In this document: piece by piece, positions 1-41,639 of the stretch
How positions within the stretch are numbered: position 1 is the first letter of the stretch
Layout of the letters: each line of letters begins with the position of its first letter
Assembly (NCBI GenBank): GCA_021781425.1
Contig: JAJXWU010000206.1
Coordinates: forward strand, 1 to 41,639
Length of the DNA: 41,639 nucleotides
Reading direction: 5' to 3'
Origin: Pseudomonadota bacterium
GTDB taxonomy: Bacteria > Pseudomonadota > Gammaproteobacteria > Xanthomonadales > Rhodanobacteraceae
Position numbers and translations under genes: made by a program
Notes under the pieces: generated by a model
Database searches by the model: none
Told to the model about the DNA's origin: nothing
Seen by the model: only the letters and a program-made list of their open reading frames with translations

Positions 1-267
1 GGGCAACAGGTCGCGCGTGCGCAATTGCCCGAACAGCGTTTCGACGGATTGCCCATTGCCGATATGCGCGGCGATCGCGACGGCCTTCCCGCCACCGGCC
101 TCTATCTGCGCCGCGACGGCTTCGCAAGCTTCCTGCCGGCGGCTGGAAACGACCACCTGCGCGCCGCGCTGCGCGAGCAACTGTGCCGTCGCCAGGCCGA
201 TGCCGCGACTGGCGCCGGTCACGAGCGCGATCTTGCCGGTCAGATCGAAAAGACGGTCGGGTTGCAT
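1..267 (-). CDS. Short-chain dehydrogenase/reductase (SDR), 3' end outside window
   Basis: I translated this by hand on the minus strand from the ATG at 267. The first 89 codons are open and run off the left edge, so only the N-terminal Rossmann part is present. Residues about 9-24 hold the SDR glycine motif TGASRGIG, followed by an SSRR stretch typical of the NADP-binding second beta strand. An AGGA-like ribosome site lies just upstream on the minus strand. SDR enzymes are NAD(P)-dependent cytosolic oxidoreductases; the substrate cannot be told from this fragment, and the Tyr-Lys catalytic pair lies outside the window. It is divergent from the next SDR gene, 58 bases away. Family call confident, function unknown. 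Confidence 0.85.
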   Translation of the reverse strand, partial: MQPDRLFDLTGKIALVTGASRGIGLATAQLLAQRGAQVVVSSRRQEACEAVAAQIEAGGGKAVAIAAHIGNGQSVETLFGQLRTRDLLP

Positions 268-290
268 CGCAGCGATCCTCGCGCTTGGCA

Positions 291-296
291 TACAAT
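291..296 (+). promoter_or_regulatory. Possible -10 element for the SDR gene at 326
   Basis: TACAAT lies 29 bases before the GTG start of the plus-strand SDR gene, inside the short divergent gap. I see no convincing -35 at 16-18 bases, so this is a weak call. Confidence 0.3.
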
Positions 297-325
297 CCGA
301 GCATAACAAACGCGGAGGCGGCACC

Positions 326-1129
326 GTGCAGGAGAAGCGCGTAGTGATTACCGGCGCCGGCAGTGGCTTGGGTCGTGCGCTCGCGTTCTGTTTCGCCGAG
401 AACGGCTGGCGCGTGGCCTGCGCGGACATCCGTCTCGACCGTGCCCAGGATACCGTGCGCCTGATGCGCGAGTTCGGCGTCGGCGCAATGGCACTCAAGA
501 TCGACGTCGGCAGCGACGCTTCGGTGGAAGCCATGCGCGACGAAATCCTTGCTGCCTGGGACGGCGTGGATTGTGTCGTCAACAACGCCGGCGTCGCCTG
601 CGCGGGCAGCGTCGCGCAGACCTCGCTCGATGACTGGCGCTGGACGCTCAACATCGACCTGATGGGCGTGGTGCGCGGCTGCCATGCGTTCCTGCCGGTG
701 CTGCTCGAACAGGGCAGCGGCCACCTCGTCAACATCGCCTCGTTCGCCGGCTTCGCCAACGCGCCGCGCATGGGCGCGTATTCGGCGGCCAAGGCCGGCG
801 TGATTTCGCTATCGGAAACCTTGCGCGCCGAACTCGCCGGCAGCAAGGTCAAAGTGTCGGTCGTGTGCCCGGCCTTTTTCCCGACCAATCTGATGGACAC
901 GGCGCGTGCGCCGGAGGGCGACAAGGCGACCGCGAAAAAATTCATGGCCAGGGCCACACAAAGCGCCGACGATGTCGCGGCGATCATCTACCGCGAAATC
1001 CAGCGCGGTACGTTTCTGGTCTTGCCGACCAAGGGAGAACGTGGACGCTGGCGCATCAAGCGCTTCGCGCCCGAACTGTTTTTCCGCAAACTCGTGGCCC
1101 TGGCCGGCAAGGCCGGAGGCGGTACATGA
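326..1129 (+). CDS. SDR family oxidoreductase
   Basis: 267 aa, normal for classical SDRs. The GTG start at 326 is chosen because GGAGG sits 8-12 bases upstream and the SDR fold begins at once; the open frame further upstream is antisense to the neighbouring SDR gene. Seen: TGAGSGLG cofactor motif at residues 9-16, NNAG at 86-89, catalytic Ser near 139 (IASFAG), Tyr152 and Lys156 (YSAAK). The C-terminal part is basic, with KGERGRWRIKR. It should be a cytosolic NAD(P)-dependent dehydrogenase or reductase; the substrate is unknown. The stop overlaps the start of the next gene (ATGA), so the two are probably co-translated and may act on the same metabolite. Confidence 0.88.
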   Translation: MQEKRVVITGAGSGLGRALAFCFAENGWRVACADIRLDRAQDTVRLMREFGVGAMALKIDVGSDASVEAMRDEILAAWDGVDCVVNNAGVACAGSVAQTSLDDWRWTLNIDLMGVVRGCHAFLPVLLEQGSGHLVNIASFAGFANAPRMGAYSAAKAGVISLSETLRAELAGSKVKVSVVCPAFFPTNLMDTARAPEGDKATAKKFMARATQSADDVAAIIYREIQRGTFLVLPTKGERGRWRIKRFAPELFFRKLVALAGKAGGGT

Positions 1130-2202
1130 GCCGCCTGCTGATCTACGGCGCGAACGGCTACACCGGCCGGCTGATCGCGCGCGAAGCCGCGCGACGCGGT
1201 CTGAAGCCGCTGCTGGCCGGGCGCAATCGCGACGAACTCGAGACGCTGGCAAAGGAACTGGGGCTGCTCAGACGTGTGTTCGAACTTTCCCATCCTGCCG
1301 AGATCGCGCGCAATCTGGATGGAGTGGATGTCGTGTTGCATTGCGCCGGGCCGTTTTCGCGCACCGCATCGCCGATGCTCAACGCGTGTCTGGACGCGAA
1401 CGTGCATTACCTCGATATCACCGGCGAAATCGACGTCTTCGAGCTGTGTCATCGCGCGCATCTGCGCGCGCAACGGCAGGGCACGGTGGTGCTGCCAGGT
1501 TCCGGTTTCGACGTGGTGCCCACCGATTGCCTCGCTGCGCTGCTCAAGCACAGGCTGCCGGATGCGGTGTCGCTCGTGCTCGCCTTCGAAGCCGGCGGGG
1601 GTCCGAGTCCCGGTACCGCGGCGACCAGTGTCGAAGGTCTGGCGCACGGGGGCCGTGCGCGCATCGACGGCGAGGTCCGTAGCGTTCCGCTGGCGTGGAA
1701 AACACGCGAATTCCTGCGCGACGGCAAACCGCGCACGGCGATGACGATTCCCTGGGGCGACGTCTACACGGCCTTCGTTTCGACCGGCATCCCGAACATC
1801 GAAACCTATATGGCGGTGCCGCCGCAAACGGTCAAACGCCTGCGCTGGATGCGGCACATCCAGCCATTGCTCGCACTCGGCCCGGTGCAGAATTTCATGA
1901 AGCGGCGCGTGCTGGCCGCGACGCCCGGACCGAGCGAACAGCGCCGTCGCGACACGGGCTGCCATGTCTGGGGCGAGGCGCGCAACGCCGCCGGCAGGCT
2001 GGTCGGACTGGAACTGGAAACCCCGAACGGCTATGAGCTGACTGTCACCGCCTCGCTCGGCATCGCCGAACACCTGCTTTCCCGCACCAGCCCGCCAGCC
2101 GGCGGCTATTTCACGCCATCACAGCTGATGGGCGCCGATTACGTTCTCAGACTGCCCGGCGTCCGCCTCGTGGAACCGTGCGCTGTTGCGGCAAGCGCCT
2201 GA
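1126..2202 (+). CDS. Saccharopine dehydrogenase-like NAD(P)-binding protein
   Basis: 358 aa. The N-terminus has a Rossmann motif, GANGYTGRL at residues 8-16, as in the saccharopine dehydrogenase NADP-binding domain family. That family also includes trans-acting enoyl reductases of lipid biosynthesis. A conserved-looking LPGSGFDVVPTD stretch near residue 125 is typical of these reductase-like members rather than of true lysine-pathway enzymes. No membrane segment or signal peptide is seen. The start ATG at 1126 overlaps the stop of the upstream SDR (ATGA), so the pair forms a small operon. Exact reaction unknown; a short-chain or lipid-linked carbonyl or enoyl reduction is only an inference from family and partner. 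Confidence 0.8.
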   Translation: MSRLLIYGANGYTGRLIAREAARRGLKPLLAGRNRDELETLAKELGLLRRVFELSHPAEIARNLDGVDVVLHCAGPFSRTASPMLNACLDANVHYLDITGEIDVFELCHRAHLRAQRQGTVVLPGSGFDVVPTDCLAALLKHRLPDAVSLVLAFEAGGGPSPGTAATSVEGLAHGGRARIDGEVRSVPLAWKTREFLRDGKPRTAMTIPWGDVYTAFVSTGIPNIETYMAVPPQTVKRLRWMRHIQPLLALGPVQNFMKRRVLAATPGPSEQRRRDTGCHVWGEARNAAGRLVGLELETPNGYELTVTASLGIAEHLLSRTSPPAGGYFTPSQLMGADYVLRLPGVRLVEPCAVAASA

Positions 2203-2214
2203 TTCTGCTGTAAT
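2186..2214 (+). promoter_or_regulatory. Candidate sigma70 promoter for rpmB-rpmG
   Basis: TTGCGG at 2186-2191 and TGTAAT at 2209-2214 are separated by 17 bases, lying in the end of the upstream gene. A second -10-like TACAAT at 2287-2292 is too close to the ribosome site to be the main start. Confidence 0.4.
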
Positions 2215-2222
2215 GCCCGGCT

Positions 2223-2259
2223 CGCCGCAGTGTCTGCGGCGATCTCCGGCATCCGCCGG
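2223..2259 (+). promoter_or_regulatory. Hairpins in the rpmB leader
   Basis: CGCCGCAG (2223-2230) pairs perfectly with CTGCGGCG (2234-2241) around a three-base loop. CCGGC-ATCC-GCCGG follows at 2246-2259. No T-run follows. These lie between the candidate promoter and the rpmB ribosome site, so they would be in the mRNA leader. They could be an attenuator or a ribosomal-protein control site, or end the upstream transcript. Confidence 0.45.
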
Positions 2260-2309
2260 GCCGATTCCACCCTGGCCAAGGGTGTCTACAATCTTCGAGG
2301 AGGGTTCCG

Positions 2310-2546
2310 ATGGCCAAAGTCTGCCAAGTCACCGGCAAGCGTGCGCAGTCCGGCAACAGCGTGTCGCATGCCAACAACAAAACCCGGCGCCGCTGGCTGC
2401 CGAACCTGCACGAGCGCCGCTTCTGGGTGCCGAGCGAAAAACGCTGGGTGAAACTGCGCGTTTCGTCCCAGGCCCTGCGCACGATCGACAAGAACGGCAT
2501 CGAAACTGTTCTGGCCGAGCTGCGCGGCCGCGGCGAGCGAGTTTGA
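2310..2546 (+). CDS. rpmB: 50S ribosomal protein L28
   Basis: 78 aa, the standard bacterial L28 length. The start [11 protein letters not shown] and the block [20 protein letters not shown] are typical of L28, a component of the large ribosomal subunit near the exit-site tRNA and L1 stalk. The ribosome site GAGGAGG lies about 7 bases before the ATG. The gene is followed after 26 bases by rpmG, the usual rpmB-rpmG pair of proteobacteria, and the pair ends in a strong terminator. The leader upstream carries hairpins that may matter for control. Identification is firm. Confidence 0.98.
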
Positions 2547-2572
2547 TTGAATCGGGTCTGAGGAGATAACCC

Positions 2573-2737
2573 ATGGCATCCAAGCGCGACAAGATCCGCC
2601 TCGTGTCCTCGGCCGATACCGGCCACTTCTACACGACGGACAAGAACAAGAAGACCACCACCGACAAGATCGAGATGAAGAAATACGATCCGGTCGTGCG
2701 CAAGCACGTGATATACAAGGAAGCGAAGATCAAGTGA
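2573..2737 (+). CDS. rpmG: 50S ribosomal protein L33
   Basis: 54 aa, translated by hand. It begins [20 protein letters not shown] and ends with [14 protein letters not shown], nearly the same as the enterobacterial L33 ending. No cysteines are present, so this is the zinc-free (C-minus) form of L33. AGGAG is 8 bases before the ATG. L33 sits in the large subunit near the E site. It is the second gene of the rpmB-rpmG operon. Confidence 0.97.
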
Positions 2738-2758
2738 TTCACGCTTGCAACAGAAACG

Positions 2759-2786
2759 AAAAAGCCCGCCGATCGGCGGGCTTTTT
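2759..2786. terminator. Bidirectional rho-independent terminator
   Basis: GCCCGCC (2764-2770) pairs with GGCGGGC (2775-2781) around GATC. A run of A lies on the left and TTTTT on the right, so it can end rpmG transcription rightward and the desaturase transcript leftward. Confidence 0.9.
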
Positions 2787-2806
2787 GTTGCGCGACGATA
2801 TTCGTC

Positions 2807-4012
2807 TCAGGACTTCACGGGTACCAAGGCATAACCGCGCAGACGCACGGCGAATTCCTGCAAGGCGCGGATGCCGCTGGCCTCGGCTTCCCGGCACCAC
2901 TGCTGCAGGTTCGCGAGCATGGCTTCGCCGCTGCCGTTGCCGCGTTCGAGCACGGCGGCCAGGCGCGAACGAAAATCGCAGACCTGCGCCAGCAACGGAC
3001 GCTGTTTGACGGCTTCGAGCATGCGCGTTTGTGCGGCGCCATCGAGCCAGCGCCCGCCATTCGCCAACGCGCGGCGCAGCGCGCGCGGCAGCGCTTTCAC
3101 CCTGGCCCCGGCATGTGCGGCTTCTTCGCGCAAGGTCGGCGCGATCACGCCGCGGAAGTAATCCGTCATCACCTGGAAGCGGTGGCTGAGCAGGGCCTTG
3201 ATCGTTTCGGCGTCAGGCAGCGGGACGTTGGCGCGCACATCCAGCGATGGCGCCACGCGCAGCACTTTAGCCAGACCAATGGCCTGGAAGCCGCGGATAA
3301 GCGCCCAGCCAATGTCGAACTCCCACCGGCGCAGGGCGAACTTGGACGAACTCGGGAAGGCGTGATGGTTGTTGTGCAGTTCCTCGCCGCCGATGAAAAA
3401 GCCCCACGGCGTGAGGTTGGTCGCCATGTCGGCGGTTTCGAAATTGCGATAGCCCCACCAGTGGCCGAGGCCATTGACCACGCCCGCGGCCCAGAACGGA
3501 ATCCAGATCATCTGCAGCGCGGAAATCACCACACCCCAGACGCCGAACAGGGCGATATTGATGACGAACATCAGGGTCGGGCCCCAATATTCGTGCTTGC
3601 CGTACAAATTCCTTTCAAGCCAGTCGTCGGGTGTGCCGCGCCCGTATTTATCCATGTCTTCGGGCTTGCCCGCGGCGACACGGTACAAGTCCACGCCCTG
3701 CCACAACACGGTGTTGATGCCGAAAATTTTCGGGCTGTGCGGATCTTCCTCGGTCTCGCACTTGGCGTGGTGCTTGCGGTGCACCGCCACCCATTCGCGC
3801 GTTACCATGCCGGTGGACAGCCACGACCAGAAGCGAAAGAAATGCGCCAGAACGGGATGGAAATCCACGCCGCGATGCGCCTGGCTGCGATGCAGGTACA
3901 AGGTAACGGCGAAAATCGTCAACTGGGTGACGATCAGGAAATACACGAGCTTGGCCGCCCATGAGGCGTGCGTGAGGCCGTGGATCAGGAAATTCAGGAC
4001 GAAATCGAACAT
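2807..4012 (-). CDS. Acyl-CoA/acyl-lipid delta-9-type fatty acid desaturase
   Basis: 401 aa. An integral membrane di-iron desaturase that inserts a double bond into saturated acyl chains, needed for membrane fluidity. All three histidine boxes are visible: H41RSQAH46, H78RKHH82 and H213NNHH217, plus GHWWGYRNFE near 183-192, as in the stearoyl-CoA desaturase group. Hydrophobic spans lie near residues 20-40 and 145-185. The last roughly 120 residues form a hydrophilic helical extension beyond the catalytic core. The ATG at 4012 is chosen because the family start MFDFVLNFLIHG begins there; no good Shine-Dalgarno is seen. It faces rpmG convergently across a shared terminator. The neighbour plsB also serves phospholipid synthesis. 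Confidence 0.9.
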   Translation of the reverse strand: MFDFVLNFLIHGLTHASWAAKLVYFLIVTQLTIFAVTLYLHRSQAHRGVDFHPVLAHFFRFWSWLSTGMVTREWVAVHRKHHAKCETEEDPHSPKIFGINTVLWQGVDLYRVAAGKPEDMDKYGRGTPDDWLERNLYGKHEYWGPTLMFVINIALFGVWGVVISALQMIWIPFWAAGVVNGLGHWWGYRNFETADMATNLTPWGFFIGGEELHNNHHAFPSSSKFALRRWEFDIGWALIRGFQAIGLAKVLRVAPSLDVRANVPLPDAETIKALLSHRFQVMTDYFRGVIAPTLREEAAHAGARVKALPRALRRALANGGRWLDGAAQTRMLEAVKQRPLLAQVCDFRSRLAAVLERGNGSGEAMLANLQQWCREAEASGIRALQEFAVRLRGYALVPVKS

Positions 4013-4037
4013 GTGGATTCCCGCAGCAGGATCGCTC

Positions 4038-4043
4038 ACTATA
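4038..4043 (-). promoter_or_regulatory. Possible -10 element for the desaturase gene
   Basis: On the minus strand this reads TATAGT, about 25 bases before the desaturase ATG. The -35 region is poor. Confidence 0.3.
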
Positions 4044-4110
4044 CGCGAGCGTGCCGGCACCGGCCAGTGAGCCGCGGGCACACGGGAGACTCGCGGATTA
4101 AACTTTCGTT

Positions 4111-4314
4111 ATGAGCGACGAATCGGCGGACATCGCCCGGCAACTGGTGGAATTGCGTATCGAGCACCGCGATCTCGACGCCGCGATCGCGCGCCTGGCT
4201 GCCGACGCGAACTGCGACGAGCTGCAACTCAAACGCATGAAGAAACGCAAACTGCTGCTCAAGGACGCGATCACCAAGCTCGAGAGCAAGCTTATTCCGG
4301 ACCTTGACGCCTAG
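4111..4314 (+). CDS. DUF465 / YdcH-like small coiled-coil protein
   Basis: 67 aa, the size of the DUF465 (YdcH) family. The sequence is one charged amphipathic helix pair: LVELRIEHRDLDAAI, then ELQLKRMKKRKLLLKDAI, the family hallmark being the LKRKKLRLKD-like stretch near residues 41-52. No signal peptide or catalytic motif is seen, and the function of the family is not established. The last four bases, CTAG, are also the stop region of plsB on the other strand, so the genes overlap tail to tail by four bases. Confidence 0.82.
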   Translation: MSDESADIARQLVELRIEHRDLDAAIARLAADANCDELQLKRMKKRKLLLKDAITKLESKLIPDLDA

Positions 4315-6848
4315 GCAGACTCCGGCTTTTCCGGCACGGCCAGCGCATCGCGCCGTTCGGGCGTGAGCTTGAGAATTCCGTGGCGGATCTCGCGCGAGAG
4401 GATCACTTTCGCGTCGCGCACGATGTCCTCCAGCGCGGCGTCGAATTCGAGCCGACCGTTCGCGTCCGGCCAGATCACGCGGCGTTCGCGCAGCTTCTGG
4501 ATGAAGCCGCGGAACAACGATTTGTCGAAGAACTCCGGCGCGTTGAGTTCGTGCAGCAGCGAGAGGCGCTGCGCGGTCAGCGTACACAGGTTTTCCAGCT
4601 CCGACCCGGTCAGCGTGTTCGGCCCGTTGCGCACCAGCGCGGCGATCGCGATGTAGTAGCGCTCGAACGCCTGCAGCATGCTGTGCGCGATCGTACGCAA
4701 CTGGAAGGCGCTGTCGCTCTGACCCGGTTCACGGGCGAGGATGCGGCCATCGTCCACATGCGCGAGCAGGCCGCGGCCGGCGAAGAATTGGATGATCGCG
4801 TCCATGCGCTGGGCGAAGCCGTCCTCGTCCCACGGCAAAAACAATTCGGCCTGGATGAACGGATAGATCATGCGGCCCAGGCGCAGGATCGTTTCGCGAG
4901 CGACGCGCCGGTTGTTGAGGAAACAGCACGCCACCCACGCCGCCGCCGCAATCAGGTGCAATACATTGTTGCGGAAGTAGGAAAGCAGCACCGCGTTCTG
5001 GCCGTCGCAGGTCAGCACGTCGCCAAGCGGATGCGCGACGCGTCCGATCCAGCCCATGCGCTCGCCGTAGGCGACGATCTCGGCGGGCGAAAGCGGCGTG
5101 ATCGTCACGCGATCCGAATACGGCATCGCCGTGAGCAGCGACTTGACCAGGTCGAGTTGGGCGAGCAGGTCCGTCTCGGCCATCGCGTGCTTGGGCGTGG
5201 ACAGGATGGCGAGCGCGAGTAGATTGACCGGATTGACGTCGGTGGCGCGGTTGATGTTGACCAGGATCTTGTCGCCAAGCTGGTCGAGCAGGCGATTCAG
5301 CCATTCGGGTTTGACATCCACCTCGCCGCTGGATTCGCGCCAGCCGGGACTGGCCGCGTCAAGCAGCGGCGCTAGTTCGATCGGCTCGCCGAAGCTCAGC
5401 GCGACATGCCCGTAGCGCTGACGCAGCACACCGCGCACACCGCGGATCAGGCCGAACCAGGATTCCTTCTCCTTCGGCCTGCCGGACAGCTCGCCGATAT
5501 AGGACTTGCCTTCCATCAGCTTTTCGTAGCCGATGTAGACCGGCTGGAACAGCACCGGCCGGCGCGGCGCGCGCAGGAACGCGCGCACGGTCATCGACAA
5601 GAGACCAAAGCGCGGCGCGAGCGTGCGTCCGGTGCGTGAGCGCGTACCCTCGATGAAGTATTCCATCGGCGCACCCTGATCGATGAGCTGGGCCATGTAT
5701 TCCTTGAACACCAGCGCATACAGCGCATTGCCCTTGAAACTGCGGCGCATGAAGAACGCACCGCCACGGCGCAGCAACGGCCCGAGCACCGGCAGGTTCA
5801 GATTCACGCCGGCGGCGATATGCGGCACGACCAGGCCCGATTGGTAGAGCTGGTAGGACAGCAGCAGGTAATCGGCATGGCTGCGGTGGCACGGCACATA
5901 CACCACTTCATGACCGGCCGCCGCCGCGCGCGCCTTGTCGAAATGGTGCACGGCGATGCCGTCGTAAAGCTTGTTCCAGAAGCTGGTCAGCAGGAACGAC
6001 ACCGACCGCACTACCGGATGCGAATAGTCGGCGGCGATTTCCCATGCCGCATCGCGTGCGCGCTTGCGCGCCTGATCGATGGACACGCTGTCCTTGTTCG
6101 CGGTGGCTTCAATGGCGGCGCGCACCGGTTCGGAGTTGAGCAAGGCATCGACGACCATGCGCCGGTGCGACAAATCCGGGCCGATGACCTGGGCGCGGAT
6201 ACGGCGGAAATGCGCGCGCAGCACGCGCGAAATCTTGCGCAGCGTGCGCTCGGCGGGAACCTCGCGTTCGGCATCCAATGTTTCGCGCAAGCGCACAGGC
6301 GGCGCAAACTGCACGATCGTGGTACGGCCGTTCAGCAGCAGCGCGAGCAGACGGCGGAAGCGGCCGACCACCACCCAGTTTTCCGAGAACAGGACGCGGA
6401 ACCAGCCCGTCTGGCGATCCGGCGCGCGACCGACGAAGATCGACACTGGAACGAGCTGCGCATCCAGATCCGTATGCACGCGCAGCGTTTCGAGCAATTG
6501 CGCCAGCGTCTGCGAATGCGTGCGCGGTCGCGCGCGTCGGTACAGCCAGCCTTCGCGCCGCGCCAACGCGAACATCGAACGCGCGCGGCGCAGCGGTCCG
6601 AGCTGCAAGGGTTGCAGCGGCTCGGGCAGTCCGGCTTCGCGGCAGGCCTGTTCCAGGATCAGCGTGTCGGAAAGACCGTAGCGCTCGGTGACGTAGATCA
6701 CCGGCCGCGAGGCGTCGATCTGGGCGCGGACGTCCTGCGGCTCGCGACGGATCGACAACCACGGCTCGACCACGCGGCCGAGCGCGCGCAGCCACCAGGC
6801 GGCACGGGGGGGCAATGGCTGACCAGTCGTCGGCGCGGGCGAATCCAT
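4311..6848 (-). CDS. plsB: Glycerol-3-phosphate 1-O-acyltransferase
   Basis: 845 aa, close to the proteobacterial PlsB length. PlsB transfers an acyl chain from acyl-CoA or acyl-ACP to the sn-1 position of glycerol 3-phosphate at the inner membrane, the first step of phospholipid synthesis. Seen: catalytic HRSHAD at residues 321-326, the substrate block GAFFMRRSFKGNALY near 363-377, FIEGTRSRTG at 398-407, and PVYIGYEKL after that, the four acyltransferase motifs in order. The ATG at 6848 is preferred; an open frame continues upstream but has no family-like sequence. A -10-like TACAAT ends only 7 bases before this ATG, with no Shine-Dalgarno, so the mRNA may be nearly leaderless. Confidence 0.95.
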   Translation of the reverse strand: MDSPAPTTGQPLPPRAAWWLRALGRVVEPWLSIRREPQDVRAQIDASRPVIYVTERYGLSDTLILEQACREAGLPEPLQPLQLGPLRRARSMFALARREGWLYRRARPRTHSQTLAQLLETLRVHTDLDAQLVPVSIFVGRAPDRQTGWFRVLFSENWVVVGRFRRLLALLLNGRTTIVQFAPPVRLRETLDAEREVPAERTLRKISRVLRAHFRRIRAQVIGPDLSHRRMVVDALLNSEPVRAAIEATANKDSVSIDQARKRARDAAWEIAADYSHPVVRSVSFLLTSFWNKLYDGIAVHHFDKARAAAAGHEVVYVPCHRSHADYLLLSYQLYQSGLVVPHIAAGVNLNLPVLGPLLRRGGAFFMRRSFKGNALYALVFKEYMAQLIDQGAPMEYFIEGTRSRTGRTLAPRFGLLSMTVRAFLRAPRRPVLFQPVYIGYEKLMEGKSYIGELSGRPKEKESWFGLIRGVRGVLRQRYGHVALSFGEPIELAPLLDAASPGWRESSGEVDVKPEWLNRLLDQLGDKILVNINRATDVNPVNLLALAILSTPKHAMAETDLLAQLDLVKSLLTAMPYSDRVTITPLSPAEIVAYGERMGWIGRVAHPLGDVLTCDGQNAVLLSYFRNNVLHLIAAAAWVACCFLNNRRVARETILRLGRMIYPFIQAELFLPWDEDGFAQRMDAIIQFFAGRGLLAHVDDGRILAREPGQSDSAFQLRTIAHSMLQAFERYYIAIAALVRNGPNTLTGSELENLCTLTAQRLSLLHELNAPEFFDKSLFRGFIQKLRERRVIWPDANGRLEFDAALEDIVRDAKVILSREIRHGILKLTPERRDALAVPEKPESA

Positions 6849-6887
6849 GCCAACTATTGTACGGGACGACACAATTCGGAAAATGTT

Positions 6888-6908
6888 CGGCCCGCACTGG
6901 GCGGGCCG
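6888..6908 (-). terminator. Terminator-like hairpin after the lipoprotein gene
   Basis: CGGCCCGC (6888-6895) pairs with GCGGGCCG (6901-6908) around a five-base loop. Read leftward it is followed by AACATTTTCC, a weak T tract. It lies between the lipoprotein stop and plsB. Confidence 0.5.
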
Positions 6909-6933
6909 CAAGCAAAGCATTCTGCGAACAAGA

Positions 6934-7875
6934 TTATTTGCCGGTCTCGGCCGGCGCCGGCTCAGCGGGCGTCGCGGGTTTCGCGGCGGCACTGGCGATT
7001 TCCGCCTCATGCTTGTGCCACTGATCGATGGCATGTTTGCCATACCAACGGCCATCGACCCTGACCATCTGCGCCTCGGTGGTGAACGGCTTGCCGAACG
7101 CGGTGTAGGTGAGCTTGACCGTGGCGGCGTCGCCGTTGGCGGCGACCGGATCGAGCTTGACCGAATCCAGCGCCTGATCGACGTTCAGGCCGTACACGGC
7201 GAGCACCGCCTTGACCCCGGCGAGCACGACACCTGCCTTCTGCATGGCCTGCTCGTAGCTGAGCGCGCGCGCCTCGTCGGCGGACTTGAGATTCAGCGCC
7301 CGCGCGGTCTTGCAGATTTCAGCGATCGCCGCCTTGATCAGGACGGGATCCGTGAATTTGGTCGTCTGGGCCCACTGCGCGGTGGCATCAAGCAGGTCTT
7401 CGGCCTGCTTCTTCTGCGCGTCGGACAGGTCCTTGTTCTGCGCGATCGCGCTCTTGGCGAAGCCCTGGCCCATCGCGATCATCATCGGCATCTGCTGCGC
7501 CGACTGCTTGTCGAATTCGGCCAGTTTCGGCTGGATCTGCGTATACAATTTCGTCTCGGCGTCCGGCGCAGTCAGCGTCGCCATCCGCTCGACGAATTCC
7601 TTGCGGTCTTCGTCGGTGATGGGTTCCGCACTCATGTCTTTGTTCCAGTCGGTCTTGAGCTTGGCCACTTCCGGTACAGGCAGAGCATTGTCGACCAGCG
7701 CGGCGACGTTGTTGTCGCGCAGCGCCTTGATCGAGGCCGCGATGGCGGCGTCAGGCGTCGCCGGCACGACGGCGGCGGCCGGAGCGGTCGGATTGGCGGC
7801 ATTTTGCTGCTGGTTGCAGCCGAAGCCGGCAGCCGCGAGCACGGCGACAAGGGCAAAACGGACGAGCTTGGACAT
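6934..7875 (-). CDS. Uncharacterised alanine-rich putative lipoprotein
   Basis: 313 aa. The N-terminus is a signal peptide of roughly 19 residues ending GFGC, so Cys20 may be lipidated, although position -3 is Gly rather than the usual Leu. After it comes a Gln/Asn/Pro/Ala-rich linker, then a mostly helical domain (about 45-225) and a small beta-type region near 240-285 with FGKPFTTEAQMVRVDGRWYGKHA, and a Pro/Ala-rich tail. The VDGRWYGK ending resembles small periplasmic stress-like domains, but I do not recognise a family. GGGGAT lies before the ATG. Probably an envelope protein; function unknown. It reads in the same direction as plsB, with a terminator-like hairpin between. Confidence 0.75.
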   Translation of the reverse strand: MSKLVRFALVAVLAAAGFGCNQQQNAANPTAPAAAVVPATPDAAIAASIKALRDNNVAALVDNALPVPEVAKLKTDWNKDMSAEPITDEDRKEFVERMATLTAPDAETKLYTQIQPKLAEFDKQSAQQMPMMIAMGQGFAKSAIAQNKDLSDAQKKQAEDLLDATAQWAQTTKFTDPVLIKAAIAEICKTARALNLKSADEARALSYEQAMQKAGVVLAGVKAVLAVYGLNVDQALDSVKLDPVAANGDAATVKLTYTAFGKPFTTEAQMVRVDGRWYGKHAIDQWHKHEAEIASAAAKPATPAEPAPAETGK

Positions 7876-7966
7876 GGCAAATCCCCAGACTTATGGAGCG
7901 GGATGGCGACTGTAGTGAGCGCGTGGCGCCAAGGCAAGCGCGCGGGTACCACCAGTCAGCGCGTGT

Positions 7967-8851
7967 TCAATTCGAGCGCAGCGCGGCGTGCTTGGCCGCA
8001 CGCGGATCGGCGCGCATGTTCTTGTCCGGATTGTGTTTGGTCAGCGCCGATTCCCACGAACCATATGCCGGATTCGGCAGGGCGAACCAGCGCGCGCCGA
8101 ACCAGTCGCGGTAGGGCGCGATGCGCTCGGCACGGGTGGCATTGTCCGCGTCCGCGCCATCGATGAAATCGCCGAGCTGGTCGCCGAACATCGCCAACAC
8201 GCGATAGCGCTGTGCGACGAGCCGGCGCCGACAGCCCTTGTCGCCGGAATCGCGATCCACGCAGCCGGGCGTGGCCACGCCGCGGTTGAGCACGGCGGCG
8301 TCGGTCAACGGGAATCCGTCCGCGGCGAGATTGGCGCGGGTGGAATCAGCCTGCAACGCATCGCGATTACTGATGTAGATCATGGTTACGCCGTGCGCGG
8401 CGGCGAACGTGGCGTATTCCAGCGCCCCCGGCAGCGCCCGCGCCGATGCCTGCCGCACCCAGGCATTCCACGCCTGCGCATTGAATGTCGCATTGTCGCG
8501 AAGCATGCGCGCCTCGAACGGCGAGTTATCGAGCACTGTCTCGTCGATGTCGACGATCACCGCCGGCGGCAGCTTGGCAGCATCATGGGTGCGCTCGCCT
8601 CGCGGCAGCGCATCCCATTGCGGATCGGCCAGCGCCGCAAGCAGTTTGCCTTCGGCCATACGGTAGATTTCGGCGTAGACGAGATCGTGCTCGACGCTGG
8701 TTTGCATCCAGACCGCGGCATTCAGCAAATCGTTGCCGGTGTACTCCGACGATGACGATGCACCCGCGTACATGGCGGGTTTTTGCGGTGCGCCGGCGCA
8801 GCCGGCGAGCAGGGCGGTGGCGATGAACGGGAATAGGGGGCGCAAAGTCAT
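7967..8851 (-). CDS. e(P4)-type acid phosphatase / 5'-nucleotidase lipoprotein (HAD class B/C)
   Basis: 294 aa from the ATG at 8851; a GTG at 8854 is in frame, but GGAG lies 8 bases before the ATG. A lipoprotein signal ends LLAGC with Cys18. The catalytic motif VIVDIDETVLDNS puts the nucleophile and acid at Asp101 and Asp103; YISNRD near residue 150 and GDQLGDF downstream complete the HAD-type set. This matches the Haemophilus e(P4) family, outer-membrane phosphatases that dephosphorylate nucleotides such as NMN and FMN. Only 21 bases separate it from the cydB stop on the same strand, so it is probably the third gene of the cydAB operon. The physiological substrate here is unknown. Confidence 0.88.
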   Translation of the reverse strand: MTLRPLFPFIATALLAGCAGAPQKPAMYAGASSSSEYTGNDLLNAAVWMQTSVEHDLVYAEIYRMAEGKLLAALADPQWDALPRGERTHDAAKLPPAVIVDIDETVLDNSPFEARMLRDNATFNAQAWNAWVRQASARALPGALEYATFAAAHGVTMIYISNRDALQADSTRANLAADGFPLTDAAVLNRGVATPGCVDRDSGDKGCRRRLVAQRYRVLAMFGDQLGDFIDGADADNATRAERIAPYRDWFGARWFALPNPAYGSWESALTKHNPDKNMRADPRAAKHAALRSN

Positions 8852-8872
8852 CACGGACTCTCCGGGTTCGTT

Positions 8873-9886
8873 TCAATGATAGCCCGCATCTGCGGCCACC
8901 TTGCCGCGGAAGACGCGATAGGAATAGGCGGTATAGGCGAGCACGGCGGGAATCATGATGCAGGCGCCGACCAACACGAAACCTTGCGAAGATGGCGGCG
9001 AAGCCGCCTGCCAGATGGTGAGTGTTGGTGGCACGATATTCGGCCAGATGCCGACGACGAGACCGGTGAAGCCGAGCGCGAAGAAGCACAGCGACAACAC
9101 GAACGGGGCGGTTTCGCGGTTGGCCAGCACCGCGCGCCACAAGGCAACGGCATTGACGATGGCAAGAATCGGCACGGGCGACAGATACAGCAGATTCGGC
9201 CACGCGAACCAGCGCGCCATCAATCCCGGATCGAGGAACGGCAGCCACGCGCTGACCAGCAGCATGAACGCGATTACCGCGAGCATCAGCGGCCGGGTCA
9301 GGTCGAAGGCGATGCGCTGCACGCGGCCGTCGGTTTTCAGGACCAGCCAGGTCGCGCCGAGCAGGGCGTAGCCGAAGACCACCGCCACGCCGGTCAGCAT
9401 CGAGAACGGACTGAACCAGGCGAACGCCGCCTCGTGCACGTACTTGCCGCCCTTGAGCGGCATGCCTTCGACCAATGCGCCGAGGATCAGGCCTTGCGCG
9501 AACGCGGCGAGCAACGATCCGACGTTGAACGCAATGCCCCAGATCCAGCGCGAGCGCTGCGCCTTGAAGCGGAACTCGAATGCGACGCCGCGGAAGATCA
9601 GCGCAATCAGCAGCGCGAGGATCGGCAGGTACAACGCCGACAACACAATGGAATACGCCGGCGGGAAAGCCGCCATCAGTCCCGCACCGCCCATCACCAG
9701 CCAGGTTTCGTTGCCGTCCCAGATCGGCGCGGCAGTGTTCATCATGAGATCGCGCTGCGCATCGTCGTCGGCGAATGGCGCCAGGATGCCGATACCCAAC
9801 ACGAAACCGTCGAGCAGCACGTACATCAGCACCGCGAAGCCGATGATGAAATACCAGACGACGGGAAGGGATTCGGCAAGCGTCAT
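8873..9886 (-). CDS. cydB: Cytochrome bd-type ubiquinol oxidase subunit II
   Basis: 337 aa, the length of CioB-like subunit II rather than the longer enterobacterial form. Seen: an N-terminal membrane span with YVLLDGFVLGIGIL, the conserved NETWLVMGGAGLMAAFPPAYS block near residues 57-76, and about eight to nine hydrophobic segments. With CydA it makes the inner-membrane quinol oxidase that reduces oxygen to water without pumping protons. GGGAGA precedes the ATG. It follows cydA after a 96-base gap that holds two strong hairpins and precedes the phosphatase gene. I found no cydX-like small frame after it. Confidence 0.96.
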   Translation of the reverse strand: MTLAESLPVVWYFIIGFAVLMYVLLDGFVLGIGILAPFADDDAQRDLMMNTAAPIWDGNETWLVMGGAGLMAAFPPAYSIVLSALYLPILALLIALIFRGVAFEFRFKAQRSRWIWGIAFNVGSLLAAFAQGLILGALVEGMPLKGGKYVHEAAFAWFSPFSMLTGVAVVFGYALLGATWLVLKTDGRVQRIAFDLTRPLMLAVIAFMLLVSAWLPFLDPGLMARWFAWPNLLYLSPVPILAIVNAVALWRAVLANRETAPFVLSLCFFALGFTGLVVGIWPNIVPPTLTIWQAASPPSSQGFVLVGACIMIPAVLAYTAYSYRVFRGKVAADAGYH

Positions 9887-9937
9887 GGTGTTCTCCCGTT
9901 GCCAGGCTCGATCGTCCGGTTTTCACCCGGCACCCTC

Positions 9938-9960
9938 GCCATTGGCATCCCGCCAATGGC
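9938..9960. repeat. REP-like hairpin in the cydA-cydB gap
   Basis: GCCATTGGC and GCCAATGGC form a perfect nine-base stem with a five-base loop. The core, read leftward as TGGCRGGATGCCA, recurs at 30849-30861 between hrcA and grpE, so this looks like a dispersed palindromic element. Confidence 0.6.
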
Positions 9961-9972
9961 CGTCGCCGTCGC

Positions 9973-9998
9973 GCGCGATGCATTATTTTGCATCGCGC
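9973..9998. repeat. Hairpin spanning the cydA stop codon
   Basis: GCGCGATGCA (9973-9982) and TGCATCGCGC (9989-9998) are perfect inverse complements around TTATTT. It starts inside the last cydA codons and covers the stop. Together with the next hairpin it could stabilise or partly terminate the cydA mRNA. Confidence 0.65.
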
Positions 9999-11380
9999 AG
10001 CACTCCGGCTCCGGCTTCATCGCCCAGCGACAAGGGTCGCGCGGCGGTTTGCGCCGTGCGTGGGCGCGGTGGCACAGCGACCGGTCCCGTGCGCAGCATG
10101 CGGATGAGATACCACGTCGCAAATCCGAACAGGACGAGGTAAACGACGACATAGACGACGAGCGAGACGAGCACGCTGCCCGCCGGAACCGGGCTCACGG
10201 CATCGGCCGTGCGCAGCACGCCGTAGACAACCCAGGGCTGGCGCCCTACTTCGGTCACCCACCAGCCGAGCACGAGCGCAACAAATCCGCTCGGCGTCAT
10301 CGCCATCCACGCGCGCAGATACCAGCGCGAGGAAAACGCGTTGCCGCGCCAGAGCTTCCACAAACCGATCCAGGCGACGAAAAGCATCAGCAAACCCAGC
10401 CCGACCATGATGCGGAAGGCATAGAACGGAATCAGTACCGGCGGGCGATCCTGCGGCGCAAAGTCCTTCAGACCCTGCACTTCGCCGCTCCAGGAATGGG
10501 TCAGGATCAAACTGCCCAGATGCGGCACGTCGAGCGCGTAATTGTTACGTTCGGCCTGCTCGTCGGGAATTGCGAACAGCGTCAGCGCCACATTCGATTC
10601 GGTATTCCAGCGCGCCTCGATGGCCGCCAGTTTGGCCGGCTGGTGCTCGCGCACTTCCTGCCCGGACAGATCGCCGACGATGATCTGCAACGGCGCGACG
10701 ATGGCGACGAAGACCAGCGCGCATTTCAGGCACAAGCGCGCCTTGTCGGCGAATTGCCCGCGCGCCAGGTAGAACGCCGACACACCGCCGATCACGAACG
10801 CCGTGGTCAGAAAAGCCGCCAGCACCATATGCGGCAGGCGGTAGAAAAACGAGGGATTGAAAATCACCGCCCACCAGTCGGCCGGATAGAACACGCCGTC
10901 GTGCAGCGCATAACCGGCCGGTGTCTGCATCCAGCTGTTTGCACTGATGATCCAGAAGCTAGAAAACAGCGTACCCAGCGCGACCATGCAGGTGGCGAAG
11001 AAGTGCGCGCGGTGGCTCACGCGCTGCCAGCCGAACAGCATCACGCCGAAGAACGTGGCTTCCATGAAGAACGCGGTCAGCACTTCGTAATCAAGCAGCG
11101 GTCCGACCACATTGCCGGCGGCGGTGGAGAATCCGGCCCAGTTTGTGCCGAACTGGAAGCTCATCACGATGCCGGTGACAACGCCGACGCCGAACGAAAC
11201 GGCGAATATCTTCATCCAGAAGAAGTACAGATCGCGCAGCACATCCGCACGCGTGCGCAGCCACCACGCTTCGAGGAAGGCGAGCCAGCTCGCCAGACCG
11301 ATGGTGAAGGCCGGAAACAGGATGTGGAACGAAATCACGAAGCCGAATTGCAGACGCGACAACAGCACGGTTTCGGTCAT
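9983..11380 (-). CDS. cydA: Cytochrome bd-type ubiquinol oxidase subunit I (short Q-loop, CioA-like)
   Basis: 465 aa, shorter than the roughly 520-residue enterobacterial CydA because the long Q-loop insert is absent; this is the form found in cyanide-insensitive oxidases. Seen: His19 in the first span (ISFHILFP), Glu99 and Glu107 (DYEVLTAFFMEATFFG), His184 (RLPHM) as haem ligand, and the GRQPW motif in the C-terminal half. These are the haem b558/b595/d and proton-path residues of the family. It is an inner-membrane quinol oxidase with high oxygen affinity. GGAGAT lies before the ATG. Upstream sits a CTGTCA-N10-TGACAG dyad and a TATGGC/GCCATA dyad that may be regulatory. Confidence 0.96.
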   Translation of the reverse strand: MTETVLLSRLQFGFVISFHILFPAFTIGLASWLAFLEAWWLRTRADVLRDLYFFWMKIFAVSFGVGVVTGIVMSFQFGTNWAGFSTAAGNVVGPLLDYEVLTAFFMEATFFGVMLFGWQRVSHRAHFFATCMVALGTLFSSFWIISANSWMQTPAGYALHDGVFYPADWWAVIFNPSFFYRLPHMVLAAFLTTAFVIGGVSAFYLARGQFADKARLCLKCALVFVAIVAPLQIIVGDLSGQEVREHQPAKLAAIEARWNTESNVALTLFAIPDEQAERNNYALDVPHLGSLILTHSWSGEVQGLKDFAPQDRPPVLIPFYAFRIMVGLGLLMLFVAWIGLWKLWRGNAFSSRWYLRAWMAMTPSGFVALVLGWWVTEVGRQPWVVYGVLRTADAVSPVPAGSVLVSLVVYVVVYLVLFGFATWYLIRMLRTGPVAVPPRPRTAQTAARPLSLGDEAGAGVLRDAK

Positions 11381-11408
11381 CGGGACATCTCCGCCACAAC
11401 AGGCGGAT

Positions 11409-11446
11409 TATGGCACCGCCATACCTGTCACGCGCTTTCTTGACAG
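11409..11446. promoter_or_regulatory. Two dyads upstream of cydA, candidate operator region
   Basis: TATGGC-ACC-GCCATA occupies 11409-11423 and overlaps a minus-strand CATAAT (11407-11412) that could be a -10. CTGTCA (11425-11430) and TGACAG (11441-11446) are inverse complements 10 bases apart. The position fits control of cydA; no FNR/ANR-type TTGAT-N4-ATCAA box is seen. Confidence 0.45.
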
Positions 11447-11504
11447 CCAACAATGGCCAGTATCACACTGCGCGCCGCAGAAAAATTCCGAATAAGGGGA
11501 GCCA

Positions 11505-12134
11505 ATGAGAGTTCAACCGGCACGGGTAGTCGGCGCGGCCTTGCTGCTGGGTGCGTGCATGCAGGCAAATGCCTTTACCGTAGGCAACTCCACGCCCACC
11601 TCGGTGTATTTCGTACAAGGGCAAAGTTTCACACCAGCGGTCAGCGGTAATGCCGGCAGCGGCACGCCCAAACCCGACAGCTCGGGAAACGCCCAGTTGT
11701 CGTCGGTTCATATCGCGTTCGCGACGGGTCAAACGCCGTCATCGACGCTCTACATTTATTCGACTTTGCCGACGAACGGCGACGCGGCTACCGGCATCGG
11801 CAGCATCGCTTCCGCACCCGACAGTGGCGGCGGCAACTATGTTTTCAATCCGCCCGTTCCCGTGCCCTATTCGACGCAGACCTACGCAGTCCTGCCAGGT
11901 TGTGCCAGCATTTACGATGCGCCCGACAGCTATGCAGGTGGCACGGATCTTTATCCCGTAGGCTGCCCGGCGCCGGGAGCAAACCCGATCATCCAGGGCA
12001 CATACGACATCGGCTTCACCGCCACCTTTGTCGACCCGCCGCAGCCGGCTCCTATGATGAATTGGACTGGCGTCGGATTGCTCGTTTTTCTGCTTGCCGG
12101 CCTGGCGCTGGTTACGCGCAGGCGAGCAGCATAG
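11505..12134 (+). CDS. Exported protein with C-terminal sorting-like anchor
   Basis: 209 aa; AGGGGAG sits 4-10 bases before the ATG. The N-terminus is a signal peptide ending QANA at residues 20-23; it also contains LGAC at 15-18, which could act as a lipobox. The middle (about 24-175) is rich in Gly, Ser, Thr, Pro and Tyr and predicted all-beta, without a family I recognise. The C-terminal 31 residues have the three-part layout of exosortase/rhombosortase substrates: a short PAPMMNW motif, a hydrophobic span (VGLLVFLLAGLALV) and a basic end (RRRAA). It resembles IPTL-CTERM-like tails in layout but not in the key letters. Probably anchored at or released from the cell surface; function unknown. 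Confidence 0.78.
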   Translation: MRVQPARVVGAALLLGACMQANAFTVGNSTPTSVYFVQGQSFTPAVSGNAGSGTPKPDSSGNAQLSSVHIAFATGQTPSSTLYIYSTLPTNGDAATGIGSIASAPDSGGGNYVFNPPVPVPYSTQTYAVLPGCASIYDAPDSYAGGTDLYPVGCPAPGANPIIQGTYDIGFTATFVDPPQPAPMMNWTGVGLLVFLLAGLALVTRRRAA

Positions 12135-12170
12135 AACTACCGCGCCAGCCGCATCGAATCCGCCCGCCGC

Positions 12171-14153
12171 TCAATCCGCGAACATCTGCGCCAGCCGCGC
12201 GATGTGCGCGGCGGCGGTTTCGCGCTTGACTTGCGAATCCTGCTCCGCGTCGCGGCCGTCCCAATGCAGGTCTGCCTGCGGCAGTTCGGCGAGAAAGCGG
12301 CTCGGCTCGTTGGCGAGGATTTCGCCGTAGCGGCGCGAACGCTGCGCATAGGCCAGGCACAGACGTTCCTTGGCGCGCGTGATGCCGACGTAGAACAGGC
12401 GGCGCTCCTCGTCGAGGCGGCCTTCGGCGATGCTGGATTCGTGTGGCAGGGTGCCCTGCTCGACGCCGATGAGATACACGAAACTAAATTCCAGGCCCTT
12501 GGCCGAATGCAGGGTCATCAGGCGCACTGCATTTCCTGATTCGTCGCGATCCGCATTCGTGAGCAAGGCAAGTTGCGCGGCAAGATCGCCAGCACGACCG
12601 CCGTTCCTGCCCATCGCACGAAACCAGCCGGCGAGTTCGTCGATGTTCTCCAGCCGCCGCGCGCGCAGGGATTCGTCCTTGGTTTCGGCGCGGATATGTG
12701 CTTCATAACCGGCGCGGCGCACGATTTCCGCGACGAGGTCGGCCGCGGACATCGCGCGCATCGCCGACGTCAGATCGCCGATCACGTTCGCGAAACCGGC
12801 GAGCGCGGCGGCCGGCCGCGGCGCAAGCAGTTTCAGCGCCGCATCGCTGTGCGCCGCGTGCAACATCGAGACATGCCGTGACTGCGCCAACTCTCCGAGT
12901 CTTTCCAGCGTAGTCGCGCCGATCTCGCGGCGCGGCACGTTGGCCACGCGCAGGAACGCGGCATCGTCGTCGGGATTGACCAGCAGGCGCAGGTAGCCGA
13001 GTACGTCCTTGACCTCGGTACGCTCGAAGAACGCCGTGCCGCCGGTCAACTGGTATGGCACACGCAGCGCACGCAGCGCCTTCTCGACCGGCCGCGATTG
13101 ATGGTTCCCGCGATACAGCACGGCGAATTCGTTCCACGGCGTCTTGGTCAGTTGCTGCTGATGTGCGATGTCGGCGGCAACGCGCTCGGCCTCGTGTTCA
13201 TCGTCGCGGCAGGCCAGCACGCGGATCGGCACGCCTTCGCGGTGCTCGCTCCACAACCGTTTTTCGTGGACATGCGGATTGTGCGCGATCAGCGCGTTGG
13301 CCGCGCGCAGGATGCGCCCGCTGCACCGGTAATTCTGTTCGAGCTTGATCACTTTCAGTGCGGGATAGTCGCGCGCCAACTCGTCGAGGTTGCCGGGATT
13401 GGCGCCGCGCCAGGCGTAGATCGACTGGTCGTCGTCGCCCACGCAGGTGAACGCGCCGCGGCCGCCGGCCAGCGCCTTCAACAGACGATATTGGGCAAGG
13501 TTCGTATCCTGGCATTCGTCCACCAACAGATAGCGCAGGCGCTCCTGCCACACGCTGCGCACATCCGCGTCGGTTTCGAGCAAGGCCAGCGGCAGCCGGA
13601 TCAGATCGTCGAAATCCACTGCATTGAACGCGGCCAGGCGCTTCTGGTAACGCGCATAAATATCCGCTGCTTCGCGTTCGCGCGCACTGCGTGCGGCATC
13701 CGCCGCCTGCTCGGATGTGAGGCCGCTGCCCTTGGCATTCGAGATCAGGCTGCGCAGCGCGAACAAGGCATCCGGCCTGGCCGCTGCCGGCGCCAGATCC
13801 TTGACGATCGCCGCGCTGTCGTCGGCATCGAATACGGAAAATCCGCGCTTGAGTCCCAGCTTGCCGTGCTCGGACTGCGCGATCTTCAGGCCCAGCGCAT
13901 GAAACGTTGCGATGGTGAGTTGCTCCGCTACTGCACTCTTGAGCAGCCGGCCGACGCGCTCGCGCATCTCGCGCGCGGCCTTGTTGGTGAACGTGATTGC
14001 GCCGATCTTGTCCGGCGCCATGTTCTTGCGCGCGATCAGATGTGCGATTTTCTCGGCGATCACGCGCGTCTTGCCGGAGCCGGCGCCGGCCAGCACGAGC
14101 AAGGGTCCGTCCGTGTATTCGACGGCGGCGCGTTGCGGCGGATTCAATCTCAT
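12171..14153 (-). CDS. rep: ATP-dependent DNA helicase, Rep type (UvrD/Rep superfamily 1A)
   Basis: 660 aa; the Rep helicase of E. coli is about the same length. It starts MRLNPPQRAAVEY, like Rep. Helicase motifs in order: Q motif, GAGSGKTR (Walker A, near residue 28), TFTNKAAREM (Ia), VDECQDTN (Walker B, II), GDDDQSIYAWRGA (III), LEQNYRC (IV), TLHSAKGLEF (V) and YVGITRAKERL (VI). It is a 3'-5' DNA helicase that helps forks past protein roadblocks. The frame stays open far upstream of 14153, but that part is antisense to apbE and not helicase-like. A TACAAT at 14181-14186 (minus) could be its -10, so it may be transcribed separately from the redox operon 47 bases upstream. Confidence 0.95.
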   Translation of the reverse strand: MRLNPPQRAAVEYTDGPLLVLAGAGSGKTRVIAEKIAHLIARKNMAPDKIGAITFTNKAAREMRERVGRLLKSAVAEQLTIATFHALGLKIAQSEHGKLGLKRGFSVFDADDSAAIVKDLAPAAARPDALFALRSLISNAKGSGLTSEQAADAARSAREREAADIYARYQKRLAAFNAVDFDDLIRLPLALLETDADVRSVWQERLRYLLVDECQDTNLAQYRLLKALAGGRGAFTCVGDDDQSIYAWRGANPGNLDELARDYPALKVIKLEQNYRCSGRILRAANALIAHNPHVHEKRLWSEHREGVPIRVLACRDDEHEAERVAADIAHQQQLTKTPWNEFAVLYRGNHQSRPVEKALRALRVPYQLTGGTAFFERTEVKDVLGYLRLLVNPDDDAAFLRVANVPRREIGATTLERLGELAQSRHVSMLHAAHSDAALKLLAPRPAAALAGFANVIGDLTSAMRAMSAADLVAEIVRRAGYEAHIRAETKDESLRARRLENIDELAGWFRAMGRNGGRAGDLAAQLALLTNADRDESGNAVRLMTLHSAKGLEFSFVYLIGVEQGTLPHESSIAEGRLDEERRLFYVGITRAKERLCLAYAQRSRRYGEILANEPSRFLAELPQADLHWDGRDAEQDSQVKRETAAAHIARLAQMFAD

Positions 14154-14200
14154 CGGCGCGAGCGGCAAAATCGGTCGCGCATTGTAACCGCCGGCGCAAT

Positions 14201-15106
14201 TCAGGCGACGCGGACGATATCGCCGTCGCAGGAACCATCGTCGCGGATGGTCAGATGCGGCAAACCCAGCCCGCGCAGATAGGCGCCTCCACCCTCGACA
14301 CCCATCAGCATCGCCAGCGTCGCCGCCGCGCCGGCGATGAGGCAGCTTTCGGCCACGACGCTGACGCTGGCGAAACCCTGCGCCGGTTCGCCGCGGCGCG
14401 GGTCGACGATATGCGAATAGCGGCGCCCATCGACGATCAGCGCGCGTTCGTAGTCGCCGCTCGTCGCCAGTCCGCCGCGCGGCAATTCGATGCGCGCCGC
14501 CGCGCGTCCGGACGCTCGCGGCGCCTTGATGCCGACGATCCAGGGCGAGCCGTCGCGATGCGGGCCGATCAGAGCCAGATCGCCGCCGAGATCGATGACG
14601 CCCGAAACCGCGCCGACATCGCGACACGCCTGCGCGCAGCGGTCGGCGGCGTATTCCTTGACGATTCCGCCCAGATCCAGATGCATGCCGGACACCGCCA
14701 AGCGCAAAAACGGGCGCCGCCACTGCACCCGATGCCAGCCGGTGAGCGTGAGCGCCGCAGCGATTTCGGTCTTGTGCGGCAAACGCGTGCCCTGTGCATC
14801 CCACAACCGCGTCAGCGCTCCGGCGGTGATGTCAAACAGGCCGCCGCTTTGGGCGTGCAGCGCGGCGGCGAAGTCGATCAGGTTGGCCGTCTCCGCATCG
14901 ACTTCGATGCCCGCGATAGCGCTCGCCGCGATGCGCGCAACGAGGCTGTCGTCGCGGTAATGCGAATATTTGCGGTCCAGCCGCGTACATTCGGCAACGA
15001 CCGCCGCCCGCGCGGCCTGCGCGATGGGTTCGGCGTCCGTCTCCAGATGCAGAGTGCACGGGCAACCCATGCTGGAGAAGTCGAATTTGTATACTTCGCC
15101 ACTCAA
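14201..15106 (-). CDS. apbE: ApbE-family FAD:protein FMN transferase
   Basis: 301 aa from a TTG at 15106 whose last two bases overlap the TGA of the upstream DUF3570 gene; the next in-frame ATG is at 15070, but it would remove the conserved KFDFSSMGCPCTL start. ApbE enzymes link FMN to Thr/Ser of exported proteins. Seen: SMGCPCTLHL near 12-21, a KYSHYRDDS stretch, HLDLGGIVKEYAADR, VIDLGGDLALIG and YSHIVDPRRGEP. The usual metal-binding ADALxT block is replaced by IAGAAATLAML, with Gly where Asp normally sits. No signal peptide is seen from this start. Last gene of the five-gene redox operon; its likely partners are encoded just upstream. Confidence 0.88.
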   Translation of the reverse strand: MSGEVYKFDFSSMGCPCTLHLETDAEPIAQAARAAVVAECTRLDRKYSHYRDDSLVARIAASAIAGIEVDAETANLIDFAAALHAQSGGLFDITAGALTRLWDAQGTRLPHKTEIAAALTLTGWHRVQWRRPFLRLAVSGMHLDLGGIVKEYAADRCAQACRDVGAVSGVIDLGGDLALIGPHRDGSPWIVGIKAPRASGRAAARIELPRGGLATSGDYERALIVDGRRYSHIVDPRRGEPAQGFASVSVVAESCLIAGAAATLAMLMGVEGGGAYLRGLGLPHLTIRDDGSCDGDIVRVA

Positions 15107-16278
15107 TCGAAATGGTAGTCCAGACCGGCAAACACGCGGGTGTAACTGACCACCGCCGGATCGGCCGAATCCGCACCGCCGATCGCGTAGCCCGTGCTGG
15201 CATGATAGCGCTCGGCGCCGGCGGACAATTCCCAATGCCCGATGCGCTTGCGCAGGTTCAGGTTTGCCGCGGCCGCGCCGAACGCACCGAGGCGGTAGTC
15301 GCTGGAAAAATCCGGTCCGCTGCCGGCGGCGAAGAACGGTGCGTAGAAGCGCGCGCGGCTCTGGCTGTAATAGCGCACGCCGGGTACCAGTTGCCAGCCA
15401 TCGCGCAGGTTCCGGTACCAGCTCGCTTCCAGGGTCAGTGAATGCTGGCCCCAACTGTTCGCGACCAGGCGCGAGTCCAGATGCAGCGCCGCGTCAGCGC
15501 CGAACGCGCGGCGATAGCGCACCAACCACGCGACTTCGCCGCGCCGATGCGGACGCGTATCGGGGTCCAGCGTGTCGCCCACCAAGACCAGCTTGTACGG
15601 ATCCGACAGATACCCGCTTTGATAATCGATCTGGATGCCGCTCTCGACCACGGATACGCGATCCAGCACCAGGCTCAGGCTGGCGAACGCCGACGTCGTG
15701 TTTTTCTCGGCGCGCTGGATGCGGCCGTAAAGCAAGGCGGCGAAGGGTTCGATGCGATCATGCGAAAAACTGCCGCCGAAACCCAGGGTCAGTGCGCTCG
15801 ACAATGGCAACGTGCGTTCGGCGCCGAGTGCGGTGGAGTGGTAGTCGCGCTCCTGCGAATACGACGCGCTGAACGTGCGCGTGTCGTTGCCGCCCGCATC
15901 GTGGGTCAGCGCCACCGTGGCCGCGCTGCGGTGATCGCGGATGGTCGCACCGCTCAAGACCTGGATCGGCCTGTTGTCCGGTCCGGGAATCACGTACCAC
16001 GGCGACGATCCGCTCATCACTTCGTGGGTCGCGTTCACGCTCAGCGTGTTGCGATCGCCGACCGGCGTGTTCAGCAGGAACTGTTGCGAATACACCTCGT
16101 AGCGGCGCGGATCGCCGAGCGACGGCGCCGACAGCGCATCCTCGCCGTAGATGTTGAAGCGATAACCGGCGTATTGCTCCGAAGCGGTTTCATCGGCCCG
16201 CACGGCGTTGTGCCCGGTCAACGCGGCCGAGGCGGCGAGCAGCAGCGACAGCGAGGGCGAAGGCCGCATCAATTGCAT
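15103..16278 (-). CDS. DUF3570 protein, predicted outer-membrane beta-barrel
   Basis: 391 aa from the ATG at 16278, chosen because GGGAGG lies 9 bases upstream; a second ATG at 16269 forms TGATG with the stop of the previous gene. A signal peptide covers about residues 1-28 (…HNAVRA). The rest is a series of alternating beta strands with aromatic girdles (for example WLVRYRRAFG, HSLTLEASWYRN, WQLVPGVRYYSQSR) ending in GLDYHFD, as in a beta-barrel whose final aromatic is one residue from the end. Residues 109-112 are SGAT. The DUF3570 family usually occurs with DUF4266, thioredoxin and ApbE genes, as far as I recall. Role unknown; perhaps an outer-membrane redox or transport partner of the flavinylation system. 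Confidence 0.85.
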   Translation of the reverse strand: MQLMRPSPSLSLLLAASAALTGHNAVRADETASEQYAGYRFNIYGEDALSAPSLGDPRRYEVYSQQFLLNTPVGDRNTLSVNATHEVMSGSSPWYVIPGPDNRPIQVLSGATIRDHRSAATVALTHDAGGNDTRTFSASYSQERDYHSTALGAERTLPLSSALTLGFGGSFSHDRIEPFAALLYGRIQRAEKNTTSAFASLSLVLDRVSVVESGIQIDYQSGYLSDPYKLVLVGDTLDPDTRPHRRGEVAWLVRYRRAFGADAALHLDSRLVANSWGQHSLTLEASWYRNLRDGWQLVPGVRYYSQSRARFYAPFFAAGSGPDFSSDYRLGAFGAAAANLNLRKRIGHWELSAGAERYHASTGYAIGGADSADPAVVSYTRVFAGLDYHFD

Positions 16279-16544
16279 CCGCACCCGCCTCCCGCTGCGC
16301 CGATCTCGCCGGAGGTGCCTTCCTTGCTGAAGTAGGCGTGTTGATTCATCGCCGCCTGCAGCGGGTCCGGATCCCAGCGCATGTCCCAGCGCGCCAGCCG
16401 ACCGCGCTGCCACGGCTGCACCGCTTGCATCGCACAGCCGCCGAGACAGACCAGCGCAATCAGCGCCAGCAGCCAGCGCAGGGCGCGTTCAGTGTGCCGG
16501 CGCTGGCCTGGCGATGAGTTCCGTGATTTCGCGTTTGAGCACAT
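16269..16544 (-). CDS. DUF4266 small lipoprotein with Cys-rich C-terminus
   Basis: 91 aa from the ATG at 16544 (AAGGA 5 bases upstream, inside the tlpA-like gene). The hydrophobic stretch RWLLALIALVCLGGC ends in a lipobox with Cys37. A shorter product from the CTG at 16481 would give a more normal lipoprotein leader; there is no ATG/GTG/TTG there, so the true start is uncertain. The mature part is only about 55 residues, with VQPWQRGRLARWDMRWDPDP, NQHAYFSKEG and the ending GGGCGCN, all DUF4266 traits. The C-terminal CGC could bind metal or form a disulfide acted on by the thioredoxin encoded next door. It overlaps both neighbours. Confidence 0.85.
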   Translation of the reverse strand: MCSNAKSRNSSPGQRRHTERALRWLLALIALVCLGGCAMQAVQPWQRGRLARWDMRWDPDPLQAAMNQHAYFSKEGTSGEIGAAGGGCGCN

Positions 16545-16995
16545 CGATGTCCTTCGGCTCGAAGCCGACATGGCGGTCGCGCACGATCCCCGAGCGGTCG
16601 ATCAGGTAGGACGAAGGCATGCCCTTCAATCCGAACGCCTGCGCAACGTCGCCGCGTGGATCTTGCAAAGCAGTGTACTTGACCGGGTGTTCGCGCAGAA
16701 ATGCCCTGGCGTCGTCGCTGTTCTCATCGAGGCCGACCGCGAGTATGGCGAATTCGGATACGGGAAAATCTGCCTGCAGGCCGTTGTACAGCGGCAACGA
16801 TTGCCGGCATGGACTGCACCAGGACGCCCAGAAATCCACCAGCACAACCTTGCCGCGGTAATCGGTCAAGGACACGGTATGCGTACCAGCGAACGGCGTC
16901 AGGGAAAAATCCGGCGCCGTGGCGCCGGGTTCCACTGCGCTCGCCGCACCGGCCGCGGCGAGCAACGCAGCGGCCAGTGCGATGCGCAGGCTCAT
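16489..16995 (-). CDS. TlpA/ResA-like periplasmic thioredoxin
   Basis: 168 aa. A signal peptide of about 20 residues (LLAAAGAASA) is followed by a thioredoxin fold of the AhpC/TSA-Redoxin type: VLVDFWASWCSPCRQS with the redox pair Cys60-Ser-Pro-Cys63, and the cis-Pro loop GMPSSYLIDRSG near residue 133. Such proteins reduce or oxidise cysteine pairs in the periplasm, for instance in cytochrome c or copper-site maturation. The ATG at 16995 overlaps the stop of the cupredoxin gene (ATGA). The 3' end overlaps the DUF4266 frame. In this operon the Cys-containing DUF4266 protein and the cupredoxin are the obvious candidate substrates, which is inference. Confidence 0.9.
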   Translation of the reverse strand: MSLRIALAAALLAAAGAASAVEPGATAPDFSLTPFAGTHTVSLTDYRGKVVLVDFWASWCSPCRQSLPLYNGLQADFPVSEFAILAVGLDENSDDARAFLREHPVKYTALQDPRGDVAQAFGLKGMPSSYLIDRSGIVRDRHVGFEPKDIDVLKREITELIARPAPAH

Positions 16996-17873
16996 TGCGC
17001 GGGGCACGTCGTGCCCGCAATTTGAGTCAGGCGCTGGATCGGCAGCGGCGTGTCGTTGGCATTGTTGTAACCGGGCACGTCCGAATGCCAGCTCACCGTG
17101 CCGTTGTTGCAGTCGGTGAAGGTGAAGGTGAGCGTGCCCCACAGGTCCGGCGGATTCGGTCCGGTTCCGACGCGGCGCACATCGCTCGGAGTGAAGTTCG
17201 GCGGGAAGCGCGCGCCGGTTTGCAGGATCGCGGGCAGGGTGACGGTATTGGTGGTGGTGTCGTAGCTGCCTTGTGCATAGATCCAGTTCTGGCCGCTGCC
17301 GTCGTTGGCGGTGCTGGCGACGGGTGTGTAGACGAACCAGATGGCGAGCATGTTGAAAGTGGTGCCGCCGGTGGCGAAGTTGGTGAATTCGAGCTGGAAG
17401 CCGTGGCCACCCTGGCTTGGGTTGTACCAGTTGCCGCTCAGATAGCCGCCCAGCGTGATCGGCGGCGGCGCTGCCGCGTTGACGACGATGCTGCCGACCA
17501 TGCCCATGCTGGCGTGCTGGTCGCAATGATAATTGATCGTGCCGGGCGTAGTGAAAGTGAGGGTGAACGACCAGTTGGCTGCCGACGGATTGCCGTCGCC
17601 GCCTTGACCGTCGCAACCGTTTGCGCAACGGAACGAGTTATCGTCGGCATGTACGTTGTGCGCCGCGCCGCCCAGATTCTGGAACGTGACACTGTCGCCA
17701 GCCGTTATCGTCAGCGGCGTCGGCGAGAAGGCGAGGACCGGGCTATTGCCATATCCGCCATAACCGCCGCCGGAGGATGTGCCGCCGACCTGCACGACCC
17801 AGGTATTGGCGTTAGCGCCGAGAGACAGGAAAAGCAGACACATTGCCAGCAAGCCGATGTGGAACGCACGCAT
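16992..17873 (-). CDS. Secreted cupredoxin fused to a GNWYxPxQxGHGF domain
   Basis: 293 aa, with AAGGAGG 7 bases before the ATG. Signal peptide to about residue 22 (GANA). Residues 24-132 form a plastocyanin-like domain: His72 (AAHNVH) and the loop Cys117-x2-His120-x4-Met125 are the four type-1 copper ligands. A pair of extra cysteines, C83 and C87, may make a disulfide. Residues 142-293 form a second domain with LSGNWYNPSQGGHGFQLEF, an IWFVYTP strand, WGTLTFTFTDCNNGTVSW and a final Cys290. I recall this domain in many secreted proteins of Xanthomonadales, without a known role. First gene of the redox operon; likely a periplasmic or extracellular electron carrier or copper store. Confidence 0.87.
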   Translation of the reverse strand: MRAFHIGLLAMCLLFLSLGANANTWVVQVGGTSSGGGYGGYGNSPVLAFSPTPLTITAGDSVTFQNLGGAAHNVHADDNSFRCANGCDGQGGDGNPSAANWSFTLTFTTPGTINYHCDQHASMGMVGSIVVNAAAPPPITLGGYLSGNWYNPSQGGHGFQLEFTNFATGGTTFNMLAIWFVYTPVASTANDGSGQNWIYAQGSYDTTTNTVTLPAILQTGARFPPNFTPSDVRRVGTGPNPPDLWGTLTFTFTDCNNGTVSWHSDVPGYNNANDTPLPIQRLTQIAGTTCPAQ

Positions 17874-17922
17874 GGGCAACCTCCTTATCCACGCAATAGC
17901 GGGTCGCGAGAAAACTAGCACC

Positions 17923-17934
17923 CGACCCGGGTCG
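17923..17934. promoter_or_regulatory. Perfect palindrome CGACCCGGGTCG in the divergent control region
   Basis: It lies in the 120-base gap between the redox operon (minus) and kdsB (plus), about 50 bases before the cupredoxin ATG. Flanking GCAC/GTGC extend the symmetry imperfectly. A binding site for a dimeric regulator is plausible. No clear -35/-10 pair is seen in the gap. Confidence 0.4.
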
Positions 17935-17993
17935 TGCCTACCGACCGCCGTCAGGTATCTTTCGTTGGCGCACTTGGGTAGGCTCGGCAACGC

Positions 17994-18785
17994 ATGAGCT
18001 TGCCGAACGAACCAATGCGCTTCGTCGTCGCCATTCCGGCGCGTTACGCCGCCACCCGCCTGCCGGGCAAGCCGCTGCGGCCGGTTGCCGGAGAGCCGAT
18101 GGTGCTGCACGTGGCGCGGCGCGCGCTGGCGGCTGGTGCTTCCGAAGTGGTGATCGCGACCGATGACACGCGCATAGCCGATGCTTTGCGCGCCGCTCCG
18201 GTGCGCGTGATAATGACGCGTGCCGATCACGCTTCGGGCAGCGATCGTCTCGCCGAATGCGCCGAACGGCTGCGTTGGTCCGACGATGCCGTCGTGGTGA
18301 ATTTGCAGGGCGACGAGCCGTTGGCACCGCCCGCCGGTATTCGTGCGGTCGCCGAATACCTGGTCGCGAGCGGCGCACCGGTGGCGACGCTGGCGGCACC
18401 CATCACCAGAGCGCAGGAGCTGTTCGATCCGAATTGCGTCAAAGTCGTGACCGGTCTCGATGGCCATGCCCTGTATTTCTCGCGCGCGCCGTTGCCGTGG
18501 GCGCGCGACGCGTTTGCACGCACGCGCGATGTTCTGCCGGCAGCGCCGAATTTTCTGCGCCATATCGGCATCTATGCCTATCGCGCCGGGTTTCTGCGTG
18601 CATTCGCCCGGCTTGCCCCGACTTCGGCCGAGCGCGCCGAATCCCTGGAGCAACTGCGTGTGCTGGAACACGGTTATCGCATCGCCGTGCGTCTGGCGCC
18701 GGAGCCGTTTCCGGGCGGCGTCGATACGCCGGAGGACCTGGCGCGGGTCGATGCAGTCTTGCGCCTGGCGCATAATGCGCACTGA
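17994..18785 (+). CDS. kdsB: 3-deoxy-manno-octulosonate cytidylyltransferase (CMP-KDO synthetase)
   Basis: 263 aa from the ATG at 17994; an internal ATG at 18015 would give the more usual start [10 protein letters not shown] and cannot be excluded. The enzyme activates KDO with CTP for lipopolysaccharide inner core synthesis in the cytosol. Seen: the nucleotide-binding [15 protein letters not shown] at residues 14-28, IATDD near 60, VNLQGDEPL near 102-110, and HIGIYAYR with [15 protein letters not shown] near the C-terminus, all family signatures. The next gene starts 21 bases after its stop on the same strand. Together with uvrC and pgsA this is a familiar gammaproteobacterial neighbourhood. 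Confidence 0.96.
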
Positions 18786-18806
18786 TCCCGGAAACACGCA
18801 CCACGC

Positions 18807-20234
18807 ATGAACGCCAGAATCGCCGCTCCGGCATTGCCGCCTTCGCTGGATTGGGTGAATACCGACATTGCGCCCAATCTCGCCGCCCTGCACGGGCGCG
18901 TGACGCTGATTCATTTCTGGACGTTCGACTGCGTCAATTGCCGCAACGTGCTGCCGGATCTGCGCTACCTGGAAAACAAGTACCACGATGGACTGAGCGT
19001 GATCGGCGTGCACACGCCGAAATTCGAATATCAGCGGCATACCGAGCCGGTGCTCAAGGCCGTCAACCGCAACCATATCCGCCATCCGGTCGCGAACGAC
19101 CCGGAATACCTATTGTGGCAGGCTTACGGCGTCGAATCGTGGCCGACACTGGCGGTGATCGACGCCCAGGGCCAGCTCGCCGCGCTGCTGCCCGGCGAAG
19201 GCCGCCGCCAGGAAGCCGACACGCTGATCGCGCATCTGCTCGATGAAGCTGCAGTGCAGGATCTGCGCGTGTACGAATCCGACGTCGCGACCGTACGTCC
19301 GGAAGCGCGCGCGCCATTGCGCTTCCCGTCGCGCCTGGCGGTGGGGGAATCCAGCCTGTGGATTTCCGACAGCGGCCACAACCGCATCCTGGAATGCACT
19401 CACGACGGCCGCATCCTGCGCCAATACGGCTCGGGCAATCCGGGCTACTGGGATGGCCGTGGCCGCGACGCCGGTTTCACCGATCCGCAGGGTCTGGCCC
19501 TGGGCAAGGATGTGTTGTTCGTCGCGGACGTCGGCAACCATGCGCTACGCCGCGTGCGTCTGCTCAGCGGCGACGTGGACACGCTCGCCGGTACCGGTAC
19601 GCCGGGCCACGATCTGCCGAACGAAAATCTGGAGCCGGCCAAAGTGGCGATGTCCGCACCATCCGATGTCGCCGTGCTCGGCGACAACGTCTACATCGCC
19701 GTGTCCGGCCAGAACCAGATCTGGCAGCTCGACATGGTGCGCAACAAACTCGTGGTCCTGGCCGGCAGCGGACAACTGGGTCTGACCGACGGTGTCGGCG
19801 TGACCGCAAGCTTCGCCCAGCCATCCAGCCTGAGCCTGATCGGCCAGCAGCTCGTGATCGCCGATGCGGGCGCTTCGGCGATACGCCTGCTGCGTCTGCT
19901 CGACAATCGTGTCAGCACGCTGGTCGGTACGGGCCTGTACGATTTCGGCGACGCTGCCGGCAAGCGTGAGGACGCGCGTCTGCAGCATCCGCTCGCCGTG
20001 TGCGCGGATGCGCGTGGCCTGATTTTCGTCGCCGACAGCTACAACGGCAAGATCAAGGCGATCAACATGCGCAGCGGGGACGTGCGCACGTTGAATCTGC
20101 CGCATCGGCTGCAGGAGCCGGCAGGACTTGCGCTCGGCGCCGGGGCGCTGTGGGTCGCCAACACCAATGCGCACGAGATCCTGCGCGTGGATCTTGGCAG
20201 TGGACAGATCCGGCGCCTGACGATTTCCGAGTGA
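18807..20234 (+). CDS. Thioredoxin-like and NHL-repeat protein (NHLRC2-like)
   Basis: 475 aa. Residues about 10-150 form a thioredoxin-like domain with HFWTFDCVNCRNVLPDL, the pair Cys42-Val-Asn-Cys45, and ESWPTLAVID as the cis-Pro loop. Residues about 170-475 hold NHL repeats forming a beta-propeller, for example LWISDSGHNRILE, LFVADVGNHALRRV, LVIADAGASAIRLL and IFVADSYNGKIKAI. The same two-part layout occurs in animal NHLRC2 and in bacterial homologues. No signal peptide is seen, so it is probably cytosolic. It lies between kdsB and uvrC with gaps of 21 and 3 bases, so the three form an operon. Substrate unknown. Confidence 0.9.
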   Translation: MNARIAAPALPPSLDWVNTDIAPNLAALHGRVTLIHFWTFDCVNCRNVLPDLRYLENKYHDGLSVIGVHTPKFEYQRHTEPVLKAVNRNHIRHPVANDPEYLLWQAYGVESWPTLAVIDAQGQLAALLPGEGRRQEADTLIAHLLDEAAVQDLRVYESDVATVRPEARAPLRFPSRLAVGESSLWISDSGHNRILECTHDGRILRQYGSGNPGYWDGRGRDAGFTDPQGLALGKDVLFVADVGNHALRRVRLLSGDVDTLAGTGTPGHDLPNENLEPAKVAMSAPSDVAVLGDNVYIAVSGQNQIWQLDMVRNKLVVLAGSGQLGLTDGVGVTASFAQPSSLSLIGQQLVIADAGASAIRLLRLLDNRVSTLVGTGLYDFGDAAGKREDARLQHPLAVCADARGLIFVADSYNGKIKAINMRSGDVRTLNLPHRLQEPAGLALGAGALWVANTNAHEILRVDLGSGQIRRLTISE

Positions 20235-20237
20235 GCG

Positions 20238-22196
20238 GTGAGCGGGCCTGACGTCACCGCGGCGACCTTCGACGGCAAGCAGTTCGTCCGTACTCTGACC
20301 ACTTCGCCCGGCGTATACCGCATGCTCGATGCGCGCGCCGAGCCGTTGTACGTAGGCAAGGCCGGCAACCTGAAAAAGCGCGTCGGCAGTTATTTTCTGA
20401 AACCCGCATTGCAGCCTCGCATCGCGGCGATGGTGGCGCAGATCGCGCGCATCGAGGTCACGCTCACGCGCACCGAAGGCGAGGCGTTGTTGCTCGAGGC
20501 GCAGCTCATCAAGAGTTTGAAGCCGCGTTACAACATCCTGCTGCGCGACGACAAAAGCTACCCGTATATTTACCTTGGCAATGCGAAAGAGCCCGGAAAA
20601 TTGCCGACTTCGGCCACGCCGCCGTACGCCCGCAACTCCGAGCCACTTGCGGCGCGAGTGGCTCGCCCCCTCGACTCAAGGGAGCTGCAAGCGGAAACCG
20701 GACCCGACCCCGAGATTTACCCGCGCATGGCCTTTCATCGGGGCTCCAAGACCGGCAAGGGCGAATACTTCGGCCCGTATCCGAGTGCTTGGGCGGTGCG
20801 CGAAAGCCTGGACTTGATGCAGAAGCTGTTCCGGGTGCGCCAGTGCGAGGACAGCTATTTCCGCAACCGCTCGCGGCCCTGCCTGCAATACCAGATCGGG
20901 CGCTGCAGCGCGCCCTGCGTCGGCCTGATCAGCGCAGACCAATACCAGAAATCCATGCGCCACGCGGCCATGTTCCTGCACGGCAAGGGCGGCGACGTGG
21001 TCGAGGAACTCGGCGCGGCGATGGAAGAGGCCAGCGCCGCGTTGGAATTCGAGAAGGCCGCGCGCCTGCGCGACCAGATCGCCACGCTCAAGCGCCTGCA
21101 TGCGCAAGTGCACGTGCGCGGAGCCAGTGCCGATCTGGATGCGCTGGCCTGCCGCATCGAATCCGGAAGCGCCTGCGTGTCGGTGTTGTTCTTCCGCAAT
21201 GGCGTCAATCTGGGTTCGCGCGATTTCTTCCCGCGCCTGCCGACCGCCGCGGACGAAGGCGAAGTGCTCGCCGCGTTCGTTGCCCAGTACTACCTCGACA
21301 TGCCGGTGCCGCGCGAACTGCTGCTCAGCGACGCGCCGGACGATGCCGAAGTGCTCGCCGCGGCGCTGGCCGGGCAATCCGGGCATCCGGTCGAGATCAA
21401 GACCCGGGTGCGCAGTGGCCGCGCGCATTTTGTCGAACTCGCGCGCAAGAACGCGCAGGCGGCGCTCGCCGCACGCCTGGCCAGCCAGCAGACGATTCAC
21501 GAGCGCTTTGAATCGCTGCGCGAACTGCTGGAACTCGGCGACACGCCACAGCGTCTGGAATGTTTCGACATCAGCCATACCCTGGGCGAGGCGACGGTCG
21601 CGTCCTGCGTGATTTACGGTCCCGAAGGTCCGATCAAGTCCGCGTATCGGCGTTTCAATATTGCCGGCATCGAACCGGGTGACGATTACGCTGCCATGCG
21701 CCAGGCGTTGGAGCGCCGCTACAAGCGACTGCAGGCGGGCGAGGGCGTATTGCCGGACATCCTGCTGATCGACGGCGGCAAGGGTCAGGTCGCGCAAGCG
21801 CTGGATGCGCTCGCCGATCTGGGCGTGAGCGGGGTTTTGGTCCTGGGTATTGCCAAGGGTCCGGAACGGCGCTCCGGACACGAAAGCCTGATCCGCGGCG
21901 ACAACGGCAAAACGCTGTGGCCGGGGCCGGAATCGTCGGCTTTGCACCTATTGGATGCGATCCGCGACGAGGCGCACCGCTTCGCCATCACCGGCCATCG
22001 CCAGCGCCGCGAGAAGCTGCGCGAGAAAAGCCGGCTGGAAGAAATCGCCGGCGTCGGCGCCAGGCGGCGTTCGGCATTGCTGAAACACTTCGGCGGCATT
22101 GGCGGGGTCGCCGCCGCGGGCGTCGACGAGCTGGCCCAGGTCAATGGCGTGAGTCGCGAGCTGGCCGCAAAAATCTATTCGGCTTTCCATGGCTGA
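20238..22196 (+). CDS. uvrC: UvrABC excinuclease subunit C with an in-frame insertion
   Basis: 652 aa from a GTG at 20238, three bases after the previous stop. UvrC makes both incisions in nucleotide excision repair. Domains: GIY-YIG (PGVYRMLDARAEPLYVGKAGNL, residues 24-45), Cys-rich region (CLQYQIGRCSAPCVGLI), UVR domain (residues ~255-290), the RNase H-like endonuclease with ECFDISHTLGEATVASCV and LLIDGGKGQV, and a C-terminal helix-hairpin-helix pair. Between SYPYIYL and YPRMAFHRG, where homologues have about five residues, there are about 48 (114-161). This extra part is hydrophilic and contains a DNA palindrome at 20639-20665. The reading frame is intact, so the protein is probably functional. 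Confidence 0.96.
   Translation: MSGPDVTAATFDGKQFVRTLTTSPGVYRMLDARAEPLYVGKAGNLKKRVGSYFLKPALQPRIAAMVAQIARIEVTLTRTEGEALLLEAQLIKSLKPRYNILLRDDKSYPYIYLGNAKEPGKLPTSATPPYARNSEPLAARVARPLDSRELQAETGPDPEIYPRMAFHRGSKTGKGEYFGPYPSAWAVRESLDLMQKLFRVRQCEDSYFRNRSRPCLQYQIGRCSAPCVGLISADQYQKSMRHAAMFLHGKGGDVVEELGAAMEEASAALEFEKAARLRDQIATLKRLHAQVHVRGASADLDALACRIESGSACVSVLFFRNGVNLGSRDFFPRLPTAADEGEVLAAFVAQYYLDMPVPRELLLSDAPDDAEVLAAALAGQSGHPVEIKTRVRSGRAHFVELARKNAQAALAARLASQQTIHERFESLRELLELGDTPQRLECFDISHTLGEATVASCVIYGPEGPIKSAYRRFNIAGIEPGDDYAAMRQALERRYKRLQAGEGVLPDILLIDGGKGQVAQALDALADLGVSGVLVLGIAKGPERRSGHESLIRGDNGKTLWPGPESSALHLLDAIRDEAHRFAITGHRQRREKLREKSRLEEIAGVGARRRSALLKHFGGIGGVAAAGVDELAQVNGVSRELAAKIYSAFHG
20577..20714 (+). 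repeat. In-frame palindromic insertion inside uvrC
   Basis: About 46 codons that I do not expect from UvrC homologues. Its centre is a 27-base near-perfect palindrome at 20639-20665: 13-base arms (starting CGAGCCACT, ending AGTGGCTCG) with one G-T wobble around one central base. The limits are estimated from where the UvrC sequence resumes. Confidence 0.6.
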
Positions 22197-22221
22197 GCGC
22201 AGACGTGGCACACTCGCGCCC

Positions 22222-22791
22222 ATGCAACTGACTTGGCCGACCATACTCACCCTGTTCCGCATCGCTTTGTTGCCGGTGATGGTAGGCGTTTTCTATGCCG
22301 GTTTTCACGGGGCCAATATCGCCGCGGCGGTGATTTTCCTCGCCGCCGCGATCACCGATTGGCTGGACGGCTTCCTTGCGCGCCGCTTCGATCAATATTC
22401 GCGTTTCGGCGCATTTCTCGACCCCGTCGCCGACAAGTTGATGGTGGCGGTGACGCTGTTCCTGCTGGTGCAGGAAAATCCCACGCCCTTGCTGGCCATC
22501 GTCAGCGCGATCATCGTCGGCCGCGAAATCGCCATTTCCGCGCTGCGCGAATGGATGGCTGAAATCGGCGCGCGCGGTCTGGTAAAGGTGGCCATGCTCG
22601 GCAAGATCAAGACCGTGATGCAGATCGTGGCCATCGTCGTGCTGCTGTACCAGCACGAGTCGGCCGGATTTCGTCTGTTCCACGTCGGTGAGGCATTGCT
22701 CGTCGTCGCCGCTGCGCTGACGATCTGGTCGGGGTTGGACTATCTGCGCGCGGCCTGGCCGGCGATGCGCGGCGATCACCCGCCGTCATGA
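22222..22791 (+). CDS. pgsA: CDP-diacylglycerol--glycerol-3-phosphate 3-phosphatidyltransferase
   Basis: 189 aa from the ATG at 22222, which gives the family start MQLTWPTILTLFRI; an ATG at 22189 inside the uvrC end would add 11 residues without homology. PgsA makes phosphatidylglycerol phosphate in the inner membrane. The CDP-alcohol phosphotransferase signature is complete: Asp46-x2-Asp49-Gly50-x2-Ala53-Arg54-x8-Gly63-x3-Asp67-x3-Asp71. Four to five membrane spans are visible. It follows uvrC closely, as in E. coli, and its end carries the promoter of the tRNA-Gly gene. Confidence 0.96.
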   Translation: MQLTWPTILTLFRIALLPVMVGVFYAGFHGANIAAAVIFLAAAITDWLDGFLARRFDQYSRFGAFLDPVADKLMVAVTLFLLVQENPTPLLAIVSAIIVGREIAISALREWMAEIGARGLVKVAMLGKIKTVMQIVAIVVLLYQHESAGFRLFHVGEALLVVAAALTIWSGLDYLRAAWPAMRGDHPPS

Positions 22792-22797
22792 CCGCTG

Positions 22798-22825
22798 TTG
22801 CCAACCGCGGCGCAACCCGTATAAT
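22798..22825 (+). promoter_or_regulatory. Sigma70 promoter for the tRNA-Gly gene
   Basis: TTGCCA (22798-22803) and TATAAT (22820-22825) with a 16-base spacer, 13 bases before the tRNA. The -35 lies directly after the pgsA stop. Confidence 0.8.
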
Positions 22826-22837
22826 GCACGCCCTCGC

Positions 22838-22913
<76 letters not shown>

Positions 22914-22964
22914 AGTTTTTCAATTGCGAAAGATCGGGCGTCCTGCCGCGATTTTCGCCTCGCG

Positions 22965-23017
22965 GGCGCGGCCAAGCCGCGCCACGCTCGCGAATGGAAA
23001 TCTTCGATTCCATTCGC
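22965..23017. repeat. Two strong hairpins between tRNA-Gly and tRNA-Cys
   Basis: GGCGCGGC-CAA-GCCGCGCC at 22965-22983 and GCGAATGGAA…TTCCATTCGC at 22990-23017 (ten-base stem, eight-base loop). No T-run follows either one. They lie in the 155-base spacer, which holds no gene. They might separate or help process the tRNA transcripts. Confidence 0.6.
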
Positions 23018-23043
23018 CGGCACGTCCTTGTGCCAAGCCAGCG

Positions 23044-23049
23044 TACAAT
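23044..23049 (+). promoter_or_regulatory. Possible -10 element before tRNA-Cys
   Basis: TACAAT 19 bases before the tRNA-Cys gene. The -35 is not clear. Confidence 0.35.
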
Positions 23050-23068
23050 CACGCGGCGAATCGTCACC

Positions 23069-23142
23069 GGCCAGGTGGCAGAGTGGTCATGCAGCGGCCT
23101 GCAAAGCCGTGTACGCCGGTTCGATTCCGACCCTGGCCTCCA
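23069..23142 (+). tRNA. tRNA-Cys (anticodon GCA)
   Basis: 74 bases with encoded CCA. Acceptor arms GGCCAGG and CCTGGCC; anticodon loop CTGCAAA with GCA at 23101-23103; T-loop TTCGATT. Follows tRNA-Gly and is three bases before tRNA-Leu, a common gammaproteobacterial trio. Confidence 0.97.
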
Positions 23143-23145
23143 ATC

Positions 23146-23234
23146 GCCCCGGTGGCGAAATTGGTAAACGCAAGGGACTTAAAATCCCTCGGCGGGAAAC
23201 CGCCTTGCCGGTTCGAGTCCGGCCCGGGGCACCA
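23146..23234 (+). tRNA. tRNA-Leu (anticodon TAA)
   Basis: 89 bases, a class II tRNA with a long variable arm (CGGCGGGAAACCGCCTTG) and encoded CCA. Acceptor arms GCCCCGG and CCGGGGC; anticodon loop CTTAAAA with TAA at 23180-23182. Confidence 0.97.
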
Positions 23235-23282
23235 CGCGTGCTAACATCGATTCTCGTTTGGCCATCCGTAACGGGACACGCG

Positions 23283-24428
23283 ATGCAGATTCGGACCAAG
23301 CTGCCCAAGGTCGGTACCACCATATTCAGCGTGATGTCGCAGTTGGCGACGCAGCACAAGGCGATCAACCTCGGTCAGGGGTTTCCCGATTTCGACGGCC
23401 CGCAGGCGCTGCGCGACGCGCTGACGGCGGCGATGAATTCCGGCAAGAACCAGTACGCGCCGATGACCGGCGTGCCGAAATTGCGCGAGCAGATCGCGCT
23501 CAAGACCGAGAAACTCTACGGTCCGAAGATCAGCGCAGATACCGAAGTCACCGTGACCAGCGGTGCGACCGAAGCGTTGTTCGCCGCGATCGCCGCCGTG
23601 GTGCACACCGGCGAGGAAGTGATCGTTCTGGATCCGTGTTACGACAGCTACGAACCGGCGATCGAGCTGGCCGGCGGCCGTGCCGTGCATGTCCCTTTGC
23701 GTCTCCCGGATTTTTCCGTCGACTGGCAGCGGGTGCAGGATGCGGTCACGCCGCGTACGCGCATGATCCTCATCAATTCGCCGCATAATCCTTCCGGCGC
23801 GGTGCTCGATGCAGCGGATCTGGACGCGCTGGCCGGTATCGTGCGCGGTACCGACATCTTCGTCCTGTCCGACGAAGTCTACGAACACATCATCTTCGAC
23901 GGACTCGCGCATCAGAGCGTTTTGCGTCACGCCGAACTGGCTGCGCGCAGTTTCGTCATCAGTTCGTTCGGCAAGACCTATCACTGTACCGGCTGGAAGG
24001 TCGGCTACTGCATAGCGCCGCCGCAATTGAGCGCGGAGTTCCGCAAGGTGCACCAGTACCTGACGTTCTGCACCTTCAGTCCGGCGCAGTGGGCGTTTGC
24101 GGACATGCTGGAGTCCGATCCGCGGCACTACCTCGACCTGCCGGCGTTCTACCAGGCACGGCGCGACCATTTTCGCAGCCTGCTGGCGCCGTCGAAGTTC
24201 AAATTGCTGGCGGTCAAGGGCGCCTATTTCCAGTTGGTCGATTATTCAGCCTTGAACACGACGGACGATTTGAATTTTTGCGAATGGCTGGTGCGCGAAG
24301 CGGGCGTGGCTGCGATTCCGGTCTCGGCGTTTTATGAAACTCCACCCGAGGCGCGCCTGGTGCGCCTGTGTTTTGCCAAGAGCGAAGCGACCCTGGCCGC
24401 GGCAGCGGAACGACTATGCCGGCTTTGA
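23283..24428 (+). CDS. Methionine/glutamine aminotransferase (YbdL-like, class I PLP)
   Basis: 381 aa from the ATG at 23283. A fold-type I pyridoxal-phosphate aminotransferase. Seen: NLGQGFPDFDGP at 29-40, NQYAPMTGVPKLRE near 56-69, SPHNPSG at 166-172, SDEVYEH near 196-202, and the PLP lysine Lys231 in SSFGKTYHCTGWKVGY. These match the YbdL / kynurenine-glutamine transaminase K group, which transaminates methionine and aromatic amino acids or amination of their keto acids. The stop overlaps the start of an omega-amidase (TGATG), which points to glutamine as donor and to methionine salvage (alpha-keto-gamma-methylthiobutyrate to methionine). Confidence 0.92.
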   Translation: MQIRTKLPKVGTTIFSVMSQLATQHKAINLGQGFPDFDGPQALRDALTAAMNSGKNQYAPMTGVPKLREQIALKTEKLYGPKISADTEVTVTSGATEALFAAIAAVVHTGEEVIVLDPCYDSYEPAIELAGGRAVHVPLRLPDFSVDWQRVQDAVTPRTRMILINSPHNPSGAVLDAADLDALAGIVRGTDIFVLSDEVYEHIIFDGLAHQSVLRHAELAARSFVISSFGKTYHCTGWKVGYCIAPPQLSAEFRKVHQYLTFCTFSPAQWAFADMLESDPRHYLDLPAFYQARRDHFRSLLAPSKFKLLAVKGAYFQLVDYSALNTTDDLNFCEWLVREAGVAAIPVSAFYETPPEARLVRLCFAKSEATLAAAAERLCRL

Positions 24429-25216
24429 TGAAGAACGAACTGAAGGTTTCGCTGATCCAGGGCGCAACACGCTGGCACGATCCCGCCGGAAATCGTGCCT
24501 ACTACGGCGACTTGATCGCGTCGCTCGCCGGCAGCGATCTGATCCTGCTCCCGGAAACCTTCACCAGCGGCTTTTCCAACGAGGCCATTCATAACGCCGA
24601 AAGCATGGATGGCGCGACCGTGGCGTGGCTGCGCGAACAGTCGCGCAAGTTCGATGCGGCGATCTGCGGCAGCGTGCAATTGCGCGTCGATGAAAAAGTA
24701 TACAACCGCCTGCTGTTCGCTACGCCCGATGGCAAGATCCGGCATTACGACAAGCGTCACCTGTTCCGCTACGCCGACGAGCACAAGCGTTATGCGGCGG
24801 GCAGCGAGCGCCTGATCGTGGAGTGGCGTGGCTGGAAGATTTGTCCGCTGGTTTGCTACGATTTGCGTTTTCCGGTGTACTCGCGCAACCGGCATGCGGA
24901 TGCGGGATTCGAGTACGACCTGCTGCTGTACGTGGCCAATTGGCCGAGTGCCAGGCGCTACGCTTGGCGGACGCTCTTGCGGGCCCGCGCCATCGAAAAC
25001 CTGGCGTATTGCGCCGGGTTGAACCGCGTCGGCCGCGACGGCAACGGACTCGACTATTCCGGCGACAGCGCTGTGCTGGATTTTCTCGGCGTACCGCTGG
25101 CCGAACTCGGTGCGCAGGAACAGACCGTCACGGTGGCGTTGGATGCCGCTGCGCTCGCCGCGCATCGCGCACGCTTTCCGGCCTGGATGGACGCCGACAC
25201 TTTCAGCCTGAATTGA
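24428..25216 (+). CDS. Omega-amidase (YafV/Nit2-like carbon-nitrogen hydrolase)
   Basis: 262 aa from the ATG at 24428, which overlaps the previous stop as TGATG; an ATG at 24416 would add four residues. The nitrilase triad is complete: Glu43 (LPETF), Lys109 (YDKRHLF) and Cys143 (LVCYDLRFP). The ENLAYCAGLNRVGRDGNG and YSGDSAVLDFLG stretches are typical of the YafV/omega-amidase branch. The enzyme hydrolyses alpha-ketoglutaramate, the product of glutamine transamination, to 2-oxoglutarate and ammonia, making the upstream reaction irreversible. Cytosolic. The stop abuts that of the next gene on the other strand (TGATCA). Confidence 0.92.
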   Translation: MKNELKVSLIQGATRWHDPAGNRAYYGDLIASLAGSDLILLPETFTSGFSNEAIHNAESMDGATVAWLREQSRKFDAAICGSVQLRVDEKVYNRLLFATPDGKIRHYDKRHLFRYADEHKRYAAGSERLIVEWRGWKICPLVCYDLRFPVYSRNRHADAGFEYDLLLYVANWPSARRYAWRTLLRARAIENLAYCAGLNRVGRDGNGLDYSGDSAVLDFLGVPLAELGAQEQTVTVALDAAALAAHRARFPAWMDADTFSLN

Positions 25217-25456
25217 TCAGGCAGCGCGGATATCCTTGTTCAGGCGCTGCGTTGCTTCGCGGATGGCGCGCAATTCGTGCACGATGGCGAAGCGTTCGGC
25301 GGCGTGCGTATCGTCGAATGCGCCGAGCACTGCGCCGGTTTTCGGACACAGCACCTCAAAACGCAGCGCGCACGCCAGACCGGTATCGTCGTACTCTTCC
25401 AGGCGTTCGATGAGGTAACCGAAGACGCGGGCTTCGGGATGCCGTTTACAGCGCAT
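25217..25456 (-). CDS. Small uncharacterised protein
   Basis: 79 aa, with a very good ribosome site (AAGGAG, 8 bases before the ATG). No family recognised. The sequence begins MRCKRHPEARVFGYLIERLEE, has a possible small beta-hairpin (ALRFEVLCPKTGAVLGAFDD) and ends in a charged helix (AAERFAIVHELRAIREATQRL). Two cysteines (3 and 37) are present. No signal peptide or membrane segment, so it is probably cytosolic. Its stop directly meets that of the omega-amidase on the other strand with no spacer. Codon use is like the neighbours. Confidence 0.7.
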   Translation of the reverse strand: MRCKRHPEARVFGYLIERLEEYDDTGLACALRFEVLCPKTGAVLGAFDDTHAAERFAIVHELRAIREATQRLNKDIRAA

Positions 25457-25513
25457 GTTCGTTCTCCTTCTTCGTCGAATCTGCGCCCAAGATAGCTGCC
25501 GCGCATGTGCATA

Positions 25514-25523
25514 CGGTTAACCG
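25514..25523. promoter_or_regulatory. Palindrome CGGTTAACCG in the AT-richer gap 25457-25707
   Basis: Perfect ten-base palindrome; a related half, CGGGTTAATG, follows at 25535-25544. The 250-base gap separates the small minus-strand gene from the CsgG-like gene and is locally AT-richer (for example GAATATTAATTC). It contains a TATAGT at 25646-25651 that could be the -10 for the CsgG-like gene. No small gene is seen. Confidence 0.35.
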
Positions 25524-25707
25524 GCTGTTGCAGACGGGTTAATGCCGAGAATATTTTTTGCACGCGAAACTTTTGCGCATCCGCACAATCGAATATTAAT
25601 TCGTCACGATGGCTTCACGGTGCTGCCGGCACGCTTTCGCGCTGGTATAGTACGCGGCGCGGGAAACGATCGTTTCAGTCAATCTTGCGAACGGGGAGTA
25701 TCGACAT

Positions 25708-26424
25708 ATGAAAAGGCTGGCCTTGGGTGTGATGGTGGCGATGGGCGCACTGGCCACAGGCAACGCGCTGGCGGCGGGCGGTAGACGTCCCACGATTGCG
25801 GTAGCGGAGTTCCGCAACGAATCCGGCGCGGCCTGGTGGCGCGGCGGAGTCGGTTGGGAGCTGTCCGGCATGCTTTCCAACGAGCTGTCCTCGACCGGCG
25901 ATTTTCACGTGGTCGAGCGACAGAAGATCCAGAATGTGCTCGAGGAGCAGAATTTCGCTGCGTCCGGCCGCGTGGCTCCCGGTACCGGCCCGAAAATCGG
26001 CAAGGTGACCGGCGCCCAGTATCTGATCACGGGCACGGTATCCGCGTACGAGGAAAATACGGCAAGTACCGGTGGCGGATTCAGTTTCAGGGGCATCAGT
26101 TTGGGCGGCAAGAAGAGCGAAGCCTACCTGGCTGTTGATCTTCGCGTGATCAATACCGAGACCAGCGATGTGGAGTACTCACGTACGGTCGAGGGCCGCA
26201 GCAGCGGCGGCGGCGTGTCGGTTGGTCTGTACCGCGGCGGCTTCGGCGGCAACCTTGCACACGAGGAAAACACACCGGCCGGCAAGGCGATACGCGCCGC
26301 TCTGGTCGAGGCGAGCGATTATCTGGATTGCGTGATGGTCAAGCGCGACAGTTGCATCGCCGACTTCAATGCCAAGGAGCAAAAGCGCCGCGACAGCGAC
26401 CGCAAGGCGATCAAACTGGATTGA
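25708..26424 (+). CDS. CsgG-like exported protein without lipobox
   Basis: 238 aa; GGGGAG lies before the ATG. A signal peptide ends GNALA at residues 18-22. The mature part matches the CsgG/HfaB curli-secretion fold: TIAVAEFRNESG near 29-40, GWELSGMLSNELSSTGDFHVVERQKIQNVLEEQ near 50-82, GAQYLITGTVSAYEE near 101-115, and VDLRVINTETSDVEYSRTVEG near 142-162. CsgG itself is an outer-membrane lipoprotein pore; here the conserved Cys is absent, and I see no csgA/B/E/F genes nearby. The C-terminus holds a CVMVKRDSC pair and a charged tail. Probably a periplasmic or envelope assembly protein; role unknown. Confidence 0.82.
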   Translation: MKRLALGVMVAMGALATGNALAAGGRRPTIAVAEFRNESGAAWWRGGVGWELSGMLSNELSSTGDFHVVERQKIQNVLEEQNFAASGRVAPGTGPKIGKVTGAQYLITGTVSAYEENTASTGGGFSFRGISLGGKKSEAYLAVDLRVINTETSDVEYSRTVEGRSSGGGVSVGLYRGGFGGNLAHEENTPAGKAIRAALVEASDYLDCVMVKRDSCIADFNAKEQKRRDSDRKAIKLD

Positions 26425-26448
26425 TATCGGGTTGTTGCTGCTGGATAA

Positions 26449-26483
26449 GAAGAAGGCCGCGAAAGCGGCCTTCTCGTTCTTGA
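26449..26483. terminator. Convergent terminator between the CsgG-like gene and rluB
   Basis: AGAAGGCCGC (26451-26460) and GCGGCCTTCT (26465-26474) form a perfect ten-base stem closed by a GAAA tetraloop. The right flank, CGTTCTT, is only moderately T-rich; leftward, the flank reads TATCC after TCTTC. Confidence 0.75.
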
Positions 26484-26487
26484 AGTC

Positions 26488-27882
26488 TCAGCGGCGCGGT
26501 TTGCCGCGACGCTTTCCCTGTCCGTCGCGCGGCGGCATGCGGTTGCCGATATCGTCACGCGGAACGCCTTGTCCCGGCTGCAACGGACGCGGTTCGCCGC
26601 GCGGCACGTAGCGGGTTTTTTCCGCACGCAGTCCGGCGATGAAGCGCCGAGCGCCGCGGTCGTCCTCGCGCTCGCCGGGAATACCGGTGACGGGTGGGCG
26701 CCATTGTGCGGGCTTGCCGCGCCGCGGTTTGTTCGCGGCGGCGCCACCACCGGTGTTCTCGCCCGACCAGCGTGTGCCGGGTTGATAAACGCCGATCTGG
26801 GTTTGTCCGCGCCCCGCACCACGGCGTCCGCCGCGGTTGTCGCGATTTTGCGGATTCGCGCTTCCGGGACCGCGTTGCGGTTTCTTTTTGGCGTATTTGC
26901 GCTGGCCACCGGGGCGAGCGGGTGTGTCGTCGCGGATGCGGTCGAAGGCGCGCAGTTCGCGGCCTTCGTCGTGATACGCGCCGGTCCATGCCTGCTGCGT
27001 GCGCGGCGCCGGACGGAATTCGTTCGGCGCCGCTTTCGGGGCGCGGCGCTGACCGATTACCGATTGCAGGGTCAGGGTCGGTTCCGTTTCGGTGGCACCG
27101 GCCAGTTGGCGCAGGGTTTTTACCTGCTCCGGCTCGAGCACCTCGCTGCGGCCCTTGAGCAGGCCACGCGGCAATTCGATGTTTCCGTAGCGGATGCGCT
27201 TGAGCCGGCTGACCATCAATCCCTGCGTTTCCCACATGCGCCGTACTTCGCGGTTGCGGCCTTCGCGGACGACGACGCGGAACCACGAATGGCTGGAGCC
27301 GCGGCTGATCACGGCCAGTTCCTCGAAGCGCGCCGGGCCATCTTCCAACTGCACGCCGGCCTTGAGTTGCTCCAGCGCCTCGTCCGGCACTTCGCCGTGG
27401 ACGCGACAGATGTATTCGCGTTCGATCTCCGTGCTCGGGTGCATCAGGCGATGCGCGAGCGCTCCGTCGGTGGTGAGCAGCAGCAGTCCGGTGGTGTTGA
27501 TGTCGAGGCGCCCGACCGCGATCCAGCGCGCGCCCTTGAGAGGCGGCAACTGCTCGAAGACGGTGGGCCGGCCTTCCGGGTCGTCACGTGTGGTGACCAC
27601 GCCATCGGGTTTGTGGAACACGATCACTTGCGCGTGCTCGGCGCTGTCGTTGATGGCGACAAAAAGCTTGCCGTCCATTTCCACGCGGTCGCCGGCGCGC
27701 ACGCTCGAGCCGATTTCGGCGACCGTGCCGTTGACGCGGATTTCGCCCGCCTGAATACGTTCCTCGAGCAGGCGACGCGAGCCCAGGCCCGCATTGGCCA
27801 GTACTTTGTGCAGGCGTTCTTCCAGAACCGGGCCGTCGGCGTGCGGCCGTCTGAGGGAGAGCAGGGTACGCGGTGTATTCAT
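26488..27882 (-). CDS. rluB: 23S rRNA pseudouridine(2605) synthase with long basic tail
   Basis: 464 aa. An S4 RNA-binding domain (about 20-80, EERLHKVLANAGLGSRRLLEERI) is followed by the RsuA/RluB/E/F catalytic domain with GRLDINTTGLLLLTTDG, catalytic Asp127. RluB modifies U2605 in the peptidyl transferase region of 23S rRNA. After the catalytic core (ending near 265) a tail of about 190 residues is very rich in Arg, Gly, Lys, Pro and Gln and predicted disordered, with a GGRRGAGRGQTQ-type stretch; such a tail is known in xanthomonad RluB proteins and probably aids RNA binding. The ATG overlaps the scpB stop (ATGA). Confidence 0.94.
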   Translation of the reverse strand: MNTPRTLLSLRRPHADGPVLEERLHKVLANAGLGSRRLLEERIQAGEIRVNGTVAEIGSSVRAGDRVEMDGKLFVAINDSAEHAQVIVFHKPDGVVTTRDDPEGRPTVFEQLPPLKGARWIAVGRLDINTTGLLLLTTDGALAHRLMHPSTEIEREYICRVHGEVPDEALEQLKAGVQLEDGPARFEELAVISRGSSHSWFRVVVREGRNREVRRMWETQGLMVSRLKRIRYGNIELPRGLLKGRSEVLEPEQVKTLRQLAGATETEPTLTLQSVIGQRRAPKAAPNEFRPAPRTQQAWTGAYHDEGRELRAFDRIRDDTPARPGGQRKYAKKKPQRGPGSANPQNRDNRGGRRGAGRGQTQIGVYQPGTRWSGENTGGGAAANKPRRGKPAQWRPPVTGIPGEREDDRGARRFIAGLRAEKTRYVPRGEPRPLQPGQGVPRDDIGNRMPPRDGQGKRRGKPRR

Positions 27883-28565
27883 GCATTTTGCTCCGGAGCC
27901 TGGTCTGCGGACTCAAGGGCTGCGGATTCTTCGTTGGCCGCTTCCGTTTCCGGTGCGATCAACGCTTCATCCGCCGCCTCTGCTGACGCGACCGGGGCGA
28001 GGGTCAATTGCGGGTCGAAATCCTCGATTTCACGGATCTCCGCCATCGGCGGAAGCTCATCGAGCGATTTGAGGTTGAAGTAATCCAGGAAATTCTTCGT
28101 CGTGCCGAACAGCGCGGGCCTGCCCGGGACGTCGCGATAACCGACCACACGCACCCACTCGCGCTCTTCCAGCGTCTTGACGATATTGGTCGATACGGCC
28201 ACACCGCGGATCTGCTCGATCTCGCCGCGTGTAATCGGCTGGCGATAAGCAATCATGGCCAGGGTTTCGAGCAGGGCGCGCGAATACTTGGTCTGGCGCT
28301 CGGTCCACAGGCGCGCGACCCAGGCGTGTACGTCCTGGCGCACCTGATAGCGGAATCCGGATGCAACTTCCTTCAGTTCGATGCCGCGCTCGGCGCAATC
28401 GGCGCCGAGCGCTTCCAGCGCGCGCGCCAACTCTTCGTGACTGACGGCTTCGTTTTCGCCGAACAGCGCTGACAACTGTGCCAGCGACAGCGGCTGCGCC
28501 GCGGCGAGCAAGGCGGCTTCGACGATGCGTTTGATTTGTCGGATTTCCATGATGACAGGTTTCAC
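27879..28565 (-). CDS. scpB: Segregation and condensation protein B
   Basis: 228 aa from a GTG at 28565 that follows the scpA stop by three bases; an ATG at 28550 (MEIRQIKRIVEAALL) is an equally possible start. ScpB is a winged-helix protein that binds ScpA and the SMC condensin to organise and segregate the chromosome. Seen: EAALLAAAQPLSLAQLSALF, GFRYQVRQDVHAWVARLW, SRALLETLAMIAYRQPITRGEIEQIRGV and GRPALFGTTKNFLDYFNLKSLDELP, all ScpB signatures. An acidic Ala/Glu-rich tail follows residue 185. It sits in the scpA-scpB-rluB operon. Confidence 0.95.
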   Translation of the reverse strand: MKPVIMEIRQIKRIVEAALLAAAQPLSLAQLSALFGENEAVSHEELARALEALGADCAERGIELKEVASGFRYQVRQDVHAWVARLWTERQTKYSRALLETLAMIAYRQPITRGEIEQIRGVAVSTNIVKTLEEREWVRVVGYRDVPGRPALFGTTKNFLDYFNLKSLDELPPMAEIREIEDFDPQLTLAPVASAEAADEALIAPETEAANEESAALESADQAPEQNA

Positions 28566-28568
28566 GAT

Positions 28569-29438
28569 TCAACCGGCTATTGCCAGCGATTTTAGATAGA
28601 TCGATGCGAGCGGCTCGGTCTGGGTGATTTCGATGAGCAGCTCTTTGGCCAATTCGAGAATGGCGAGGAAGGTCACGATGATGCCCAAGCGTCCTTCCTC
28701 GACATTGAACAGGCGTTCGAAAGGATGAAACTCGCCGTCGCCGATGGCCTTTAGCACGTCGCTCATGCGGTTGCGCACCGACAGGGCCTCGCGCTGGATC
28801 GCATGGTGGCCCATGATTTCGGCGCGTTTGAGCACGTCCTTGAGCGCAAGCAGCAGTTCGCGCAGGTCCACCGGTGGCGGCAAGCGCACCACGGCCTTGT
28901 CCGGCACGAAGACCGAAACCAGCGCGAAGTCGCGTTCCTGACGCGGCAGCGCCTCGATGTCCTCGGCCGCCTTCTTGAAACGCTCGTACTCCTGCAGACG
29001 GCGCACGAGTTCTGCGCGTGGATCGTCCTCGACCGTTTCTTCGGCGGGTGGCCGCGGCAACAGCAGGCGCGACTTGATCTCGGCGAGGATCGCTGCCATC
29101 ACCAGATATTCGGCGGCCAGTTCCAGGCGTAACTCGTGCATCAACTCGATGTAATCGACGTACTGGCGAGTAATCTCGGCGATCGGGATGTCGAGGATGT
29201 CGAGGTTCTGGCGCCGGATGAGATACAGCAGCAGATCCAGCGGTCCTTCGAAGGCTTCGAGGATGACCTCGAGCGCATCCGGCGGTATATACAGGTCTTG
29301 CGGCATTTGCAGCACGGGCTGGCCGCGCACGATCGCCAGCGGCATTTCCTGCTGCTGCGGTTGGGTGGCGAAGATGGCTGCGCCTTCCGGCGATTCCGGA
29401 CTGGCGACGGCCTGCGTGTTCATGGGCGAAGTTGTCAT
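28569..29438 (-). CDS. scpA: Segregation and condensation protein A
   Basis: 289 aa. The kleisin subunit that bridges the SMC heads. Seen: FEGPLDLLLYLIRRQNLDILDIPIAEIT near 64-91, LAAEYLVMAAILAEIKSRLLLP near 107-128, and the C-terminal winged helix with GRLGIIVTFLAILELAKELLIEI. The first roughly 50 residues are a low-complexity, Gln/Pro-rich extension before the core. An in-frame ATG 15 bases downstream (MNTQAV) is an alternative start. First gene of scpA-scpB-rluB, divergent from hrcA. The 308-base gap upstream (29439-29746) holds the hrcA heat-shock-type promoter and no convincing gene. Confidence 0.95.
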   Translation of the reverse strand: MTTSPMNTQAVASPESPEGAAIFATQPQQQEMPLAIVRGQPVLQMPQDLYIPPDALEVILEAFEGPLDLLLYLIRRQNLDILDIPIAEITRQYVDYIELMHELRLELAAEYLVMAAILAEIKSRLLLPRPPAEETVEDDPRAELVRRLQEYERFKKAAEDIEALPRQERDFALVSVFVPDKAVVRLPPPVDLRELLLALKDVLKRAEIMGHHAIQREALSVRNRMSDVLKAIGDGEFHPFERLFNVEEGRLGIIVTFLAILELAKELLIEITQTEPLASIYLKSLAIAG

Positions 29439-29691
29439 GCAGCGCGCTTCTCACGAAGCGTTTGTGGAGTTCATTTTGGAATAGCGTGAATCTGGCGGCG
29501 TTGGCGATGACGCGAGTCGCCTCGACCCGCATCGCGCCTGCCGCCATCCGCACGCGCCGGGGGAACGGGCGTGGGCGGTATCCGAAAAGTCTTGCGGCGG
29601 AGCCGTGATGCGGGCGTCGGGACTTGCCGATGCCGGGTTGCCCCGTGTCAGGCTGCAAGCGTAAGGATTTTGGTGCGCCAAGTCCAGCATT

Positions 29692-29718
29692 ATTGAATAA
29701 AATCGGGATTGCCCCAAA
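29692..29718 (+). promoter_or_regulatory. Candidate sigma32 promoter of hrcA
   Basis: ATTGAA (29692-29697), 14 bases, then CCCCAAA (29712-29718), close to the heat-shock consensus CTTGAA-N13-15-CCCCAT. It ends about 28 bases before the hrcA ATG. A TAAAAT (29698-29703) could instead serve sigma70. No CIRCE repeat (TTAGCACTC-N9-GAGTGCTAA) is present. Confidence 0.6.
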
Positions 29719-29746
29719 CTCACCGACACTCAGGTGGCCAGCGGAA

Positions 29747-30802
29747 ATGCCCTTCGCCCTGCATAACAAACTCGATGCGCGTGCGCGACAACTGTTGCGC
29801 GTGCTGATCGGCCAGTACATCGCCGACGGTCAGCCGGTGGGTTCGCGCACGCTTGCGCGCAGCGCGGGGCTGGACGTCAGCCCCGCCACGATCCGCAACG
29901 TGATGGCGGATCTGGAAGAACTCGGCTTGCTGGCCGCGCCGCATACATCGGCCGGACGCGTTCCAACGGCGCAGGGCTATCGCGTGTTCGTCGACAGTCT
30001 GCTCGAATTGAAACCGCTGGACGCACCGCAGATCGAGCAAATGCGCCGCGAACTGCCGACCGCGGGCGCTACCCAGGACTTGCTCAGCGGCGCCTCGTCG
30101 CTGCTGTCGGATGTGACGCGTTTCGTCGGCGTGGTCACCGTGCCCAAGCGCGAGGAATTCCCGTTCCGGCACATCGATTTCGTCGCTCTCGGCGGCAACC
30201 GCGTGCTGGTGATCCTCGTATTCTCCGACAACGAGGTGCAGAATCGCGTTGTCACCACACAGCGAGCGTATTCTCCGACCGAACTCGAGCAGGTGGCGAA
30301 TTTCCTCAACGCCAGCTATGCCGGCCTGCGCATGAGCGAGATTCGCGAGCGTCTGGCGCGCGAGATGCGCGAGACCAGCCATCGCCTGCACCAGCTCATG
30401 GTCGCGGCTACCGACGTTACCCAGCAGGCGTTTCCCGATCAGCCCGGCGCCGATATGCTGGTGGCAGGGCAGGTCAACCTGATGGGCGCACAGGGCCTGC
30501 CTGACGTTGATCGTCTGCGCGAACTGTTCGAGGCGTTCCAGCACAAGCGCGATTTGCTCAACCTGCTGGAAGGCTGCGCGCGCGCCGAAGGCGTGCGTCT
30601 GTTCATCGGCGAGGAATCCGGCTTTGCCGCGCTCGACGGACTGAGCCTGGTCACCGCGCCCTACGGTATCGAGGGCCGCGTGCTCGGTGTGCTCGGAGTG
30701 ATCGGGCCGACGCGCATGGCTTACCAGCGCGTGATTCCGGTAGTGCAAACGACCGCGCAACTGTTGTCGGGCGCCTTGAATCAGGCCAGGGCAGCCACAT
30801 AA
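29747..30802 (+). CDS. hrcA: Heat-inducible transcription repressor HrcA
   Basis: 351 aa from the ATG at 29747; the frame is open upstream, but only the part from MPFALHNKLDAR resembles HrcA. The N-terminal winged helix is clear: LDARARQLLRVLIGQYIADGQPVGSRTLAR, SPATIRNVMADLEELGLL, HTSAGRVPTAQGYRVFVD. The rest is the GAF-like dimerisation domain, with FIGEESG near residue 286. HrcA represses chaperone genes at CIRCE operators with help from GroE. No CIRCE is visible in this window, so its targets (perhaps groESL) lie elsewhere. First gene of hrcA-grpE-dnaK; a 118-base gap with three hairpins follows. Confidence 0.95.
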   Translation: MPFALHNKLDARARQLLRVLIGQYIADGQPVGSRTLARSAGLDVSPATIRNVMADLEELGLLAAPHTSAGRVPTAQGYRVFVDSLLELKPLDAPQIEQMRRELPTAGATQDLLSGASSLLSDVTRFVGVVTVPKREEFPFRHIDFVALGGNRVLVILVFSDNEVQNRVVTTQRAYSPTELEQVANFLNASYAGLRMSEIRERLAREMRETSHRLHQLMVAATDVTQQAFPDQPGADMLVAGQVNLMGAQGLPDVDRLRELFEAFQHKRDLLNLLEGCARAEGVRLFIGEESGFAALDGLSLVTAPYGIEGRVLGVLGVIGPTRMAYQRVIPVVQTTAQLLSGALNQARAAT

Positions 30803-30816
30803 GGTTGTCCGTCGTT

Positions 30817-30890
30817 CCCGCGAAAGCGGGCAATCCGCGTGTTGCCGGTGGCATCCTGCCACTGGAATTCGGCCACTCCATGGCCGGATT
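30817..30890. repeat. REP-like triple hairpin between hrcA and grpE
   Basis: Three stem-loops in a row: CCCGC-GAAA-GCGGG (30817-30830), CCGGTGGCA-TCC-TGCCACTGG (30845-30865, one G-T), and AATTCGGCCA…TGGCCGGATT (30866-30890, one G-T). The first resembles the widespread CGTTCCCGCGAAAGCGGG repeat; the second shares the core of the cydA-cydB hairpin at 9938-9960. A T-run (TTTTTTT) lies 12 bases after the last stem, too far for a classic terminator. Confidence 0.65.
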
Positions 30891-30920
30891 GACGACTGCA
30901 CTTTTTTTGGGAACAGGCAA

Positions 30921-31430
30921 ATGGAAGATACGAACCCGGCGGCATCAAGCGCACCCGATGCACAATCAGAAACCGACGAACTCGGCAAACTGGTCAACGA
31001 ATACGAAACCAAGCTCGGCGAGATGCGCGATTTGCTGCTGCGCGAACGCGCAGAGATCGAAAACCAGCGCAAGCGTCTGGCGCGGGATGTGGAGCAAGCG
31101 CGTCGCTTCGCCAACGAGCGCCTGCTCGGTGACTTGCTGCCAGTTTGCGATGGGCTGGAGCGCGGTCTGACGGTTGAAACGGCCGACGTCAAGGCGCTGC
31201 GCGAAGGCATGGATCTCACGCTCAAGGCCCTGCTCAAGGTAGCCGAAAACAACGGCCTGAAACAGATCGATCCGCTCGGTCAGCCGTTCAATCCGGAACT
31301 GCATCAGGCCGTCAGCATGGTCGATGCGCCGCGAGCAGCGGCCAATACGGTGGTTTCCGTGATGCAGAAGGGTTATGTGCTCAACGAGCGCTTGCTGCGG
31401 CCGGCCCTTGTGATGGTCGCCAAGGGCTGA
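30921..31430 (+). CDS. grpE: Nucleotide exchange factor GrpE
   Basis: 169 aa. The N-terminal half is a long helix (LVNEYETKLGEMRDLLLRERAEIENQRKRL) that dimerises. The C-terminal half has the GrpE signature NPELHQAVSMVDAP near residue 125 and GYVLNERLLRPALVMVAKG at the end. GrpE releases ADP from DnaK so that substrate is let go, and its long helices act as a thermosensor. An AGG-type ribosome site precedes the ATG. It lies between hrcA and dnaK in the conserved heat-shock cluster. Confidence 0.97.
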   Translation: MEDTNPAASSAPDAQSETDELGKLVNEYETKLGEMRDLLLRERAEIENQRKRLARDVEQARRFANERLLGDLLPVCDGLERGLTVETADVKALREGMDLTLKALLKVAENNGLKQIDPLGQPFNPELHQAVSMVDAPRAAANTVVSVMQKGYVLNERLLRPALVMVAKG

Positions 31431-31478
31431 ACAAAGCTCAACCAAAGAGTATAGAAATTGATTTTGCGGTACGCCGCG

Positions 31479-31507
31479 CTTGAATTGAATCGCGCCGGCC
31501 CCAGTTT
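31479..31507 (+). promoter_or_regulatory. Sigma32 promoter of dnaK
   Basis: CTTGAA (31479-31484), 14-base spacer, CCCCAGTTT (31499-31507): a near-consensus heat-shock promoter about 47 bases before the dnaK ATG, giving a leader of roughly 40 bases. Same spacing as the candidate before hrcA. Confidence 0.75.
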
Positions 31508-31554
31508 CGAGGCATTCGCGGCCACCGCCGCATAAAATTTTTGGAGAAATTGAC

Positions 31555-33468
31555 ATGGGCAAGATCATCGGTATCGACTTGGGTACCACCAATTCCTGCG
31601 TCGCGGTGATGGAGGGCACGACCGCGCGCGTGATCGAGAATTCCGAAGGCGACCGCACCACGCCATCCATCGTTGCGTTCAAGGACAACGAGGTGTTGGT
31701 CGGTGCCACCGCCAAGCGCCAGGCCGTGACCAATCCGAAGAACACGTTCTACGCGGTGAAGCGCCTGATCGGCCGCAAGTTCACCGACGCCGAGGTCAAG
31801 AAGGATCTGGATCTTGTGCCCTACAGGATCCTTGCCCACGACAACGGCGATGCCTGGGTGGCGACTGCCGACGGCAAGCAGATGGCACCGCCGGAAGTTT
31901 CGGCCAAGGTGCTGATGAAGATGAAGAAGACCGCCGAGGATTTTCTTGGCGAGCCGGTCACCGAAGCCGTCATCACCGTGCCGGCCTACTTCAACGACAG
32001 CCAGCGGCAGGCGACCAAGGATGCCGGTCGCATCGCGGGCCTCGAGGTCAAGCGCATCATCAACGAGCCGACGGCGGCGGCGCTCGCCTATGGCATCGAC
32101 AAGAAGGGCGGCGACCGCAAGATCGCGGTGTACGACCTGGGCGGCGGCACTTTCGACATCTCGATCATCGAGATCGCCGAAGTCGATGGCGAGAAACAGT
32201 TCGAAGTGCTGGCGACAAATGGCGACACGTTCCTCGGCGGCGAGGATTTCGACAAGCGTCTGATCGATTTTCTGGTCGAAGAATTCAAGAAGGATACAGG
32301 CGTCGATCTGAAGAACGACTCGCTCGCGTTGCAGCGTCTGAAGGACGGTGCCGAGCGCGCCAAGATCGAACTCTCGAGCGCGCATCAGACTGAAGTGAAT
32401 CTGCCGTACATCACGGCGGACGCGTCGGGTCCGAAGCATCTGAACATCAAGCTGACCCGCGCCAAGCTCGAAGCGCTGGTTGGCGACCTGATCGAAAAAA
32501 CCATTGCGCCATGCCGCACCGCGCTCAACGACGCGGGCCTGAAGGTCGGCGATGTCAACGAGGTGATCCTCGTCGGCGGTCAGACGCGCATGCCGAAAGT
32601 TCAGGACGCGGTGAAGGATTTCTTCGGCAAGGAGCCGCGCAAGGACGTGAACCCGGACGAAGCCGTCGCCGTCGGCGCGGCGATCCAGGGCGGCGTGCTC
32701 GGCGGCACGGTCAAGGACGTGCTGTTGCTCGACGTGACCCCGCTGTCGCTCGGCATCGAGACGCTCGGCGGCGTGATGACCAAGCTGATCGAGAAGAACA
32801 CTACGATCCCGACCAAGAACACGCAGGTGTTTTCCACAGCCGAGGACAACCAGGGTGCGGTCACCGTGCATGTGCTGCAGGGCGAGCGCGAGCGCGCCAG
32901 CGCGAACAAGTCGCTGGCCAAGTTCGACCTCGCCGGCATCGAGCCGGCGCCACGCGGCATGCCACAGGTCGAGGTCACCTTCGACATCGACGCCAACGGC
33001 ATCCTGCACGTCTCGGCCAAGGACAAGAAGACCGGCAAGGAGCAGCGCATCGAGATCAAGGCGGGGTCGGGTCTGAACGAGGACGAGATCCAGCGCATGG
33101 TGCGCGACGCCGAGGCGAACAAGGAAGATGACAAGCGGTTCCATGAACTCGTCGGCGCGCGCAACAAGGCCGACCAACTCGTCCACGCCACGCGTGCGGC
33201 AATCAAGGAACACGGCGGCAAGGTGCCGGGCCAGATCGGCGCGATCGAAGCGGCGCTGGCGGACCTCGAAAAGGTGATGAAGGGCGACGACAAGGATGCG
33301 ATCGAAGCCAAGTGCGCTACGCTGGAGCAGGCCGCGCAGTCACTCGCGGCCGCTGCAGCGACGGGGCACGCCGGTTCAGGTGATGCCGGCGCGCATGCCG
33401 AGGCCGGCTCGGCGCCGAAGGACGATGTGGTGGATGCGGAGTTCACCGAGGTCAAAGACAAAAAGTAG
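31555..33468 (+). CDS. dnaK: Chaperone protein DnaK (Hsp70)
   Basis: 637 aa, full length. ATPase domain: [18 protein letters not shown] at residues 4-21, phosphate-2 [27 protein letters not shown] and [14 protein letters not shown] linker with [19 protein letters not shown] leads to the substrate domain, then a helical lid with [22 protein letters not shown] and an Ala/Gly-rich tail ending in [18 protein letters not shown] lies 6-7 bases before the ATG. DnaK binds exposed hydrophobic segments of unfolded proteins, in a cycle with DnaJ and GrpE, both encoded here. Its own heat-shock promoter precedes it. A 133-base hairpin-rich gap follows. Confidence 0.99.
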
Positions 33469-33474
33469 TTAATC

Positions 33475-33584
33475 CTTCGACGCTCGGCGTCGACGGATCA
33501 ACAGCCGCCGTTGAAGCCTCGCTGGAAAGCGCGAGGCTCAACGCCGGCAATGGCAAGTGACGCGTCGAAGAGTCGACGGCTTTT
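33475..33584. terminator. Three-hairpin region after dnaK, possible attenuator
   Basis: TCGACGC-TCG-GCGTCGA (33477-33493); GTTGAAGCCTCGC pairs with GCGAGGCTCAAC (33510-33542, one bulged A); CGTCGA-AGAG-TCGACG (33563-33578) followed by GCTTTTG. CTTCGACGC (33475) can also pair with GCGTCGAAG (33562), closing the whole region. The last hairpin with its T tract looks like a partial terminator that would lower expression of the downstream channel gene and dnaJ. Confidence 0.55.
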
Positions 33585-33601
33585 GAGTTTCGGGGCGATG
33601 G

Positions 33602-34204
33602 ATGGAAAAAGGTAGACTCGAAGCCTTCACCGACGGCGTGATGGCCGTGATCATCACGATCATGGTGCTGGAATTGAAACCGCCGCACGAGGCGACCTGG
33701 CCGGCGCTGCTCGGTAACTGGCCGGTATTCGCAAGCTATGTGCTCAGTTTCGTCTACGTCGGCATCTACTGGAACAATCATCATCATCTGATGCACCTCG
33801 TCGAGCACGTGAATGGCAAGGTGATGTGGGCGAACCTGCATGTGCTGTTCTGGGTGTCGTTGTTCCCGTTCACGACAGCGTGGCTGAACGAATCGCGCGG
33901 CATGCACGGCGAATTTCCCGCGCCGCTGCCGACTCTTGTGTATGGCGCCGTGTTGCTGATGACGGCGTTGGCGTGGATTCCGCTGGTGCGCGGCCTGATT
34001 CGCTGCAATGGCGGCGCCGAGGGCGCGCTGGCGCGCGCGCTTGCCAACAACCGGAAAGAAATGATCTCGCCGATCGTTTACCTTGTCGCCATTGGGTTTG
34101 CGTTTTCCGCGCCCATCGTAGCGTGTGCGCTGTATGCGGTCGTGGCGGTCATCTGGATCGTCCCGGATCGGCGCATCGAAAAGCAAGTGATGCCGAATCC
34201 ATGA
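33602..34204 (+). CDS. TMEM175-like (DUF1211) potassium channel family protein
   Basis: 200 aa, an inner-membrane protein with about six hydrophobic segments. The N-terminus carries the family motif: Arg5-x3-Phe9-Thr10-Asp11-Gly12-Val, followed by the first span [12 protein letters not shown] with the Ile/Leu pattern that lines the pore in bacterial TMEM175 channels; the usual FSD is FTD here. [12 protein letters not shown] near residue 57 is the second family hallmark. Bacterial members are tetrameric K+ channels. The stop overlaps a start-like ATG of dnaJ (ATGA at 34201), so it is coupled to dnaJ. An ion channel inside a dnaK-dnaJ operon is unexpected. Confidence 0.87.
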
Positions 34205-34212
34205 GCGTCTCC

Positions 34213-35337
34213 ATGAGCAAGCGCGATTATTACGAAGTCCTTGCGGTCGAGCGCAGCGCCACCGAAGGGGAGCTGAAGACCGCATTTCGTCGCCTCGCGA
34301 TGAAACACCACCCCGATCGCAATCCGGGCGACAAGGATAGCGAAGCGCATTTCAAGGAAGCCAAGGAAGCGTACGAGATCCTCGGCGATCCGCAGAAGCG
34401 TGCGCTGTACGACCGTCACGGCCACGCCGCCTTCGAACACGGCGCGGGCCGCGGCGGCAGCGCCGGTGCCGGCTTCGCCGACATGGGCGACATCTTCGGC
34501 GACATTTTCGGCGACATCTTCGGCGGCAGCCGTGGCCGCCAGCCGCGGCGCGGCGCGGATCTGCGCTACATCCTCGAACTGGACATGGAAGAAGCCGTGT
34601 TCGGCACGGAAAAGGAAATCCGCGTACCGACGCTTGCGTCCTGCGAAAAATGCGACGGCTCCGGTTCGGCCGATGGCAAGCTCGGTACCTGCAAGACCTG
34701 TCAGGGTCATGGCCGCGTGCGCATGCAGAACGGAATCTTCTCAATCCAGCAGACCTGTCCGCATTGCGGCGGGTCGGGCCGTGCGATCGCAAACCCGTGC
34801 AAGTCGTGCCATGGAGAGGGCCGCATCCAGCACGAGAAGAAACTCGCGGTGAAGATTCCCGCCGGCGTGGATACGGGCGATCGCATTCGCCTGGCCGGCG
34901 AGGGCGAAGCCGGCCCGGCCGGCGTGCCGCCCGGGGACCTGTACGTCGAGGTCAACGTGCACGAGCACGCGATCTTTCAGCGCGAACGCGACGATCTTTT
35001 CTGCGAGGTGCCGATCCGTTTTTCGCAGGCCGCGCTCGGTGCCGAGCTCGAGGTTCCCACGCTCGGTGGTGCGGCCTCGATCAAGATTCCGGCCGAGACC
35101 CAGACCGGCGCGCTGTTCCGCCTGCGCGGCAAGGGCGTGCGCAACGTGCGCAGTGGCCATGTCGGTGACCTGATCTGCCGCGTCGTCGTGGAAACGCCGG
35201 TCAAGCTGAGCAAGCAACAGCGTGAACTCCTGCAGCAGTTCGAGACGAGTTTCGGCGCCGACGCGGACAAGCACACGCCCCGCGCCAGCTCGTGGTTCGA
35301 TGGCGTGAAACGTTTCGTCGAACGCGTGACTTCCTGA
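34213..35337 (+). CDS. dnaJ: Chaperone protein DnaJ (Hsp40, type I)
   Basis: 374 aa from the ATG at 34213, the family start [10 protein letters not shown]; an ATG at 34201, overlapping the previous stop, would add four residues. J domain with His33-Pro-Asp35; a Gly/Phe region (about 77-106) that contains three copies of DIFG in tandem; zinc region with four CxxCxGxG units ([32 protein letters not shown]); then the C-terminal substrate-binding domains. It delivers substrates to DnaK and stimulates its ATPase. It is separated from dnaK by a channel gene, unlike the usual dnaK-dnaJ order. Confidence 0.98.
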
Positions 35338-35365
35338 AGCGTCGCATTGCGGCTAGGATGGCCGC

Positions 35366-36178
35366 ATGAGCGATCACGTCAACGTCGTCGTCTACGGCTC
35401 CTCCGGCCGCATGGGTCAGGCGGTGGTGCGCGCCATCCTCGAGTCGGACAAGACCCGCCTTGCCTGCGCGCTGGTACGTCCGGGATCGGGGCTTGCGGAC
35501 GAACCGCTGGAGCGCGTGTTCGGCACGCTGCCGCGCCTGGTCGATTTTTCCACCGCGCTCGACCCGGATGTGCCTTGCGACGTGCTTGTGGATTTCAGCG
35601 GTCCGCATGCCTTCGATGCGGCATTGGCGCTGGCGGTCGAACGCCGCGCCGCCTTCGTCAGCGGCACCACCGGCTTGCGCGAGGAGCAGCAGACTGCGCT
35701 CGATCGCGCGGCGCAGACGATTCCCGTGCTGTGGGCGGCGAATTTCAGCCTTGGCGTGGCGATGCTGCTGCGCGCGGCCAAGCGCATCGGCGCGGCATTG
35801 CCGGACTGGGATTGCGAGATCGTGGAAATGCACCACGCGCGCAAGCAGGACGCGCCGTCGGGGACCGCGCTCGCTCTCGGACAGGCCGTTGCGGAAAGCC
35901 GGAGCACGACCCTGCCCGAATGCGCGGTGTTCGCGCGCATCGACAAGACCGGACCGCGCCACCCCGGCGAAATCGGTTTCGCGGTGTTGCGCGGCGGCGA
36001 CGTCGCCGGCGAACACACCGTGTTGTTCAGTACCGCGGGCGAACGTCTGGAGATCACGCACCGTGCGGCCAGCCGCGACATTTTCGCCCGTGGCGCGCTC
36101 GCCGCGGCGATCTGGATCGCGGATCGTCCGCCCGGGAAGTATTCGATCGACGAAGTATTGGCGCCGGGAACCGTCTAG
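35366..36178 (+). CDS. dapB: 4-hydroxy-tetrahydrodipicolinate reductase
   Basis: 270 aa; AGGA precedes the ATG. The enzyme reduces the dihydrodipicolinate-level intermediate of the diaminopimelate/lysine pathway with NAD(P)H in the cytosol. Seen: GSSGRMGQAV at residues 11-20 as cofactor loop, DFSGP and SGTTGL in the middle, and the active-site block EIVEMHHARKQDAPSGTAL with the catalytic His pair and Lys. It follows dnaJ by 28 bases, the usual xanthomonad order. Its final CTAG is shared with the stop of the convergent enoyl-CoA hydratase gene. Confidence 0.97.
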   Translation: MSDHVNVVVYGSSGRMGQAVVRAILESDKTRLACALVRPGSGLADEPLERVFGTLPRLVDFSTALDPDVPCDVLVDFSGPHAFDAALALAVERRAAFVSGTTGLREEQQTALDRAAQTIPVLWAANFSLGVAMLLRAAKRIGAALPDWDCEIVEMHHARKQDAPSGTALALGQAVAESRSTTLPECAVFARIDKTGPRHPGEIGFAVLRGGDVAGEHTVLFSTAGERLEITHRAASRDIFARGALAAAIWIADRPPGKYSIDEVLAPGTV

Positions 36179-36942
36179 CTCTTCCTGAGCTGGGCCACCA
36201 GCGCCTTGAGGGTTGTTTGCGTTTCCGCGCCGAACCAGGCGTCAGCGAATTCCTCGACCGACAAGCGTGTCGGGTCGGTGAACAGGTCGATCAAATCCGA
36301 GCGCGCCAGCAGACGTGTGGTCGACATCGCCTGCGGCGGCAACTTCAGAAGATTGCCAAGCCATGCGAGCGCGCATGACAGCACTTCCTCCACACCGGTC
36401 AACTCGTCGACGAGGCCGATCTTCAGCGCCTGTTCGGGTTCCAGCATCTGCCCGGCGACGACCATGCGCTCGGCGCGGTAGGCTCCGACCAAACGGCGCA
36501 GCGCGCATTGGATCACCTCCGGAACGGAAAGACCGACCTGCACTTCGTTCAGGCCGATGCGAAACGGCTTGGCCGGATCGACGTTGCGCGCCATGACGCG
36601 GTAATCGCAGAAGATCGACAACACGGCGCCGCCGGCCGGGCTGTGGCCGCCGATCGCGGCGACGATGGGGATCGGCGAACCGGCCAGGGCCGCGCACAGC
36701 CCGAAAAAATCCAGCCAGAAGGCGACAAGCGCGGCGCGGTCCAGTTGCAGCAGTTCCGGCACGTCCAGACCCGCGGAGAACATTCCCGGCCTGCCGGACA
36801 AAACGATGCCGCGCGCACCCTGCGCCGAGGCGTCCTCGACTGCCTTGCGCAAACGGCGCACGAGCTCGGGATTGAGCGCATTGACCGGCGGTCTTGTCAG
36901 GCGCAGTTCGAGGATGTCATCGTGACGGATGGATTCGAGCAT
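36175..36942 (-). CDS. Enoyl-CoA hydratase/isomerase family protein
   Basis: 255 aa from the ATG at 36942; the frame is open upstream without family sequence. Crotonase fold: RPPVNALNPELV near 17-28, oxyanion-hole strands GRPGMFSAGLDV near 50-61 and GHSPAGGAVLSIFCDYRVMA near 99-118. The region with the usual catalytic glutamates reads IGLNEVQVGLSVPE; one Glu is kept, the second position is less clear, so it may be an isomerase rather than a hydratase. Cytosolic fatty-acid or acyl-CoA metabolism. It is divergent from the copper chaperone gene and overlaps dapB tail to tail. Confidence 0.88.
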   Translation of the reverse strand: MLESIRHDDILELRLTRPPVNALNPELVRRLRKAVEDASAQGARGIVLSGRPGMFSAGLDVPELLQLDRAALVAFWLDFFGLCAALAGSPIPIVAAIGGHSPAGGAVLSIFCDYRVMARNVDPAKPFRIGLNEVQVGLSVPEVIQCALRRLVGAYRAERMVVAGQMLEPEQALKIGLVDELTGVEEVLSCALAWLGNLLKLPPQAMSTTRLLARSDLIDLFTDPTRLSVEEFADAWFGAETQTTLKALVAQLRKS

Positions 36943-36998
36943 GACCGCTGCTTCGTATTCGGAGCCACTATCATAAGCGAAACATCGCCGAGGCAAAC

Positions 36999-37427
36999 AT
37001 GCGTTTGAAATTGGGCTGGCTGTTATTGCTCGGATGCGCAACGAATGTGGGCGCGGCGGGACATTTGGTCGTTGAGCATGCCTGGATTCGCGCCGCGCCG
37101 CGGGGCGCGCCGATGCTGGCCGGTTACGCCACGTTGAAGAACGACGGCGATGCGCCTGTCGTCGTAAGCGGCGCCAGCAGTGCGGATTTCGGCGACATGT
37201 CGCTGCACGAAAGCGTCTACGAAAACGGCGTGGAGCGCATGCGCCCGCTCGGGAATGTTTCCATCGCGCCAGGCGCCAGTGCAGTTTTCGCGCCCGGCGG
37301 CAAGCACTTCATGCTGATGGATGCCAAGCGAGAGTTGAAAACCGGCGATTCGGTGAAAGTCCACATTTCCACAAAATCCGGAACTGGCACGGATGCGGAC
37401 TTTGTTGTGCGCGAAACGGCGCCGTAA
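36999..37427 (+). CDS. PCu(A)C periplasmic copper chaperone (DUF461)
   Basis: 142 aa. A signal peptide of about 20 residues (ATNVGAA). The copper-binding pattern His-x10-Met-x21-His-x-Met is exact: His70, Met81, His103, Met105. AWIRAAPRGAPMLAGYATLKN near 28-48 is the family's first strand pair. PCuAC proteins carry Cu(I) in the periplasm and deliver it, for instance to the CuA site of cytochrome oxidase. It stands alone here, without the usual SCO partner; the 56-base divergent gap upstream has a TATCAT but no clear -35. The other copper protein in the window is the cupredoxin at 16992-17873. Confidence 0.93.
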   Translation: MRLKLGWLLLLGCATNVGAAGHLVVEHAWIRAAPRGAPMLAGYATLKNDGDAPVVVSGASSADFGDMSLHESVYENGVERMRPLGNVSIAPGASAVFAPGGKHFMLMDAKRELKTGDSVKVHISTKSGTGTDADFVVRETAP

Positions 37428-37431
37428 AAGG

Positions 37432-37835
37432 TCAATCGGACGAACTGGCTCTACGCACCGCCTCCGGTAGCGGTGCCGGTTTGCCTGTCGCCGGGTCGAC
37501 CCAGACCATCACCACATTGCCGTCGCAGTAGAGTGTTTCCGATGGGTCGGCGCCGACGATGCGATGGGCGAGGGTGAGCGAGGAATTGCCTGCACGTTCG
37601 CAATACAAACGAACAAGGATATCGCCGGGCCAGCCGAGCTGGGCGCGGTAATTGACGTGCACCGCAGCGACCACCGGCATGAATTGCGATGTGTTCCAGT
37701 CGCCATCCAGACCCATGAACCAGCGCAGGCGTGATTCTTCGAGGAAGGTCAGAAAGCTGGAATTGTTGACGTGTTCGAACGCATCCAGATCGCGCCAGCG
37801 CAGAGAAAACGCAACTTCGATCAGGCAGCGCGCGT

Positions 37836-37839
<4 letters not shown>
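37432..37839 (-). CDS. Acyl-CoA thioesterase, hot-dog fold (4HBT/YbgC-like)
   Basis: 135 aa. Hot-dog thioesterase: [28 protein letters not shown] near 13-40 carries the catalytic Asp19 and the HVNN loop; [15 protein letters not shown] near 61-75 is the second typical block. It would hydrolyse an acyl-CoA; chain length unknown. The ATG overlaps the uvrA stop (ATGA on the minus strand), so it is translated after uvrA, a pairing that probably reflects only compact packing. It ends four bases from the copper chaperone stop. Confidence 0.9.
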
Positions 37840-40682
<2,843 letters not shown>

Positions 40683-40817
40683 GAACAGACGAGTGTGGGG
40701 AACGGAGTACTATAGCGCGTCGGTCAAGTCGCGCGGCCATGTTCTGGCATCCGGGTCGCAAAGAACGCGCCCAGGCCGAGCATGAGGGCCGGAACTGAAT
40801 TCCCCCTATCCTGCTGT

Positions 40818-40847
40818 TTGACCTGAAAAAGTAGCCGTTGCTATAAT
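40818..40847 (+). promoter_or_regulatory. Sigma70 promoter of rplU-rpmA
   Basis: TTGACC (40818-40823), 18-base spacer, TATAAT (40842-40847). It gives a leader of about 75 bases in which TTCGCC (40881-40886) can pair with GGCGAA (40897-40902). Rest of the 245-base gap 40683-40927: the uvrA promoter region and nothing else I can support. Confidence 0.85.
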
Positions 40848-40927
40848 ACGCGGCTGCCGCTAGTCGGCAGATGGTCGGTTCGCCGGAATCCGCGGGCGAA
40901 ACGAAAAATAACTACACAGGAAAATCC

Positions 40928-41242
40928 ATGTACGCAGTCATCAGAACCGGCGGTAAGCAATACCGCGTCATGCAGGGCGAAACCCTGCGTGTGGAAAAAC
41001 TTGAGGCCGACGTCGGCGCCGCGGTCAAATTCGACCAGGTGCTGCTGATCGGCGAAGGCGAAGGCATCACGGTCGGCTCGCCGCTCGTTGCCGGCGCCAG
41101 TGTCGCCGCCACCGTCAAGGCTCACGGCCGCGCCGACAAGGTGCGCATCATCAAGTTCCGCCGCCGCAAGCACCACATGAAGCAGATGGGTCATCGGCAG
41201 CATTACACCGAAGTCGAAATCACCGGCATTGCGGCGAAGTAA
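40928..41242 (+). CDS. rplU: 50S ribosomal protein L21
   Basis: 104 aa; E. coli L21 has 103. It begins [14 protein letters not shown] and contains the C-terminal [20 protein letters not shown], both family signatures. AGGA lies 7 bases before the ATG; the upstream in-frame ATG at 40871 is in the leader and not L21-like. A large-subunit protein binding 23S rRNA. First gene of rplU-rpmA. Confidence 0.98.
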
Positions 41243-41253
41243 GGAGCACAGTC

Positions 41254-41511
41254 ATGGCACATAAAAAAGCTGGCGGCAGTACCCGTAACGGCCGCGACTC
41301 GAACCCGAAGTATCTCGGCGTGAAAATCTACGGCGGTCAAGCCGTGGCAGCCGGCAACATCATCGTGCGTCAGCGCGGCACCCAGTTCCATCCGGGCCAC
41401 GGCGTCGGCCTGGGCCGCGACCACACCCTGTTCGCGCTGGTCGACGGCACGGTGCAGTTCGCGGTCAAGGGCGCCAAGAGCCGCAGGACGGTGAGCGTCG
41501 CGAAGGCGTAA
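41254..41511 (+). CDS. rpmA: 50S ribosomal protein L27
   Basis: 85 aa. Begins [20 protein letters not shown], the L27 start, whose N-terminal tail reaches the peptidyl transferase centre; no cleavable extension as in Firmicutes. [16 protein letters not shown] is the C-terminal signature. AAGGAG is 8 bases upstream. Second gene after rplU with an 11-base gap, followed by a strong terminator. The usual next gene, obgE, would be outside the window. Confidence 0.98.
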
Positions 41512-41535
41512 GCCATCGCGTCAGCAATTCGACAG

Positions 41536-41566
41536 AGCCCCGCCTCGTGCGGGGCTTTGTTTTTGT
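41536..41566 (+). terminator. Rho-independent terminator of rplU-rpmA
   Basis: AGCCCCGC (41536-41543) pairs with GCGGGGCT (41549-41556), followed by TTGTTTTTG. The last 70 bases of the window after it show no gene. Confidence 0.9.
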
Positions 41567-41639
41567 GTAGAAACCCCTCTCGAAATCTGCTGCGCTCGGC
41601 AGCTCGCGTGCCGGCGGTGCTTGGAATCCTCATCTACGC

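Follow-up and report, generated by a model that had tools for sequence, protein, structure and literature searches.

A conserved thiol-flavin gene set joined by a cupredoxin in Lysobacterales: a possible haem-free relay at the outer membrane

The window (the whole 41,639-nucleotide stretch of DNA analysed here), from a bacterium related to Rudaea, carries an operon of five overlapping genes, four of which form a known, little-studied core conserved in relatives. It is best read as a relay of thiols and flavins at the outer membrane that would work without haem and, in Lysobacterales, with a copper partner; every electron step of this relay is proposed rather than observed. Specifically, we tentatively suggest, giving it somewhat less than even weight, that periplasmic thiols feed an outer-membrane flavoprotein station built by the operon, and that Lysobacterales extended this station with an exported blue-copper partner. 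The original prediction had described five minus-strand genes, each overlapping the next, of which four have export leaders and the last encodes an FMN transferase. All of this was borne out when coordinates and gene order were rechecked (overlaps of 4, 56, 10, and 4 nt) and the domains searched. The features are as follows, all on the minus strand.

17880..17886, minus strand: Shine-Dalgarno-like AAGGAGG ahead of the cupredoxin gene, from sequence
16992..17873, minus strand: cupredoxin fusion, P0001, 293 aa (PF00127 Copper-bind, 49.7 bits)
17469..17810, minus strand: cupredoxin domain, residues 22-135 (copper ligands H72, C117, H120, M125)
16995..17465, minus strand: C-terminal module, residues 137-293, which also ends many other exported proteins of the genus
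16489..16995, minus strand: TlpA-like exported thiol-disulfide protein, P0002 (AhpC-TSA, 84.7 bits)
16807..16818, minus strand: redox motif CSPC (Cys60 and Cys63) in the TlpA-like protein
16269..16544, minus strand: DUF4266 lipoprotein, P0003, lipobox LGGC (PF14086, 76.2 bits, and sequence)
16275..16283, minus strand: C-terminal CGC motif of DUF4266, Cys88 and Cys90, one residue before the end (CxC comparison)
15103..16278, minus strand: DUF3570, P0004, probably modified by ApbE and predicted to form a 16-strand outer-membrane barrel (PF12094, 173.9 bits; AF2 model)
16003..16014, minus strand: predicted flavinylation site 1, S89-G-S-S92, a variant of [S/T]GA[S/T], from sequence
15943..15954, minus strand: predicted flavinylation site 2, S109-G-A-T112, canonical, from sequence
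14201..15106, minus strand: ApbE FAD:protein FMN transferase, P0005, with a TTG start at 15106 (PF02424, 245.2 bits)

The start codons of DUF4266, DUF3570, and ApbE are predicted ones, and an alternative ATG at 16269 would shrink the third overlap to one base. Leaders were gauged with a simple in-house measure, the best 12-residue mean hydropathy within the first 45 residues, against a threshold of 2.0. In gene order, from the cupredoxin to ApbE, the values are 2.61, 2.34, 2.75, 1.99, and 1.18; on this basis four leaders are present, that of DUF3570 being borderline, and ApbE has none. The five overlapping genes are real, and their grouping exceeds chance, as shown by the co-occurrence of the core families and by dN/dS values of 0.16-0.32 for the five genes against a sister MAG (with only residues 49-293 of the cupredoxin fusion and residues 1-81 of DUF4266 compared). 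As a promoter, a single weak sigma-70-like site was found, inside the cupredoxin gene, against 0.7 expected, and this candidate was rejected. Terminator-like sites numbered 9 against 2.9 expected.

The neighbourhood is conserved in relatives, with all four core families together in 61 of the 79 named loci (the best 79 of 461 relatives), a count in which several contigs end within loci. These named loci come from an alignment scan of DUF3570 with the first-motif pattern SG[SA]SP, which accepts SGSS and SGAS alike; because the pattern includes the motif and only the best 79 of 461 were retained, the proportion of loci that have two motifs, or that fall into any one type, cannot be read as a frequency. 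The original prediction was right that TlpA-DUF4266-DUF3570-ApbE sets occur elsewhere; its wording that they are without a proven function is not supported, since the set has been published with experiment (Meheust et al. 2021). In that work, clusters of ApbE, DUF3570, a thioredoxin-like protein, and DUF4266 are described, and the DUF3570 of C. luteolum is flavinylated at two sites by its own ApbE (eLife, PMC8238504). The published clusters and this operon share the same four families, a DUF3570 with two flavinylation motifs (putative in the window), and a C-terminal CxC in DUF4266, and DsbD is absent from the cluster here as it is from 316 clusters of the survey (PMC8238504). Unlike the clusters in the published passages, this operon is led by a cupredoxin-module gene and its site 1 is SGSS; PF13899, the family named there, is not among the matches of its thioredoxin-like gene, which include PF00578 and PF08534 (PMC8238504). 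The main text of the survey uses "outer membrane" once, for siderophore transporters, and "beta-barrel" nowhere.

DUF3570 was expected to be an outer-membrane barrel, and the predicted fold and the structure matches agree on this. The AF2 model (mean pLDDT 91.4) has 16 strands when counted from the strand list, and the 50 structure matches listed are outer-membrane barrels (Z 15.4 to 21.9), so that DUF3570 is a predicted 16-strand outer-membrane barrel. The two predicted flavin motifs lie 20 residues apart, and usual barrel topology would place both at one loop on the outer side. SGAT at 109-112 fits the [S/T]GA[S/T] pattern, while SGSS at 89-92 departs from it at one position, and the flavinylation of this site by ApbE is putative. 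Among 17 genomes of the order, site 1 reads SGSS in 11, SGAS in three, and TGAS in three. By an in-house measure, conservation is 2.27 bits in outer-side loops, 2.18 in strands, and 1.43 in short turns; loop 2, which holds the flavin sites, has the highest value of the six long loops (2.67 bits), and two short outer loops exceed it (3.52 and 3.01 bits). Leaders of DUF3570 in type-i loci reach 2.0 in 23 of 83 and 1.7 in 68 of 83. As the probable substrate of its own ApbE, the DUF3570 of the window may carry covalent FMN, as shown for the C. luteolum pair.

By calling the operon periplasmic, the original prediction implied a transferase in the periplasm, but the ApbE of the window has no export signal and hence probably works elsewhere. 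A hidden leader upstream of its start was ruled out by in-frame hydropathy, as nothing strongly hydrophobic was found in up to 60 in-frame residues upstream of the domain. A hydrophobic leader on ApbE is seen in 0 of 91 cases in types i/ii (the flavin types) versus 8 of 8 in types iii/iv (diverged), and among 27 motif-less loci four keep apbE, that ApbE having a leader. Fourteen duplicate loci were dropped before the ApbE-leader, CxC, and barrel-type counts, and apbE-in-locus was counted with a stricter cut-off than the leaders were (70 versus 72 type-i loci), absence being absence from the fetched DNA. Because ApbE of the flavin types lacks a leader, FMN attachment probably precedes DUF3570 export. 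A signal-less ApbE for DUF3570 is not discussed in the passages of the survey (PMC8238504). Similarly, the ApbE of Klebsiella fumarate reductase has no export signal; there, however, a cytoplasmic ApbE modifies a soluble fumarate reductase (PMC12052999), whereas in the window the substrate would be an exported barrel. The genome, which is 90% complete, holds one ApbE match and one DsbD (away from the operon), and no FMN_bind match.

The DUF4266 of the window has the C-terminal CxC that is present in 140 of 140 DUF4266 proteins compared, the redox motif of the TlpA-like protein corresponds to a CxxC in homologues, and TlpA leaders reach at least 2.0 in 70 of 76 loci. The middle segment of DUF4266 tracks barrel type, being SKE-like in 93 of 104 proteins of types i/ii and RExARG in 34 of 34 of types iii/iv, a link for which shared ancestry alone may be the cause. 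As a candidate for a conserved alternative partner in other lineages, an exported protein lies near tlpA in 14 loci, and the one member scanned has no Pfam match.

The leading gene encodes a cupredoxin that matches 1bxu (Z 14.2, rmsd 1.5 over 89 residues) and so has the plastocyanin fold; its copper ligands are intact, in keeping with the copper chemistry of the original prediction. H72, C117, and H120 are found in 13 of 13 aligned homologues and M125 in 12 of 13, the copper Met being lost in the L178 copy; the ligand roles are those known for plastocyanin, with which the domain was aligned. With this His-Cys-His-Met set in its fold, the protein is a predicted type 1 blue-copper cupredoxin. 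It resembles plastocyanin/pseudoazurin-type cupredoxins (PF00127) in fold and in the four ligands, and differs from them in being fused to the lineage's exported-protein C-terminal module. This module has no Pfam match up to E 10, and the listed structure matches cover the cupredoxin part only, so a named fold for the C-terminal domain was rejected. Many exported proteins, including proteases, have this module at their C-terminus, so the periplasmic location assumed for the cupredoxin may be wrong. The module is 98% identical to the operon copy of the sister genome (G307) and the cupredoxin part only 60%, with a 93% match on another contig of that genome; copies therefore seem to recombine.

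The cupredoxin is a lineage-specific addition in Lysobacterales. Of the 17 genomes of the order that bear DUF4266, nine have it within 6 kb, against 0 of 55 loci fetched from other orders of the class; of the remaining genomes of the order, five have neither domain and three the module alone (two of these eight contigs, L101 and L102, are cut). Since the clusters examined outside the order, and those in part of its genomes, lack the cupredoxin, the core does not need copper. A family-wide cupredoxin partner was rejected: none occurs in the 55 class loci nor, among the best 79 of 461 relatives, in the 48 further named loci whose DNA reaches 2.5 kb or more upstream of DUF4266, and a comparison by eye found no PF00127 match within 10 kb of DUF4266 in 53 class genomes, G656 and G390 having one on the DUF4266 contig, hundreds of kb away. 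Site 1 is SGSS in 13 of 13 cupredoxin-bearing named loci, while the cupredoxin is found in 0 of 60 with other forms (best 79 of 461 relatives), and two class loci have SGSS/TGSS without cupredoxin; shared ancestry alone may be the cause of this link. Several families of the order retain the place ahead of tlpA, and so do 11 of 11 genus carriers, at least as regards the module; one copy is on the opposite strand (L168) and one ~3 kb upstream of tlpA (L178). As far as our literature search reaches, the link to a leading cupredoxin fusion is unreported, in line with the novelty first claimed for it. These counts rest on order, class, and phylum samples that were drawn evenly and are not complete, the class sample comprising 89 other DUF4266 genomes, with regions retrieved for 53 of them (55 loci). 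A match to P0001 was what first brought in genus genomes G299-G311, a bias removed by a later DUF4266 search of the genus. Nineteen named loci were counted as Lysobacterales (L173 was placed by its module match alone), and the remaining named loci were not checked singly for order.

In the station that we tentatively favour, two Ser/Thr sites of DUF3570 would receive FMN from ApbE while still in the cytosol, either ahead of export or in its course. DUF3570 would then be exported and inserted as a 16-strand barrel, with both flavins next to the second long loop, either extracellular or within an outer vestibule. The TlpA-like protein, perhaps recharged by the genome's DsbD, could swap electrons with the C-terminal CxC of DUF4266, which may hand them to the flavins of DUF3570, itself a barrel with no cysteine in its sequence. 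The flavins might exchange single electrons with an outside partner, the cupredoxin being this partner or a shuttle. We regard as unlikely a more specific arrangement, in which the lipoprotein's CxC tail enters the DUF3570 barrel and electrons pass to two covalent FMNs at the outer face and on to a secreted cupredoxin, with the flavins fixed in the cytosol and carried through export.

Other explanations have to be weighed against this station. It is somewhat unlikely, in our judgement, that the cupredoxin is merely co-transcribed as a passenger, whatever the core four genes do; it would then be one of several lineage-specific exported fusions, having landed ahead of tlpA, and would not exchange electrons with the flavins. 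The genus has comparable fusions of cupredoxin and module whose fetched DNA holds no DUF4266 (L082, L084, L085, L087, L088); these, the apparent recombination of copies, and the cupredoxin-free named loci favour this, but the kept place ahead of tlpA, the translational overlap of the cupredoxin gene in the window, and the coincidence of SGSS with the cupredoxin argue against it. Quite improbable is a role in metal assimilation or detoxification, in which surface flavins would act on Fe(III) or Cu(II) outside as reductants, while the cupredoxin would handle copper and relay no electrons. Flavin reductases are linked to iron uptake. This is also a theme of the published survey, in which a VIT1 iron transporter occurs in 25 gene clusters (PMC8238504); however, the tested neighbours of the operon in the window are kdsB, a TlpA-NHL gene, a UvrD/Rep-type helicase, and cydAB, with no metal transporter among them.

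Very improbable is an assembly chimera, in which a cupredoxin that does not belong to the operon was linked to it through the repeated module. Contigs of sister MAGs do end inside the module (L158, L159, L162, L034), and identity to G307 is much lower for the cupredoxin than for the module. Against this, cultured strains share the architecture, which is unbroken in Rudaea sp. 3F27F6 (L167) and interrupted by a run of N in R. cellulosilytica DSM 22992 (L166), and a cupredoxin, whichever is the correct one, precedes tlpA in eight of 11 genus carriers, the remaining three being cut by contig ends.

In working principle, which is all that is compared, the proposed station resembles porin-cytochrome conduits such as MtrCAB and PioAB, in that an outer-membrane barrel and redox cofactors would link periplasm and outside. 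Here, in contrast, thiols, covalent FMN, and copper would serve as cofactors; no CxxCH haem motif, and no multihaem cytochrome partner, was found among the five proteins. The signal-less ApbE poses a general question, that of a cytosolic flavin transferase modifying an exported barrel. If the station is as proposed, a haem-free passage of electrons across the outer membrane becomes a concrete, testable idea, for which the Lysobacterales cupredoxin would serve as a soluble assay partner and the cultured R. cellulosilytica strain carries the operon.

The operon consists of five minus-strand genes with successive overlaps of 4, 56, 10 and 4 nt, as originally predicted, and is preceded by an AAGGAGG ribosome-binding site. 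It encodes an exported cupredoxin joined to a C-terminal domain (P0001), a TlpA-like thiol-disulfide protein with a WCSPC motif, a DUF4266 lipoprotein ending in GGGCGCN, a DUF3570 protein, and ApbE, whose start codon is TTG. The genome comprises 265 contigs, and its closest named relatives are Rudaea. Relative to the sister MAG (L163), dN/dS was 0.32 for the cupredoxin fusion and 0.16 for DUF4266 (part of each gene only), 0.29 for the TlpA-like gene, 0.22 for DUF3570, and 0.31 for ApbE. On the 3′ side, a UvrD/Rep-type helicase lies on the same strand, with cydAB beyond; kdsB lies upstream and is divergent. Three further features are located in the window:

16995-17465, minus strand: C-terminal module of P0001, an unnamed domain (~110-160 aa) that also ends many exported Rudaea proteins (L237-L250).
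18807-20234, plus strand: fusion of a thioredoxin-like domain with NHL repeats, upstream of and divergent from the operon, beyond kdsB.
11505-12134, plus strand: exported 209-aa protein without a Pfam or NCBIfam match, with a C-terminal hydrophobic stretch followed by RRRAA, resembling a sorting signal.

The four-gene core that follows the copper protein is known. Meheust et al. 2021 (PMC8238504), the only study found for DUF3570 and DUF4266 in the literature searched, described clusters in which apbE stands with DUF3570, DUF4266, and a thioredoxin-like gene, DsbD being present or absent, and rated their function uncertain. The same study already remarked on the CxC of DUF4266, and showed via co-expression that C. 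luteolum DUF3570 has two flavinylated sites. The words “cupredoxin” and “plastocyanin” are absent from its main text. In their accessible sections, a 2024 study of flavinylation in its structural contexts mentions outer-membrane flavinylation sites generally without naming DUF3570, nor is it named in a 2025 ApbE review; the one literature match listed for cupredoxin with ApbE was a paper about NosX and nitrous oxide reductase. Within the literature searched, which lacks bioRxiv and most subscription journals, we found no published report of a copper partner of the DUF3570 set, and to that extent the cupredoxin fusion is new, as had been proposed. What is added here is the copper protein with its coincidence with an SGSS flavin site, the predicted barrel topology, and a transferase without an export signal.

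The cupredoxin domain of P0001 (residues 22-135) is predicted to adopt a plastocyanin fold (Z 14.2, rmsd 1.5, 89 residues), and the predicted copper ligands by alignment are H72, C117, and H120, present in 13/13 homologues, and M125, present in 12/13. The module (residues 137-293) matched nothing in Pfam, nor any NCBIfam entry in the proteins scanned. The 16 genus genomes contain 109 matches to P0001, many of which cover the module alone; in 14 regions hand-chosen among these matches, the module is C-terminal in exported proteins, often as two tandem copies. Proteins ending in the module include a subtilase, a kumamolisin pro-domain protein, a glucose/sorbosone dehydrogenase, beta-propellers, leucine-rich repeats, a beta-helix, and Ig-like repeats (nine were scanned, one without a match). 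In some homologues, cupredoxin and module are set apart by a stretch that by eye resembles Ig, PKD or CARDB domains. The module looks like part of exported, possibly secreted proteins; the window genome has three secretin matches, and the cupredoxin may leave the cell. Fusion relatives are also found away from the operon. Because the module is 98% identical to the sister genome's operon copy and the cupredoxin only 60%, with a 93% cupredoxin match on a different contig of that genome, the copies seem to recombine. An assembly error may have arisen at the junction in either MAG; the fusion-operon architecture as such is supported by cultured Rudaea strains.

Among sampled genomes, PF14086 occurs in 17/299 of the order (Lysobacterales), 90/369 of the class (Gammaproteobacteria), 21/299 of the phylum (20 of the 21 exceeding Pfam's cut-off), and 11/16 of the genus. 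The conserved neighbourhood expected in the original prediction was found for the core, with all four families inside the fetched DNA in 61 of the 79 named loci (the best 79 of 461 relatives, from one DUF3570-seeded scan), but not throughout for the copper protein. In-house profiles place the cupredoxin no more than 6 kb from DUF3570 in 9/17 order genomes and the module in 12/17, with neither in 5/17, and neither was found at any of 55 loci in other orders of the class. Pfam's own cupredoxin model gives fewer adjacent matches than these profiles (within 3 kb of DUF4266, 5/16 further order genomes and 4/4 added genus genomes). In the phylum sample, window excluded, the core is visible in 21/22 loci, and a cupredoxin or module within ~1.5 kb in none of the 22. 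Within the genus, the module immediately precedes tlpA in 11/11 carriers; the cupredoxin is seen in 8, and contig ends interrupt 3. Between same-strand neighbours, 51-224 nt separate the fusion end from the tlpA domain, little beyond the space for the tlpA leader. Exceptions to this placement are L168 (same contig as L098; fusion on the opposite strand), L178 (same contig as L096; fusion ~3 kb upstream), and L177 (same contig as L102; module at greater distance).

In other lineages, a conserved exported protein stands near tlpA in 14 loci (e.g. L174, L182, L183, L185, L190), on the same strand in 12, with no Pfam match for the single member scanned (L174). L185 (CAMDML010000008.1) is titled a Klebsiella pneumoniae MAG; it carries the DUF3570 set, as uncultured Gammaproteobacteria do, and the title appears doubtful.

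SGSS is the first flavin motif in 13/13 cupredoxin-bearing named loci, and no cupredoxin was found in the 60 named loci whose motif there is SGAS, TGAS or SGAT. In six more SGSS loci no cupredoxin is visible: five of them, on short or cut contigs, have the module, and L172 has neither, with only ~1.3 kb available upstream of DUF4266. In the order sample, 9/11 SGSS genomes carry the cupredoxin vs 0/6 with other forms; it is missing from two class loci that have SGSS or TGSS. Shared ancestry may explain this coincidence, which is also the pattern that a functional link would produce.

The barrel suggested for DUF3570 in the original prediction is supported as a predicted outer-membrane barrel by its model (60-sequence alignment, mean pLDDT 91.4, pTM 0.86) and by structure matches: the top Foldseek matches are BcsC, FadL, TonB-dependent receptors, OmpG, and PelB, and a second aligner scored a BamA model entry at Z 21.9 and PelB at 20.8. 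The strand list yields 16 barrel strands, with hairpins 93-108 and 230-239 counted as loop parts. One side has seven turns of 2-4 residues; the opposite side has eight loops, of which six are long (13-26 residues) and two short (3-4). In such barrels the long-loop side usually faces outward, and it would do so in this model. Both flavin motifs (S89-S92 and S109-T112) flank the second loop on this side, which at 2.67 bits is the most conserved of the six long loops, exceeded by the two short ones (3.52 and 3.01). Outer loops average 2.27 bits, strands 2.18, and turns 1.43, and loop-side strand halves 2.42 vs 1.98 for turn-side halves. Because outer loops are usually variable in ordinary porins and are conserved here, the outer side is likely the active side. 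DUF3570 has no cysteines, and its C-terminal AGLDYHF has an aromatic pattern that we take to resemble a barrel-assembly signal.

The 141 deduplicated DUF3570 loci comprise 83 with two motifs (type i), 22 with one (type ii), 27 motif-lacking with an SSASIDV form (type iii), 7 with an SGAS[PI]DV form (type iv), and 2 others; apbE lies inside the fetched DNA in 70/83, 19/22, 4/27, 4/7, and 1/2, respectively. Motif loss is thus mostly accompanied by loss of apbE nearby. CxC is kept in 140/140 DUF4266 proteins, whose middle segment is SKE-like in type i (71/82) and type ii (22/22) and RExARG in type iii (27/27) and type iv (7/7). The type-iii loci (among L104-L156, e.g. L120, L147) keep tlpA and DUF4266, and their conserved neighbours include an outer-membrane barrel, an SH3 protein and TPR proteins, as well as a protein of 906 aa that carries the hydrazine-synthase alpha middle domain.

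No export signal was found on the transferase: 0/91 type-i and -ii ApbEs have a hydrophobic leader at threshold 2.0 (one reaches 1.7) vs 8/8 in types iii and iv, by a measure that detects leaders on 70/76 type-i TlpAs. The window genome, ~90% complete, has one ApbE and no FMN_bind match. C. luteolum DUF3570 made in E. coli was flavinylated even though most of it was in the insoluble pellet and it was purified under denaturing conditions (PMC8238504). Together, these observations favour FMN attachment to DUF3570 before export.

The original interpretation of the operon is partly supported, and its core set is known (Meheust et al. 2021). We observed the gene content, its conservation, the motifs, and the absence of an ApbE signal, and we predict the barrel, the cupredoxin fold, and the copper ligands; for the proposed envelope electron-transfer chain, we infer every electron step, the flavin side, and the cupredoxin's location. 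DsbD, with one match elsewhere in the window genome, would perhaps recharge the TlpA-like protein, which would feed the CxC of DUF4266 and, through it, the two flavins of the barrel. These would meet an outside partner, perhaps the cupredoxin in this order. Electrons could alternatively flow inward, with an external reductant as source. Reading the operon as an electron relay is bold yet testable.
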